Below are positions 1 through 64,000 of a stretch of 64,000 nt of DNA, one piece after another (position 1 is the first letter of the stretch; each line of letters opens with the position of its first letter). Under the pieces are notes generated by a model. The model had not been told where the DNA came from. It did no database searches and worked only from the letters and a program-made list of their open reading frames with translations. This stretch comes from Prorocentrum cordatum. Taxonomy: Eukaryota; Sar; Dinophyceae; Prorocentrales; Prorocentraceae. The stretch spans positions 247,501 to 311,500 of the forward strand of contig CAUYUJ010018327.1 in the NCBI GenBank assembly GCA_963575745.1, read 5' to 3'. A program made the translations under genes and the position numbers.

Positions 1-1
1 C

Positions 2-1210
2 GCGCAGTCAGCTCTTGGCCAACACTCCGATGAATATGCTGGGCTTTTGACGTACAAGGCGGTGAACGCCATCGACGTGGTCCACCCTTTCCATTGCGAG
101 CCCAGCGACCCGCAGGCCATCCTGAATATGCTCCGAGGTCGTCAAGTTAAGTTCTGGACAGATCGCGACCATGGCGTTGACACATCATGGGATGAAGCTT
201 GGTACAGTGTGCTTGATAAATATAGGGCGGTTCGGTTTGTGCAAAAGCCAGTTGTAGTTTGCCCACCTCTAGCAATGAGCATCGCGGAACTTCATCAGGA
301 CGTGTTCCACGCAGTTGTGATTGGTCATCGGCTGAAGTCATTCTGGGGAACTGGCCCCACAGCAGGGCGTCTGAAACGATTTCGAGAGCTTCATCCCGTC
401 CAGCAACATGTGCGGCAACACCAGGGAGCGGTCCATGGTCGTGCTATCATGCGGCGTGGACTGAGCGGCAGGCTGGTGATCAAATGGCTGGCGGCTACTT
501 CGGACTTGAAAGCCCTGCGGCATGCTGGAAGAGCTTGCGACAACTGGGCTTCTCTCATCGCCGAAGGCGCGCCTTTGTCCGAAGAGGAGCTCACACAACA
601 TATGAAGTCGGTCAGGCTAGAGACCCTCAGGCGGAGCCGGGTACGTTTAGATTGGCTCTGCATGCGTCTGACTAGGCTCATGTTCGCTCGCATCAACTGG
701 TCCCGCATCGACACGTACTTATACATAGATTCGTCCCCTCAAGGCAGGGGGTGGGAAATGCAGGCCGCCAGCGTGAGGATCAGGATGGACGGAGTCGACT
801 TTTTAAGACGAATGCTTCCACCCGTGCTGCTGATGAGGACCCAGCTCACCTCGTTTTCGAAAGCTGGAGCGCTCCTGTGGCAGATATATCTGTGTTTTGG
901 CGGATCTCCCGACGCAATGAGGGCGTTTTTGAGCAGGGTGAGGGGGATCGTTTCGGACATGGGGACCGAGTGCATGATCGCGAAAATGGGTGATATACTT
1001 CCAGATTTCTTTGCTGCGCTGGGGCTCCGCCAATTCATTCAACGACAACCCTTACTTTTTCCTCGAGCATTGGTCATACCTGGCTGGCGCCACAAGATTG
1101 ACCTTTTAATTAGACGTGGGTGCAGTTCGCTCAGGTGGTTCCCCGAGTTCATTGCCCAGGTGAAGGCTATGATCTCGTTATTTCGGGACGAGGCTCTTGG
1201 GCTTTCCAAA
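2..1210 (+). CDS. Exon 1 of a dinoflagellate multi-domain ORF with DSSPQ/DMGTE motifs (5' partial)
   Basis: The frame is already open at base 2, so the gene begins before the window; the first in-window TTG at 47 is not a credible start. Visible motifs are YIDSSPQGRGWE (Asp codon at 728) and VSDMGTE (Asp codon at 956), 76 residues apart, followed by a W-rich helical stretch (FPRALVIPGWRHK). The two Asp motifs in beta-strand-like settings invite comparison with RNase H-fold (DDE-type) nucleases, but this is inference; I recognise no named family. The frame stops 15 bases past a GC donor at 1211 and resumes in phase 0 at 1479. The composition is balanced and protein-like, unlike the spurious frames elsewhere. 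I regard it as a real but possibly repetitive gene; function unknown. Confidence 0.65.
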
Positions 1211-1478
1211 GCATGCAAAAGTTGACATAACATAGCAACAACAATACTTAGATCAGCACCATCATATAAAACAGAAGCTAAACGAAAAAACACACACACA
1301 CACACACGGGCAATCGAGGAGGACGGAGGGTTAAAACTGAGGGCCCTCAGTTTAAACCCCCAACGTGGGGCAGAGGGAGGAGGAGTAGGAGGAGGGGGGA
1401 GGCAGGAGGGATCAGGGAGGGAGGATGAGGAGTCCAGAACCCTCGTCGACTTTTGCATGCAGCTCTTTTTTGTCCCAG
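1211..1478 (+). other. GC-AG intron bounded by 16-bp inverted repeats
   Basis: Splicing AAA|GC at 1210/1211 to CAG|GG at 1478/1479 joins two open frames in phase 0 (codon 389 counted from 47). The intron opens with GCATGCAAAAGTTGAC (1211-1226). Near its end it carries the reverse complement with one mismatch, GTCGACTTTTGCATGC (1445-1460), followed by a pyrimidine-rich acceptor. It also contains a (CA)n tract near 1290-1307 and G/A-rich sequence at 1375-1430. GC donors are known in dinoflagellates. Terminal inverted repeats are a hallmark of transposon-derived introns (introners), so origin by insertion is a fair inference. The alternative is a chance hairpin. Confidence 0.7.
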
Positions 1479-3209
1479 GGACTTCGACATACGCTTGGAG
1501 AGTACTGGAGGGGTCAAGGTTTAGCTGGCCTCGCCGACCTCATAAAAGATATATCTCTGCCGACGTTCGCCGAATGGCGCTGGGCTAAGATGCGTGCGTG
1601 TCTCCATGGGCTAAATGACTTTATCTGGTCAGTGGCTGGGCATTTTGATAGGCAGGCCCTCGGGGGCATCAGAGATCCGACTCGTTTGGCCAAAGTGTTT
1701 ACCGCGTTCCGCAGCCCGGTATTTCAGCATAGGTTTGAGCTCATCTCATGGTTCGCTGATTGGCTTCACGGCATTATGATATTTGCTTCTTACTGCCCGT
1801 GCCACCCAGAACGATGGGGCACGGGCGAGGCTTTCAAGTGCAGTCAAACGGGGTGTGTTCTTGGATACGCGTATGAATATAGCAGGGATGCGTTCAAGAG
1901 GGGTCTTCAGGAGGCGAACTCTTGGAAGCAGGGCAGGTTCGGGCCTCATCAAAGTCTTCTGGGTGAAGCACAGGGGCTAGTTCGCAGCACACACGCCCTG
2001 GCAGCACTTAAGATACGGTTCTTGAATGACTTGCCCTATGTTCTCGCTCGCCTGCATACCCCTGGTGTGCGAGATGTTTGCATCGCCTTGTACAATATGC
2101 ATCCTGAAGCTAATCATGATGAGACAACTCTTCATTTCTTGAGGCCTGGAGGGCCATTGCGCGCAGCTGTCGATGCGATGGGCCAGGACGGAAGTAACAT
2201 GAGCGCCGAGCTAGAGTTCGAAGTCAATGCTCTTCGCCATGCCCCCCTAGACGATACAGTTGCTGAAGGCCCCCATGCAGTAGCCTCGCATCACCACAAG
2301 AGAGCACGACGGGCGACATTCCCTTGGATAGCATCGAGTTTGAGACTGCAGTCTAATTTGGAGGATTGGAAGCAGTTCACTAGTTCTTTGGGGGAGCCAG
2401 TCGACAATCATTGGTCCATCGCATCTTCAGTGCTGAAAGTAGGTGTTGGAACCCGTGGCGCCCAGCGTGGTTTCAAAGGGCCTCGACATGTTGCTGAGGG
2501 GCGGACGTACACCGTCAAGCACCTCTCGCACATGAGGTTTGGCATGGCCGCGGTGGCACCAGGAGCTGGGAATGGGCCAGCCGCGGGACCAGGAGGTGGA
2601 GGTGGAGGGCCAGGAGATGAACCCGATGACGGCGATGATGGCGAGGACGGGGGCAAGGACGAGGAAGAGGGCCATGAAGATCCTGAAGGATGGGATGACG
2701 GAGGCGGTGGAGGTGGAGATGATGGCGATGGGAGAAAACGGAAACGACCTAACTCAGAAGGCATTCAGGAGAAGGAGGCTAGTCTGTTGGGCGATTTTCT
2801 GGACAAAACCTTGGTTCCGTTTCAGTACTACTCAGTACACTTCCCAGACCCCGATGAAGACGATGATATATGTGTATATATGCAGGTGTTATCGACTAAA
2901 GTTAGAGCGAAGTTAGTACACACTGTATCATTCGCCAGCGACGACGACATCAGGAACTACACTGTGCATGCTCAGGTTTTGGAGCGTATGATCGTGGACG
3001 ATCCCATCGATGACAGGATCGAGGCATTCCCCGTTCAGGACCCTGGCCCCGTCGACATGTTTCAGCTCCTGGACTCGTCTCGTGAGGCTAGGCAAAGGCT
3101 TAGGATCTGGAAAACAACTGAGTCTGACGTCGAAGGGTGTGTGAGGCTGTGCGAATCCAAAGTGGCATCGCCGACCGGTGCCAGGATATCATGGCCAGTT
3201 CTCTCGTAG
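1479..3209 (+). CDS. Exon 2 of the DSSPQ/DMGTE ORF
   Basis: Continues from exon 1 in phase 0 beginning GLRHTLGEYWRGQG. Next comes a region with TFAEWRWAKM, then a Cys/His cluster CPCHPERWGTGEAFKCSQTG (1794-1858; C-x-C-H then C-x4-C) that could bind zinc. After it follow a helical block (HQSLLGEAQG...) and a strongly acidic Gly/Asp/Glu linker (2560-2740) ending in a basic RKRKRP cluster resembling a nuclear localisation signal. The frame ends at TAG 3207-3209 inside sequence that continues sensibly in another frame from 3128. Either a frameshift mutation or an unseen small intron is present, so this copy may be a pseudogene. No known family assigned. Confidence 0.6.
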   Translation, partial: GLRHTLGEYWRGQGLAGLADLIKDISLPTFAEWRWAKMRACLHGLNDFIWSVAGHFDRQALGGIRDPTRLAKVFTAFRSPVFQHRFELISWFADWLHGIMIFASYCPCHPERWGTGEAFKCSQTGCVLGYAYEYSRDAFKRGLQEANSWKQGRFGPHQSLLGEAQGLVRSTHALAALKIRFLNDLPYVLARLHTPGVRDVCIALYNMHPEANHDETTLHFLRPGGPLRAAVDAMGQDGSNMSAELEFEVNALRHAPLDDTVAEGPHAVASHHHKRARRATFPWIASSLRLQSNLEDWKQFTSSLGEPVDNHWSIASSVLKVGVGTRGAQRGFKGPRHVAEGRTYTVKHLSHMRFGMAAVAPGAGNGPAAGPGGGGGGPGDEPDDGDDGEDGGKDEEEGHEDPEGWDDGGGGGGDDGDGRKRKRPNSEGIQEKEASLLGDFLDKTLVPFQYYSVHFPDPDEDDDICVYMQVLSTKVRAKLVHTVSFASDDDIRNYTVHAQVLERMIVDDPIDDRIEAFPVQDPGPVDMFQLLDSSREARQRLRIWKTTESDVEGCVRLCESKVASPTGARISWPVLS

Positions 3210-4057
3210 ACGAGCTCGAGGACTGCGGGTGGACGCCCTTGCAGTCAGTAGTTCAATACGAGAGTGCCGAGTCTGCAGTTTCGTATGATGGAAGGCAGGT
3301 GCGAGTTGGACGGAGGCATTACTACTTGTGTCTCTTAGCTTTGCCGAGTGTCTTCGAGCGTGGAGCTCGTCCATTTTCTTCTGCAGAGCCTGACATATTT
3401 TTCAAGCTGCTGCTCAAAGACCCTGCGAAAGCAGAGCCCAAGAGCACGGCTGCCAAGCTCAGAGCGATTTTAAACGGTCTCGGCGATGACGATGACCCTG
3501 ATCAGATTGCGATTTTGAGCAAGCCTGCAAAGAAAATAAAGCTAGGACCGCCACCAGCCCTGGAGGATGTTGGCGGCGATGAGGGCATTTTGCCACTGAT
3601 CGATGGTGCTGTGGACGATGTTTCGGACGGTGCTGAAATGTGCGTCGGCGGTGGAGCCGACGACGACGAGGTGGGAGGGGACGATGGCACGATCTATCCC
3701 ATGGAGGATGAGCCAGTGCCTGATCCTCCGTTGCCCGCTCCCGATATGCCCGTGCTTCCGCCTGCGCCTCTTGACCCCATTCCAGCTTTCATTGAAGGGC
3801 AGAGAGTGTGGCGTGAAACGCACAACGGCCCAGGAGGTAAGATATCTACAGGCATTCGGGTTCAATGCAGCAACCCTGCCCATCAGAACTGCAGGCTTTT
3901 TCGGTCTACTGCTCTGGGCACCGACCGTCACGGCCCTCGCGCGGCAGAGTTTTTCGTCGGAGCATGGCTCCGGCTTGCACACGGAGTCGATGACAAGAAG
4001 GATCATCGAAAGCCTCGCGCAGCCGAGGTAGACGCATATGCCGACGAGCACCGTTGA
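3128..4057 (+). CDS. C-terminal part of the DSSPQ/DMGTE ORF, in a shifted frame
   Basis: Open from just after a TGA at 3125, overlapping exon 2 by about 80 nt; there is no ATG at the top of the frame (the nearest, at 3191, follows ...RCQDI). The protein begins with LVDELEDCGWTPLQ, then FKLLLKDPAKAEP, an acidic Pro-rich linker (3560-3780) and a compact C-terminal domain. That domain contains a His/Cys motif (CSNPAHQNCRLFRS) followed by GPRAAEFFVGAWLRLAHG, and the frame stops at 4055-4057. The preceding frame dies inside the overlap, so the two were almost certainly one protein with a frame change between 3128 and 3206. The C-terminal block resembles a recurrent dinoflagellate module as I recall the group's proteins; function unknown. 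Confidence 0.55.
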   Translation, partial: RRRVCEAVRIQSGIADRCQDIMASSLVDELEDCGWTPLQSVVQYESAESAVSYDGRQVRVGRRHYYLCLLALPSVFERGARPFSSAEPDIFFKLLLKDPAKAEPKSTAAKLRAILNGLGDDDDPDQIAILSKPAKKIKLGPPPALEDVGGDEGILPLIDGAVDDVSDGAEMCVGGGADDDEVGGDDGTIYPMEDEPVPDPPLPAPDMPVLPPAPLDPIPAFIEGQRVWRETHNGPGGKISTGIRVQCSNPAHQNCRLFRSTALGTDRHGPRAAEFFVGAWLRLAHGVDDKKDHRKPRAAEVDAYADEHR

Positions 4058-4398
4058 TCAAAAACAAGCCAGGCAACAATCAAACGCAAGTGTGTACACA
4101 ACAACATAGCATGCCATATCAAAACAACAAATAATATACATAGCCCTCATCATTATTGTCCAAAACAACATCAGCCACATCTTATCATCAAACACAATCT
4201 CATAGCTGGGTCAAACGACACTCGTACCATCAAATATACGAGTGCCCAATATGCAAACAATCAGAAACATCATAATACAAACAACTACCAACACCACGTT
4301 CTAAACATAACAGTCGTAGACATAGCGCGAGGATCAAGCTACGAGTAAGTCAGTTTCCGCATCGGCACTTTTTTGACTCATTGCATCTCGTTTCCTAC
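4058..4398. other. AT/CA-rich spacer, no gene seen
   Basis: Unusually AT-rich for this window, dominated by CAAACA/AACATC words on the + strand. No open frame, RNA gene or recognised regulatory site is visible. It separates the C-terminal domain ending at 4057 from the ORF starting at 4399 and could be untranslated or promoter sequence. Confidence 0.4.
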
Positions 4399-5259
4399 AT
4401 GGCCCCCCCGAAGCCGCACGTTGAAGAGCCGTCATTCTCTTTGGTGATCAGGATCCCTGAGTCTGCGTTGAGCAAAGAGTACGATTACATCACGGAGGTT
4501 CCTTTGCGTGTCATGGTGCGCAAGAAAGTGCAGACAGCCCCAAGCCCAGAGCAGGCAGATAATGGCGTTGCCAGCGCCAGCACCGAGGCCAGCTCAGGCC
4601 AGCGTGCAGCCGGCGACGGGCAACAGGAAGCGCCAAGGTCAGAGCCTCCGTCAGAGTCTCCGCCAGTGGAACTTCCGACCCTAGATGGACCGAAGGAGCA
4701 AGTGAATTTGCTGAAGCTCCTCGCAGAGATGGGCGACTCGGCCCCGCCCTTGGAGACAGAGCCAGAGGTAAACAAGATCGAGTACCAGGACCCCCGATCG
4801 CCGTTCAAGATCACGTTGGACGACGACGCCCGCATGCCGCCACCAGCCACACCTCCGCCGAAGAGGAGTTCCTGCGGCGAGAAGGAGTCTAAGGATGATG
4901 AGCAGCTGCAGTCCAGGAAGAAGGCAAAGCGTCCCGATGATGAAGTTCCCGAGCCCACTTCTGAAGTGCCGACGTTGCCAGCCAACGACTACCACGCCAA
5001 GCTCAACGCGGCCCTTGGCTCTTCCTGGGGCTTCAACCAGCCTCGGACCGTCCGCTCCTCAGGCTCTGCTTCGTCAGGCATCAACACCAAGGAAGTGATT
5101 GCCGTCGACTCGCAGGAAGATTCGGATCCGTCTGCAACTTCAAAGGCCATTTCAAGTCAGCCTCTTGAGCCGCTCAGTGATTCGCAGCCATGGGCCGACG
5201 ATGATCCTTACGCTCACTCGCAGTCGCAGGCTGCTTTTGAGGAGTCGCAGGCTGTTTAG
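4399..5259 (+). CDS. Hypothetical disordered Ser/Pro/Glu-rich protein
   Basis: 286 codons from ATG 4399 (MAPPKPHVEEPSFSLVIRIP) to TAG 5257-5259. The frame is also open 18 bases further up to a TTG at 4381, but the ATG gives a normal start. The N-terminal ~45 residues (SLVIRIPESAL, ITEVPLRVMVRKKV) look structured. The rest is low-complexity Ser/Pro/Glu/Gln with a basic RKKAKRP cluster (a possible nuclear localisation signal) and a C-terminal run of D/S/Q. There are no domains I recognise. It lies 340 bp downstream of the DSSPQ ORF on the same strand and just before a tandem repeat, so it may belong to the same transcription unit or element. Coding status is moderately supported by codon-like composition and length. 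Confidence 0.5.
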   Translation: MAPPKPHVEEPSFSLVIRIPESALSKEYDYITEVPLRVMVRKKVQTAPSPEQADNGVASASTEASSGQRAAGDGQQEAPRSEPPSESPPVELPTLDGPKEQVNLLKLLAEMGDSAPPLETEPEVNKIEYQDPRSPFKITLDDDARMPPPATPPPKRSSCGEKESKDDEQLQSRKKAKRPDDEVPEPTSEVPTLPANDYHAKLNAALGSSWGFNQPRTVRSSGSASSGINTKEVIAVDSQEDSDPSATSKAISSQPLEPLSDSQPWADDDPYAHSQSQAAFEESQAV

Positions 5260-5369
5260 GCACCTCGGCCCATATGCAGTGCAGCGCCTCTCGAGCTGTT
5301 TGCGCTGGTGGCGTGGACAGGTGGAGCCATAGTTTTGCATAACATTGAGAAGAAAACATTGTCTTGCTC

Positions 5370-5640
5370 GGCCCAAGAGGCCTCCAAGACGGCTCAAGAG
5401 GCTTCCAAATGAAGAGGGCTCCAAGACGGCCCAAGAGGCCTCCAAGTTAGGAGGACTCCAAGACGGCCCAAGAGGATCCCAAGACGGCCCAAGACGGCTC
5501 AAGAGAAATCCAAGACGGCCCAAGAGGCCTCCAAGTCAGGAGGACTCCAAGACGGCCCAAGAGGTCTCCAAGTCAAGAGGCCCTCAGAGGACTCCAAGCG
5601 GCTCCAGGAGGCCCCCCAATTGCCCCCCCGAGCACGCAAG
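5370..5640 (+). repeat. Degenerate tandem repeat, GGCCCAAGAGGCCTCCAAGAC type
   Basis: About ten imperfect copies of a ~20-26 bp unit containing CCAAGACGGCCCAAGAGG. The same word family, in opposite orientation (GGCCTCTTGG, GGCCGTCTTGG), recurs at 48250-48480 and 49360-49495. The overlapping ORFs are low-complexity by-products. Confidence 0.8.
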
Positions 5641-6340
5641 CAAGTGCCAGCGATGATAAAATATTGTCCAGCGGAATCAGTAAAGCGATAACATAAAAGC
5701 TTACGTGGACATCTAATTTTAAACTTATTAGTGGTGGAGTTGTAATGTGATTAACAGTAAAAGTAAAATGTGTGGGGGTTCTAGAATAATGCTTAGGCTT
5801 CAACTTACATTGTAATTCAGCTTTATTGCCAGTGCCAGAAAACAAATAGTGTAATTGTAACACATATAATTGGAGCCTGCATTATTGTTCTGGCTACACT
5901 TTCGTATGAAACTATGATTCGCTTACCCGTAGCAATTAACTTCGTAATGCCTTTTGAACCATGCTTAATGTTATACGTATTGATAGAAGGAGGGTGTGCC
6001 CCAAACAATACTCATATCGCGTGGTGTCACACAGTGATCCTTTAAGGACTCCTCAACAACTCCTGTGGGGTCTCAAAGGTTTCCCCAGGAATCCTAAAGG
6101 CTTGCTGCGAAAGCCTAAGGAAAAAACTACTGAACCCCAAAGCCCCCAAACGATTGACAAAGGACTCCCGCGGGACTTCCCCAATGCCAACGCGGCCATG
6201 GAACTTCTATTGGACGCCTAGACGGTTCCGGGAGAATCTAAATGATTCCACTTCCACCGACCCATGGACATCTCAAAAGAAATGAACAAATCTTGCTCGG
6301 ATCCCCTATGGGGTCCTTCGGCATTCTGAAGACTTCCTCG
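5641..6340. other. AT-richer spacer, no gene seen
   Basis: The first ~360 bp are markedly AT-rich with stops in all frames. From about 6030 the sequence turns into short CCT/AAAGGC words (for example TTTAAGGACTCCTCAACAACTCC) resembling decayed repeat. Nothing codable is evident. Confidence 0.4.
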
Positions 6341-6678
6341 AAGAGCCCAACGCGTTTCATCCGAATTTGCGTCGCGCGCACCCCCGAAAGGGCCGCCTCT
6401 TCAAGTGTCGCATCTGCGCGGAGGACAAACCCGCGGGGCAGTTCGATGACGCCGTCTTTAAGACGCACACGGGCGCCAAAGACGCCGCGCGCGCAGAGTG
6501 TCTGGACAAGAGAATGAAGGACTTGTGCAAGGGAGGATGCGGAGCAAACCCTCTGGAACGTTTTGACGCGCGGCACACCCTGGCCGTCGACGTCGGCGGC
6601 GGCAAAAACTTTGCCTGGGCGACTCATGGGGGGCCTTTAACTTTGCCGTGGGGCACCATGGGCGCGCTTTTACTTTAG
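6341..6678 (+). pseudogene. Cys-rich zinc-finger-like fragment
   Basis: A + frame without an ATG reads FKCRICAEDKPAGQF, then AECLDKRMKDLCKGGCG: C-x2-C, a 26-28 residue loop, a single C, then C-x3-C. This resembles short treble-clef or zinc-ribbon modules, but the sequence is short and starts and ends without defined exon borders. It runs into repeat words (GGGGCCTTTAACTTTGCC) at its 3' end. Probably a fragment of a repeated gene; the function is not inferable. Confidence 0.3.
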
Positions 6679-6759
6679 TATAGAAATCGATTGTGTCAAG
6701 GAAAACCCTTGCCCCCACCCTCCATGGGCACCGTTTTACTTTGGGCTGGCGCACCAGCA

Positions 6760-7005
6760 ATTACCTTAAACCAACCTTAAACCAACCTTAAACCAACCTT
6801 AAACCACCGCCAATTACCTTAAACCAACCTTAAACCAACCTTAAACCAACCTTAAACCACCGCCAATTACCTTAAACCACGCCAATTACCTTAAACCAAC
6901 CTTAAACCAACCTTAAACCAACCTTAAACCACCGCCAATTACCTTAAACCACAGCCAATTACCTTAAACCAACCTTAAACCAACCTTAAACCAACCTTAA
7001 ACCAT
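6760..7005 (+). repeat. CCTTAAACCAA satellite array
   Basis: An 11-bp unit CCTTAAACCAA repeats in runs of three or four, interrupted by a spacer reading ACCGCCAATTA, giving a higher-order period of roughly 50-60 bp. Scattered related units (CTTAAACCACGAC) reappear at 14310-14385. Confidence 0.95.
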
Positions 7006-7214
7006 CCAGCGACTCGCACATGCGATGTAGCCATATATGCGCGCGCCGCGCGCTGTGCGGGCGCCAAGTGCCTCGCGAGCGTTCGTCTGGAGTGCGTCCG
7101 ACCGAAGTGCACGCGCGCGCATTGGCCAGGACGCGCCGAAACATGTGCCATTCAATGCCGAAGTCAATCGGCAAGACCACGGAGGACGTCGAACGCAACC
7201 CGTGCCCCAAGGAA

Positions 7215-7590
7215 ACTGCCTCAAGGAGGGTTTAAGGGTTTAACGGGTTTAGCGGCGTTTAAAAATTAAGGGATGTTCAAGTGTGCTGAAAGGTTTAATG
7301 TGGGTTAAAATATTTTCGGTTGTTCAAAGGGCTTAAGGCTTTCAAGGGTTTAAGGGTATAAGGAGGGGGCTACTGGGCTTGGGGGTTTCACCCCTGGAAC
7401 CCCTCAAGCACATCGAAAATCATTGAACCAATTTTCAACACCCTTAAACCCTTTCACCCCTTTAAGCTCTTTAAGGCCTTTCAACCGCTCAACCCTCTTT
7501 ATACCCCTTGAGCCCTTCAACCCCTTAAACACCCTATAAGCCTTAAGCCTTTTACCCCCTTAAGCCCTTTAACCTCTTAAACAAGGGGGG
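7215..7590. repeat. TTTAAGGG-like repeat with opposed arms
   Basis: The left part (7225-7370) is rich in GGGTTTAAGGG, AGGGTTTAA and GGGTTTAGCGG on the + strand. The right part (7430-7580) carries the complementary words CCCTTAAACCC, CCCTTTAAGC and CCTTAAGCC, so the block is a loose inverted repeat about a centre near 7400. The words resemble the TTTAGGG telomere repeat known from dinoflagellates but are degenerate. A G-run follows at 7588-7617. Confidence 0.6.
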
Positions 7591-7619
7591 GGCGTTGGGG
7601 GGAGGGGGGGGGGGGGCAT

Positions 7620-8156
7620 TTCAAATTTCTTTCAGGACTCTTAGGCGTCCAGAAGGGCATCCTCGGGACTCCGGAGGTATACGGAAAGAGCTCTACCACC
7701 CCCACATGGCCATCCCTGTGATATTCCAATACCAATATACGGGGGCATGTTGCAAACATAATGCTGTTTGCGAAGGTATGCCATTGTGAACCTTATCGCG
7801 CCCAACGAACGCGCGAAACTTTCTCGCGCGACGCATGTCCGATTGCAAAGCACACTATCCACATAGTGAGCAACACCGCATCCGCACCATCGAAGACACC
7901 GCGTGACAGCACACACATACACACATAGGCACCACAGTGGTCATCACAACACTGCCACTACATATGGTGGATACTATCAGGTTTGAAATGCAAGCAAAAA
8001 CAATCAAACACAAAACAAAACAACTCAATCACCAACAACGTACCGGCCACAGGCGCACTGGCTCAAGCTTACAGCGCTGCGGGGGCAACCAGTTCAACCA
8101 GCCCAAAGCCCTGTGAGGGCGTCGTTGTGGAACCGTCCCATCTCAAGACCGCGCTC
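7620..8156. other. Mixed-composition spacer, no gene seen
   Basis: No protein-like frame with a credible start. The last ~170 bp are A/C-rich (AAACACAAAACAAAACAAC at 8005-8030), similar in texture to the 4060-4380 spacer that also precedes an ORF. Confidence 0.3.
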
Positions 8157-8450
8157 ATGCCGCCGAAAGCTGCAGCAGGGCCACCGTTGCGCTTCCCCGC
8201 ATACATCAGGGATTGCCCCTACCCCATCCTGAAAAAGAGGTTGAAGAACCTGTGCAAGGGCAGATTCCTAGCGAGGCTCCAGGCGAAGAGGTTCCAGCAC
8301 CGCCTCAAGGCCCTCCGCGCGGCGTTGGGCAACCTGAGGGAAGTATCCGATCGTACGCTCCTGCAGGATCAGGCGAGGAGCAACACGGACGCCGACCACA
8401 TTCACCAGCTTGAGGGCGAGATCGACAACGATCCAGACGATTCGGACTAG
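8157..8450 (+). CDS. Small hypothetical basic/acidic protein
   Basis: 97 codons from ATG 8157 (MPPKAAAGPPLRFPAYIRD) to TAG 8448-8450. The frame is open upstream to 7983, but only through A/C-rich sequence. A basic amphipathic middle (KKRLKNLCKGRFLARLQAKRF) is followed by a heptad-like stretch (LRAALGNLREVSDRTLL) and an acidic tail (DNDPDDSD). This arrangement suggests a short coiled coil, but no family is recognised. It stands alone between repeats. Confidence 0.35.
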   Translation: MPPKAAAGPPLRFPAYIRDCPYPILKKRLKNLCKGRFLARLQAKRFQHRLKALRAALGNLREVSDRTLLQDQARSNTDADHIHQLEGEIDNDPDDSD

Positions 8451-9186
8451 GCTAGAGCGGTGGTTTTCAGCAAGTGTGAGTGTATCATATTCTTGTGTGG
8501 TGCTCAGAGCTCAGATATCACGATATCTGGTAAGGTGACTTGTTCGGAATTACCAGAGAGCGGCCGTCTGAGAGCGGCCGTCGCCCGTCGCAATTGGTAG
8601 AGCTGATAGTGTATTTCACGTCGGGGCAGCACTTCTTTTTGCAACGGAAGCCAGCCTGCAGGAAAGCGGAGCAAGGAGAAAAAACAGATAACGCATCTCA
8701 TCGCCAGTTCGCGCGATACCGAATGTTGGCCCGAATGCGCGTCCCTAGCCTTTCCTCGCCCTTCCCCTGGCCGCCGTGGGGGCGGTTTGGGGGTCGGGTG
8801 GGTGGGTTTCTTGAGGTTTCTGGAACTCAACTCGTTTTGTACATTATCATCATTATCATCAGCATCGCCATCACTGGCATCATCATCAACATGATCATTG
8901 CACTTCTAATTCACGATGGTTGTCATCATGGGTACTGGCCTCGGGGATCCCAAGTGCTTCGAGGATGAGTCCTATCAGCCGCGCCGAGCCGTCGGCATGC
9001 TCCATGGTCTGGAGTTGGGGGCCCTTCCGATCAAGTTGAGGGGGTCTCGCCTCCATCCCCCCCTCCATGCTATTATTCCTTACACTTACATTCTCCCTCT
9101 CCTTACGTTCTTGGCCCGTTGGTATGTTTGATTGGGCCAAGCTTGTCTCAGGCTTGTGTTGTGGCTCTGTAGTACAAGTGCTTGGG
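8451..9186. other. Spacer with short repeats, no gene seen
   Basis: Holds a duplicated GAGAGCGGCCGTC word at 8560-8583 and an ATC/CAT-rich microsatellite at 8838-8900. A segment (8975-8990, ATCAGCCGCGCCGAG) recurs in the 9841-9970 repeat. No credible gene. Confidence 0.4.
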
Positions 9187-9840
9187 CCATAGACAAAGCA
9201 TGCCATATACAATACAGGCCACAAGCAAGACAGGTCACATGCGAGGCAGGTCATATACAGATCACGTCATATACATAGCATGCCATATGCAGCCATATAC
9301 ACAACTTGTCATAGACCAGGCAGGCTATATACAAATCAGGTCGTTTACAGAGCATGCCATACACAATACATGCCTCATACTATACATGTCATACACAAGG
9401 CCTGCCATACACACATCAAGTCATATACAAAGCAGGTCATATACAACAATAGCCACATACGACACAGGTCACATACGAGGCATGCCGTATACAAAGCAGG
9501 TCACATACATAGCGTGTCATATACAATGAATGCAACATACATTACAGGTCATACACAGGGCACGCCATGTACAAAGCCTGTCATAAACAAAGCCTGTCGG
9601 ATACAATGTATGCAACACAGCAAATATCATATACGAGACATCACCATAGGCTCCATGATATCAAACACGAGACAATGCATGCAACAGAAATACGAGACAT
9701 CAACATATACGAGACATCCACATATACGAGATATCATATACGAGACGTGAACATGTATGATATCACTACGAGGCATCAACATATACGAGACATCATATAC
9801 GAGACAATGTATGCAACACAACAAATATCGTATACAGTGA
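9187..9840 (+). repeat. CATATACAAAGCA / ATATACGAGACATCA tandem array
   Basis: Two related sub-arrays. From 9187 to about 9600, imperfect ~19-20 bp units alternate CATATACA, AAGCAGGT and GCATGCC. From about 9610 to 9840 the unit becomes ATATACGAGACATCA. Tyr/His/Ile-rich ORFs through it are artefacts of the repeat. Confidence 0.9.
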
Positions 9841-9970
9841 CCTTGATTCCAGGAGCTCCAGGGAACCGTCCAATCAGCCGCGCCGAGAGCTTCCCGAGGC
9901 TCCAGGGAACCGTCCAATCAACCTCGCCGATTCCAGAGGGTCCAGGGAACCGTCCATTCAGCCTACCCGA
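9841..9970 (+). repeat. Three-copy ~45-bp tandem repeat
   Basis: Three units share CTCCAGGGAACCGTCCAATCA followed by CCGCGCCGA-type sequence (starts near 9850, 9898, 9940). It lies about 210 bp upstream of the start at 10183 and so occupies the probable 5' region of that gene. Confidence 0.8.
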
Positions 9971-10182
9971 GGCTGAGCTCTTGCTTCCTCCTTCCTCCTC
10001 CTCATCCTCCTGCGCATCCTTCGGCTCCGGTATCCTCGGCACATGCCTGAGTCCTCCTCCGCTCCCTCCTCATCGACCTCGTAGCGTTTAGGCTCGAGCA
10101 GTGGTGGCAGCGAGCGGCAGGGCCCTCCAGAGGGTAGCCTCATCTGCCTTGCAGCGCGGTTTGCGCTGCGTTGGGACCGCAG

Positions 10183-12834
10183 ATGGGCGAGGACGAGGTC
10201 GCTGCGGATTGCGCCATCACGGAGTTCGACGACTACAAGTACAGCTGCGGCATCTGTGAAGAGGAGGATACAGCAGCAAACCTACCGTTTTGTTGGAGAG
10301 GGTTGTGGTTGCACGGCAAATGTCAGGCGGGGAGGCGCGCTCATAACTACTATATTCGTGATGCGCCACAATCGGTGCATGATGAAATAGAAACGGAGTT
10401 TACCGAAGATCCTCCGGCCTGGAGGAAGAGGATGCTAGTGTGGGTGCAGCCAGATATGAAGTCGAGAATGAAAGCTCGGGCAGACGCCTCCAGTCGCCAG
10501 GTGGCCTCCGTGAAGTCCTCAGAGACCAAGAGCTCCAACAAGCGCCTCGATGATATGATGGAGTTGTCGCTGGTTCAATTCCAGTCGTGGAACGGCTTCT
10601 GGAATCGCAAGAGCGACGCAGAGTCACAGGCGGAGTTCATCCAGAAGCACAAGGAGCAGAAGGGCGCCTTCGACGAGAAGGACGATCACGGGAGGGTCAT
10701 AGAAGAGAAGATCCAGGTCAAGGACATATCTCGGACAAGGTCGTCCAAAGGTACTGTCGACAGGGAGGCAGTCGTCGAGAAGGTCGTGGAGGACGACAAC
10801 GAGGGTTTCCAGTCCAAGAAGCGGAGGCTCATGATGAAGCAGACGGTGCAGGCGGCGAACAGCGCGTGGAAGGGGTCCTCGACAAGCAGCGGCATGTTGT
10901 CGAAGGGTGCTCCCTCTCCGGGACAGAACCAGGCAGCCGTTCATCAAGGTTCTGGCCCGCCGTCGTGGACTATTCCGCCGTCTTCAGCTCCAGGTTCCGA
11001 TGGAACGTTGGATGCTCCGACCCTCCCTCAGAGGCAGCCTTCGCCAGCGCGTTCAGTGAGGTCCGAGCTCAGCCAGGGGCAAAGTGCGTCCAAGAGGGGC
11101 GCCAAGAAGGCCAAGTTCAGCATGAAGCCAAACGTGAACATCGATGATCAGACTCGGGAGCGCATCGTGCCGTCTGCTCCAGGGGTCGAGAAGCTAGAGC
11201 CCGCTGAGTTCATGCAGCTGAAGCAGATGTGGGTGCTGATGGCCGCACACGTGGTGAAGGGCTTCAGGGAGCCGACGAACGGATACATCAAGCAATTGAA
11301 GTCGGCGAGCCACGGCATCTCAGCCTCCCAGGAAACGGATTTGACGATGCCCACGGCCAAGCTCATCGAGCTGCTCGAGGGGGCGTGCAATGACGTGACG
11401 AACAATTCGGATAAGATCGAGAAGGAGTGCACGAAGGCCGACTTCTGCAAGATAGTTCTTCTCCTGCACGCGCGAATGAACGAGCTCGACGGGCAGAAGA
11501 AACTAGTTCAGAGTCACATCACGGGGCTGAGTTTCGTGAGCTCCAAGACGAATCATCAGAACTCGGTGGCCTACATGACGCACTACAACAAGAGGGGGCA
11601 GGTCACCAAGAGACTGACCAAGGGCTCGTACGACAAGATCTTGGGCGACGGCCTGTCGAGAGTGCTGTACGCGGGCCGTGGCGAGGCCGAGAAGGAGGCC
11701 ATGCAGGTCACGACCAGTGAGAGCGGCAAGGGCAAAAAAAAGAAACCGATGATCCTGCAGGGGGTCATCAACATCAACGCGGACTACGACGAGAATAAGA
11801 TCTGCCTGTGGAACTCCGAGGCCCACGAGATCTACACGGACGTCCAGGGCTACTTGACGAAGTTGGGCGACCTCGTCACCGCTAAGGCTGGTGTGCACGA
11901 GACTGCATTCAAGGAGAGGGGCGAGAAGTGGCTCAGGTGCCTCGGCCGCATCAGCTCAGATATACCAGAATATGCCATGAAGACCTTCGCCGACGACCTC
12001 GTCAACTTCAACGCGGGCGCATTTTCACCGTGGTTGTGCACGTGCCGCGCCGACTCCCTGAGGTACGGGCCCGCGGCGTGGCCGTTGATAGGGCACGCCG
12101 CCCTCGCAGTGCCGACCTGCGACGACATGCACTTCATGATGGTTCCAGTGGAGGCGGTGCTCGCCAACGGGATCGCGCTCGGCGATTTCCTGAAGTTCTG
12201 CGAGACCGACGAGGGCGCGAAGGTGCTCGGCGACGCCTTCTACGTGAGCGCGAAGGCCAAGGACGTGATCTACATCCCGTTCGGCATGCTCTGCGTGCCC
12301 CTCTTTTTCCCGCCGACGCCGGCGACGGTGAGCGGCAAGAACGTCCAGCTGCTGCTGGGCAACGTCCTCGTGCTTCCCTTGATGCACAAGGGGCGCGTCG
12401 AGGCCAGGAGGGGGAGCACACGCTTCACCTCCTCCTCCTTCACCTCCTCCCCCTCCTCCTTCACCTCCTTCACCTCCTCCTCCACCTCCTTCACCTCCTC
12501 CTCCCCCTCCCTCACCACCTCCTCCTCCTCTTCCTCCTTCCCCCTGCTGCTCCTCCTCCTCCTCCTTCACCTCCTCCTCCTCATCATCCTCTTTCTCTTC
12601 ATTTCGCCCTGCACCCTCAACTCCTCGTCTCCACCCTCCTTATATTCCTCATCATTCCCCTTTCCGCTCCCACTTGGCACCTCCCTCTCCTCCTTCCTCT
12701 GTCTCCTCCGATCCCAGGCGACCGACTCGACGACGGTTCAGGCCATCAAGACATTCAACATGGGGTACCTCTCGAGCCAGTCGGGGGGCATGTACAAGGA
12801 TCGCAAGGCGGGGCTCGAGGCATTCCACTCCTAA
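10183..12834 (+). CDS. Large hypothetical protein with N-terminal Cys cluster; one in-frame intron
   Basis: Start ATG 10183 (MGEDEVAADCAITEFDD) and stop TAA 12832-12834; upstream in-frame codons contain only a TTG. Residues 22-47 hold C22, C25, C37, H44 and C47, a likely zinc-binding finger. A charged, disordered middle (about 100-330) contains KKRR and KRGAKKAK clusters. From about 340 the protein becomes helical (EFMQLKQMWVLMAAHVVKGF). The C-terminal part has MHFMMVPVEAVLANGIALGDF and DVIYIPFGMLCVPLFF, vaguely like a cupin/JmjC barrel strand, though no iron ligands can be pointed to. The Ser/Thr/Leu-only stretch encoded at 12420-12715 is best explained as an intron, leaving about 776 residues. 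Dinoflagellate-specific in appearance; function unknown. Confidence 0.65.
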   Translation: MGEDEVAADCAITEFDDYKYSCGICEEEDTAANLPFCWRGLWLHGKCQAGRRAHNYYIRDAPQSVHDEIETEFTEDPPAWRKRMLVWVQPDMKSRMKARADASSRQVASVKSSETKSSNKRLDDMMELSLVQFQSWNGFWNRKSDAESQAEFIQKHKEQKGAFDEKDDHGRVIEEKIQVKDISRTRSSKGTVDREAVVEKVVEDDNEGFQSKKRRLMMKQTVQAANSAWKGSSTSSGMLSKGAPSPGQNQAAVHQGSGPPSWTIPPSSAPGSDGTLDAPTLPQRQPSPARSVRSELSQGQSASKRGAKKAKFSMKPNVNIDDQTRERIVPSAPGVEKLEPAEFMQLKQMWVLMAAHVVKGFREPTNGYIKQLKSASHGISASQETDLTMPTAKLIELLEGACNDVTNNSDKIEKECTKADFCKIVLLLHARMNELDGQKKLVQSHITGLSFVSSKTNHQNSVAYMTHYNKRGQVTKRLTKGSYDKILGDGLSRVLYAGRGEAEKEAMQVTTSESGKGKKKKPMILQGVININADYDENKICLWNSEAHEIYTDVQGYLTKLGDLVTAKAGVHETAFKERGEKWLRCLGRISSDIPEYAMKTFADDLVNFNAGAFSPWLCTCRADSLRYGPAAWPLIGHAALAVPTCDDMHFMMVPVEAVLANGIALGDFLKFCETDEGAKVLGDAFYVSAKAKDVIYIPFGMLCVPLFFPPTPATVSGKNVQLLLGNVLVLPLMHKGRVEARRGSTRFTSSSFTSSPSSFTSFTSSSTSFTSSSPSLTTSSSSSSFPLLLLLLLLHLLLLIILFLFISPCTLNSSSPPSLYSSSFPFPLPLGTSLSSFLCLLRSQATDSTTVQAIKTFNMGYLSSQSGGMYKDRKAGLEAFHS
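12397..12717 (+). other. CT-rich intron that keeps the frame open
   Basis: Sequence from about 12420 is almost pure (CCTCCT/TCACCTCC)n and ends TCCCAG|GCG at 12717/12718, a good acceptor in phase 0. Donor candidates in phase 0 are GTC at 12397 and GCC at 12403. Both give lengths divisible by three (321 or 315), so the unspliced frame also stays open. After it the protein resumes as ATDSTTVQAIKTFNMGYL, matching the texture of the upstream domain. Confidence 0.6.
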
Positions 12835-13290
12835 GACGGCGACTCGGTAGGATATCTGAGGGAAGTAGGAGTAAATAGGAGGAGGAGGAAGGGAGGAGGG
12901 AGGAACTATGAGGGACGAGGGAGTTAGCTAAGATGACGATGGCCAGTATATGTATGGTGATGGTGATGATGGTAATGCTACTGATGAAGATGGTGTTTAT
13001 GACGAGGTTATATTGACGACAATCGTGATGATGGCGATGCTGACGACGATGATGACGACAGTGGTGATCGTGATAACGAAGACGATATCGATGACGATAA
13101 CGATGGCACGCATGATATTGATGACGACGATTGTGAACGTGGCGTCGATGTTAGTGGCGATGGTGACGACGATAGCGGTGGCGATCGCGATGCCAACTAT
13201 GACGACGGTGCTGGTGGTGATGGCAATGGTGATGGTGACGAATACGACGACGATAACGAGGAGGAGGGCGAGCAGGATAGGAGGCTATGA
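12835..13290 (+). repeat. GAT/GAC trinucleotide-like low-complexity tract
   Basis: Begins with GGA-rich sequence downstream of the stop at 12834. From about 12945 it becomes an irregular GATGGT/GATGAC/GACGAT run. The Asp- or Met/Thr-rich frames crossing it are by-products. Confidence 0.8.
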
Positions 13291-13850
13291 GGCCCGTGGG
13301 ATGGGAGACTAGGCGAGTAGCAAGTGAGACGGATGAGGAGGAGGAGGAAGATGACGAGAAAGAAGAGGACGTCTCGCACGGATGCCGTAGATTTAGACCT
13401 CGAGGCCCCGAGGACGACCTTGAGGTTCGGGGGCAGCAGGCTTGCTACGGATCGCTGCGCGCCACCGCTCTCCTTGGTTTGAAAAATAACGGGCGCGAGA
13501 ACGCTCAAAGGGGTGACGGCGAGGAGAGCGAGGATACTGATGACGAGAAGAACAAGGGGGAGGAGGAGGGGGAGGAGGAGGGGGGGGGGCCGCATCGCAG
13601 CCCTCCCTTTTCCTCCTGGTCTGAGTCCTCATCCCACCCACCCTCGTCATCATACTCCTCGTCCTCCTACTCCGAATCGTCATCATACTCCTCCCTCCTC
13701 TCCTCTTCCTCAGCCTCGTCCTCCTCCGCTTCCTCTTCAATGCTCACTTGCTCTTCCTCCCCCTCCTATCCCTCCTTCCCCCCCTCCGACTCCTCCCTCC
13801 TCCCTCCTCCTTTCACCGCGTGCTCAGACCCCAAATGGGTCCATTGAGCG
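13291..13850. repeat. Purine-rich then pyrimidine-rich low-complexity blocks
   Basis: (GAG)n-type runs at 13332-13365 and 13555-13590 are followed by (TCC/TCA)n-type runs at 13605-13815. The two composition blocks are complementary, so the strand could fold into weak imperfect hairpins. The unique 13370-13510 segment between them shows no recognisable domain. Confidence 0.75.
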
Positions 13851-14270
13851 ATAAGCCAAACAACCAGTCACAACCAATATCCAACACAACCAATAGCCCA
13901 TACAACCAATAACCTATACCAATCACCAACGACATAACAATCAATATCCCAAACAACCAATAACCAATAACCGATAGCACGACCCACTAACTCATATAAC
14001 CAATAACGTAAGCCAACGCGCGCATGCCAATAGTCGATAACCCAAGCGATCAATAAACCAACCAACCACCACTCAATACCCGAATGCGGGTAAACCACTC
14101 ACCAATCGCGTGCGCGGGTGAACCAACAACGAACGACCCAAGCGGCCACCAACCTAAACGATGACCAACGCACCTGGACAAGAAACAACCACATCAACGA
14201 CGCGTAGCATAATCAATAATGCAAGCAATTGTACCCTCAGAACCACTACAACCAATAACTTAAACGAACA
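13851..14270 (+). repeat. AACCAATA-type degenerate array
   Basis: Irregular AACCAATAnCC and ACCAATCACC words (unit about 10-20 bp) fill this stretch with GC-rich interruptions. No genes. Confidence 0.75.
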
Positions 14271-14449
14271 CGGCTGCGCGAAGGGCGCGCGACTGTGCGT
14301 ACATCGAGCGCCCGCTGCCTTAAACCACGACACATGAGGCGCCCGCTGCCTTAAACCACGACGACCACCCTTAAACCACCGCGAGAGGAGACCAAACCAA
14401 CCTCAGGGGGAGGCCCCTGGGCCAGGATCATCCTTATCCAGAGATGTGC
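14271..14449 (+). repeat. CTTAAACCACGAC units and flank
   Basis: Two copies of GCCCGCTGCCTTAAACCACGAC (near 14307 and 14340) plus CCCTTAAACCACCG link this region to the 6760-7005 satellite. The remainder is GC-rich spacer leading into repeat R. Confidence 0.6.
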
Positions 14450-17400
14450 CAAGGAGCGCGTCTACCCAGGCAGGGCCAGGTGGCGGGCTCGATCTCGTCG
14501 GGCCTTGACGAGAGCGCAGCAGCCAGCCCCGGGGCGGGCCCCGCCGACGCCGAGTTATCCGCCTACTGGGCGTGGACCAACGGCGAGGCTTGCGAGCGCC
14601 CGCGTGGACGGGCCCCACCTCTCGCGCCGGGAGCTCGCCGGCTGGGAAGGATGCGCCAGGCCAGCCGGGCTCGGATTCACTGGGGGCTGCGCCAGGGGAA
14701 GCCGCCGCCGAAAGCGTTGGGGGCCGCCCGCAGCCAGACCCCCCACTTCCACGCGCAAAGCCCGAGGGTCCGAGAGGACAGTGGCCGGCAGGTCTGCGCG
14801 GAGCACGTCCTCTGGAAGTCCCGGCCTTCCATTCAAAGCGCCGCGCGCGACTGCGACCCGCCCCCCCTCGCGCAGCCCGCGCCGGGGGCGGCCAACTCGG
14901 CCGCTCCGCGCGCCGGCGCGCGCGATGCGGCGTCGAGAAAGACCTCAAGGCTGGGCCGCTTGGCGCGCTCGCGTCGGCCCGGGCGCCCTGCCCGAAGGCA
15001 GTTTATGATCGGCGCAGCGGGGGGCCAATTGCGGCCAAATGTTTCGCGCGGGGGGCGCGGCGCATCCGGCGCCGGACGGCGAGCGCGACGGCCGCGACGC
15101 AGCAGTGGGGGGAAGTATCGGCGCCAATTCACAGCGAAACAGCCCGCCGAGGATCGCCGGGCGGGGCTCGACCGCAAGCACTTCGAGACCACGCGCGCGG
15201 GGCCCCTCTGCGACCGCGTCGCGGCGGCTCGTCGGGCGAGGGCCGCCGCGGGAGGGCCGCGCGAGCTCGATGGTGCCCGATCTTTCCCGAGACGGGGGTA
15301 CTTGTTCTGACCCTCTGTGGGGTGGGGGGGGCGTCGACTGGCGGAATGATGCGAGCCAGTTGCGCGTCGCCGGCGCCGCCGGCGCCGCGGTGCTCGGCGC
15401 TGCGGGGCCGGCGTCGATGCCAGCTAACTTCCTCCGGAGGCCGCCGAGGGCACGATTCCCCGCAGTGGCGCGGCGCTCCGCGGCTCCTGGCCCCGGGGTC
15501 CGCGGAGGCGCTGCGCCCCAGGTCGCGCCGCTGCGCCGCCGCCCGCGCCGCCTGCAGGGGCGCCGTCTTCTCGGCCGACGGCCCAGCCTCCGTCGCGAGC
15601 CCAGCTCGCGCAGCCGAAGTTGCCGAATGGGCGAGCGAAGCTGGAGAAGAAAAGCCCTGGATCATCATCGGGGGCATCATGTGGCGCCATGGCTATTCCA
15701 GCTGCATGCCAGATGCCAGTCTTCGCATCGCGGCTTTTCCTACCGCTGCGATCGGCACCGCGCCCGCCAGAACCCGCGCCGGCAATGTTGCCATGCGACG
15801 TGCGGTCGCGCACTTCGTTGCGGAATGCTTCATCATGGCAATGCTAGCTGCGAAGAATTTGGGAGCCGGCCTTCTGGGCAGCGGGCCACGCCGTTCAGAA
15901 GGACCACTGCGCGCGACCTGGGCCCGACTGCGATCCCCCCCCCCCCGGAGGATATCAAGGCCACGCGCGTCGATGTCGACTGTCAGCTACCAGTGCTCGA
16001 GGGCCAGCCCCCTTGTCCCAGCGGCGGCGTCGCTGGCTCGAGAGGGCTGCCTTGGCCTTGGAGAGGGTCACGGCGCGGGTCTCGTCGCCAAGTCGGAGGC
16101 GGTCAAGAAGGGCCAAGTCTTGGGGCCCACGTTCAGTCCCACGGCCTCGAGGCCATCGCGCAGAGCAGGGGCGTCCATTATCTTGCACATGCTGTAGAAG
16201 CCAAGCAGGCAGGTTGCCGCGCTCGCGACGGCTGAGGGTAGCGACAAGCTGGAGGGCAAGCCCCTGGACGCCATCATCGAGATGCACACCGAGGGGCACC
16301 TCGACAACGGAGCTCCTGGCCCACCGAGCGCGGGGCGAGCTCGCGACGAGACGGCGCAGGCCAGTTTGATTCCGAAGCGTGGGGAGCAGTCTCGTCTATC
16401 ATGCGAGACGCCGCCGACTACCCTCCATTCGCAGCCAATGCTATGAGCAGCGACTGGGGGAAGATCTGATGTTCTACAGCCCTTGCTGGTTGTCCTTGCG
16501 CTGACGGCTGGAAGGGCTACAGCAAGCAACTGGTGGATGCATTACCTCAGAGTACGACCCAGCTGGACTGGGCCCCATCCTACGCCCAGTTCCCGAAACC
16601 GATTGCCAAAGGAAAGGGGGGCGCGGGGTTGGGCGGCTGGGCAGTCAGCGAGATCAATATGATGGCCTAGCTCATGCTTTTCCTGGCGCTGCAGGACCAT
16701 TACGGCCCGTGGCTGACCGCGGCCCGCGTCCTCGGGGATAATGGCACGGGCCGGGTCTGTGTGCGGATTGTGCGAAGCAGCGAGGCGGTGGTCCCCCGTG
16801 AGCTCTTCTTTGCCCGGCGGGTTGTTAGCGTCCCGAAAACCGAACACACGTAGTTTCGACCGATCTGGGTCGCCTCGGCCCTCCTTTGGGCCTGGCTGAC
16901 TCGTGGAGAAGCCGCCTTCCCAGCACCGCGGGATGCGCAACGTGCCTGTAAGAGCGGTGCGTCCGTGGCCCGCGCAGTCTGCGCTTAGCTGGAAGCTTGT
17001 GCCGAGAAGGCTGCCTGCATAGGAATGGACCTCAGTAGTTGTCATGATATAGTGCCTCTTCGAGTTAGCAGCGTTGCTATGTCTGAAGCAGCCACCCCGA
17101 ACAACCTCATCGGCGTGTCGCGCGCCGCCCGAGGCGGCGAACGACGTTGCCAAGCGGCCCGGGGAATGTCGGATGAGCATGTTTGGCCCCACTTCGCCCC
17201 CGAGCACGAGGGGGTCATTGCGCGCCCAAAAGTATGCGTCGAGTTTGTTCCGTGGCCGGCGCGAGGAGAAATGGGCTCGCCCACGGGCCCATGCATGGTC
17301 GCAGTCTCGCGCGCAAGTCGGGCGAGATCCCACGATCCGGCATCGCAGCCGCCGTCGCCTTCGACGCCAGCGCGGGAGATGTGGAGAAGACCGACAAGCG

Positions 17401-18840
17401 GCAGCGCTGGCTGCCGGGCCAGCGGCAGGCGATGGAACGCGATGGGGGCGTCGGCAGCGCCTGACAATCCAGAGGCGCCCATCGCGCCCGCTGCAGGCTG
17501 GAAGAACATCAGCTCCATGAGAAGCCTCCCAGGGGGAGCCAGATCCGCTTGGGAACTGCCAGCGCGCACGTTCGACCGAGGCGTTGCTGGGCGCGCCCCG
17601 CGTTCTCGCCGCCGCCGCTGGGGTCGGCCGCCAAGTTGATGGCCCCTGTCCTTCGCGCGCGAGTCTCCTGGTGGCGTCGCGGCCGCGCCTGCCTGATTCT
17701 ATCAAAACGGCCCTGGCGCCATGCGCAGTTTTGCGCGTTGGGCCCTCGACAATTCGCAGGGCGAGCCGCGATTCTTAACCCCGCTGACCTGGGCGCGTCG
17801 ATCTCGGATGGCGCCCCCGCAGCGTTGGCGAGCGGCGGGCCCGACAGTTCGCGTTGTCGTCGGTCTGAGGGAATCTTATGCGCATCCATATTTTCTTTCA
17901 TCTGCTAGCATCGAATATGACTCGGGGCTTGCGGCGCGTGTCGCCCGGCGACGCAGTCGAGGGGGGCGAACCGTCGATGCCTTCTACGGCGCCGCCGCTG
18001 GATCAGGTTGCCGGCCGGGCTCCGTTCATCTTCCGCGAAGGCGGATGGGGCCACAGCGGGGAATGTCTGCGCGACGGTGCTGATCATCTGGCAGGTCGCG
18101 GCGCCGATGGAATCGCGCGTGGCCTGGCTAAGTCACGGGGATGGGCGCGCTCTTCGAGCGAATTTCATGTTTCGGGGGGACAAGCAGCCTCTGCCCACAT
18201 CAACGTGGCAACGGTTTTTGGGTAGCGCGGGCGCGGGCGCGCGCGCGGTGATTGTCATATGTCTCGCGCGATGCGCGGAGCGACCGCGACGTCGCCGTCG
18301 CCGCGCGGCATGCCTACTCGGGGGGCTTGCCTGGCAGCCTGGAGGCCACGGGGCGCGTCCGCTGCGCGAGCCGCCGTCGCGGGCTGTCCCGGGCGGCGCC
18401 CGCCCGCGGCCGCTCCGACTGCCCAAACGCATGCCACCCGCGCGGGCATTCGACCAAATGTCAATTTGCCGAGGCGAGCGGCGCCTGGATGGCACGGAGC
18501 GCGCGCCGCGCCCATTGGGAGGGGGGTCGGGGGCCCAGCGGCAGCGCGCGACGCGAGTTCCTCGCGGGGCAGGACGTCGGGGCCGAGGGGTTGGGGGGGA
18601 GACGCAGCTGCGGGACAACTTCTGCCCAGCACTCCCGAAGCACGCCTTGGCCAACAGCGATGCGCGCTAGACGACCGAGCGCCCCCGGCGAAAGTCCCAG
18701 CGTTCGCGGCGCTCGACAACAATCGCGCTCTTATGCCGCGAGGTGCTGGGGTGGTGTTGGTCATCTCGCTGTCCCGCCCCCGACAGGATGGCGGTCGTAG
18801 ATTTTCGCCACCTTGCTCTCTTCGCTTCGATTTCTCATCC
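14450..18840 (+). repeat. Dispersed long repeat R, copy 1 (mostly uninterrupted)
   Basis: Aligned by eye to a second, interrupted copy. 14480-14700 pairs with 22160-22350, 15530-15856 with 23325-23656, 15857-16270 with 34684-35095, 17452-17770 with 35098-35440, 17850-18780 with 36860-37745, and 18785-18840 with 45205-45255. Compare GGTTGCCGGCCGGGCTCC here with GGTTGCTGGTCATGCTGT there. Divergence is substantial (roughly a quarter of sites where I compared) and stops occur in every frame, so it is old and non-coding now. An extra ~1.2 kb at 16270-17452 has no partner in copy 2. Long ORFs on both strands are GC-driven. Confidence 0.7.
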
Positions 18841-21800
18841 GATTTCGTTTCGGGCCACCTGGGGCCGCCAGGGCCCGGGAGAGAGGGCGCCCGTTCATAG
18901 TGCTGGTCAGCCCCACCCAAGGGCTTTTCGGCCTCGCCCCCGCCCCGGCTCCGGCAAGTCAAGGGCGGGCGGGGCGTCTCCGAGGCGGCCGCTCAGATCG
19001 CGCGCGGCGGGAAGGCGCCCTCCACCGCAGCTTCAAGAGGCCCCCGGGTCGCCGCGCGGCGGTCGGAGGAGGCCGCGAGGCCTCCACAGAAAGGCCCCAA
19101 GAGAGTAGACACATTCAAAACCCGACGTGATTGAATGGCCTTGGCCATGACCACCGCCCCTGCCCCATTTCGCCACCATGATGAAGTGCGCGCGCGTTGT
19201 GGCGAAGCTGTTGAGACTGTTGCACCTCGTAGTTGGAAGTGCCCCTTTCCAACGCTTGGGGATATCGTGCCCTTGTTTCTCTCGTGCCTTGCAGCGCCTT
19301 TCCAGTCGCCCTCCGCCCTTGGAGGCGAACGCCGTGAAAGTTTGAATCAAGAGATGGCGATATCATAGTATCGTTTGTGGACCGACGCCATCGCCAGTCA
19401 AACAGTCGCCGACAAGCGGGCCAACCAGTGCTTGCGCGCTAGAGTTGCACAGCCTTGGTCCCCAACACTCCTGGACATCCACCGCGCGGCGCCACCGTGG
19501 CTGAATCGCATCGAGCCATCGAGCAGCCCCCCGACTGCGGCGCAGTCTTGGCGATGGCGGGCAGGGCGCCGACGCGCCTGCTTCGGCAACGTCGCGAATG
19601 GAGCACCTTGAGCAGGTGCACCTGTTCGAGGGTGGCTTTGCGCCGCGCAGTTCTTTCTCGTTTGTCTCGATCGAGAAGCTCGCGGTCAGGCCGCGCTCCG
19701 AGGCCCACAGGGCCTCCAACTTCGCCCTGAGGGTCGAGGGCGAGGCGCGGGGTGCCGTGAATTTTTCTTCTCGGTCGGCATCTGCGACAACGTGCATGCC
19801 CGACGAGCGCGCTACATGTTGTGATCCGGACTATCGCGTAGCATCTGAGAGCTCCCCAGTGATACCTGGTGGTGCAGGGGAACAGTCGACTTTTCAGATG
19901 CGCGACGACGCCCGGGGCAAAGCTTGCCTGGGTGCAATTTTTTCGCGCCGGGCCAGCGGGCAGCGCAGACGGCGCCACTCGGACCTGCGCCGGCGCGCCG
20001 ATGCCAACCACGCCCTCCACGACGTTCTTCCTGGAAGGGGGGCAGCGCAAGAGGGGCGACAGCCGCGAGGAAGAGAGCCGCGCCAATCGCCTCGGTCTCC
20101 GCCCCTCAGAGGCACATCGGAGTCGCCGCGCAGGTCGTCGCACCATCTGCCAGACCCGCAGCTCCGAAGGCGCAGCGACAGCCCGCGAAGCCGAAGCAAA
20201 ACGACCTGCCGATCCTTGCCCGACTGCGCGGCCTGCTCGAGGTTGCGAGCGAGGTGGGTGGAAGGGAAAAGGCCACGACGTGAACGTCGTCCAGAAAAAC
20301 AAAGAAGTGTCCGGCATGTTGGCCACGAGCGCTCATCCCTTTGAGGAGTCGCCCGAGGTGGCCGCGGCCCCGACTCAGAGACCGCTAGCCGAGCCATGGG
20401 GGGCCCGCCACCATAGTCCACGCGGCCATGGCACATGCAAATTTGCAGCGACGGCGGATTACGTTATCACCCTGGCCTCCAACGCGGCTCAGCACGAGCC
20501 CTCCGAGCCCGTCCTCAAGGCGCGCGGGCGTCGCGCGGATGTGGCGACCGTTATCGTGGATTCATCGGGCGACGAGTCTGATTTGCTGGAACGCCCCCGC
20601 GGGCCCAGACTGCAGGAGGCGGGCGTCGTCTGCGCTGGCGCGACGGCCCCGCGCAGGGCAACTCTCGACGCTGGCTTCAAAGACGACGACGTAGCGCGAC
20701 CCGAGAAGATGGCCATGAAATCTCACCGGCCCACGGTCGAACAGGAGAACGCCCAGGAAGCCGCGTGCCAGCGGGTCTCCAACGGGCCCCAGGCGAACCC
20801 GTCGGTTGTATTGAGCGAGCAGGCGGTTGGGAAAATTGCGCGCGCGCGTGGTGCTATCGCGCGCGAGGCGGAGGAGACCCGCGCCGCGTTTATCCTTGTG
20901 GCCGAGGGGTAGGCGACGCAGGCCGCGATGCCTCCCGCCGGCTGCTTCACCAGGCCCCAGACCTCCCTCGCCCAGGCCCCCGGGTGGCTTGCGCGGCGAG
21001 AGGCTGAGGGGAGTGGCGCATGTTATGCTAGAGTGTGCGAGATGGTTACGCACGCGAGAAATATCCTGGCGCATCGCCTCTTCGGCGCAGCGCAGATCGG
21101 CCCCGCCGACGCCGTGGCGCAGGGGCCTGGAGCTGTCGTGCTCGCGCAGCAGCACTTCGAGCGCGAGCGCCCCCCCCCCCCCCCTCCCCCGCGCGGGCCG
21201 CCGCCGAGCTTGCGGCGACCTGGGCCAAGGCGATGGGGCTTCCTGCGCGCGGGGGGGCCTGCCAGAGCGCACCCCCGAACGCGACTATTCGGCTATATCT
21301 CTTTCTCTCAAATCAGGCGCCGTTGTCTCCGAGGGCGCACGCGCCAGCAATGCGAGGGCCAGGGCCGAGGGCGGCGCGCCATCGCACGGCGCGCGGGGCG
21401 CGGCCAAGCCGAGGGCCCAGGATGCCGGGGGCGCCCAGGAGGAGGCGGATGCACGAGTAGCAGGAGGAGGCTGCGCTCGATGCTGCAGCGAAGCCAGAGT
21501 CGCATAACAAGTTGCAGAAGGGCGAGGGCGACCAGCCTGCGGGCCAGCCCCGCCAGCCCCCGCGCCAGCTCGAGGTTCCGAACCGCGGGGCGCGATGGCA
21601 AAGGCGAGTGCTTCTACATTGCCGCGAGGCGAGGCCGTCGAGCTATTTCCCCGGGCCAGCGCGCTCCAGGGCCTAAGGCCTTCGAGGCCAGAGGATCCGC
21701 GCAAGGGCGCGCGGGGGCGCTGGCGCAGAGGGCTGCTAGGAAAACGGCGCCTGGGGCCGAACCGCTGGATGGCGCGTCAACGCGGCGCGCCCGCATTGAC

Positions 21801-22120
21801 GCGCCCGCGCTCCAGCGGGCGGGTCGGCGGCGGGGCTGCTCGCGCACAACTCCAAGACTGGCGCGCGCGCGTGGGCCAAGCAGGGGGGCGCTGCTCAGCG
21901 GGCCGCGCATGAATGAAAACCGCATGCGAAGTCGGGAGAGAATGAGGTCGCGCGCGTCCAGCCATCATTGCGAGTGGCTCGAATCCGCGGAGGGCGTGGC
22001 GGACCCGGTAGAGTAACATATTAGCTTGGCACTCCAGCGGTAGAGCGCCCCCATGCCCTGCGATCGGCCTCCGAGGGCGAGGGTGGGATGGAAGCCCCCT
22101 CCGCGACATCCAGACAGCCC
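18841..22120. other. GC-rich tract, no gene recognised
   Basis: Long overlapping frames exist on both strands, but their products are Arg/Ala/Gly/Pro-rich with no motif I can name. A homopolymer C tract lies at about 21170-21185. The start of the tract may be the tail of repeat R (compare 45255-45480). No RNA gene is convincing. Confidence 0.5.
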
Positions 22121-23652
22121 GAAGCGGTCGCGTCCATCTTGGGCTTCAAGGGGCAGGGCCGGGAGATGGGCTCGATCTTGGGCCTCGAGGGAGCGCGGCA
22201 GCTTGCTTTGGGGCGGGCCCTGCCGATGCCGAGTTCGCTGCCTATCGGGCGCGGGCCAGAGGCGAGGCTCGCGAGCGCCTGCGCGGATGGGCTTCTATTT
22301 TCACGCCGGGAGCTCGTCGGCCGGGAAAGGGGCGCCAGGCGGGCCAGGCCCTGATCCTTGGGAGGCGGCGCCGGGGCCAGCCACGGCCAGAAGGACAGAG
22401 GGCCGCGCGCGGGGAAACCCTTCATTTCCCCGGGAACAGCCCGAGAATCTGAGAGGACAGGCGCTAGGAGGTCTTCGCCGAGCACATCTTCTGGAAGTCC
22501 CAGCTCCCCGCCCGCTTCGAGAATCCAGCGCGCGACTGCGAGCCGCTCGCCCCGCCGCGGCCGGCCCCGGGAAAAACTCGGCCGCGCAGCGGCGCGCGTG
22601 ATGCGGCGTCGAGAGGCCTCAAGGCTAGGCCCCCTGGAATGCGCGATCACGTCGGCCAGCGCGTCGCGCCCAAAAGCGGCCGAGGTTTCTTGCCCGAGAG
22701 CAGGCTCTGATCAGAACTGCGGGGGGGCATGGAACGGCCAACTATTCCGCGACGGGCTCGGCGCGCCCAGCGCGCGGAGGCGGGCGCGACGACCTTGGGT
22801 GGAGACGCAGAATGGCAATAAGTACTGGAGCAACTGCGCCGCGAAACAGTCCGTCAAAGACCGCGCGAAGGAGCTCAACCGCAAGTTCCACTTCAAGACC
22901 GCGCGCGCGGGGCCCCCGCCCGACCGCGCCTTGTCGGCTCGTCGGGCGAGGGCTGCCGCGCGGAGGGCCGCGCGAGCGCGACGGCGCCCCGACTTCCCCG
23001 ATGGGTTAATTATTATTTTGACACTTTGCGGCGGGGGGGGCATCGACGAAGCGGAATTTGTCCAGTCGCGCGTCGCAAGTGCCGATGCCCAGAATCCTCG
23101 GCGCTGCGAGGCCAGAGTCAGCACTGTCGCGGGAAAGATCGGCGTCGGTCGACGTCCTCTGCTGTCGAGGAGCCCGATTGCCATCCGAAAAGCCGAGGAG
23201 GGCAAGCGCAGCGCCCCAGCGACCAGCCTCCCCCGAATACTACCGAGGACGCGATGGCCCGAGGTGGCGCGGCAGCTCATGCCGCCCGACCCTTGGGCCC
23301 GCGAAGGCGCTGCGGTCCAAGTCGCACCGCTGCGTCGCCGTCCGCGCCGCCCAGGGCGCCGTCGCGGCGGCCAGCGGCCCGGCCTCCGTCGTGGGCCCAG
23401 CTCGGGTTGTCGACGCGGTCGTCTGGGCGAGCGAGGCTGTAGAAGAAAGTGCTGGGTCCTCGTCGGCGACTTACAATTGGCGCCTGTGTTGCGCCGGCTG
23501 CGTGCCAGACGATACCAATGTTTGTAGCGCGGCTGTTCCGACCGCTGTGATCGGCACCATGCCCGCCAGGGCATGCGCCAGCACTGTTGCCATGCGATAT
23601 GCGATGTGGCTACAGGCTTCAGGCGCACGTTACCATGGCATTGTTATTTGCG
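22121..23652 (+). repeat. Repeat R, copy 2, left part
   Basis: Parallels 14450-15856 of copy 1: for example the word GGGCGGGCCCTGCCGATGCC pairs with GGGCGGGCCCCGCCGACGCC. The shared order continues to ACCATGGCATTGTTATTTGCG, opposite CATCATGGCAATGCTAGCTG. The partner of copy 1's next base then lies 11 kb away at 34684, so LINE-B interrupts this copy exactly here. Confidence 0.7.
23642..23652 (+). repeat. Left target-site duplication of LINE-B
   Basis: TGTTATTTGCG, identical to 34671-34681. The continuity of repeat R copy 1 across this point independently marks it as the insertion site. Confidence 0.75.
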
Positions 23653-23654
23653 AG

Positions 23655-23673
23655 ACCTGTTCCAGGCCTCAAG
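23655..23673 (+). other. Decayed spliced-leader-like sequence at LINE-B 5' end
   Basis: ACCTGTTCCAGGCCTCAAG aligns to DinoSL as CC-GT-CCA-GGC-TCAAG with gaps (about 15 shared bases; a TTTT stretch is lost). Alone this would be weak. It sits two bases after the target-site duplication, the same geometry as the intact leader of LINE-A, which raises its credibility. Confidence 0.4.
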
Positions 23674-24219
23674 CTGTTTCAGGTCTCTCTCCAGGAGGTC
23701 TTGTACTCGGCCACCGAACTGAAGTTCCACTATCAATGCGCCATGCCCTTCTCATCTTCGCAGGTCGCGATTCTGAAGAATGGGGCAGCGCAGCTGCAAT
23801 TCAAAGAGGGGGAGCCACGCCGGCCGTGCAGCGAGGCACGTGGGCGCTACGAGAGGTACAAGGCGGCGCCGACGATAGGCGAGGCCTGCCAGTTCGGCGC
23901 TAGTTTCCAGGATTTCAATGTGAATTTCAAGAAGGTGTATCTCGCAGTTTTTGATCAACCCGCAAATCGCGCATCAACATAGAAGCGCGGCGCCGCTGAG
24001 GGAGCCCCAGATCGGGAAGGCAACGCGAGGTCGAAAGTTTTCGCCCGCTGTCTTGCCCAGAAGTTTTCGGGCGCCCCCATGCCCATGACTGATTAGATCG
24101 AGCGCGCCGAGATGAGCTCGGCTACCATCGCCGCGCTGCGAGGCATGATCACAGCGGAGACCAAATCCGGACATGACGAGGTTCAGCGAGTTGCACGGGC
24201 AAAGGTGGAGGAGGCCATT
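23674..24219 (+). pseudogene. LINE-B ORF1, 5' half
   Basis: One frame reads EVLYSATELKFHYQCAMPFS, then GRYERYKAAPTIGEACQFG and FNVNFKKVYL. It is interrupted by TAG at 23980 and TAG at 24088, then resumes as MSSATIAALRGMITAETKSG...VARAKVEEAI, where LINE-A cuts it at 24219. The RYERYKAA..IGE pattern looks like a conserved ORF1 module of dinoflagellate LINEs as I recall them; no enzymatic motif is present. The continuation lies at 31155. Confidence 0.5.
24206..24219 (+). repeat. Left 14-bp target-site duplication of LINE-A
   Basis: TGGAGGAGGCCATT, identical to 31141-31154. It directly abuts the T-run that is the element's poly(A) on the minus strand. Confidence 0.95.
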
Positions 24220-24226
24220 TTTTTTT
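24218..24226 (-). other. Poly(A) tail of LINE-A
   Basis: Nine T on the + strand, read as A9 at the 3' end of the minus-strand element; two of them overlap the duplicated target. This is the mark of target-primed reverse transcription. Confidence 0.85.
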
Positions 24227-24464
24227 ATCTCTGTGGGCGCGGACAAAGGTCCACGGTTTCATGCAAACAAATTCAAGCAGGCGGGACGGCCGCCGCCCTC
24301 GCGGCTCGCCCGCGTTCGCGGGCCGCCGCAGCGTCCGCGAAGCCGTGGGCTCGGAGGACGCCCTCGAGCCCTGGCGGATCCGCCGCGGCTCGGCTGCCTC
24401 CGCCCGCGGGGCCGCCGCTGCCAGGCGCCGCGGCGCCGTGGCGCTCGGCGGCGCAGCCAACTGG
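24227..24464 (-). other. 3' untranslated region of LINE-A
   Basis: 238 bp between the ORF2 stop (24465-24467) and the poly(A). GC-rich, ending GTCCGCGCCCACAGAGAT before the A-run. No canonical AATAAA, which is normal for dinoflagellates. Confidence 0.7.
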
Positions 24465-27400
24465 CTACCAGCGCCAGCCGCAGGCGGCGTGGGCGGGGCT
24501 GCAGCAGGCTGCCGCGGCGCTGGCTCGGACGCCGCCTCGGTCGCCTGCACCTCCGAGCCGTGGCCCTGCCTGGCCTGGAGTGCCGCCGCCCAGCGCAGGC
24601 GCGTGCTTGCCGTTGGCGAGGCCAGCGGCGCGAACGGCTCCTTCGACGCTGGCAGGATCCCACGTGCGAAGTCCGACCGCGCCTGGGCTCTGGATCCCTT
24701 CTTGCTTTTGGGCTGCCCCGCCGCCGCGCTGGCCCCGCACGGCTTGCCCAGGCCGCGGTGCCGCCACCGCTGCCAGGGCCGCCGCCGTGGCGAGGCGGGG
24801 GCCGCCGTCAGCCGCCGAGGGCTGCGCTACGCCGACGTCATCGCCAGGCTCGGCGTCGGGCTCCTTCAAGAAGCCAGTCGCTGAAGCGGCAGCCCCGCGC
24901 ACCTCCGCGTCGCGCATCACCTCGAGCTCGCCGCGCCCCTGGGGCTGCGACGTCGGTGGGCTGAATCCACCTGTCCCAGGGGCGGGCTCCGCCGCGGCGG
25001 CGTGCAGGAAGTCGGTCTCGCCGTCGAGCTCCGCCGCCATGTAGGGGGTGAGGTCGACGAGCTCCAGCGAGCTGATGGGCCAGGAGCCCCGCAAGCCCGA
25101 CTCCGTAGCCTGGACCTCGAACTCGGCGGCGTACCGCGCCGCGTCACGGGCGCGGGCCAGGCAGCCCTGGAGCAGGAGGGCCTCCTCGTCGGCGATGGCG
25201 CGCAGCGCCGCGCCCGCCTTCGCGAGCTGGTCCGCGAGGCGGTTGCCGTAGAGCTCCACCTCCGAGAGTACGCCCTGCTCGACTGCCGCCCGAGAACGGT
25301 GGGCGGGGATGTGCTTCACGTGCACCCCCTCGGCGGCGTCGCCGACCCTCGCCCAGAGGTGGGCAAACTGGGCCGTCGGGGCCGCCGCCCTCTTCACGTC
25401 CTTGCAAGCCCCGACCGTGCCGAGGCAGTCGATCATGAGGTGGTAGTGGCCGACGATGTCCGTGAGGGCGACCACCGCCGCGTAGTCCTCGCCTGCCCTC
25501 GCCGTCTGGCTGGGCAAAAGGGCAGGCGGCACTGCCCCCCACGCTTGCGCCAACCACTCGCCGTCGGGCGTGAGAACCACCACTGCCCAGCCCGCGCTCC
25601 TGACCATCGGGAAGTCGTTGTTGACGCAGGAGCCGTCCGTGAAGACGAGGGAGCCCGCGGGCACCACGAGCGCGCCCTCGTCCCAGCCACGCGAGCGGCG
25701 CTCCCAGCGAGGGTCCCAGCGCGGCCTCTGCACCAGGTATTGGGCGTCAACGAAGAGGCCCTGGCAGAAGAGCTCCTCGTAGCGGTGGCCCATTGTGCTC
25801 ACCAGCTCGGCAGCTCGCTTCAAGTCGGCGGGCTTGCAATCTCGCCGCCAGCCCTCCCAGGCAGGGCATCTGTGGTGGCGGTGGGCCAGAGTCCCGCTCT
25901 CCTCGCCGCAGGGCAGGCAGCGGTCGTCGATGTCGGTGCCACGCTTGGCCAGCCTGGCCTGCGGCCATAGTGACAGAGACGCCAGCCTGCGCAGGCAGCC
26001 GCAGTGGTGGCTGGACCACGTCTCCGTGGGCGCGGCGCCGAGGAGCTGGTTGATGGCCCGCCAGTTTGGCGGCAGCTGCCACGGCCACAGGGTATCAGGC
26101 CTGGCGTCGTACTCCTGGAAGGCTGCCGCCTTCCTGGCCGCCTCCTTGGCCTTCTCCGCAAGGAAGGCGGGGGAGTACCGAAGGACGGAGTAGCAGCAGC
26201 CGAACTCGTCCTGCAGGGAGTCGCCGTCGTCGCCGAGGCCCCAGCCGATGACCTGCAGCGTGAGCACCAAAGCCGAGATCGAGTCCCTGACGGCAGCCCA
26301 AGGGCGCTGGAGCCTCACGATCCTGGCGCTCTCCGCTATGCAGGCCTGGATCGCCGCCGCGGAGGCCTGGCCTGCCCAGCGGACATTGGTGTACGCTAGG
26401 ACGGCCAAGCCCGTGGCCACTACTAGCGGGTCCTGGCGCCAGCCTCGCGGCGAGCACTGCAGCAGGAAGCCCAGCGCAGCCCCAGGAGCCAGTTTGCCCG
26501 TCGCCTTGGCCGCTGCCAGCCTCAGGGCTCTCATGCGGCCAGGTGGGATGCCGTTGCAGGCCGAGCCCCATAGGGCTTTGGCCGAGGGGCCCGCGCGCAA
26601 GACCCTTGCCTGCCGAAGGCCAGGCCCGAAGATCTTGTGGAGCCTGCTGGCCTGCCGCAGCGCCGCGAGCTCTCTACCGACCTGAGTCGCGACTCGCCTG
26701 TGGCTGCCAGCCGCGGCGTCGACGCCGAGGTCACGGTGGCCCGAGACAAAGGCATCGGCCGCGAGCCGCCAGTCGGGTTCCCGCTGCAGGCGGCGCTGGA
26801 GGCCCGCCGTGGAGGCCAGGACCTTCGTCTTCTTCCAGTTGATGGGCAGCCGCCTGTCCGCCAGCATCTCGACCACGCCGCTGACGAAGCTCGCGATCGT
26901 TCGGCTGGGCGCCGCTGCCGACCCGATGCCGTGGCCTGCTATGTCGTCGATGACGTTGACGACCCTGCCGACTGGCAGCAGCGCCCTGGCCTGGAGCAGG
27001 AGGCCGTGCAGCATGAGCCTGGCCAGCGTCGTCGCGCAGGAGCAGCCCGCGATGATGGTGCCGCTGACCTCAATGGGCTCGCTGATGGCGGCGTCCGCCG
27101 AGGCGCGGCGCGGCCCAGCGTAGAGTACGCAGAGGGCCCTGAGCAGACCGACGCTGAAGCCGTTGCCCTCCGCGGCCTGGCGCAGAAGGTCATGGTCGAT
27201 CCGCTCGTAGAACTTGCTGATGTCGAAGTAGACGGAGGCTGCCTCGAAGCCAAGCTGGCGGGCGAGCGCGAGCCCCAGGTTGTGGAGGTAGGCCGCCCTG
27301 TCACAGCAGGTGTTCGCGTCCTTGCCCCAGACCTCGGGGAGCGGGTGGTCCGCCTCCCACTTGGCGCAGTAGCGGCGGCGCACCCTGCTCCAGATACGCG

Positions 27401-30400
27401 TCCACATGCTCATGATGCCGATCGGGCGGCGGCCTCCGTCGGGCTTCCCCAGGAAGACGATCACCGTGGTGAAGAAGGCTGTGGGCTGCGGCTGCTGCTC
27501 CCAAGCCGTGAGCACCTCTGCCATCCTCTCGGCGAAGGGCCTGCCCAGGGAGAGGACCAGCCGCGGGTGGAACGCATCCCAGCCCAGAGCGGTCTGCTTC
27601 GGGAACGATTTCGCCGCCTCGAGGATGTCGTCCGCCGTGATAGGGGGCAGCTCCATGGAGCAGATCCAGTCGGCTGGTCTGGACCTGCACTCCCCGTCGG
27701 CACCTTTCCAAAGGGCCTTCCACTCAATGAGGATCTGGTCCAGGGCTTGCTGGCCAACAACTGGGAGCGGCAGGCTGTCGGGGCAGTGCGCGGTCACCGA
27801 GTCCAGCACCTGGTCACGGTCCTTTATGACTGCGTGGGCGCCCTTTGCCCCCTTCGCCAAGGCCTCGTCCACGAAGTCCTTCCAGCGCAGCCTGGCCGCC
27901 TTGGCGTCTTCTTTGCGGTGCCTCTCCGTCGTGCTCTCGATCATCTGCAGGAAGGCCTGCCCTTGCTCGGTGGGCTCCTGGATCACGTCTATCAGCGAGT
28001 CAAGCTTCGAGCCTTCGAACATGGTGCAACCCGCCTGCTCGAACTTGGGCCCCAAGCTCTTTGCCACCTGCACCAGGTGCTTGATGTAGCCGACGTGCCC
28101 CACAGGGGGTGAGCAGACCGCAGCAGCCGCCCTGAGCTGCCTGGCGATCCTCCCGAGGCAGAGCCAGCACTTGGTGATGGGGCTGAGCTTTCTGACAGCC
28201 TCCGTGCGCTGCAGGTCCGCCAGCTTCTTCTTGACGGTGCGGGGACCTTTGGCCCTGCCCTGGTACCTCTCTCCCTCGTAGATGCCGAACTGGTCGATCA
28301 GGTGGAGCTCCGCGGCCTCGAAGAACTCCTTGATCGCCGCATCGGGCGTGCCGTCTCTGTCGGTGATGGGGGCTGTCCAGCTGATCTGGGTCGCCGCCTG
28401 CAGGGATATCTCACGCTGCTCGGCCGAGACCTCCGAGCCCACCTCGAAGACCCTGGGGGTCTTGAGGACCCAGGCCATGGCGTTGCTGCCCAGCTCGCTG
28501 AACGTGAGCCGCACTGGTGCGTGCGGGTTCAGTGTAGTGGGCTTGATGACCTCCACCTTCGGGCTGAGGCCGGCGAGCGCCGTGGAGATCACGAAGAAGT
28601 CGTAGATCTGGTCGCCGCAGGTGAAGGTCGCGGGCGCGACTACCACCCCGCCCACAGCCCGTGGCCACCAAGAGGCGGCGAGCACGCTGGGGTCCATATT
28701 CCAGTCGGCCCCCACTATGAACGGCTCGTGGAGGCTGAACAGGAACTCCTGGAGGTCCGACAGAAGCTCCAGGTTGTAGCCAGCCATCCTGGTCGTGTGC
28801 TCGAGGTAGGCGCTGACCACCGTAACCACGAGATCGCCGAAGGCCACCCGTCGGGCCAGGATGCGGGCACTGTGCTGGTGCCAGTCGTGGTCGATAGCCG
28901 CCACGCCCCTAGACTTTGACGTCAGCACCCCGACGCCCGCCGAGACCGCCTGGGCCGCCTGCCCCGTGCTGTGGACGCAGCCGAAGGCAGCGCTGACACA
29001 GTTGCGCCTGGCCCAGCTGCAGGCGTCAGTCGCCTTCTGGCTGGAGGTGAAGCGTGTCTCCTGCACCAGGATGACGTCGTCGCCTCCTCCTTCGTCCTGG
29101 ATCCGCTCCAGCTCCACCTGCGTCTCTGTCCAGGTCGAGCCGTTCAGTGTGACGAAGCTGGCTCGCTTCGCTCCCACTGGCCTGATCAGCTTGGCCAGCT
29201 GGAGGGGCTTGACCTGCGGTCGACCAGGCTGAGGCTGCGCCGCAGGCTTCACGACTGCCGCGGCGGCCGAGCGGCCGCCAGGCGGGCGGCTGCTCGCCGC
29301 CTTGGGACTCCGAACCTCGGGGGGTCTCACGCCCTCGCCCGTAGCCTGGTCAACTTGAAATGGGTACCCACTATTCCTTATGGGCCCCTGGCTGGGCTGA
29401 GGACTGCCAGTCCTTCGGTCGGGCCCAGCCAAGTCCGCCGCAGCGCTTGGCCCTGGACTGCTGCTGAGTGCCTCGAACTTGGTGTCGTGGCGCGCGTCAT
29501 CGAAGCGCCGGTCCTGGCGCAGCAGCGGCACTCTGAAGGGAAGCCCTTCCCAGGCGTCGGCCTGCTCATTGGCCGCCAGGTAGGCGTGCAGGCCGCCTCT
29601 CGATGGCGCCGCCGCCTCGGGGCGGCTGGGCACCGCCGCCTCTGCCTCCTCAGCCCCGACTGGGGCGGGCGGCGCCGCACCGTCGGGGCCGCCTCCTGGC
29701 AGCAGGGTGCTACCCGCAGGTCTGGCCACTGCCAGCAGCAGCGCCAGCAGCAGGTGGAGGGGCCGCCGCAGCGGCCTTCTGGTCGGCTGCGCGCTGGCGG
29801 GCCGCCTCGTCTGCCGCTCGGCTCTCCGCAGCGGCCGCTGGGGGGGGTCCAGCTCCTGGCGCAGCGCCTGCGGCTGGGGCGGCGGCGGCAGCAGGGGCGG
29901 CCGCCTGTCCTGAAGGTTGAGGCGGGGCGGCAGCACCCTGCTCGGGGGTGCCAGCGGCCTCGGCTGCTGCAGGCCCCTCCTCGGAGCGCTTGCGCTTCTT
30001 GGCCACCTCCTCCTCGATCTGGCGCTTGATGCGCTGCTGGTGCTCCTGCCAGTTGCGCTCGAACGTAGCCTGCGCGCCCTGCATGATCTGGAGCCCTTCC
30101 TCGCAGAGGCGCCTGAGGGTGGCCTGCGCCTCCTCCTCCAGCTCCGCGAAGTTGTCGAACGACTCCGCGTCGAAGTTGAAGGTGAGCTGCTTCGCTCCGT
30201 CGGGCTGTGCGCCCACAACGCCAGCCGCCTGGGCCCGCTGGCACAAGAGGGCGTTCTCCTCCTCCTCGGCCTCCGTGAGGTTGACTGCAGCCTCGTCGCG
30301 CCAGCCGCGGCACTGGGCGAGGTGGTCCTCCGCCGCCACGAGCGCATCCGCCGCCTCGTCGAGCTGGCGCTGGAGGTTGATCCGCTTCGCCGTGGCAGAC

Positions 30401-31115
30401 TGCAGCCGCTGCTCGAGTGGCTTTGGCGCTGGGGCGGCCGCGGGCGCGACGAAGCACCGCGCGTCGCGGACCGCCTCCTGCAGCCTGGCCGCGATGGCGG
30501 GGCCCCCGCAGGCGAGGAGCGCGTCGAGCTCGCTCTCGGGCAGGGCCGACCAAGGGGCCTTCGGGAAGGCGCCTCCACCACGGCCGCCCGCGCCTCCGAC
30601 GCCGCCGCCACGGGAGGCTGCACCGCCTCCGCCGCCACGGGAGGCTGCACCTCGGCCTTTGCCGCCCTTGCCGCCCTTGGCGCCACCCCTCGGCGAGCCT
30701 CCGCCGCCGCCTCCACGATGCGCGGGTGGGGAGCCGCCGCCGCCGCCATCCGCCCAGACCCCGACGCGGGGCGAAGGCTTCGAGGGCGCCAGCTCCAGCC
30801 CAATCCCACACTGCCAGCACTCCGCGTTCTTGCGGAAGTTCCAGCGGTAGCGGCAGCCCGTGCACACGACGAAGCCAGGCTCGGCCTTGGGCCCCATTGC
30901 TGGAGCGGGCGGGCGTGCTGCTCAGCCGCGGGCGTGCGGCAGGCAGGAGTCGACGGGGGCGGACCCGCCGACTCGGAAGAAGGCGTGACCCGCAGGTCCT
31001 GGAGGGTGTTGCGGTGGCAGCACTCGCAAGTTGGAAAGGAAGGTGGCCTCAAAGCGGAACCTCCCTCGCGCTCAGAATTCGCCCCGAAAGACTCGCGGTC
31101 GTCGGGACGGTTCAT
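24465..31115 (-). CDS. LINE-A ORF2: APE-like endonuclease, reverse transcriptase, RNase H polyprotein
   Basis: A frame of 2216 codons opens at the ATG three bases after the spliced leader and never stops before 24465. Recognisable protein starts only near residue 450 (position ~29760). APE-like: VILVQETRF (~675), FIVGADWNMDP (~800), YDFFVIS, NPHAPVRL (~862). RT: VIVFLGKPDGGRRPIG (~1225), YFDISKFYERID (~1295), GCSCATTLARLML, and catalytic VIDDIAGHG (~1388; the usual aromatic of the xxDD box is V-I). A CLPCGEESGTLAHRHHRC knuckle lies at ~1735. RNase H: FTDGSCV (~1820), AGEDYAAVVAL, MIDCLG, HIPAHRS, NRLADQLAKAG (~1957). Residues ~75-450 overlap ORF1 in another frame and are Arg/Ser/Ala-rich, so they are probably not the translated product. 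The true start may use a +1 frameshift from ORF1. Confidence 0.9.
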   Translation of the reverse strand: MNRPDDRESFGANSEREGGSALRPPSFPTCECCHRNTLQDLRVTPSSESAGPPPSTPACRTPAAEQHARPLQQWGPRPSLASSCARAAATAGTSARTRSAGSVGLGWSWRPRSLRPASGSGRMAAAAAPHPRIVEAAAEARRGVAPRAARAAKAEVQPPVAAEAVQPPVAAASEARAAVVEAPSRRPLGRPCPRASSTRSSPAGAPPSRPGCRRRSATRGASSRPRPPQRQSHSSSGCSLPRRSGSTSSASSTRRRMRSWRRRTTSPSAAAGATRLQSTSRRPRRRRTPSCASGPRRLALWAHSPTERSSSPSTSTRSRSTTSRSWRRRRRPPSGASARKGSRSCRARRLRSSATGRSTSSASSARSRRRWPRSASAPRRGLQQPRPLAPPSRVLPPRLNLQDRRPPLLPPPPQPQALRQELDPPQRPLRRAERQTRRPASAQPTRRPLRRPLHLLLALLLAVARPAGSTLLPGGGPDGAAPPAPVGAEEAEAAVPSRPEAAAPSRGGLHAYLAANEQADAWEGLPFRVPLLRQDRRFDDARHDTKFEALSSSPGPSAAADLAGPDRRTGSPQPSQGPIRNSGYPFQVDQATGEGVRPPEVRSPKAASSRPPGGRSAAAAVVKPAAQPQPGRPQVKPLQLAKLIRPVGAKRASFVTLNGSTWTETQVELERIQDEGGGDDVILVQETRFTSSQKATDACSWARRNCVSAAFGCVHSTGQAAQAVSAGVGVLTSKSRGVAAIDHDWHQHSARILARRVAFGDLVVTVVSAYLEHTTRMAGYNLELLSDLQEFLFSLHEPFIVGADWNMDPSVLAASWWPRAVGGVVVAPATFTCGDQIYDFFVISTALAGLSPKVEVIKPTTLNPHAPVRLTFSELGSNAMAWVLKTPRVFEVGSEVSAEQREISLQAATQISWTAPITDRDGTPDAAIKEFFEAAELHLIDQFGIYEGERYQGRAKGPRTVKKKLADLQRTEAVRKLSPITKCWLCLGRIARQLRAAAAVCSPPVGHVGYIKHLVQVAKSLGPKFEQAGCTMFEGSKLDSLIDVIQEPTEQGQAFLQMIESTTERHRKEDAKAARLRWKDFVDEALAKGAKGAHAVIKDRDQVLDSVTAHCPDSLPLPVVGQQALDQILIEWKALWKGADGECRSRPADWICSMELPPITADDILEAAKSFPKQTALGWDAFHPRLVLSLGRPFAERMAEVLTAWEQQPQPTAFFTTVIVFLGKPDGGRRPIGIMSMWTRIWSRVRRRYCAKWEADHPLPEVWGKDANTCCDRAAYLHNLGLALARQLGFEAASVYFDISKFYERIDHDLLRQAAEGNGFSVGLLRALCVLYAGPRRASADAAISEPIEVSGTIIAGCSCATTLARLMLHGLLLQARALLPVGRVVNVIDDIAGHGIGSAAAPSRTIASFVSGVVEMLADRRLPINWKKTKVLASTAGLQRRLQREPDWRLAADAFVSGHRDLGVDAAAGSHRRVATQVGRELAALRQASRLHKIFGPGLRQARVLRAGPSAKALWGSACNGIPPGRMRALRLAAAKATGKLAPGAALGFLLQCSPRGWRQDPLVVATGLAVLAYTNVRWAGQASAAAIQACIAESARIVRLQRPWAAVRDSISALVLTLQVIGWGLGDDGDSLQDEFGCCYSVLRYSPAFLAEKAKEAARKAAAFQEYDARPDTLWPWQLPPNWRAINQLLGAAPTETWSSHHCGCLRRLASLSLWPQARLAKRGTDIDDRCLPCGEESGTLAHRHHRCPAWEGWRRDCKPADLKRAAELVSTMGHRYEELFCQGLFVDAQYLVQRPRWDPRWERRSRGWDEGALVVPAGSLVFTDGSCVNNDFPMVRSAGWAVVVLTPDGEWLAQAWGAVPPALLPSQTARAGEDYAAVVALTDIVGHYHLMIDCLGTVGACKDVKRAAAPTAQFAHLWARVGDAAEGVHVKHIPAHRSRAAVEQGVLSEVELYGNRLADQLAKAGAALRAIADEEALLLQGCLARARDAARYAAEFEVQATESGLRGSWPISSLELVDLTPYMAAELDGETDFLHAAAAEPAPGTGGFSPPTSQPQGRGELEVMRDAEVRGAAASATGFLKEPDAEPGDDVGVAQPSAADGGPRLATAAALAAVAAPRPGQAVRGQRGGGAAQKQEGIQSPGAVGLRTWDPASVEGAVRAAGLANGKHAPALGGGTPGQAGPRLGGAGDRGGVRASAAAACCSPAHAACGWRW
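29710..30897 (-). CDS. LINE-A ORF1: zinc-finger, coiled-coil RNA-binding-type protein
   Basis: 395 codons from ATG 30897 (MGPKAEPGFVVCTGCRYRWN). C12, C15, C27 and C30 form C-x2-C-x11-C-x2-C, a RanBP2-type/zinc-ribbon-like finger. A Gly-rich, Arg-dotted stretch (50-110, RGG-like) suits nucleic acid binding. Two predicted coiled coils (about 160-215 and 245-305) and a basic KKRKR at 300-304 follow, then an Ala/Pro tail. It lies 218 bp inside the larger open frame and is offset from it. The ORF2 frame is +1 relative to it, so +1 frameshifting or re-initiation would be needed. ORF1 proteins of LINEs typically trimerise through coiled coils and chaperone the RNA, which is the likely role. Confidence 0.75.
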   Translation of the reverse strand: MGPKAEPGFVVCTGCRYRWNFRKNAECWQCGIGLELAPSKPSPRVGVWADGGGGGSPPAHRGGGGGGSPRGGAKGGKGGKGRGAASRGGGGGAASRGGGVGGAGGRGGGAFPKAPWSALPESELDALLACGGPAIAARLQEAVRDARCFVAPAAAPAPKPLEQRLQSATAKRINLQRQLDEAADALVAAEDHLAQCRGWRDEAAVNLTEAEEEENALLCQRAQAAGVVGAQPDGAKQLTFNFDAESFDNFAELEEEAQATLRRLCEEGLQIMQGAQATFERNWQEHQQRIKRQIEEEVAKKRKRSEEGPAAAEAAGTPEQGAAAPPQPSGQAAAPAAAAAPAAGAAPGAGPPPAAAAESRAADEAARQRAADQKAAAAAPPPAAGAAAGSGQTCG

Positions 31116-31118
31116 TGC

Positions 31119-31140
31119 CTTGAGCCAAAATGGCTACGGA
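31119..31140 (-). other. Intact dinoflagellate spliced leader (DinoSL) at LINE-A 5' end
   Basis: On the minus strand reads TCCGTAGCCATTTT then GGCTCAAG: all 22 positions fit the consensus DCCGTAGCC...CTCAAG. It is followed by GCA and the ATG at 31115, and preceded directly by the target-site duplication. It is a copied exon, not an SL RNA gene: no GT donor or Sm site follows. Confidence 0.97.
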
Positions 31141-31154
31141 TGGAGGAGGCCATT
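31141..31154 (+). repeat. Right 14-bp target-site duplication of LINE-A
   Basis: TGGAGGAGGCCATT, identical to 24206-24219, immediately next to the leader's 5' base. Confidence 0.95.
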
Positions 31155-31731
31155 GCCCATTGCACCGTTGAGCGAGGAATTGAAGATGGAGCGCGAGCAC
31201 CGCAACAATATCGAGCACCGCATTTGCATTCCTGAGGACGTCATCCAATCCAAACGTGGAGGAGAACATGGAATGGAAAGTGAACAATGGGATTCCGACG
31301 TCGTCAAATCAGTTGTCGTAGTTGGGGGATTCCGGGACTTGGAGGCGGACGCAGCAGAGAAGTTTATCGAGGATGTTTTCGAAGACGTCGGCGGCGCGGA
31401 GGATGTGTTCGTCGCGAATTCAGAGCCTGTCGTGGCCTTCGTGCGTTTTGAATCGGGCGCGGCGGCGATGAAGTTCTTGCGCAACCAGCGCAGGTATCAG
31501 AAGCTCACGGATGCTCACCTTTGGGCTTCAGAGAATCGGCGGCGCGTGGAGATCCTTAGTAAAAGCTTGCTATCGCATGCGAGGGCTACTAGGCGAAAAG
31601 CATCATCGTTTACCATAAGACGTTCAAATGGCACGCGCGCGTGGGTTGTAAGCTGGTGCGCCTGGCGGATGTCACGGACGATGCTTCTGCGATGTGGGTC
31701 GAGGGCGATCACGCAGCAGCAGATCTTTTGA
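31155..31731 (+). pseudogene. LINE-B ORF1, 3' half (RRM-like)
   Basis: Resumes the ORF1 interrupted at 24219, in a shifted frame: LSEELKMEREHRNN, then SVVVVGGFRDLEADAAEKFI, an alternating beta-alpha region, and VVAFVRFESGAAAMKFLRNQ. VVVGGF and VAFVRF are placed like the RNP2/RNP1 strands of an RRM, common in LINE ORF1 proteins. WASENRRRVEILSKSLLSHA follows. The frame ends at 31729-31731 and later sequence shifts frame repeatedly. Confidence 0.5.
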
Positions 31732-31865
31732 AGGGGGTTGCTGAGGTGGTCGTCGAGGAGGTGAACATGTAAGGATTATGCCAGGGTGGGCATGGCCAAA
31801 GCAGCCGAAGCCGAGACGTCGAAGACCGGCAGAAACACACGCAGGAGGAATTCATCCCAATACGA

Positions 31866-32640
31866 ATGTTGACGAACAAAGTGCAGAGCACCCGGCAGGA
31901 ACAACGTTGCATTGATTTCTTTCAGGAGCTCGGGCTCGCACAGGGCGATATCATGCATTTTTGCTCCTTTGAGACTCGGCGCAAAGATCGAAAGGAAATT
32001 ATTGCGATGCCAGCTGGGGGGCGCGCTGTATTTGAGCGGGGGCGCCATGCGCAAAGGTGTTCGCATTGGCATTTCTGCGCAATTCGGAGGGCGCATGTCA
32101 GATATTCGTTTCAGGCATGCCCTGCGCGATTCTGTTCTGTGGATTCTCGATTGGGTGGCAAGCTGTTCAGGGCCATCGCGCGCCATTTCCCGACGTCTTG
32201 GGATTGCGACGCCAACGTGCAGGTGGCGCGCAATGCGTTGTCGATGCGGACTTTGGATTGCGACGCGCGCGGCCAAATGCTTGTGATCGGGGGCGATCTC
32301 ATTGCATCTGTTGGCGCCCGAGCTGTTTTGATGACGTTGAATGCTTGGGTGTTTGGGGGGAAGGGCAACGGAGTGATCGTGGAACTTGGATGGCGCAGTT
32401 TTTCCTTGAACGCGGGCTACGCGCGCTGAGTCGGCAGGCTGCTGCAGGAGAAGAGAAGGGGTGGGCGCGCAGGCGCAGCGCGGGCGGAGCTCCAGTTCAA
32501 AACGATTTTGTTTTGGCAGGTTGCCGATTGCATTGCCGCCGAACTTGGCGCGACAATTGCTGAGGGGTTGGTTTTGACCATCGCTGCGTTCACTGCGTTG
32601 GCCATGCGAAGTTAGATCTCGAATATTCCCGCCGCAGATA
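31866..32640 (+). pseudogene. LINE-B possible endonuclease remnant
   Basis: Lies where the APE domain is expected, between ORF1 and RT. One frame reads RGQMLVIGGDLIAS, which resembles the GGDFN motif. Neighbouring words such as VRYSFQACPARF are only suggestive, and stops and frame changes are frequent. Assignment rests mainly on position. Confidence 0.25.
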
Positions 32641-32674
32641 GAATCATGCGTCGCTGAGGAGATGGAGGCCGCAT

Positions 32675-34540
32675 GTGGACGGGAACGGGGAGGCGCGTGG
32701 ATTCCGAGGCAATTTGAGAAAGTGGACTTCACGCTGGGAGGAGTTAACATCGCTCGAAGACGCAGAAGCAGCTTTGTCGAAGGCGGCAGAGAATTCTAGG
32801 CACAAAGTTGACGAGGGGGGTCGCTTCAAGCCAGTTGCATCTTCACAGACATTGCGAACTCAAAGAAGGGCCGCCGCCGCCCAGGCTGATCGCAAGCGGC
32901 TCGGCTTCGACAGCTGGCGCCTACAGAGACTAGAGGTAAGGTCGCGGAAGCCAGCCACATTGGAAGATGCTTTGAGCAATTCGAAGCATTGGCGCGGCAT
33001 CAAAGCTTTTTCATACATTTTCAAGGGGGAGAGCCGAGTGCATGTTCCCGGAGGCCTATTTACAGGGGCGCCACCTGCGCTGAAGATGCCGCGAGTTCTC
33101 GCGGAGGCGCCCTTCTTTATAAAAGAGTTGGGCTCTGCGATGGGAAGAATGAAGTCGAACCGAACGTCGGACGACATTGGTCTGGCATCAGAACTTCCGC
33201 GCTCTTCCACGGCCACTTTCAGAGCACATTTGTTAACGTTGTACAACCAAGTATTATCGGAAGGACATGTCCCGGATTGTTGGCGACGGATCTGCTTCCA
33301 GACGCTTCCAAAGGTCACAGAAGTCGCAAGCGTCTCCGACTATATGGACCCAGTGCCACCGTGCGAATGATGGACACATCATTCGCATGCGTCTTGTTGG
33401 GCCGCTTGAACAGCACTTTGGACAACCGCCAGCCTGAAGAGCAGCGCGCGTTTCGAGCCGACTACCGCATTGAGGGGCACCGCTTGACAGCACATACGTT
33501 CATTGACAAGACTCGGTCAGTGGGGATCCCCGTCTGGATTGTGAGTTTTGACTTATCGAAGGCTTTTGACCGCGCGGATTGGTTTCCCCTGTGATCTGCG
33601 CAACGCGAACGCGGTGCATCCGATCATCTTGCCTGGGTGTTACGAGCATTGCATGACAACCAAACTGGGCAGGTCAACGGGGATCGTCAGCAGAGTCAGC
33701 CTTTCGACCTATTAGCTGGAATTTGGCAGGGATGCCTTCTCTGCCCGCGCCTGTTTCGCTGTATGCTGGAATGGGCCATGGCACGGTGGCGGCAGAAGCC
33801 TGGGACTGCCTGCGCCATCTGCTGGATTTGCGTTATGCTGACGATGTAGCATTTTTTAGCGAGATTACACAGAGAGGCTGCAATATTGTTCTCGTCGCTT
33901 GTCGAGGAGTTCGCAGCCGCTGGCTTGAACTTGAATGCCGACAAGACGCTTGCGCTTACAATTGAAGCACGATCACCACAACGGCTATTGCTTCCTTCTT
34001 GTTTGGCCGTTAAGTGCGTGGCTGCCCGCGAATTATTGGCGCAGACTGTCGACGGACATGACGACCACCTTCAAGCTGCCTCCACAGCTTTCAGCGCAAA
34101 CCGGTGGACCCTGACAGATCGGCGCTTGCCTGTGGCAGCCCGTCTGAAATATTCCCGTGCAGTCGTCGCCCCGATCGCCTTATTCGCTTCTGGCCACCGC
34201 GTTATTTACGCACCCGACAGGAGGAAGCTTGACATTACTTGCCAGAAGCTTCTCATGCAGATCGCCGGACCTCCGGGCGGCGTCGTCTGGGCGAGCCCGC
34301 GGCATGAGATTTTACATGCTTGGCATGAGCGTGTATACGAAAAATATGGCATATTCAGAAATGCTGTGGTCTCATGCGTCATGCCGCCAATATTGGAGTT
34401 CCGCTGGGCATGTCGCAAATATGGGCGACATGCCCAGCGGAACTCCAGGGCGACCGGGCGACCGGGCAAATCTTGGGAATATGACGCGTAATCTGTTCGC
34501 AGTGCATCCGGGATCGGCGACTGGAGGTCGGCAGAAGATC
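32675..34540 (+). pseudogene. LINE-B reverse transcriptase (broken into several frames)
   Basis: The first frame (to 33370) carries ELGSAMGRMKSNRTSDDIGL and YNQVLSEGHVPDCWRR. The second (33364-33594) has EEQRAFRADYRIEGHRLTAH and VSFDLSKAFDRADW, the RT A-box. The third (33637-33849) has GIWQGCLLCPRLF, like the GxxQGxxxSP box. The fourth (around 33820-33860) has LDLRYADDVAFFSE, the catalytic box. From 33886 a fifth frame holds GLNLNADKTLAL and the thumb/C-terminal region. At least three frameshifts and a TGA at 33592 disrupt it. The sequence resembles RTs of the L1/jockey-like LINE group; subfamily not determined. Confidence 0.8.
34394..34447. repeat. Perfect 23-bp inverted repeat, 8-base loop
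   Basis: Left arm 34394-34416 (begins TGGAGTTCCGCTGGG) is exactly complementary to the right arm 34425-34447; the loop is AAATATGG. It lies near the 3' end of LINE-B. Such perfection in an otherwise eroded element suggests recent origin, for example by template switching. Confidence 0.9.
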
Positions 34541-34670
34541 TGTGTGACTTCGTGAGCGTTTAGCTGTTGTCCCCAGGCCTGGCTGTGCTAAAATTTGTTT
34601 GTTTCCGGTTCTCCGCCTGCGCCCTCAGCGGCCGCCCTGCGCGGGCATGCGAGCCTGACCTGACCTGCTC
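34541..34670 (+). other. LINE-B 3' region
   Basis: Non-coding tail between the last RT-frame stop and the right duplication. Ends with CCTGACCTGACCTG (34654-34667) in place of a poly(A); some LINEs terminate in short tandem repeats. Confidence 0.4.
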
Positions 34671-34681
34671 TGTTATTTGCG
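34671..34681 (+). repeat. Right target-site duplication of LINE-B
   Basis: TGTTATTTGCG as at 23642-23652. Repeat R resumes immediately after it (TTTGGGCCAGGCTTCTTAGC, opposite TTTGGGAGCCGGCCTTCTGG in copy 1). Confidence 0.75.
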
Positions 34682-37600
34682 GGATATCTTTGGGCCAGGC
34701 TTCTTAGCAGCGGACCACGCGTAGCAGCGGACCGCGCGTCTCAAGAGGACCACCATGTAGGACCTGGGCCCGACTGTGATCCCACTCCCGGAGGATGCCG
34801 AGGCCGCGCACATCGAAGTCGACCGCCAACTGCCAGTGCTGGAGGGGCCGGCACCCTAGCCCCAGCGGTGGCATCGCTGGCGCGAGAGGGCTGTCTTGGC
34901 CCCGACGACGCGGGTCACGTCACCAAGTCGAAAAGCCCAAAGGTCGAAAGGTTCGGAACCCACGTCCAGTCCCAGAGCCTCGAGGCCATCGCGCAGAGCA
35001 GGGGGGCCCATCATCGTGTCCAGGCTGAAGTAGCCGGGCAGGCAGGTCGCCGCGCTCGCGAAGCTCGGGGCGGCCGCAGGCTTGAGGGCAAGCCCTTGGG
35101 CAGCGCCGACAATCCAGAGGTGTCCGCCGCGCCCGCTGCAGGCGGCTGCAGGCTGGAAGAAGGTGCCCGGCGCCATCAACTCGTCAGAAGTCCCCCAGTG
35201 GCCCAGGGGGAAGCCAGATCAGCTCGAGAACTGCCAGCGCGCGCGTTCGACCAGGGTGAGTCTGGGCTTCCCCGCTAACATCCTGCCGCCCCCAGGGGTA
35301 GTCGCCAAGCTGATGGCCTTTATCTTTCGCGCCCTAGCCTCCCGGTGTCGTCGCGGCCGCGCCTGCCTGATTTTGCTCAACACCGACTTGGGCGTTATGC
35401 GGTAGCGTTGCGTTTGAGGTTCCTGACAATTCAAGAGCGCCCAAATTCGCAATTGTTCTACGGCGTTGTTCGATTTGCGTTTTCTTTGTTCGGGGCAAAA
35501 CTGTCAGGCCCGTCGCTGCGGATTTGATTTTGCTTCGCGCTATGTTTTGTCAGAGGCAACGCCTCGCGGACTAGGAGTTGGGCCGCAATGAGTCCATTGT
35601 TTTTCTCTACAGAGATTGGCCTCCAGTTCGGCAGCAGCGTTCCCGAGGACCCCCCCCCCCCCAGCGTCGCGAACGACGAAGCGGAGCCCGGGGCGCGGGA
35701 GATCTTCCGATGCCGACAGGGTTTCTGGAGCTCCGAGGGCGGCCAGCCCGCGCTTGCTCTTCAGCAATCTATCACGTGCGCGCGCTGTCGCTTGCACGTT
35801 CGACGAGAGAGGATTTTCGCGGCATGAGCGACGTGGATGTGGAAGCTTTCTCGGGCAAGGCTCGGCCGGGCTCCGGAGAAACATGTCCGCCAGATGTGCG
35901 GTCGGAGATCAAAGTTTTTTCTGCGCGGCGCGGTTCCCGCGCGCGCGAGGGCTGGGGGGGCCGACTCGACTCGTCCATTTTATTGCCCGCACAGTGGAGG
36001 TAAGCATTAGCCCTCGCTACGACGCGCGGCGGGGGGGGGGTGCAAAGCGTTCGCTGACTTTCGACAAGAGCTGAGCCATCAATCTCATGTCCAACTGGCG
36101 TAGTAGTCGCAGCAACCGCGAGTAATTTTGGCCTTGGGATGGATCGCGAATCAGGCATGCCGCGTAGCTGAGCGTCGCAGCGAATGCATGACTATGGTCG
36201 CGCGCGTGATCTTGACCACCGCGCGCACTGGATGAAGTCCTGCAAAGCCAGATTCAAGATGTCAGGTGTTCTGACAAAGGTAGTTTCTGTGATGTTGGGA
36301 ATTGCCTGCTCGAGCGCGCATGCTTGTCAGGCGACGTTGAAAAAGAAAGCGTCCCCCTGCGAGTTGCGAGCGCCTGTCTTGTGATCTCAAATGTTATGTT
36401 GGGTGTGCCTTGCTGAAACGAGCATTGTCATGATGATGTTGTTGGCATGGGTCTACAGGCTGGTCTGGTGTTATTATGCTTCCAGGTTGATGACCTTCGA
36501 TCGGTTGTTCCTGGAACACAACACATCTGCAACGCACCGAGCCTTGCGCGGATCTTGTTGCACACTGGCTCGGCGCCAGTGAGTCGGGCGTTTTCCTGCG
36601 CAGCCTGCCCGAGCCCAGTTGCATTTTCTTTCGGAGACGGCCATGTCGCGCGGCATCTCGCGCGCGAGTGAGGGTGATGGGGGGTGCTCGGGTTGGGGCT
36701 TTACGTGGCCTCGCCAGCCTCGTTTTTATTTCTGGGCCACTGCGGGACCACCATCCTGGACCCCCATACACCTGGTTATATTGATGTCGGACGCCGTTCC
36801 TACATTGCTGGCGAGCGGTCGGCTTCATAGTTCGCTGCGTCCTCGGTGAAATCCGATGTAGTTTCACACTTCTTTTACATCTACGATCGTCGAACATGAT
36901 TCGGGGCGCGCGGCTCGCGTCGCCTGGCGACGCAGTCGATGGGGGGGGCGAACATTCGACTTTTTCTACGGCGTCGCCACATTGTGGATCAGGTTGCTGG
37001 TCATGCTGTCCTTTCTTCTGAAGGTGGGGAACCATAGCGGGGAATTTCTGAGCGCAGGTGCTCATATTCTGGCAAATTGCGGTGCCGACGGGGTCGCGCG
37101 CGGCTTAGCTAAATCGCAGCGCTGGGCGTGCTCTTCGAGCGATTTTTTCTTCTGGGCGACAGGCAGCTTTCGCTCACATTCACATGGCAACGATTTTTGG
37201 GTGGATTGGGCGCGGGCACGCGTAATGATGTTCATGCTTCTTGCGCGATGTACGGAGCGACCGCGACGTCGCCGTCGCCGTGCGACGCGTCTAATTGGGA
37301 GCTCGCCTGGCAGCCTGAGGGCTCGGGGGGTCGCCCGCTGCGCTAGCCGCCGCCGTTGGGCGGCCCCGGGCGGCGCCCGCCCGCCGCCGCTCCGACTGCT
37401 CAAAACGCGGCCGCCCGCGCGGGCAGTCGACCGAATTAGCCGAGGGGGCCGGAATGCGGATGGCACGGGGCGCGCGCCGAATCTTCGGGGCGGAAGGCCC
37501 AGGACCCAGCGGCAATGCGCGACGCGAGCTCCTTGCGGAGCAAGACGTCGGCATTCGCCGGGGGGCGGGGGGGGGAAACGCAGCATGCGACGTCTTCTGA

Positions 37601-37761
37601 ACGGTGCCCCCGAAAACGCGCCCTGGCCAATGACGAAGCACGCCAGACAACCGAGCGCCCCCCAAAAAGATCCCAGCGAACGCGGCGCCCAACAACAATC
37701 GCGTCCTATGCCACAAGGCGCTCGGGTTTTGGTCATTTTCCCCGCTCTTGAAAAGGTAGTC
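34682..37761 (+). repeat. Repeat R, copy 2, middle part
   Basis: 34684-35095 pairs with 15857-16270, 35098-35440 with 17452-17770, and 36860-37745 with 17850-18780 (for example CGCGATGTACGGAGCGACCG with CGCGATGCGCGGAGCGACCG). An extra ~1.35 kb at 35500-36840 is absent from copy 1, and copy 1's 16270-17452 is absent here. No coding potential; stops in all frames. Confidence 0.7.
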
Positions 37762-38336
37762 TACAGTGACGCATCTATTAAATAGCCAGCTTTGCACTGA
37801 AAGCTCGGGGGGGGACCTAAAAGGGGGCGGGCGGAGCTGGAGCGACAACCAAGACGCGAGGCCGCACCACCACGGCGCCTGAATATCCGACGCAGCAGCG
37901 GGAGCGACCGGGAGATTGCCGCAAGCCGAGCTAGCGGGGGCAGTCTCCCCCCCGAGGTGTTCAAAGGCGGGACCGAGCCACTGTGGGCCCACGGCCTCGA
38001 GCGGCACCTGACCCGGCCACAACGCCCCACCAGGGCTGGCGAGAATCTCGGAAACGCAAAGTCCCAGCCCCAAATTGTGGAGACTGGCACACATGCCTAA
38101 GCACCAGCCTTGCACACATAGGGTGGGAGGGTTTGGGATATTCATTTACGTTGTGCTCCAACCCTCCTGTTTTATGTAAAACCCCCGGTCAAAATATTTC
38201 TCTGTTCTCAATCCTGAGGAAGACGAGAGAGGACAGGGGGACACATCAACACGCCGCCAGCACGCTCCGGCTATATCAACAGATAGGGCCCTACGGCCAA
38301 ACAAAAGCGAAAGCTGAGCACACGAGAGAAAGGCCA
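37762..38336 (-). other. 3' terminal region of the DIRS-like element
   Basis: Non-coding stretch downstream of the recombinase ORF. It would contain the inverted terminal repeat and any internal complementary region of a DIRS element. Composition changes from GC-rich (37800-38010) to AT-richer (38120-38300). No ORF. Confidence 0.4.
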
Positions 38337-39476
38337 TCACGGCTCAAGCGAGGCGCCTTTCTTGCGCCTGTGACGGGCACGGGCTGCGGTGCTGGGGCGG
38401 CCCGTCGTCAACGCCCGCCCGCCGTCGAAGCTCGGGAGTTTGACCTCCTGGCCACGCGCCCGCTCCAGCCCCTCCAGCAGGTGCCTCGCCAGAGGGGTCT
38501 GAGCTGCGGGCGACTCCTCGATGAACGACATCAGCGCCTCGGCCGGCGCCGCCCAGAAGCGGGCGCCTGCCCGCGCCTGCTCGTCTGTCATCCTGCTCAA
38601 CTGATTGATCAGCATGTGAGTCTTGGTGTAGCGTGCCAGCGCCGTTGTCGATTGCCACCTGCCCTTGCGCCGCGCGGCCTCCAGGCAGCCGCCTCCCACC
38701 ACGAAGCTTGCCGCCCCCGAATGCCGAATGGCGCGTGGGGGGCCCATGCCGGCCAGCCCCACCGCGCCCAGCGCCTTGTGCCACTCGCGCCTGAACTTGT
38801 CCTGCGAGATGGGGAAGACGAGGCCCCTGCGGGCACAGCCCCGCAGCAGGGCCCGCACCACGGCCGCCGTCACCGGCCACGAGATCACGACGCCCTGGTT
38901 CGCGCCCGTCTTGACCTTCTCCCTTCTCTCGCGCCTGCCGAGGGTGAAGGCCAGCTGGCCGCCAGGCCCCTCGGACACGTCCTCGGCCCTGAGCTGGCCC
39001 CAGTCCTGCTCCCTGAGCCATCCGTCCAGCTGCGCGAGCACCGCCGAGCCCTCGATCAAGCGGCCCGTGCGGAACATTCTGCCGATCGCTAGGCCGACCG
39101 CCTCCATGGGAACAGGAGCGCCTTCGCCCAGCTGCCCAATGCGCTGCCACGACTTCAGGGCCCTCGCCGATGTCGGCAGCCGGTCACGGTGGCCCTGGAA
39201 GACATGCATGAAGCCATTGAACAGCATGTTGGCGCGCCCGAAGCCCAGTTGCCGCACGTAACACATGTCCGAGATGTAGTCCGCCAGCGCCTGGTCCCTC
39301 GCCTCAAATGTGGTGAAGTCGAGCTGGTTCCTCTTGACGTCCACCAGGAACTCGCGGACCGCCTTCTGGTAGGCCAGGTTGGTCGCGTCGTCCACTGCGT
39401 GGATGACCAGGCGATTCATGTAGAGCAGCTTGTCTCGCTGCGCCTCGTCCCAGGCCCGCGCCCCCTTTTTGGCCAA
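38337..39476 (-). CDS. Tyrosine recombinase of the DIRS-like element
   Basis: 379 codons. The N-terminal core-binding-like region has YISDMCYVRQLGFGRANM. The catalytic part has MFRTGRLIEG (candidate first Arg) and GPPRAIRHSGAASF (~244-256, matching the HxxR box with Arg in the first position). GRWQSTTALARYTKTH (~271-286) then matches the late H/W box followed by the nucleophilic Tyr of RYTKTH. The basic C-terminal tail (ARARHRRKKG) suits DNA binding. This enzyme would integrate the circular DNA copy. It is the only ORF of the element that looks intact. Its start at 39476 is 100 bp after the RNase H frame ends, so it may be a separate ORF or fused after frameshift. Confidence 0.75.
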   Translation of the reverse strand: MAKKGARAWDEAQRDKLLYMNRLVIHAVDDATNLAYQKAVREFLVDVKRNQLDFTTFEARDQALADYISDMCYVRQLGFGRANMLFNGFMHVFQGHRDRLPTSARALKSWQRIGQLGEGAPVPMEAVGLAIGRMFRTGRLIEGSAVLAQLDGWLREQDWGQLRAEDVSEGPGGQLAFTLGRRERREKVKTGANQGVVISWPVTAAVVRALLRGCARRGLVFPISQDKFRREWHKALGAVGLAGMGPPRAIRHSGAASFVVGGGCLEAARRKGRWQSTTALARYTKTHMLINQLSRMTDEQARAGARFWAAPAEALMSFIEESPAAQTPLARHLLEGLERARGQEVKLPSFDGGRALTTGRPSTAARARHRRKKGASLEP

Positions 39477-39576
39477 GGGAGGCGGCGCGATCGCCCCCTT
39501 TGATCGGGATGCGCGCGGGCTCTGTGGCCGCCTTGGTCACCGACGGCCCCTCCGCGCGCCACCAGCATCCCGAATG

Positions 39577-40500
39577 CTACAAATGTGCCGACCCAGCGAG
39601 TGCACCCTGACGATCTTGACGATGATGTAAGAGCCCCTGGAGTCGTTGTGGGACGCCTCGGGCCACATGGAGCTTGACCGTTTCCTCCGCCGCGCCGATG
39701 GGTGGCCCCCTCGAAGGCCCGTCCGCCAGGTTGAGCTCCGACGGCACCCAGCGGTAGTAGCCCCTGATCTTGCAGACCATCTGGATGATGCCCGCGATGC
39801 GGCACAGGTGCAGGACGTCCTTGGCCAAGGACCGGCCCTTCTGCAGCGCGCACAGCGACGCCGTCGAATCCGTGAAAATCAGGATCCTGTGGCCCCAGGC
39901 TTGCGATGTCCTGCTCAGGTGCCTCAGGGTGGCCACCACCGTCCGCAGCTCCAGGATGTTGTTGTGCTCCTGGTGCCCCCACTTCCCGCAGAACAGGATG
40001 TGCCAGTGGTGCTTCAACCAGTCGCCCTTCAGCGGGATGGTGGTACCCGTCGCCTTGGCAATCTGTGGCCGACCTCCTCTCAGCCTCAGTCTCGCTCCTG
40101 CTGGCATCGTCCCCCAGGAAGACTCGAACTGCTTCGCGATCTCCGCGTAGCACCTGCACAACTCGAGCGGGTACGCACATGCCAGCTGTGTCCATCTGAG
40201 CCCGCATGGCGACTTGCCCCTCAGCTCCTGGCGTGGCTTTTGGGTGCGGCCGCAGCACCGAAAAGACCCCGCGCACCTCCTCGCCAAGCTGGTCACCTCC
40301 TTCACGCTCGTGACGAATGCGGTGGGCTTCTTCCAGATCTTCCCAAACATGCAATAGTCCAGCTCCACCCTCCAGACGTCTATCTTCCCCAAGACCTCCA
40401 CGAGGGGCGGAAAGGCCCAGATATAGCTGCCAGCCGGGCTCTCCAGTGTGAAAGGTATCGCCATTGTCACACAGATCTTCAGCACCTCCACCGCCACCAA
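39577..40500 (-). pseudogene. Methyltransferase C-part and RNase H of the DIRS-like element
   Basis: Continues, after an in-frame TAG at 40525-40527, the methyltransferase-like domain. FTLESPAGSYIW and VELDYCMFGKIWKKPT resemble the ENPxxSxLW and D-CxFG-KPT motifs of cytosine-methyltransferase-like domains. RNase H motifs follow: GHQEHNNILELRTVVATLRH (the Glu), ILIFTDSTASLCALQKGRS (an Asp) and YYRWVPSELNLADGPSR (the last Asp). The frame ends at 39577. The first RNase H Asp (MTDASESGCG) lies upstream of the methyltransferase, so that domain seems lodged inside RNase H. Confidence 0.7.
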
Positions 40501-40524
40501 GCACAGTAGGTTCCCCTCCTCGAG

Positions 40525-42764
40525 CTACGCCTGACTCGACTCGTCCAAGTCCTCGAAGCCCCAGATGTGCTCTGCTGACCGTAACGGTGGTGCACGCGCC
40601 TTCGAAAAGTAGCGCAGGGGGGCGCGATGTGCACCCACCAGTACCAACCTTGGCGAAGCCTCCTCAGCAGCAACTCCAGGTTCTCGCTGACCAGCACGTC
40701 GTACTCGTCCCCCTCCGAGATGTCCCACGCTTCGCCCCGGGAGTCCGCGAGCTCCCTGATGGCGTCCAGCAGCCTCGACGAGCCCGAACACAATTCCAGC
40801 ACCCCCGGGCGACCCGCTCGAGGTCGGGCAGGTAGGTCCTCCTCGTCGCCGACTGGCTCCACCCCTCTCTCCATCTCGGTGTAGACCTCCTCCATCTGCG
40901 GGCCCCAGAGCCCCTCCGTCCCACGACCTGCCGCTGCTCGTGCCTCCTCGGGGTCGCAGTCGCAAGCCAACGATCCGCATCCACTCTCCGAGGCGTCGGT
41001 CATGTACGCACGCGGCCACCAGGGCACCTCCAAGTCCGACTCCATGTAGATCGAGAGGCTCACCAACGCCGAGAGCTCGCTCTTGACTAACTCGGGCAAC
41101 CTCCGCGGTACCACAGACCCCTCCACCACGTAGTCCGTGATCCACGTGTAGGTCTCGTCCAGGATGGCAAAGGCGGGCCTGGAAACCATCATCGTCCACG
41201 TCCAGTGGCCCACCAAGCTTGACAGGACAGTGTCGCCCTCCAGCAGAAGCGCCTCCGTAGCCAGGACCAGCTCCGCGAACTTCTTCGTCTGGACCCTCAG
41301 CGCGCACGGCCTCGTCGCTGGAATCGTGGGCCCAACTCCCCCGTTGAGCCCCTCCCCCCAGTCCTCCTTGTGGATCGCGAGGCCCTTCTGGTTCAGAAGC
41401 TGCTTCACCTCATCCTTGTTCTGCAGGGTCTCCTCCTCCTCGCCGGGGCCCTTCAGCGTAATGCCGATATAGTCGTCGATGTACAGCATCAGGATAGGCC
41501 ATGCCGCAGCCTCCACAGACGTCCCGTCCTCCACCGCCTCGGCCGCGCTCGAGGGAGGACCCCCCTGCTGCGGCGAAGGTCGAGTGAAAGAGGTCGGACT
41601 GCAAAAGCTCGGGGTCGGCTTCCCGCATGTAATAGACGGCGCCTTCAGGGCCTCGAAACTCGCCTCCAAACACGCATGAGCCAGAAAGACCGCCCAGGCC
41701 GAGCCCATCGCCAGGCTCGCTGCTCCAAGTCCAATCTCCAAGGCCTCGGGCTTCTTGAAGTCCAGTCCCTTTTCCTGGCCATGCTGGCACAGCTCCTGCG
41801 GCGAGACGCCCTCCACGACAAAGAACTCCGCCAGCTCCAATCCCCAGTGCAGCCGATAGAACCAATCCGGCACGTCGCCTTGGAAAGAGAAGAGCCGTTG
41901 CCCATGTAAGATAGCCTCGTCCGACTCCAGCAGGGCCAAGCCTGCGGGGCTCCCAAGCGGCACCCTCGGCGGCTCGTGAAAAAGAACGTTGACTTTCCTG
42001 CAGTCCCAGATCAGGCGGCTCTTCAACACTTCCCCTGAGTCGGGGTCGATGTCTTTGGCCACCGTGAACAGTCCCACCTTCTCCTGCATCTCCTTCACGT
42101 AGTCCAGCATCCCCGCTTGGTACATGCGGGACAGGAGCTCCAGTCTCTCGGCCTTGCTCTTCAGCGCCGGGTCCGAGTAGCTCTTCGTCGTCTCGTATCG
42201 CTCCCAGTCCACCTCGCCTGCGCTCTTGATCATCAGCTTCTCGAACGAATCGATGTAGCTGCCCGCACCAGCCGACAGGTCCTGGACGCGAAGCGGCGTC
42301 GTGCCTGGGCTGGGTAGTGAGACTTGCCCAGCTCGGAGGGGGGCAGAGATCCCCTTCTTGAATCTCGTCACCTTCTTGCTGTCCTCCTTCCTCTCCACCG
42401 TCGTAAAATAGCCGGTGCCCGTCGTCTCCTCGAGGCGGCTCAGAGCCACCTTCCCGTCGTTGATGTTGCCCCAGCTCGCCCGAGTGGCATGCCGGTCCCA
42501 GATGTCGCTGATGATATTCTTCTGGAGCGGACTGCTCGCCGTCCACGCCTCCTTCGCTTCCTCCACCGTCTTGAGGGGGGATGGCTGCAGCCAACCATTC
42601 GCACGGCCCACGGCCATGCTCCTGATCGCCGAGATCGTCCTCGCCACCCTTCTCCAAGTCACGCGCAGGCTGACAGAGCTCAGCCCGGCACTCGATCTCC
42701 TTGCAGTCATAGGAAAAGGGAGGCTTGGCAAAGTCCTCAGCGGGCCTCGCTCCCGAGGATCCAT
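40525..42764 (-). pseudogene. Reverse transcriptase with methyltransferase N-part, DIRS-like element
   Basis: One frame (42764 to ~40613) carries SRLIWDCRKVNVLFHEPPR (the RLIxDxRxxN box, ~42020), FSFQGDVPDWFYRLH, LGAASLAMGSAWAVFLAHAC, LMLYIDDYIGI (catalytic YxDD, ~41475), the SLVGHWTWTMMVSRPAF connection, and AYMTDASESGCGSLAC (first RNase H Asp, ~40995). GVLELCSGSSRLLDAIRE (methyltransferase motif I-like, ~40800) and WWVHIAPPCATF (PPC, motif IV-like) follow. Loss of one T in a T-run near 40609 then switches the frame, which continues as SKARAPPLRSAEHIWGFEDL to a TAG at 40525. The RT is of the Ty3/DIRS kind rather than LINE. No start codon can be fixed; protein-like sequence begins by about residue 40. 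Confidence 0.8.
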
Positions 42765-43095
42765 TGGCGACGTCCAGGGCGAGCCTCACCTGGTGACCTG
42801 CACCGCGACGCACTGGTTGATCAGCTTGCGGAAAAGGAGCCCCAGGGAGATCCACGTAGACCTCCTCCGACTCGAAAATCGCCTGGACGAGGAGCTCCTC
42901 CCAGGCAGGCTCGCAGAACACCCAGCCCAGCAGGCCCGCGAGGAGCCCGACCCAAATGGCGGCGCGCGGCGCGCGAGCAGCGGCCGTCGACCCGCCCAGG
43001 CAGCGCGGTGCAGTGCCTGTAGTGCGCTCTTGGCCAGTGGTTACCCGCACCGGCCGCAACCTATTCGCCGTCCGCACCGCCTCCCCCTTCACCAC
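42640..43095 (-). pseudogene. Segment between gag-like and RT regions, DIRS-like element
   Basis: A frame from 43095 (MVKGEAVRTANRL) contains a hydrophobic helix, AAIWVGLLAGLLGWVFCE, then FESEEVYVDLPGAPF and DFAKPPFSYDCKEIECRAEL. It then loses protein character where the RT frame (RANGWLQPSPLKTVEEAKEA) takes over near 42620. Likely one more frameshifted piece of the same polyprotein. No domain recognised. Confidence 0.4.
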
Positions 43096-43860
43096 CTTGG
43101 CTCAGGTGCTTGTTCAGGGTCGCGCGGCGCTTCAGTTTCTCCAACACCTCCTCGTCGGCCTTCAAGTTCTCGCTGTCACGTTCGCCGTCGAGGCGTATGT
43201 ACTCCTCAGCCAGGCTCCGGTCGACCTTGGACTTCCACTTGCCCCCGTTCTGCGCCTTGGGGCGCTGCCAGTCGACACGGCGCTGCACCCGCTCGTAGGC
43301 CTTCCAGATCGAATAGAACCGCAGGCACGTCAACTCGGACGCCTGGCTGTTGATCAGCGCGTCGTGCTCGCCCGAGCTCATCATGCGGTCCAGAACCATG
43401 GCCAGCATGTTCACCTCGTTCGCCACCGAGGCGGTCTGCAGTTCCTTGGCCCGCAACCACTCCTGCGTCTCGACGCGGGCGGTCCGCCCGCCACGGTAGA
43501 GCTTCGCCAGCACCGTGGGCGCCACCCTCGTCTTGACGCCACCCACCTGAGCTCCGACGGCGGGCCTGTACTGCTGCAGCACGTTCTCGAGGCTGCCCTT
43601 CGGGTTGTTGGCCCCCAGCATCAGCTGCACGATCTGATCCTTCAGCGGGTCGTCGAACTCCCCGCCAATCTTGTCCCACGAGCAGCAGCTGCCACTGCTG
43701 CTCACGGGAGTTGGCGGCGAGCCCGCGGTCGCCCTGGCGGAGTCGCGCTGGACCACGCCCTCGTGCTCCTTCAGCTTCCTGATGAACGCGTCGATGTCCC
43801 CCGCGCTGGGCTCCCCGCTGCCGGCCGCCCCAGCCCCGATGGGGCTACCTTCTGCCTCGT
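43061..43860 (-). pseudogene. Gag-like ORF, second piece
   Basis: Open from about 43860 (DEAEGSPIGAGAAGSG, then GDIDAFIRKLKEHEG) through the ATG-like 43756 to a stop at 43061. It is helical and charged: DPLKDQIVQLMLGANN, VLQQYRPAVGAQVGG, NEVNMLAMVLDRMMSSGEHD and YIRLDGERDSENLKADEEVL. The preceding frame (43771-45099) dies at 43771 with random-looking residues exactly where this one begins, so a one-base frame change near 43860 separates them. A structural (gag) role is inferred from position only. Confidence 0.5.
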
Positions 43861-45099
43861 CTCAAGAGGAGGAGGCGCGTGGGCGGGCGGCGGCGCGGGG
43901 GGCCTGGCGGTGGTCTCCTCGCGGATCGTGTCCTCCAGGTCGATCACCGCCGACGCCAGCTCCGCCTGACCCCTCGCCAGCTCGGAGAAGAGCGCCTTGG
44001 CGTCGGGCTCATCGTCGGTGTCACTGACGTCCCGCCCGCCGATCACTGTCGTCGCGTCCGTCTCGCTCTCAGCGTCGCTGTCCGAGGTGCCGCCTCGGCC
44101 TTCACCGCCACCGCTCATGTACAGCCAGAGCCCGTACCCCGCGACACCGATCCCGCCGATGGTGCACATGATCTTCTCCAGGTCTCCGTTGTCGAACATA
44201 TCCTTCGCAAGCTCCAAGAAAAGCTGGAAGTCCTCGAGGGCCTCGAAGCCGACCTTCGCCGTGTGGCACGCGCTGCTCAGCCACGATCCCAGCTCCAAGT
44301 AGCGCCGCGCGCGCCAGCCCAGAAAGGCGAGCGAGCCCCAGGCACCTGCCGCGAGGTAGCTCCAGCCCGCCACCAGGACCGTGGAAAGCCCCCTGAACAG
44401 ACAGCCGGCCATCTGCGTCTTGGAGCTCGGCTTGTGCTTCTTCTTCTCGGGCTTCGCCTTCTCGGCGCGAGCCGCGGCCTCCTTCATCTCCGACTTAGCT
44501 ATCAGGCGCTCCGACGGGATGAGAGCTGCATCCCTCTGCTTCTCCGTCAGCCCAGGGTGTTCAGTCCACACGATGCCCTGCTTCGGCTTGGTGAGGGCGA
44601 ACTTGCGGTCCCTCAGGTTCACGATGATCACCCGCTGCGTGGGGTCCACCGCCGTCCACGTCGTGCTCTTGGCGCCCCCGACCCTGCTGATCAGCAGGAG
44701 CACCACACCCGTCGTCTTCGTCTGCGACTGGAGGTACACGCGGTTCCACCGCGCCCATGGCGCCATGTAGCTCGCCCGCGAGCCCCGGAACAGCTCGGGC
44801 TCGCCTCCCTTCTCCTTCTCCTCGAAGAGCGGCTCGCTGTCGAGCTCCTGCTCGGCCTCGCCCCCAGGCCAGATGATGGGAGCGATCGCCTCCCACTCGC
44901 TGGCGACCACTGCCAGCGCCAGGGCCCAGATGATGGGCCCAGCACGCGCCTTGGCGCCACGACGCCGGCGCCGTGCCCCTGGCCGCGCGCGCCACCCAGG
45001 CCCTCGGGGGCCTGATCGCCCGCGCCGCGCGGGCCGCTCGAACACCTGCAAGGCTGGGTGCTCTCGGGCTCGAGGGAGGCGGGGCTGCCCGCCTCTCAA
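43771..45099 (-). pseudogene. Gag-like ORF, first piece, with three hydrophobic segments
   Basis: 442 codons with start uncertain (ATG 45099 lies in Arg-rich sequence). Three hydrophobic stretches stand out: GPIIWALALAVVASEW (54-69), GLSTVLVAGWSYLAAGAW (237-254) with LAFLGW, and IGGIGVAGYGLWLYMSGG (314-331). Between them are RVIIVNLRDRKFALTKP and a Lys-rich linker (211-228); after them comes a Ser/Asp acidic region. Membrane-spanning-like helices are odd for a gag protein. The last ~25 residues are out of frame relative to the next piece. Confidence 0.5.
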
Positions 45100-45183
45100 A
45101 CCCTTCGAGCCGAAACTGCAGCCAAATACATGGTAATGAGGGTGACGATTTCGGCGGCTAAAACGTTAACGATGCTACTGTAA

Positions 45184-45480
45184 AAGTGTGTTTGGAAAAC
45201 GCGTATGCTGGTGGATTTTCGCCATATCGCTTTCATTGCCTCGATTTCGCGCCTGACTATATGCTGCCGAGATCGCCCTTAAGAGACCCCAGAAAAAGGG
45301 TTCATGATGGAAGGGCCCGAGACAGGCTTCGATGCCCCCATGAGGACCCCACAAGCGGTGAAGCAATCCATTTCGTTAATACGCAGGAGAAGGCAGTGGG
45401 CAGCAGGAAGGTGGCCCCAAGAAGATTTTAGGGGGCCCGGGAGCCCCCCAGGAGCCCTGTGAGGCCCCCAAAAAGGATTC
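45184..45480 (+). repeat. Repeat R, copy 2, right part
   Basis: GGTGGATTTTCGCCATATCGCTTTCATTGCCTCGATTTCG (45211-45250) pairs with 18792-18836 of copy 1 (TAGATTTTCGCCACCTTGCT). Weaker agreement continues (TTCATGATGG with TTCATAGTGC; GAGGCCCCC words). This places the DIRS-like element inside repeat R. Confidence 0.5.
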
Positions 45481-46640
45481 GAAAGGTCCTTGCGACGCCG
45501 CCCCGAGCAGAAAGCAAACACCACATAAAATGCTTCAACGATTGGTTTCGTCTGGCTGGGGGGGGCGCTTGCCGCGCGGGTAGAGGGAGGGGCGGGCCCG
45601 CCCCGCGTGGAAGAGCGGGCGTCCTCAGCCACTTGCGCCTAGAGGGGCGGCGAAATTCCCGGGGCGCGCGCGGGCTGGGGCCTCGCCGTTCGCGGCGATC
45701 ACGGCCCGCGAGCCCGCGCGTCGGACGAGCCCGCCGCTACAATCGGCGCTCGCCGCCGAGCGTCAGCAATTCTAGCCTCTCTAATGTGAGCGGGGTTCAG
45801 CTGTTGGCCTGAAGTTTCGTGGCTTCCGTCGCTCTTCTGGACTTCGCGCCCTTTCTCCCGGGCGCGGTCGGGGGCGGCGGCCGGTGTTGGCATTTCGCGC
45901 CCCTGGAGTAAGTGCTCCTTGACGGCGGGGCCCTTCGGCGCCGCCTAGCCGAACGTCGGGCAGACTGGGCTCGCGCGCGCCACTGCCGCGGCTGGAGTCG
46001 CTCGCGCCGCTCTTCGAGCCCCGCGACTCCACCGGGTCCGTCTCGCCAACGGTCGCTGGCGGTCCAGATCGAGATTGAAAACGACCGCTGCCCCTCGCCT
46101 GGCGGCACTGTAGCGGGACCTACTGCCGCTCAGGAGCCGGAGCTGGAGCGCACGGCTTCGGGCAGTGGACGGGCTGCCTTCGCTGGGAGCCGCCTGCAAC
46201 CGGCGGCCCGCCCTGGCGTGCGAGACCGCCGCGTGCAGGGCGGGGGGTCGCTGGGCGTCGCCGAGCTTCGCTTCGGCGTGGAGCTCGGTTTGGAGTCGAC
46301 CGTCTCTACGCGTCAGCGATCGGGCAGCTGGCCCTTGGGCGCGTCGCTCTCGAAACTCGTTCGTGGAGCGCCCGGGCGACGGCAGAGGTTCGCGCCAGAG
46401 GCTCAGGCTCGCAGCCGCCTGTGGGGCGCCGGCCTCGCCTTTTAGTTGCCGCTGCGATGGCAGAGCCGGGTTGCGCGAACTTCGTCGATGATGCCGGGGT
46501 GGAGACCGACGCACGGGCGCTGGCACCGGGTGCACTGGGCGGCCGTGCGCGCCCGGAGAAACAGAGGGCGCTCGCCGTGCTGCTTGGCGGCGCGCCACTC
46601 GCCCTTCCACGCGGAGTCTTCCGCCCACGCCTTGACGAGC
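45481..46640. other. GC-rich tract, no gene recognised
   Basis: Frames on both strands are Arg/Ala-rich. A minus-strand frame (46442-46720) contains CTRCQRPCVGLHPG, a lone Cys pair-like motif, but no domain. Nothing else supportable. Confidence 0.4.
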
Positions 46641-46649
46641 GGTCCTGTT

Positions 46650-47160
46650 GGAACTTGCAGCACAATGGTGGAGGGCGGTCCGTTTCTGAAATTCCTTTCT
46701 CTTGTCAACGCCGCGCGCATTCGTCCTACAAAATTGCAACAGCGACGTGCAAGGATAGATGGCAGGCCGTTTCCAAAACGGAGCTCTCGCTTCTGCCGCG
46801 ACGCACACGCGCCTGCTCGTTTATAACGTATGAGACAATTACGGAGATGGCGGGCGGCTCATTTTCAAAGTTGCGTTTTCGCTAGAGACTTTCAGACATA
46901 GCAAAACAGACGCTTGACCAGATGGCACAACTGCACGTATGGAGGGCGGCTCCTTTTCAAAATGGGATCCCCATTTGGCAATCCCTCGATGTTAATCTCC
47001 CAACGTGAGACTTTGTCGGGGGGGCGGTCTGTTTTCAAGGCGGGGATTCTGGTGGACACCTCGTTGAACTCTATGGCCATAATTCGCGCGTTTCTTACTA
47101 CTCGTTGAAGGGATGGCAGCATGAAAGGCGGATCGTTCCTGTTCAAGACGGCGCGTGTCT
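46650..47160 (+). repeat. ~90-bp tandem array with GGCGG..CnTTTCAAA core
   Basis: Six copies of a core near 46670, 46760, 46850, 46940, 47022 and 47125, such as GGAGGGCGGCTCCTTTTCAA and GGCGGTCTGTTTTCAAGGCG. Sequence between cores is divergent. In one frame each core reads Gly-Gly-x-x-Phe-(Leu)-Lys. Confidence 0.65.
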
Positions 47161-48250
47161 TCCAAGAGGAGACGTTTGGGGAGGAGGTTTGGGACGGGAG
47201 GGTGTGTTGAAGCATTGTCGATGCATCTTTGAGCTTCAATGTGTTCCATCCTCCCTTCTCCTCCCATGTCCTTTTTTCTCCTTGGATGTAGCTGTTCCCT
47301 CGCGCTTTTTTCCCACAACTTTGCTTAGCATTCTTTTGGGGCAATGCCGGACAATTCTGCGAAGTGATTGTTTGTTTCGCCAGTGCCGCAATGCTCATGT
47401 TCTAGGTGGAAAATATACGTATTATCTGACCGTTGCAGTGCATGTTCAGGAAATAATTTTCGACCGAGGGGAAGGCGGAGATGATGATATTGAGGGAGAG
47501 ACATGGGAAGGAGAAGCGGACGAGGAAAAGCCCCATGCGGAGGGTGTTTCAAATCATGATTGCAGTGAAGATTCCGGGATTTGTCGTAAACAAGTAAAGA
47601 TGGCCAACATTTGAGGACGGAGGAGAAGCAGGAGCAGGAGGAGGAGGAGGTGGAGGAACCTCCGAAATTCCCATGGCAATGTGTACCCTCCCGCCTCGTG
47701 TCGTTCGTCGTCGTCTTCGTCGTCGGCTCCCCAGGTTCCCGACGTCGTGAGATTCTCAGAACGTGGACGTCTGGAGGTCCTGACCTCTTCCCCTGGACTG
47801 TTGTGGTAATGGCCCTTCAAGGGGCAAGGCACGTGGCCCCGGGAAGCGGAATATTGCCACAGACCATCAACGCAACCGTGATGTTTCTGCGACGCGAGAC
47901 CGTTTGTGTCCAGCGCCGACAGGTGGCGCGCACCCTGCTCGGGTGAGGCGCCGTGGGCCTGCCAAGCCGGGCGCCCGCACGGCTTTGTTGTGTTTTCTTT
48001 TTATCGAAGACGCCTACGGCGAATCACCGTTGCCCCCTGCTTGTTGGAAGCGCCTATGTGGCAGAACGTTGCGGCAAGAGCTCGGCCATGCTATCGGAAT
48101 TACGCGTTCCCCCCAGCCGCTGTGAAAACCCTTCGAGGAGCACATGGAGTGGAACAAATAATAGGAGGAAAGGGAAGGAGCATTGATGATGATGGGGGGG
48201 AGGAGGAAGAGGAGGAGGAGGAGGCGGACGATCTTCTTGGGGGCAATCCT
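47161..48250. other. No recognised gene; low-complexity patches
   Basis: Contains GAG-rich patches at 47610-47660 and 48190-48235. A 169-codon frame (47105-47614) has no motif and overlaps the repeat. A run of TCGTC words lies at 47700-47730. Confidence 0.4.
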
Positions 48251-48490
48251 TGGAGCTCCTGTGAGTTTCCGGGAGGGGGGCCTCTTGGAGGCTTCTCGGG
48301 CGGCTTCATTGGGCATATTGGGAACCTTTGGAGGCTTCTTGGGAGGCTCGTTGGCCGTCTGATGGCTTTCCTGGCCCTGACGTCGTCGGGCGCCGTCTTG
48401 GGGGCCTTTTTTGGGCGGACTAAGTGCCGTGTGGGAGGCCATGTTGGGCGTCTTGGAGGTATCCTGGACGCGTGTTCTCGGGCCCACAAC
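48251..48490 (+). repeat. GGCCTCTTGGAGG-type degenerate repeat
   Basis: Words GGGCCTCTTGGAGGCTTCT, TTTGGAGGCTTCTTGGG and GGGCCTTTTTTGGGC echo, in reverse complement, the 5370-5640 repeat. Confidence 0.6.
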
Positions 48491-48514
48491 TTCTCCAAGA
48501 ACCTGAATATGTAG

Positions 48515-49190
48515 AAACCGGGGCTATTTATATGCAGACGACACAGCGTTGGCATCGCAGCATGATGGCAATTTACAACATATTCTGGGTGCTATCACCT
48601 CGGAAGGACAAACATACGGTTTGGAGTTGAATTGCGACAAGGCCGTACATATCCAAGTCTCCACCAATGACCAAGTCACGGGGCCGGGTGGGGAACCGAT
48701 CAAGGTTGTAACAGGCGCTATATTGGGGAGGACTGATTACGCAAGACGGACGAGTGGGCAATTCATTGACCAGGCGGCTGGGGGAACACAGATTTTCTTG
48801 ACAGCAACTATGTAAGATTTGTGGGCATTCTTCAATTGGGAAGCAACCGAAGCTGCTGATCTACACGTTATGTGTCCGCAACAAGCTTCTGTATTCGCTG
48901 GACTCGCTGTAGCTTTTGAAGACAGTCAGGTGCAGACTTGATGCTTTCCACCCTAAGTGCTTTCGGAAGGTTGTTGGGATCGCTCCGTCTTATTTGGCGA
49001 TGGTGTTTAATGCGGATGTATTGGAAAGGGCGGGCACCAAACCCCTGTCTGCAATTCTGACACGGGCTCAGCAATTAGTGTGCGATGCGAATGGCAGTCC
49101 CAGAAATTGGGCTAGTCGGCGTAGAGGCCGGGGTCGTCCGAGACAACAGCGGGCACAATGCGTGTATGGTTTGACACTGGTGCACAGTTA
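48515..49190 (+). pseudogene. LINE-C: 5'-truncated reverse transcriptase fragment
   Basis: Begins at the RT catalytic box: YLYADDTALASQHDG (48524 on), then HILGAITSEGQTYGLELNCDKA and GGEPIKVVTGAILGRTDYA, with a TAA at 48813. The sequence continues in another frame as KLLIYTLCVRNKLLYSLDSL, stop, LKTVRCRLDAFHPKCFRKVVGIAPS and LERAGTKPLSAILTRAQQL, the thumb and C-terminal pattern of LINE RTs. Everything upstream of the YADD box is missing, as expected of an abortive reverse-transcription insertion. No poly(A) or clear duplication found. Confidence 0.75.
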
Positions 49191-49500
49191 GCCCCCACTC
49201 CTTCTGCCCCCTTCTCCCGTCCCCCCCCCTCTTTTCCCCTCCCGCGACCTGCCAAGGTCTGTAGCCTCATTGCGCGTATTTCATGATTTCCACTTCTGGT
49301 TGCCAACGTGCTATCTTGCCCGCGCGTTTGCTTGACGCAAGGCTTTAGTCAGGAGGTATTCTGGGCCGTCTCGGGGCTCTATTGGGGCCGTCTCGGGGGC
49401 CTCTCAGGCCGTCACGTGGCCATCTTGGAGGCCTCTTGGACGATGTCGGGGCGATCATCGGGACCTTTTGGGCCGTCTTGGACCGTCGGATGACCGAAAA
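49191..49500 (+). repeat. Spacer and CCGTCTCGGG/GGCCTCTTGG repeat
   Basis: After a pyrimidine tract (49190-49250), 49360-49495 carries GGCCGTCTCGGGG, GGAGGCCTCTTGGACG and GGCCGTCTTGGACCG, the third site of the 5370-type repeat family. Confidence 0.6.
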
Positions 49501-52500
49501 CGAGCAAGAACCAGAATCCGAAACCAAACGTTAAACGGAATCGCTTCCGATTGGTTCAGGCGGCGCATGGCAGCATGTGTTTGACCAGTGCCCTGGTTGC
49601 GTTCACTTGCAACGAACGGAACGCATCCCTTCGATCATGCACCCTCTCACAGCTCCCATCCCATGGCACATGTTTCAGTTGCGCGTTCATACCTCCAGCG
49701 CGGCATGGCCATATCATCGCTACATGCGTTGGACATGGTTCGGCTTGCCATGCGACCTCCGGCTTGGTAGAGAGACTGGCCTCGCTACCGCATGGCTGGT
49801 TCTGACCCTAATAACTGCACGCCATGGCACAAGATGGCGGATGTTTAACATGGTTGCCCCTACTGCCCCAACGCTCGTTGGCGGAGCGGAGCCAGGCCTT
49901 CGGCTACATCTGGCGGTGCACCAGTCGACGGCCACTTCGACAACTACGCGCGCGCCTCGGCTGTAGGCCAATGCGCCTCCAATCGCCGCCAACTGCCAAT
50001 TGGCAACGCGTTTCACGACGCGCGATCCCACGCGGCTTGGCGCCACCCCGCAGACAGGCGCCAAAGCCCACCCGAAAGCTGAAGCCCACGTACGCCCCAT
50101 GCAAAAGAAAACAAACTATACCACCGCATCCGCGACCAAGACCTTATGATGCACTGCATAAAAAGCGCAAGCTATGGCATCATATGGGCATGCCTCGGTC
50201 TGGCGCTTGGGCGCACGCAGCGCGGATAGGGCGATGCCCGTGCCCGATGTCGCCCCGGGAACCTAGCAGGCAACGAACTGTTTCGCGAGTTCGTCCTCGA
50301 AGATCACTCGTGGAGCTAGCGGCGCGTTGGCACCGCCCCGACGGGCCGCCGCGCTGCGGCGGGTTCTGAGTGGTTTCGCAGCGGCGATATCGATAAAGGC
50401 GCCGCCCCACATCGTCATCTTCGGAGTGACCACCCGAGGTCAGCGCTCCGGCGCAGGCACTCATCGCATTTTCTTCCTCAGCTCAAATTTCGAACACCTA
50501 GGCGACGAACGGCAATTGGCGTCTGGCACGGCGCTCATCGACTTCCGCTTTGAACGCGGGAAGCAAGTCGATGCGCTGCTAGCCTGCTACGAGATGTTCA
50601 CAAACAGCGCGATCAACTACTTGAGCGCATGCGCAGCTATGGCCGCGCAGCTGAACGCGCCCCAGGCAAAGTTGGAGGCGCCTTCAGCGCTCGCGCAATG
50701 TGCGCAGGCGCACTCGCCGCCGCCACCGGCAGCGCCCAAGCTGGTGCAGGAGCGCCTGCACGTCGGCACGTCTGGGGGCACGAAGTCTTCAGTAGTTGCA
50801 GCAGCCCTGGGCCACGAAACCGGCGTCACGCAATCAAGTGTCGCCACCTGAACATAAATTCCAAGAGGGGCTTATTTTCCACCGTCAAAACCAACAACCG
50901 CCCTGCGGGGGGACGCAGGGCAGCCCGCTTCGCCTTTCGATTCTGGAACCGACACCGGATCATCATCGGGTGCTGAAGATGTCATGGACAGACGTGCAAG
51001 TGCATTTCACGGACGAAAAGATTGTGAATGCATTTGTTTAGCGGATGTCGGCAGGTTCTGCGTCGTTGGGCATGGCCCGTCAAGAAATCCAGTGGACTCG
51101 TTGGGCGCGCGGCGCGAAGAGCATTCCGCGACGGGAGACAAAGGGGCGGGGCGAGGGCAAGGGGCGACGGTCAGTGCGCGGCCACGGCGGTGCTGCGCTC
51201 TTGGCATCTTCTACGGATTACCAGTCTGAAGAAAATCAGAAAGGGCGCGGGGCGCCGAGACATTTCGGGGGGGGGGGGGCGAGAGACGAGCCCCCCGGGC
51301 CGAAACGGGAACCGCGTGAAGTTCCACGCCAGCGGCAGCATCGATATTCCCCAGGCCGCGTGCTCAAGAGGCAAAGGTGGGCAGGGGCGGAGATGCAGCG
51401 CTTCCTGGTCCATGGGGAGGTATTGGGGGGATATCGAGTGCGTCGATTCATCGTTTTCGATTCACTGGCGGCGGCGGCGTCGTTGATCGCCTGGTTCCTG
51501 GTGGCGCGCTTCGCTGCAGGGCCCGAGGGGGCGGGCAGCGCGCTGGCGACCGCTCCGACGATCTGCGCGCGCGCGAGCAGGAAGCCGCTCCCTTCCAGGA
51601 CTGGCCAGGCGCCCCAGTGCATGCGAGCGGCGGCGCAATTGCCGACGGCGGCATCGAGTTCGCGGACGACGACGAGGACATGGGCGCCGCCTCCCTCCGA
51701 GACATAGTTCATCCCAACCACCAAGAACAAGCGTGGCGCCCTTCTGCGCCGGCGCGAGCTGGGCAAGGGCGCGGCGGAATGCATGCCCGGCCACGGGTCA
51801 GACCCGACGGCCATCGGCCTCGCTGCCGAGGAGCTCGGAACCATTGGCCGGGGCAGCTCCGTCTCGACCCTTCGCTGCTTGGGCGCAATGGGCAGGATCT
51901 CCCGACGACGGCGCCGACGAGGGAGGGCCGGGGCACAGGAGAGTCTCGCGACGGCCGACGCCGACTGTGCGTCGCCGACGATTGCGCGCGCCGGTATCTT
52001 TCCAGTGGATAGGGCGAGCAGGACATCGGGAACTTGCATTCCAAACCACATTTGGCTCGCGACCACGATGGCCACATCGCCCGGGGCGCCCGCTGCGGCC
52101 GCGCACGATAGCGGACGGACAAAGTGCCGAGCTTGCAATTGCAAGGTCTTCAGAACCACGGGCCCGGCCGCCCGTTCCGACAGGCCCGGGCCGTCGTGGC
52201 CCCATAGGGCCGCGCAGAGCCGCGACCGCTGCGGCGGTCGCGGCGGCCCAGCTCAGTCTGCAGTAGATCGGGGGCCCACGGATGCCGAGGACGTCGCCGC
52301 GCCCCGGAGCAGATGGGCCGACGTCGCGCGTTTGCCGCATCGAGCGCCGCAGCCGCAACTGCCGCGCGATAGCCGACGTCGACGGCGAGCGCGGCAGGGG
52401 TCGCGACCGAGACCGACGGGGGAACGCGTCGCCGCGAGCGCCCCAGGCCAGGGGGCAGAATACCCTGCGAGAGGTGGAAGGGGCGACCGGGCCTCGCCGA

Positions 52501-53329
52501 CGCGCCCGCGCCTCGGGCGCAACGGGAAGACGAGAGGAGCTCTCGGGCGGCAAGCCTCGGGTCCTCCGACCAGGCGCGGTCGCGCGGGAAGACCACGAAC
52601 AAACCCGAGTATATAAAGCGGGCCAGCCGGTGGCAGGGCAGCCAGGGCGTAGGGCCCTCGGAAACGTCCCGCGGGCCTATGCTGATCCGAGTCGTCGCCG
52701 ACAGGGCGGCTGCTTTTCGGCGCCCATCGCCCCCGTCGCCTTGCCGATCCGACGCCTCGCAGACGGGCGCCGTCCACGGCGCGGGGCGCGCGCCCGGGCG
52801 GCCGCGACGCATTCGTCGGGAAGGCCCGGGCCGCGGCCCCCCCCCCGAAGCCGCCGACGACGCCGCGGCCGCCGATTGCGTCGGGGGCCTCGGCGCAGAG
52901 TCGCCGCCACAAGGCGCGCGGCGCATCGGCGGCAGCTGCAAGCCAGGTCGCCGGCAAGGGCGCGCGCGCAGGAGCGGGCCCTGTGCCGGCCACCATGAGA
53001 GTCGACAACAACGCCGGGGGGCGACTTCAGAAGGGGACGATTCCAAAAACAAAAGAAAACCCTAGCCGCGAACATGGGGGGTCGGCTATAGACGACGTTT
53101 TAAGCGCGCTACCGAAGAGTCCCGTAATTTGTTTCACGCGTGGGCGTTCGTGACCTGCGCCGCGCCCTGTTCCACCTTGGCGTCATCTACGTGGATCTTC
53201 GCGTTTGCAGCGCTGCATTGCGCGGCCCCCCCCCCCGCCCCCCATCCTCCTCAGTTTTTGTTGTGCTTTCTTTTTTTCCGTTCCGCCCTGGCGATAATTC
53301 TGCATTCCAGTGTTGCGTTTCTCCGGCGA
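49501..53329. other. Unassigned tract, no gene recognised
   Basis: Many frames cross it on both strands. None shows a motif I can name. 49577-49966 (VFDQCPGC...) and 50796-51041 (ending MSWTDVQVHFTDEKIVNAFV) look slightly less random but are unsupported. G-runs lie at 51269-51280 and C-runs at 53229-53240. Confidence 0.4.
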
Positions 53330-53939
53330 TAGAGCGGCGGCGCGCAGCTCGTCGGCGTGGGGCCCGCAGTTTGCGAGCGCGCGACGGCCGCGGCAACCGC
53401 GCCTAGCGCGCCATCTGCGATTTCGAGAAAGCGCCGTGCACGTCTCGCGGCGTCGACGGACTTCTAGCCCGCCGCGCCCTGCGCTGAGGGGCCACCCCGC
53501 GCGCGCCCCCTCTGTCGTCGAGAAAGTAAAGCTCTGCGCTCGTTAGGCCCTGCGACATTGGCGCGCATAGAGACAGCGGCGAGGCTTATGGCGTCGAGGA
53601 AAGGCCACGCCTGCTAGGCACCCCGCGCGCACCACCTCTGGCGTCGAGAAAGTGCAACGCTTTTCTGGGCCCTACGACACCAGCGCGCATAAGGGGCCGC
53701 GGTGGGGAGACGCCCCTGCGCGCCCTTCTGATCTAGAGAAAGTGCCGCGTCTGCTTGGCCCAGCGTCATTGGCGCGCGCGGAGATCGCGGTGAGGGACCA
53801 CCCCCCGCGCGCGCCCTCTGGCGTCGAGAAAGTGCACGCCCGCTAAAACCTGCGACATTGGCGCGTATAGAGACATCGATGGGGGACCACGTGCTGCGCA
53901 TCACTTCTCGTCTCGAGAAAGTGCCACGCCTGCTGGGCC
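53330..53939 (+). repeat. ~90-bp tandem array (GCGACATTGGCGCG / GTCGAGAAAGTG), left block
   Basis: Units share CTGCTGGGCCCTGCGACATT, then GGCGCGTATAGAGAC, a GACCACCCCC stretch and TCTGGCGTCGAGAAAGTGCC. The GAGAAAGT marks fall at 53523, 53648, 53735, 53826 and 53916, spacing 87-91 apart from the first interval. The same array resumes at 57749 after LINE-D. Confidence 0.85.
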
Positions 53940-54129
53940 GCTTTTTGATTCGCAGACTGAGGGCGACGCGGCGCGGCCGCTGGCGCCCCGGCAAGGCGCC
54001 GACCTCTGGCAGTTGCGCGATGCGGCGCGCGGCCAGGAGTCGAATTCTGCTTCGCTGCTCCCGGCGCAGCGCAGGTTCCTGAGGAGGCGCCCGCAAGTGG
54101 TCCTGCCACCCTGGGCGCGCGCCGCTCAT

Positions 54130-54970
54130 CACGGCCGGCCGCGGTCTTGGCGCTGCCGCCGCAGCGAAGGCAGCGTGCCTGGCTGGGCCCCTGCGCGAGG
54201 GAGTGGGACCACCGCGAGCATCCTGCGTAGATAGCGGCGAGCATGGCCCCTCCGCCGATGGGCTCGTCGTTGTCGTGCTGGCGCGGCCGAGCAGCCGGCG
54301 GCGCCGCGCGGCTGGCGGGGCTGGGGCTGGCTGGGGCGGACGCAAGGCGAGCCCGATCCCCGCGGCGGATCGCGCTCCAGATGCGAGAGCTGTGGCGCGT
54401 GCGCGCTGGAGCAGCAGCCGAGGCTGCTGCCGGGGCGGCTGCCTGCGCCCGCTGCCCCGCTTCCAACGCCGCGAGCTCCCTGCGGCGGGCGAGCGCGACC
54501 TCGCGCGGCGGGGCGCGCTGCGCAGCCGCGGCGCCAGCGTTGCCGTCGACCGCGGCGTTGCCGAGGCGGTCCCGCTCTCTCGCCTCTGGGCGCCGCGCCT
54601 CCGCCTGGGTCTTGCGCGCTTGTGCGCGCCAGTCCTGGGCCGCCCGCTCCGCGCGGCACCTGCAAGCAGCCGTCGCAGGTCGGCGCCCCCCCGCCCCCGC
54701 GCGTCGGCGCCGGCCCCGGCCTCCAAATGCGCGCGCGCCCGCGCGATTGATTGGCTGCCCGGGGCGAGGTCGCTTGTGGGTCGCCGACAGCGCGGGCCGC
54801 CGCAACTGCGGCGGCGACCTGGGCCCGCTGCGCGGTCTGCGGCCCATCGGCAGGGCCAGCGAGATTCGGGGCTGCGAGGCCTTGGGCGCGCAGACAACGC
54901 GCGGCTCGCGCAAGCAGCGGGTCGGCCGGGCGGAGGCATGCCCCATCGCTCAACACCACGCGGCGGGGAG
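54130..54970 (-). pseudogene. LINE-D RNase H and C-terminal region
   Basis: VLSDGACLRPADPLLARAA (from ~54957) matches the RNase H TDGS/TDGA strand, and QTAQRAQVAAAVAAARAV follows like the Glu-bearing helix (Glu replaced by Gln). In another frame, further on, ERDRLGNAAVDGNAGAAAAQ resembles the final GN..AD..A box. Three frames are needed to assemble it and the catalytic set is incomplete, so it is non-functional. Confidence 0.5.
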
Positions 54971-55939
54971 CCTCCGGCTGCTGCTCGGCCCTGGGCGGCA
55001 GCTGGAGGTCTGCGCTTACGGCGCTGCAGCAAGGGCAGCGCGCCGCGGGCCCTCCCTCGCTGGGCGCAGCCGAAGGCGGTGCTCGTGGCTTTCAGGCAGC
55101 CCGCAGCGCGAGCACATGACGGCGTCGGCCATCCACTTGGCCGCAATGGCCGCGGTCGCGATGCTGCCGCGCGTGACGCTGCGCAGTGCCTTGGCAGCCT
55201 CGGGCGCCAACGCTTCGGCGGCGCGCTGGCGTCGCGTGGCCCACCTGTCCGCCCTGCGGGCAGAGCGGGCGAAGGGCGGCCGACGCGCGGCCGCCTTGCG
55301 GCGCTCGGCCCGACGCCGCGCCGCAATGACCGCTCGCTCGGTGGCCCGCCTCGGCGGCCCAGCCGGGCGCCGGCCACGCAGCGCCGCAGGCGCGCCAACC
55401 CAGCGTTCCATGTCGTCGCCCAGCCCGAGCCCGCGGAGGCTGCGCAAGGCGGCGGCCACCGGCCCCGCGACCCGCGCATCCCCGGCTTTGATGGCGGCCG
55501 CCGCGCTGCGCAACGAGGCGAGGTCGAGCTGTCCTACCTGGAGCGCTCGCGCAGCCCGCGGCGCCAACGCAGCGGGCGCGGCGGCCTTCGCGTTGTCCAG
55601 GCGCCAGGTGGGACTGAGAACGCCGAACGTGATTTCGGCCGCCGCGCGTGGCCCATGGCCAGTGGACCCTGTGGCAGCCCGGCGAAGCTGCTCGGGGCCC
55701 CTGGCGGCGGGGCGACCGAGGGGCGACCGTTAGGCGTCAGCGGCCGCGCTGGCGGCGGGCCCCCCCGGGCGCCGCCGCGGGCGGCGCAGACGAGCAAAGC
55801 GGCCACGAGCCAGCTGCGCCCGCGCGGAGGGAACGGGATGCTCGCGCCGCCCCCCCGCGACCGCGACGACCCCGAGGTCGGATCTCGGCGCCCGCTGAGA
55901 TGGGCGGCGCCTCGTTGTGGAGGCAGCGCCGCGCCGGCG

Positions 55940-57110
55940 CATTGCGTCGTTGACAAACTACTTGCTCTTCACTTCGCGTGGCCGCCAGTCGAAGTCTGCC
56001 TCGCAGGCGTGGGTGGTCTGCAACGCTTCGGCGGCCGCTTCCGCGGTCTCGTCGGGGCCCCCGCGGGCCCAGGTAGTCAGGTCGTCGACGTGCACGCGGC
56101 GCCCCAGACCATCACGCACTCGGCCAGTGCGTCGGCGCTAAGGCCGGACCAGCAGGCTGAGCATAAAGACGGCCAACGCGCGACCAGGGGGGACCCCACT
56201 GGTCGGCGCCCGCGGTCGGCCACGCGCGCCGCCCACGCGGGGCCGGCGCGGCGCCTGACGGGCGGCATGGAGAGGGGCGGCACACCGGCGCGAGTGACAC
56301 AGAGCCGCGAGTGAGAATCTCCAGTCCACCGTTCCGCCGAAAATGACCCCCGTTGAGGCGGCCTCCGCCGCCTCGGGGTCAAGGGCAGGGCCCCGCGCGG
56401 GCTCCGCGGACCGCCGTTGCCGCCGCCCCATGCCAGGCCCCGCCGCGCGGGAAGCCGCGCCCAGCCGCCCAGGCGCGGCGCAGCATCGGGCAGTCCATGG
56501 TCCAACCGTCGCCAGCTTCTGGCCAGCGGTCCACGCGCTCAGCAGCTTAGAAGAGCTCCGCGACCCGTGCCAGGAGCTCCGGGGAGGGCAGGCGGAGCTC
56601 GGCCACGGTCCTGCCCTCGAGGCCGGGCGCTTTGCGATTCGCCATGTGAGGATCGAGCGGGCCAGGTCGGCCGCCCGTGTCGCTCTCTCCGGAAGCGCCG
56701 GCAGATAATCGAGCTCGACGAGCCAGTGCTCGATGTCGGGCGTCGCCGGGGCCCGCCGCTGCCGCGGCGCCCGTGCCTGAGCTGCGCAGCGCTGCCTCCT
56801 CTAAGCGATTGGCGCCGCCGCCGGCCTCGTGGCGTCGCGGCAGCCGCGCCCCCGACGCTGTCGCGCGGGGCAGGCGCGAGGGCGGCAGCCAGGGCGCTGT
56901 CAGCGCTGGCCCAGCGGCGCAAGCGCCCTTATCCATTTTCCATCGTCTGCCGAGCCCATTCCTGCCGAGATGTGCGGCGTCGTTCGCGCGCAGCCTGCCG
57001 CGCCGCCCGGCGGGCCCTCGCCCTCTCGACGCAGCGGTCGAGGATGCCCGGCGCAACTGGGAGCCCCTCCAGGTCTACCACGCAAGGACTCCCGATTAGT
57101 TAATCTCTGC
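55940..57110 (-). pseudogene. LINE-D reverse transcriptase
   Basis: MANRKAPGLEGRTVAELRLP (near 56640) is the K(A)PGxDG entry box of LINE-type RTs. Near 56085, GRRVHVDDLTTWARGGPDET supplies the catalytic xxDD box, followed by ETAEAAAEALQTTHACEADFDW and a stop at 55973. The A-box between them is not recognisable, and frames change at least twice. Confidence rests on the order and spacing of the two boxes. Confidence 0.55.
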
Positions 57111-57306
57111 AGAGGGCAGCGGCCACCGCCGGCGCAGGCCGGCAGCTCATAGGACCCAGCGCCGCGCGGCGCGCTGCATAGAGCGGGGGCGTCGGGGCCA
57201 GAGAGGCGCAGCATCCGCGGCCATGTCGCTCGCTTCGCCAGCCGCGCCATTGGCTTGGGGCCGGCTGGCCTGCCACCCCGCGCTGGCGCATCGGCGCTCA
57301 AGGAGC

Positions 57307-57547
57307 TGCAGGTGGCCCAGACAACGGCTAAGCCACCGGCGCATGGCTGCTTCCGGCGCCTCCGGAGCAGCTGCCAGATAACCGTCGCGGATGGCGTCCC
57401 GGAAGGCCGGCCGGCGCTCCCAGCAAGCAGCTGAAGGTGGCCCAGACGATGGCCAAGCCAGCAGCGCATGGCGGCTGCAGCGCCCCCGGAGCAGCTGCCA
57501 GATAACCGTCGCGGATGGCGTCCTGGAAGGCCAGCAGGTGCTCCCAG
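57307..57547 (-). repeat. Two-copy ~119-bp tandem duplication in LINE-D
   Basis: The unit includes GGAGCAGCTGCCAGATAACC, GTCGCGGATGGCGTCC and GAAGGCC. Copies start near 57308 and 57427 and differ at a few positions. The duplication lies in the probable 5' part of LINE-D. Confidence 0.8.
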
Positions 57548-57748
57548 ATAGCTTCGCCAGCGACTCCCTGCCGGGCGCCTGGCCAGCCGTCCGAAGCAGG
57601 TCCGCAGCGGGGCAGTGGCTTCGTCCACATTGCTGCGCGCCTGGGCGGCTCGGTCGCCAGCTCCGCCCCCAGCGCTGCATGCGTCGCCAATCCAAGATCC
57701 CAGCGCAAGCCGGCAGAAACCACGCGCCCCACTGCGCTCCCGTTCTGT

Positions 57749-58110
57749 CTGCTAGGCCCTGCAGCATTGGCGCGTATAGAGACCGCGTGCTGGCCCTGTG
57801 GCGTTGGCGCGTATAGAGACAGCGGTGAGGAACCACCCCCTGCGCACCCTTTTCTGGTGCCGAGAATGCGCCGCGCTTGCCAGTCCTTGCGACATTGGCG
57901 CGTTTTGAGAAAGCGGTGAGGGGCCCCAACACTTGTGCACCCTTTCTGGTATTGAGAAACAGCCGCGCCTGCTCAGTCCTGCGGAATTTGCGACTAGATA
58001 AGCCGCGGCGGAGAACCACCCCTTGCACTGGCGCGCAAAGACAAAGCGTTAGGGGGCCACTCCCTGCGCGCCCCCGATGGCGTTGTGAAAGTGGCACGCT
58101 TGCACTGCCC
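57749..58110 (+). repeat. ~90-bp tandem array, right block
   Basis: Resumes the 53330-53939 array: GCAGCATTGGCGCGTATAGA, GCGTTGGCGCGTATAGAGAC, GCGACATTGGCGCG. The copies here are more degenerate than on the left. Confidence 0.8.
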
Positions 58111-58680
58111 TGGGCCGGTCCGAAGTATGATGAGTGTTTTCTGTCTGTGTTTCTGATGTGTGTGCGACCAGATGCATGCGTCTGGAGTGCATGGTGCGTT
58201 TATTTTATATGTGTGTATGTATACACACACACGCCAATACGACCACCCTGCGGGTGATAAGGAGGAGGGGGGGGGGGGGCAGCAATGGGCAAAAGTGGCG
58301 ATTGTTGTTCTGACGATGCCTGTGGGGCGGAGAGTGCGATTGCGCACGTGGGCGTGATGCGATGTGGCGATGTTGGCGAAGCGAACTCGACACGGTCGTG
58401 AAGCGCTGTCCCCGCGTGCGCTTATCATTCGCGCGAACCTCACCTCAGCGCTAGTCGACGCAGTCGAACGCGCGTGCTGCAGTGCCACAGTGACTGCTCG
58501 CGGCGCCACCCGATGCTGCCTTGGAGAGCTCGCCGCCGCGCCCGCGGCGCCTTGCGATTTGCATTTGGATGTGCAAATCGATTTGCGTGTCGATGTGCTT
58601 GTCGGTCTGCATATCGGCTTGCATGCAGACTTGCATTGGATAGCTCGCCGCAAGCGGCGATGTTTTGAACTGCGCAACCC
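58111..58680. other. Spacer with TG/CA microsatellite
   Basis: GTGTGTATGTATACACACAC near 58209-58228 forms a small palindrome. A G-run lies at 58267-58280. GCATTTGGATGTGCAAATCGATTTGC-type ATTTGC words at 58555-58640 are a short degenerate repeat. No gene. Confidence 0.5.
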
Positions 58681-59150
58681 GCGGCGGGACACCAGCGGGG
58701 CACCAGCGGGGCACCGCGGGCCACCGTTTGACGGGAGGATCATCATCTGGTCCGGCCGCGGCCCAGCCACAGGAGGATTTCGGGGCACCAGCGGGGCGCC
58801 GGCGGGGCGCTGCGCGCCACCGGCCGCTGGAGGGGAATAATTTGGTCCGGCCGCGGCCCAGCCACAAGAGGATTTCGGGGCGCCAGCAGGACACCGGCGG
58901 GGCACCGCGGGCCACCAGCCGCCAGAGGAGAAAAAATTGGTCCGGCCGCGGCCCAGCCACAGGAGGATTTCGGGCCGCCAGCGGGACACCGGAGGTGCAC
59001 CGCGGGCCACCGGCCGCCGGAGGAGACACATTTGGTCCGGCCGCAGCCACAGGAGGATTTCAGGGCAGCGGGGCGCCGGCTGGACACCGCGGCCCACCGG
59101 CGGCCGGAGGGGAAACATTTGGTCCGGCCGCGGCCCAGCCATATGGGCGT
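58681..59150 (+). repeat. 95-bp minisatellite, five units
   Basis: TTTGGTCCGGCCGCGGCCCA recurs at 58749, 58844, 58939, 59034 and 59121 (period 95, 95, 95, 87), each followed by CACAGGAGGATTTCGGGGC. Pro/Gly/Arg-rich frames through it are artefacts. Confidence 0.95.
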
Positions 59151-59284
59151 CCTCTCGCCCGCCCACGCAGCTTCGCCTCGCCCGCCCGCGCGCGCGGCAC
59201 GCGCGACACGAGGCCGAAACCGAAATCGATTTCCGGGTAGGGGGGGGTTCAGTTTCACGTCGGACTCACCCCCAAACATCCGAT

Positions 59285-59291
<7 letters not shown>

Positions 59292-59331
<40 letters not shown>
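59292..59331. repeat. (TA)n microsatellite
   Basis: About 20 TA dinucleotides after ACATACA; an isolated AT-rich run in GC-rich surroundings. Confidence 0.95.
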
Positions 59332-59335
<4 letters not shown>

Positions 59336-59621
59336 CATACGCACTTCTCCAAGGGAGTAGAGCTCAGAGGCGATTAGTGCGCGCGCGCCGTGTTCGCGAT
59401 TGTTTTGGCCGTTTCGCTAAGGACGTCCTCGAAATTTCGACAATCGGCGGCACCCCTTGCACAGATCGTGACGTTAGGGCGCAAAAGCACATGGGGATTT
59501 CAACATTCTAACATAAAACCTTCAAAATCACCTTGTAATTTCAATGAATTTGACTCCGATTCTCAGAGAATGGCGGCTTCGCTTGAGACGCCCTCCCAAC
59601 ATCGCCCCTACGTACCTTCTG

Positions 59622-59735
59622 GCACCCCAGATCCCGCCTCGGAGCCTCCTGGGGCCTCCTGGGACCTCCTGGGGCCTCCTGGGGCTTTCTGTACTTTCTG
59701 GCACCCCGGGCCCCGCCTCGGATCCTCCTGCGCGG
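59622..59735 (+). repeat. CTCCTGGGGC repeat with flanking direct repeats
   Basis: TTCTGGCACCCCAGATCCCG and TTCTGGCACCCCGGGCCCCG begin two longer copies flanking four CCTCCTGGG(A/G)CCT units. Confidence 0.75.
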
Positions 59736-59907
59736 AGGCACGTGCAAGAGGGCAGCCGATCCCGATCGAGGCGCCCGTGGTCTTGCAGGGCTGCTCGCGG
59801 CGACCTCGGCCGCAGTTCTGCCTTGGACCTTCGGGGCAGATCGTCGCGAAGCGCGGGCGGCTCGCGACTGGGCCCCCCGACGGGTCTCGAGAGCTCCGCC
59901 GCCAGCG

Positions 59908-61118
59908 ATGGCGCGCCGTTCGTCGGGGCCGAGGTTCGAGGTCTTCTTCGAAAGGGCCGCGGGCTTGCAGCTCGCGCGATTGTGCCTCTTTGCGTGCGCC
60001 GTTGACGCGGTCTTCGCGACAACGGACAGCGACGTCTACGCAGACGGGAGGGAGGAGCACGAGGACATACTGGTCTCGGGGCCGAAGAGCGGGGCGCCGG
60101 CCTGGCTCCACCCCTGCCAGCGATGCGGATTCGACGTCTCCGAGCGGGATCAGGACATCGACAGGCGGGCGCAGGCTGCGCTGGAGCGGCGGCGGCTGCT
60201 GGGCGGCGGAGGTTTTTCAGCCGCTCTCCCCGCTACGGTGCCTGGCGCACTGCGCGGCCCCCCTGCGTCTGCCAGGGCAGCAGGTGCAGTTGCGCTGGCG
60301 GAGGACGGCGCGGCCGCGCCGCGCGGGCTGCCGGCGGGCCGGGACTTCGGGCCCCGCGGCTCGAGCTGGTTCTTGATGGCGGTCGCTCTCGGCCTTCCCG
60401 CGCTCTCGAAGGTCGCCGACAGGGTCGACGACTATGTCTTGGTCGACGGGCACTACGGCCCCCCGATCAGCAACGGGGTGGGCGGCGCCCGTCGGCGCGA
60501 AGCGGCGGAGGCGGGGCCGCGGCGACGACGCGCGCGCTTTCGGCGAGCTACAACCCGCGTGGCGAGAGGGCTCGGTTTTTCAATCGCAGGCGGGAGGCGC
60601 TCTCGGAGGAGTCGTTCGATGATTTCCGGGTGCAAGGGCATCGGGCGACGGGGCGGCTACTTGAGGCCTTCCACCAGGTGGGCCAGATCCCCGTCGCGAG
60701 GCACCGCTAGGGGCGCCAGGTGCTGGGCGCGACCGCCGCGGACCCCGACATCGACGAGCACCTCTTCTTATCGGAGCGCCGTGAGCTCGGCCGCCAGTGC
60801 GACTAGCTGACCCCGCTGAACAGCGCGGCCTCCGCGGCGGCAGCGCGCTGGCACCAGCCGTGGGAGGAACGCGCCGCGGAGATTCTGAAGTACGTGACGT
60901 CGGGCGCCGGGGCGGCTGCTGGCGTCTCGGCGGAGAGGCGCATCTTTTGCGTGGTCAGCTCCGGGAAGGCCGCCCTCATCCCGCCGACCCTGGGCCCGTT
61001 GGTCGCAGACGAGATGCGGCAGCACAGTGAGATCTCGAGAGAGCGCCGCAAGGGCCGCGCGGAGCGGAGCCAGGCGGCATTGGCGGCGCGCGGAACCATC
61101 CCGATCCCAGCCGCCAGC

Positions 61119-61159
<41 letters not shown>

Positions 61160-61250
61160 ACGTCGCGCCTGAGCAGGTCGCGCCTGAGCGGAAGCTGGAG
61201 GCCAAGGCGAAGGCAGAGACGACGTCTTGGGTTGCACCGTCTGCGTCGAT
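59908..61250 (+). pseudogene. Element E gag/ORF1-like region
   Basis: The first frame (59908-60500) has FFERAAGLQLARLCLFACAV, YADGREEHEDILVSG, then APAWLHPCQRCGFDVSERD (a C-x2-C pair) and GRDFGPRGSSWFLMAV. Near 60500 it shifts, continuing as RARFFNRRREALSEESFDDF and ATGRLLEAFHQVGQIPV. It then shifts again to ADPDIDEHLFLSERRELGRQ with an in-frame TAG at 60805. WEERAAEILKYVTSGAGA and ISRERRKGRAERSQ follow. Resembles the N-terminal ORF of a dinoflagellate retroelement family as I recall it; no enzymatic motif. An (AG)n run at 61117-61156 interrupts the tail. Confidence 0.5.
61117..61156 (+). repeat. (AG)n microsatellite
   Basis: About 20 AG dinucleotides inside the gag-like pseudogene; an expansion there would change the reading frame. 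Confidence 0.95.
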
Positions 61251-61309
61251 CTCAGCTGCCGAGCGCGCGACGCCCCGTCGCGTGCTCGGCTACTTTTTGG
61301 TGAAGGGCC

Positions 61310-62720
61310 ATCGGTTTACCATGGCTGTACTGTCGCACAGAGATATCTTCCCCCTTCCCCGCGCTTCTCCACCGCCAGGTCCTCGCCCCACGGGCCCCAG
61401 CGCGCGCTGGCTGCAGGAAGGGATTCGAGCGCTCAACGCAATCGGTGGTCGAGTCAAATTTATACCTAGCCGGCCTTTGACAGTCTTGCAGGCACACGCC
61501 CAGTCAAGGCTTGCCAAGGTGTGCGCCGACATCCCTGAATGACCGAGTGGCGTGACCGTCCAGGGAGCTCTGAGGGCCACTCTGGGAATGGACCCTGGCC
61601 ATGGCGATGACCTGACCAGCGGGGGCCACGCCCTTGCCAGCGAGGCCGTGTTTCTCTGCCCCGCGCCGCGACGGGCGCGACACGTCTTCCGGATGTGCTG
61701 CCCGCCGACGACCGCTCTCTGCTGGCAGGGGAACCCGCTGGACTTCTGGCGAATACCGTTGCTGTGCCCGAGCGTTTCTCGGGCAGTCTTGTTTTCGATC
61801 CCTGGCTGGCGAAGGGCAGGAAGGCGCATGGCAGATTTGTGTCAGACCTGTGGGCTCGCGGGATGCTCGAGGCGGGGGATGCCGCGAAAGCGGTGACCCT
61901 TTTTTGGTGGAAAAAAGGCGGGGCGTCTCATTTTCGACACCCGAGACGCAAATGCGCAGTTTGCCCCCCGCCCCCCCCCCCCCCTCCGTGCAACTTTCTG
62001 CCGCCGCGCAGGCGCTGGGCTCGCTCGAAATCCAAGTGGGGTGTGCAGCTTGTATTGTGCCCAGGGAGACGCCGCCTGTTGCTTCTACCAGTTTCTGTTG
62101 CCGGAGTCTCTGCGAAGCTGGCTCGGGCTTCCATCCGTGCATTGGTCCGATCTCCCTGCCCGGGTAAGACGGGAGCTTGGCTCGCCCGACCCTTCTGGGT
62201 TGGTCAGGCTTCGGCTCCGCTTTGCACCCGTGGGGCGGTCGTGGGCAGTGTATTTCGCCCAGTCCGCAATGAAGAACATCTTGGCCCCCGCTGTGCCCAA
62301 GGACCCCTTCTTGGCCCAACGCAGGCCCCTGGGCCCGATCTCTCAAGAAGGCGCCGTCAGTGCTATCTACGATCTACGTTGATGACTTCGCGTCTCTGTC
62401 TGTCTCGGCCGAGCGGTCGCAGGAAACTATAACAAAAATTGGCCTCGACGCTGACGCGGAGGCCCGACGGCGCCTCTTTTCTGGGATATTGCATCGGCCC
62501 CTCGGGGGCCTCGTGGGCCCCTTCGGCCGTGAAGCTGTGGAGGATTGCCTTGGCTTCGAAGGCGGTTTATGAGTGTCGGCTGCGTCGGACTGGGCGGCGG
62601 ATTGCACGCTTGGTAGGTCGCGTCTCGGCGCTTCTTTCGGCTCCGCCCAGATCTGCTTTCCAACTTTTCTGTCGTGTACAACTTCAGCACGCGTTTGCGG
62701 GATCGACCCGCTTTTAGGAG
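61310..62720 (+). pseudogene. Element E reverse transcriptase
   Basis: Assembled from four frames. LSHRDIFPLP and ARWLQEGIRALNAIGG come first (61325-61450), then WLAKGRKAHGRFVSDLWARG (61808-61865). GRLIFDTRDANAQFAP (about 61915-61965) is the RLIxDxRxxN box shared with the DIRS-like RT at 42000. GDAACCFYQFLLPESLRSWL (62065 on) is the palm A-box, FAPVGRSWAVYFAQSAMKNI the B-box, STIYVDDFASLS (62365-62400) the catalytic YVDD, and KLWRIALASKAVYECRLRRT the connection. Homopolymer C at 61975-61985 is one obvious frameshift site. Ty3/DIRS-type RT, inactive. Confidence 0.7.
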
Positions 62721-63240
62721 CTCGGTTAGGCACGAATGCTGGCTTGCTTGGGCTCTCCTCCCCGCGGCTGTCGCTCGTCTGGATTTCAAGTTGTGCACCG
62801 ATGTCACTTCGGTCGGCGCTTCCCTCCACGGCTTCGGGGTCACGATCTGCGACGTTGATCGGGAGCTCGTGGGCCAAGTCGGGCGCGTCAGTGAGAGGCG
62901 CCGCTTCAGGGGCGAGCTCGGGAAGTCTACCGGGCCGCGGGGCGTCTTCGATGACGCGGAGGCGCCTTTCTCCTTCATCGCACAGGGTAAGGACAGGGGC
63001 ATCTTGGATACTGGAGCTGAGGTCGCATTCCAGGTCCCCGCTCGGGTCGCTAGGGACGCCCCGTGGGTGGTCATCGCCGCTCGAAGGTGGAGGGGGGAGG
63101 GGGGGATTCTGAACTTGGAGGCGGAGGCGGCCCTCTGGGCTGCACGTCGGATCAGCCCGCGGGAAAGCGCTGATGCTCCTAGCCGGCGTTGCGACCCCGA
63201 GAGCGAATCTTATGCTAAGCACCTTCACGACTGTAACCCT
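62674..63240 (+). pseudogene. Element E RNase H with an internal deletion
   Basis: HECWLAWALLPAAVARLDF leads to LCTDVTSVGASLHGFGVTIC (first Asp) and GILNLEAEAALWAARRI (Glu). The text then jumps straight to SPRESADAPSRRCDPES, the normal NxADxxSR end. The strand bearing the middle Asp and the KGR-type stretch, usually about 60-70 residues, is missing, so this copy cannot be catalytic. The frame continues to 63546 without further domains. Confidence 0.6.
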
Positions 63241-63259
63241 CCTGGCTCAATTTTTTCAA

Positions 63260-63400
63260 CTTGCTTAGCAAGTGGCGCGCCTGCTGGGTGTCTGGCAAGT
63301 GAGGTGCCGGAGGATGCCCTGAAAGTGGTGTGCCAGCTGGGTGTCCTGCAAGTGGTGATCCATCTGGGTGCCCCGCAGCGGGCGCGCCTCGCGGCGGCGA
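63260..63400 (+). repeat. CTGGGTGTCTGGCAAGTGG-type short tandem repeat
   Basis: Four degenerate ~30-bp units (GCTGGGTGTCTGGCAAGTGA, GCTGGGTGTCCTGCAAGTGG, TCTGGGTGCCCCGCAGCGGG). It lies just past the RNase H relic. Confidence 0.7.
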
Positions 63401-63559
63401 CTCCCTGCCGCGCGTGGGCGACGTGGGCCGCGCGTCGACTGCGTGCTCGGAGGCGGCAGCAGCGCTGCAGGCCAGGCCTGCTTCGCGCCGCGGGCCCCGG
63501 AGCCGAAGAAAATGTTCAACTTCAGGGCGGGGGGGGGGGCGGATAATTGCGCACTCAGC

Positions 63560-64000
63560 TTGAAAGTAGACGGAGCCGTGGACTTCTGTCGCAACCAGCT
63601 CAGCCGACGACCGAACGGAGATTGCCAAGTGAGCTGTACAGTTGAAGTTAAGACGCTAAAGCCCACCTCGACCGCGGTGGCCTCGTTGAGAACCGACCGC
63701 GCGACCACAAGTTGGCCATCGCCGAAGGCGAGCGACGGCAGTTGCGAGGGCCAGTGGGCAGCCTGGCGCGATCAACGAGGACGCCGTCGCGCAGGACCTC
63801 GCGGACGCCGACAAGACGCTCCGGTTCGCGAAGGCAAACAGCGACGCGTGTCAGCTCTTCCCGAGGCATGCGACGATCCCGACGAGGTGGCGCTCGCATG
63901 CATGCCGGACGCGGCGCGGGCGGTCCGGGGGGGCGGCAGCTCGCGAGGCGGCTGCCTGATCCTGGCAGCGCACGAGGGCGTGCTCAACGGCGAGGCAGTC
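63560..64000 (+). pseudogene. Ty1/copia-like pol fragment (RNase H region), runs off the window
   Basis: Read across frames: AIAEGERRQLRGPVGSLA (63716-63770), INEDAVAQDLADADKTLRFA (63770-63830), then CMPDAARAVRGGGSSRGG and CLILAAHEGVLNGEA to the end. The order 'LRgpvGSL', 'dL..AdKtLrfAK', 'DAA.a.R..gSS.GG.lil' is the copia RT-end to RNase H signature. At least two frameshifts are present. The rest lies beyond base 64000. Confidence 0.55.

Follow-up and report, generated by a model that had tools for sequence, protein, structure and literature searches.

A LINE of Prorocentrum cordatum with the dinoflagellate spliced leader at its 5′ terminus

DinoSL-tagged retrogenes of dinoflagellates carry the spliced leader (SL) at the 5′ end of the integrated cDNA, and their tandem relics are truncated at an internal AG (PMC3229502, PMC12014239, PMC6050394). 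The type of retroelement that makes these retrogenes is given as unknown in PMC6050394, with LTR elements favoured. The L1Tc/ingi elements of trypanosomatids have an internal Pr77 promoter and a ribozyme, from which unspliced transcripts arise (PMC8190864, PMC4035085). In Schistosoma mansoni, six genome-encoded SL exon sequences were found merged with transposable elements, and trans-spliced, retro-transcribed elements were suggested; the authors noted that chimeric assembly could not be excluded (PMC5832876). Among dinoflagellate LINEs with ORF1 and ORF2, SymbioLINE-Dnmt of Symbiodinium has been described (PMC5890265). LINEs are known to integrate into transposons and microsatellites (PMC4640811). 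Our literature search, with partial coverage and most subscription papers outside it, returned no description of an SL-ended LINE beyond the hint in PMC5832876.

The window (the whole analysed stretch, 64,000 nt) contains an APE-RT-RNase H LINE on the minus strand, bounded by an exact 14-bp target-site duplication (Table 1). Within the window, TGGAGGAGGCCATT has exactly two occurrences (24206-24219 and 31141-31154), one adjoining each element end. No longer repeat encloses the duplication, since the flanking letters diverge immediately on either side. Among 199,674 random position pairs, compared with shifts of at most 3, three matched exactly over 14 or more. The complete DinoSL at the 5′ tip (31140..31119) matched with 0 mismatches and was the sole match in the window when up to 3 mismatches were allowed; 0/100 shuffles gave one. 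It is followed by GCAATG rather than a GT splice donor, which indicates that it is not an SL RNA gene. The poly(A) at the 3′ end consists of 7 A plus 2 A common with the duplication. The first-pass annotation had described a complete DinoSL and a poly(A), each against one of two exact duplications, and this arrangement was confirmed. It had also called the integration full-length; the SL tip, duplication and poly(A) are all present, but approximately 330 bp near the ORF2 end (element position ~6396, window ~24760) are absent, which were present in 18/20 copies fetched at length, the remaining two having no alignment across this point. An Rfam scan of the window at gathering scores found nothing, which argues weakly against a 5′ ribozyme of a known family. 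No clean host reading frame was found across the joined flanks of the insertion.

The ORF2 frame is open from 31133 to 24465, and ORF1 lies in another frame. The ATG at 31115, directly behind the SL, was present as the first-pass annotation had claimed, but it is probably not the protein start. ORF1 probably starts at 30897, because of the GC content by codon position, the relatives starting with M[GA]PKA, and the UTR changes, which were distributed 7/8/7 by codon position. On the same evidence, the 2222-aa frame was rejected as a single polyprotein beginning at the ATG at 31115. ORF2 changes between two subfamilies were 52/34/112 at codon positions 1/2/3, and ORF2 looks to be under constraint between them. 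The domains are those of an APE-type LINE, with RNase H above its Pfam cut-off and endonuclease and reverse transcriptase under theirs; no family exceeded the cut-off in ORF1. In the relatives P0001-P0004, the precomputed domains include PF00078 in all four and PF03372 in two. D217, H278, D803 and D804 were invariant in an alignment of nine sequences. The duplication, the poly(A), the lack of an LTR and some 5′ truncation also agree with this class. The search for ORF2 relatives in viral_contigs gave two pattern matches and no relative, tblastn against phage records gave no match, and solved structures gave no match at 0.01.

Table 1. Features of the window copy and their positions in the window
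Feature	Position	Strand	Remarks
5′ copy of 14-bp target-site duplication	31141..31154	-	Reads AATGGCCTCCTCCA on element strand
Complete 22-nt DinoSL	31119..31140	-	TCCGTAGCCATTTTGGCTCAAG; exact 5′ terminus of element
Probable 5′ UTR	30898..31118	-	221 nt; head type a (GCAATGAACCG...); no coding signature
Probable ORF1	29710..30897	-	ATG at 30897; 395 aa; zinc-finger-like start MGPKAEPGFVVCTGCRYRWNFRKNAECWQCG (label by eye)
ORF2 region	24465..29709	-	APE endonuclease, reverse transcriptase, RNase H; range is a region, not a placed start codon
Endonuclease domain PF03372	28686..29105	-	23.4 bits, just under cut-off of 24.5
Reverse transcriptase domain PF00078	26817..27446	-	16.8 bits, below cut-off of 29.6; motif NVIDD
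RNase H domain PF00075	25209..25649	-	26.4 bits, above cut-off of 25.8
Site lacking ~330 bp carried by 18/20 other copies	24759..24761	-	
Poly(A) tail	24220..24226	-	7 A
3′ copy of 14-bp target-site duplication	24206..24219	-	

Copies were sought in the 4.13-Gb P. cordatum genome, and the 5′ ends of 90 copies, the best matches only, were examined. With a complete SL defined as at least 19/21 matches, 81 of the 90 copies began exactly with one, 68 of them with 21/21. The SL terminus was found in 38/40 scored matches to the 5′ 500 nt, a query that contains the SL and so favours SL-bearing copies, and in 43/50 further copies found by ORF1 protein, leaving out at least 8 loci whose match starts later in ORF1. 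A common SL terminus, for which the first-pass annotation had proposed a test, was thus recovered with both queries. Among the nine copies without a complete SL, the leader was decayed in L071 and cut inside the SL or leader array in L087, L098 and L113, and the tip had no SL in L024, L029, L074, L096 and L119. Unrelated DNA replaces the usual UTR start in L096, which may be a truncation. Among these 90 best matches, full-length copies sharing a non-SL 5′ end did not occur as a group. In 28 aligned copies, the SL had two mutations, both singletons, and the following 66 nt were nearly as constant as the SL itself. SL conservation was dropped as a proof of renewal, being too weak alone.

Tandem SLs, which the first-pass annotation had proposed to look for, occurred in 7/90 copies: five with a complete SL, plus L098 and L113. 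The extra unit was always a 15-nt relic, as predicted by splicing at the internal TAG of the SL, and L113 had two relics behind its cut leader. Tandem leaders occurred with two head types and did not form one group in the UTR tree, which has low resolution. Four different 5′ heads followed the SL, each joined to it precisely at AAG (a in 57, b in 14, d in 8 and c in 2 of the 81 complete-SL copies). The UTRs of types a and d began to match only at nt ~92-98 and ~41-44, respectively, with 90-93% identity over 134-137 nt. The tandem 15-nt relics and the four heads at AAG argue for repeated SL addition by trans-splicing rather than a single capture.

In 18 long copies tested, an exact 13-16 bp duplication stood directly against the SL in 11, and a duplication of at least 13 bp stood 1-3 nt away from it in 3 more; the other four had short duplications of 9-11 bp (L046, L049, L051) or none (L050). 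Many copies have a common upstream sequence, the end of a ~172-bp repeat that lies upstream of most type-a and type-d copies and has inverted ends in 22/28. Homologous non-SL sequence upstream of the SL would have spoken against the first-pass annotation, and most copies seemed at first to have it. This sequence is, however, the insertion target and not the element: its divergence far exceeds that of the element, its terminal 13-16 bp reappear after the poly(A) in 11/18 copies tested and, with a small offset, in 3 more, its ends are inverted, and it is absent at the window copy. It is also absent at L023, whose neighbour is the 3′ end of another LINE, and relatives with heads b and c were inserted in (CCT)n. 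The frequent presence of the repeat could suggest a larger element in which the SL is internal, but this is hardly credible, as the duplications start inside the right end of the repeat and the exceptions just given lack it; for the window copy it is refuted by its own duplication. SLACS, CZAR and NeSL are SL-targeting elements. LINEs that target SL exons exist (PMC4640811), and the SL could likewise be target rather than element here. This is virtually untenable, since the target-site duplications enclose the SL and no SL follows the 3′ copy, the targets are the inverted-end repeat or (CCT)n, and the endonuclease is APE-type and not restriction-like; the duplications refute assignment to this class.

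The SL might also have been captured once and then inherited as ordinary element sequence, the RNA being transcribed from a promoter within the element or processed at that same nucleotide. The first ~85 nt, not the SL alone, are well conserved throughout in two subfamilies, and SL position 1 is T in 80/81 complete-SL copies (G in L020), which favours such inheritance. It is nevertheless improbable: in two head types the tandem leaders have precise splice boundaries, related UTRs show four different sequences immediately after the SL, and the UTRs of L086 (tandem) and L089 (single) are 99.6% identical. Replication slippage of the 15-nt unit could use the AG on both sides as a 2-nt microhomology, but the identical exact boundaries in two head types, and the same boundaries in published retrogenes, explained there by splicing (PMC3229502), make it improbable. 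We consider it unlikely that processed-pseudogene-like copies come from a few masters whose 5′ ends are ordinary and non-SL, the SL being a passive tag and the inserted copies rarely acting as parents. A single leader in 76/81 complete-SL copies means that most observed insertions do not show re-splicing directly and might each descend from one of few masters in a single generation; many copies also have broken frames, and the 5′ end of L096 would fit. Against this, tandem and triple leaders need SL-bearing parents, the SL-bearing copies L035, L038 and L042 have open 2398-aa frames, and the best 90 matches included no group of full-length copies sharing a non-SL 5′ end.

The element thus very probably belongs to a LINE family with a specific target, which replicates through an SL-trans-spliced mRNA. 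Reverse transcription from such an mRNA, as first proposed, is supported by the SL tip inside the duplications, the poly(A) and the 15-nt relics. That the SL serves as the element's own 5′ end was supported as a recurrent state by the 81/90 tips, tandem relics and head changes; it may also be needed in each cycle. A genomic copy may be transcribed by read-through, and SL RNA would be spliced onto an acceptor AG at its extreme 5′ end. Use of the TAG at SL nt 5-7 would leave a 15-nt relic, use of the AAG at nt 20-22 may restore the same end, and a new AG in flanking DNA would give a new 5′ head. ORF1 and ORF2 would be made from the polyadenylated mRNA with its SL. The APE endonuclease may then nick a GC-rich site ending in GCATT^G, which in most type-a and type-d copies would be the end of the inverted-end repeat. 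Target-primed reverse transcription would copy the RNA to its first nucleotide, so that the new insertion is again tipped by an SL with usable acceptors.

As in DinoSL-tagged retrogenes, an example of mRNA recycling, the SL or its relic stands at the 5′ tip and tandem relics are cut at the internal AG of the SL. Here, unlike in those retrogenes, the retrotransposon is its own cargo and has many target-specific copies flanked by duplications; the SL therefore recurs in the element's own life cycle. The hosts of L1Tc/ingi likewise combine polycistronic transcription with SL trans-splicing; the Pr77 promoter and ribozyme of these LINEs contrast with the SL tip found here. For the S. mansoni case, PMC5832876 gives no termini, duplications or tandem leaders in the part concerned. 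SymbioLINE-Dnmt resembles the present family in its two ORFs, whereas its ORF1 carries a DNA methyltransferase and "spliced leader" is not a term in the available text of PMC5890265. Integration into a multicopy target is shared with APE LINEs of the Tx1 and R1 clades, a likeness of target habit; the account of these clades in PMC4640811 describes no SL terminus.

A LINE must bring its 5′ start along or lose it, and a re-spliced host leader would solve this problem. We speculate that this LINE lineage has no 5′ end of its own: SL trans-splicing may be obligate, an SL acceptor may replace the promoter for each insertion, copies that lost their tip may gain another through splicing at a fresh acceptor further upstream (5′ head capture), and this machinery may also make the SL-tagged retrogenes of dinoflagellates. 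This wider proposal is plausible but tentative. The family demonstrably inserts complete SL-bearing RNAs, which bears on the question of what makes the retrogenes (PMC6050394). The number of leaders (one, two or three) would be a record of splice cycles readable in DNA, and the family seems to borrow the host leader repeatedly as its front end.

The window copy of the LINE begins with a DinoSL that has 0 mismatches and is the sole complete one in the window. The SL directly abuts the inner side of one copy of a 14-bp exact direct repeat, and a tail of seven A adjoins the copy at the 3′-end. This bears out the first-pass annotation, which had placed a complete SL exactly inside a 14-bp target-site duplication with a poly(A) at its other copy. 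The repeat extends in neither direction and is not part of a longer repeat. A C follows the 3′ duplication, so the T before CCGTAG is the element's own and the window copy therefore extends to the first nucleotide of the leader. An SL RNA gene was ruled out as the identity of this SL, since the next bases are GCAATG instead of the GT donor. The element lies antisense in an apparent decayed coding sequence. No single clean reading frame spans the joined flanks, which leaves an old gene or a repeat copy as a possible target.

The assembly (4,128,499,153 bases) was searched with the 5′ 500 nt of the element, and 40 of 1000 candidates were scored. The SL was the element start in 38 of these copies, with a bias toward SL-bearing copies because the query includes the SL; in L024 and L029, the match begins only at query positions 74 and 88. 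Four pairs share flanks (L010/L012, L028/L058, L030/L052, and L031/L053), leaving 34 independent insertions by our reading of the flanks. A second sample without this bias came from a search with P0012, a related protein with the ORF1 start (105 matching stretches). From these, the 5′ region was taken for every locus outside the first set with a match start at residue 1–3, 50 loci in total; at least eight more have a later start. L114 and L117 have a common flank. A complete SL (≥19/21) was found in 43 of the 50. The SL was decayed in L071 (17/21), cut inside the leader in L087, L098, and L113, and absent from L074, L096, and L119. Pooled, with the window copy included, 81 of 90 copies have a complete SL (21/21 in 68); the first-pass annotation had asked whether full-length copies share the SL terminus. 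The first base is T in 80 of the 81 and G in L020, where the 3′-end was not recognised, so that this G may belong to the target.

More than one leader was found in 7/90 copies, with heads a and d, two of four different sequences (a–d) found directly behind the SL; the extra unit is the relic CCATTTTGGCTCAAG. PMC3229502 describes such a relic in retrogenes re-spliced at the internal AG of the SL. The UTR of the tandem copy L086 is 99.6% identical to that of the single-leader L089, and in a low-resolution UTR tree the tandem copies do not group together.

Positions and structures of the features described
Locus	Position (strand)	Feature
Window copy (L002)	31140..31119 (-)	Complete DinoSL
Window copy	24206-24219 and 31141-31154	14-bp direct repeat
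Window copy	24114-24219 + 31141-31770 (+)	Joined flanks, apparent decayed coding sequence
Window copy	30897 to 29710	ORF1, from its ATG
Window copy	28521-28529	NPH of the ORF2 endonuclease
L007	1330-1500	Example of target repeat upstream of SL
L086, L090, L094, L109, L115		SL + CCATTTTGGCTCAAG + head
L098		Cut SL + one relic
L113		Cut SL + two relics
L001 (IMGVR_UViG_3300045993_001077)	1936-2913 (-)	Virus-like contig, two exact DinoSL copies
L001	2766-2746	Second DinoSL

Of the 81 copies with a complete SL, 76 have a single leader. Use of the terminal AAG as the splice site would restore the same end and leave one leader; these copies fit equally well as first-generation products of a few masters. 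Among 28 aligned copies, the SL has two mutations, both singletons, and the next 66 nt vary hardly more; SL constancy alone therefore decides nothing. The heads of the 81 copies are a (57), b (14), d (8), and c (2). The a and d UTRs align at 90–93% over 134–137 nt, only from about nt 92–98 and 41–44 onward, the b and c UTRs have brief stretches in common that begin near nt 26 and 39, and most pairs resemble each other immediately ahead of ORF1 (the comparison of d, b, and c covered UTRs and ORF1 starts). The simplest reading of these sequences is that copies which had lost their tips acquired others when trans-splicing used a new acceptor. Recombination could also have exchanged heads, and its endpoint would likewise have to coincide exactly with the border of the SL.

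Twenty copies were fetched at length and 18 were tested for duplications; L039 and L044, with no 3′-end aligned, were dropped. A 13–16 bp upstream suffix directly against the SL was repeated behind the tail in 11/18 (15 and 14 bp in L037 and L043). Without offset, L046, L047, L049, and L051 had 6–10 bp and L035, L045, and L050 had no duplication. An offset-tolerant test of 17 loci, leaving out L050, gave 13 to 19 bp ending 1–3 nt before the SL in L035, L045, and L047, for a total of 14/18; L046, L049, and L051 remained at 9–11 bp beside the SL. In short 3′ pieces from seven further copies, a duplicated target behind the tail was seen by eye in L016, L019, L021, L022, and the truncated L024; the 3′-end was unreadable in L020, L012, L018, and L029.

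The upstream sequence is common to most type-a and type-d copies. This target repeat is about 172 bp long in most of 28 copies. In 22/28, the left end agrees with the inverted right end at 19–23 of 25 positions; each value is the highest among many placements, scored against an end taken from those same flanks. Its inverted ends were seen upstream of the SL in L003–L031, and by sequence it reads as a short, MITE-like inverted-end element. Its final ~14 bp make up the duplication, and the window copy is at a look-alike site, AATGGCCTCCTCCA. The repeat and LINE might move together as one DNA transposon; the pair keeps both ends because the LINE duplicates the right end of the repeat. At L023/L045, L091, and L110, another copy adjoins upstream with its 3′-end, head to tail, with the copy inside the target duplication of the earlier one, as expected if a duplicated target is hit again. 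Head b and c relatives are inserted in (CCT)n. Automatic target labels were loose: L028, L055, and L058 were marked MITE-end yet are flanked by other sequence. A second recurring target, ...gggataaaaaggggcttcgt, occurs at L028, L058, and L113, with a common flank at the first two.

One frame is open over 2222 aa in the window copy. GC by codon position indicates two coding frames, ORF1 and, in the other frame, ORF2. P0012 (MAPKAQP vs. MGPKAEP in the window copy) and related loci support this ORF1 start. L035 and L048 belong to two subfamilies and differ at codon positions 1/2/3 by 10/14/25 changes in ORF1, 52/34/112 in the EN-RT-RH portion of ORF2, and 7/8/7 in the 5′ UTR. In Pfam, the RNase H of the window copy exceeds the cut-off, the endonuclease is just under it, and the RT is well under; the RT and EN assignment is better supported by relatives than by these scores. 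APE-type endonucleases usually read SDH where the ORF2 endonuclease has NPH, of which P and H are invariant in 9/9 aligned sequences, one of them from the window. Close to the ORF2 end, a segment of about 330 bp is missing from the window copy and present in 18/20 other copies, L039 and L044 being unaligned across that point. Whole-element frames of 2355–2398 aa are open in 5/20 copies (L035, L038, L042, L048, and L050); the rest are interrupted.

Named protein matches to the element were from Prorocentrum cordatum only. The excerpts of the cited literature describe no LINE with the SL as its 5′ terminus; that of PMC5832876 holds a hint of an SL-ended element in a flatworm. In the AT-rich, virus-like contig L001, the second DinoSL stands at the front of a GC-rich stretch that carries a 254-aa frame and is bordered by AT-rich sequence; this has the look of a dinoflagellate mRNA whose copy entered a viral genome.

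Overall, the genomic copies support a LINE family with the SL at its 5′-end and repeated trans-splicing, in agreement with the first-pass annotation. As for its further proposal, we infer that the SL may be added in each cycle.
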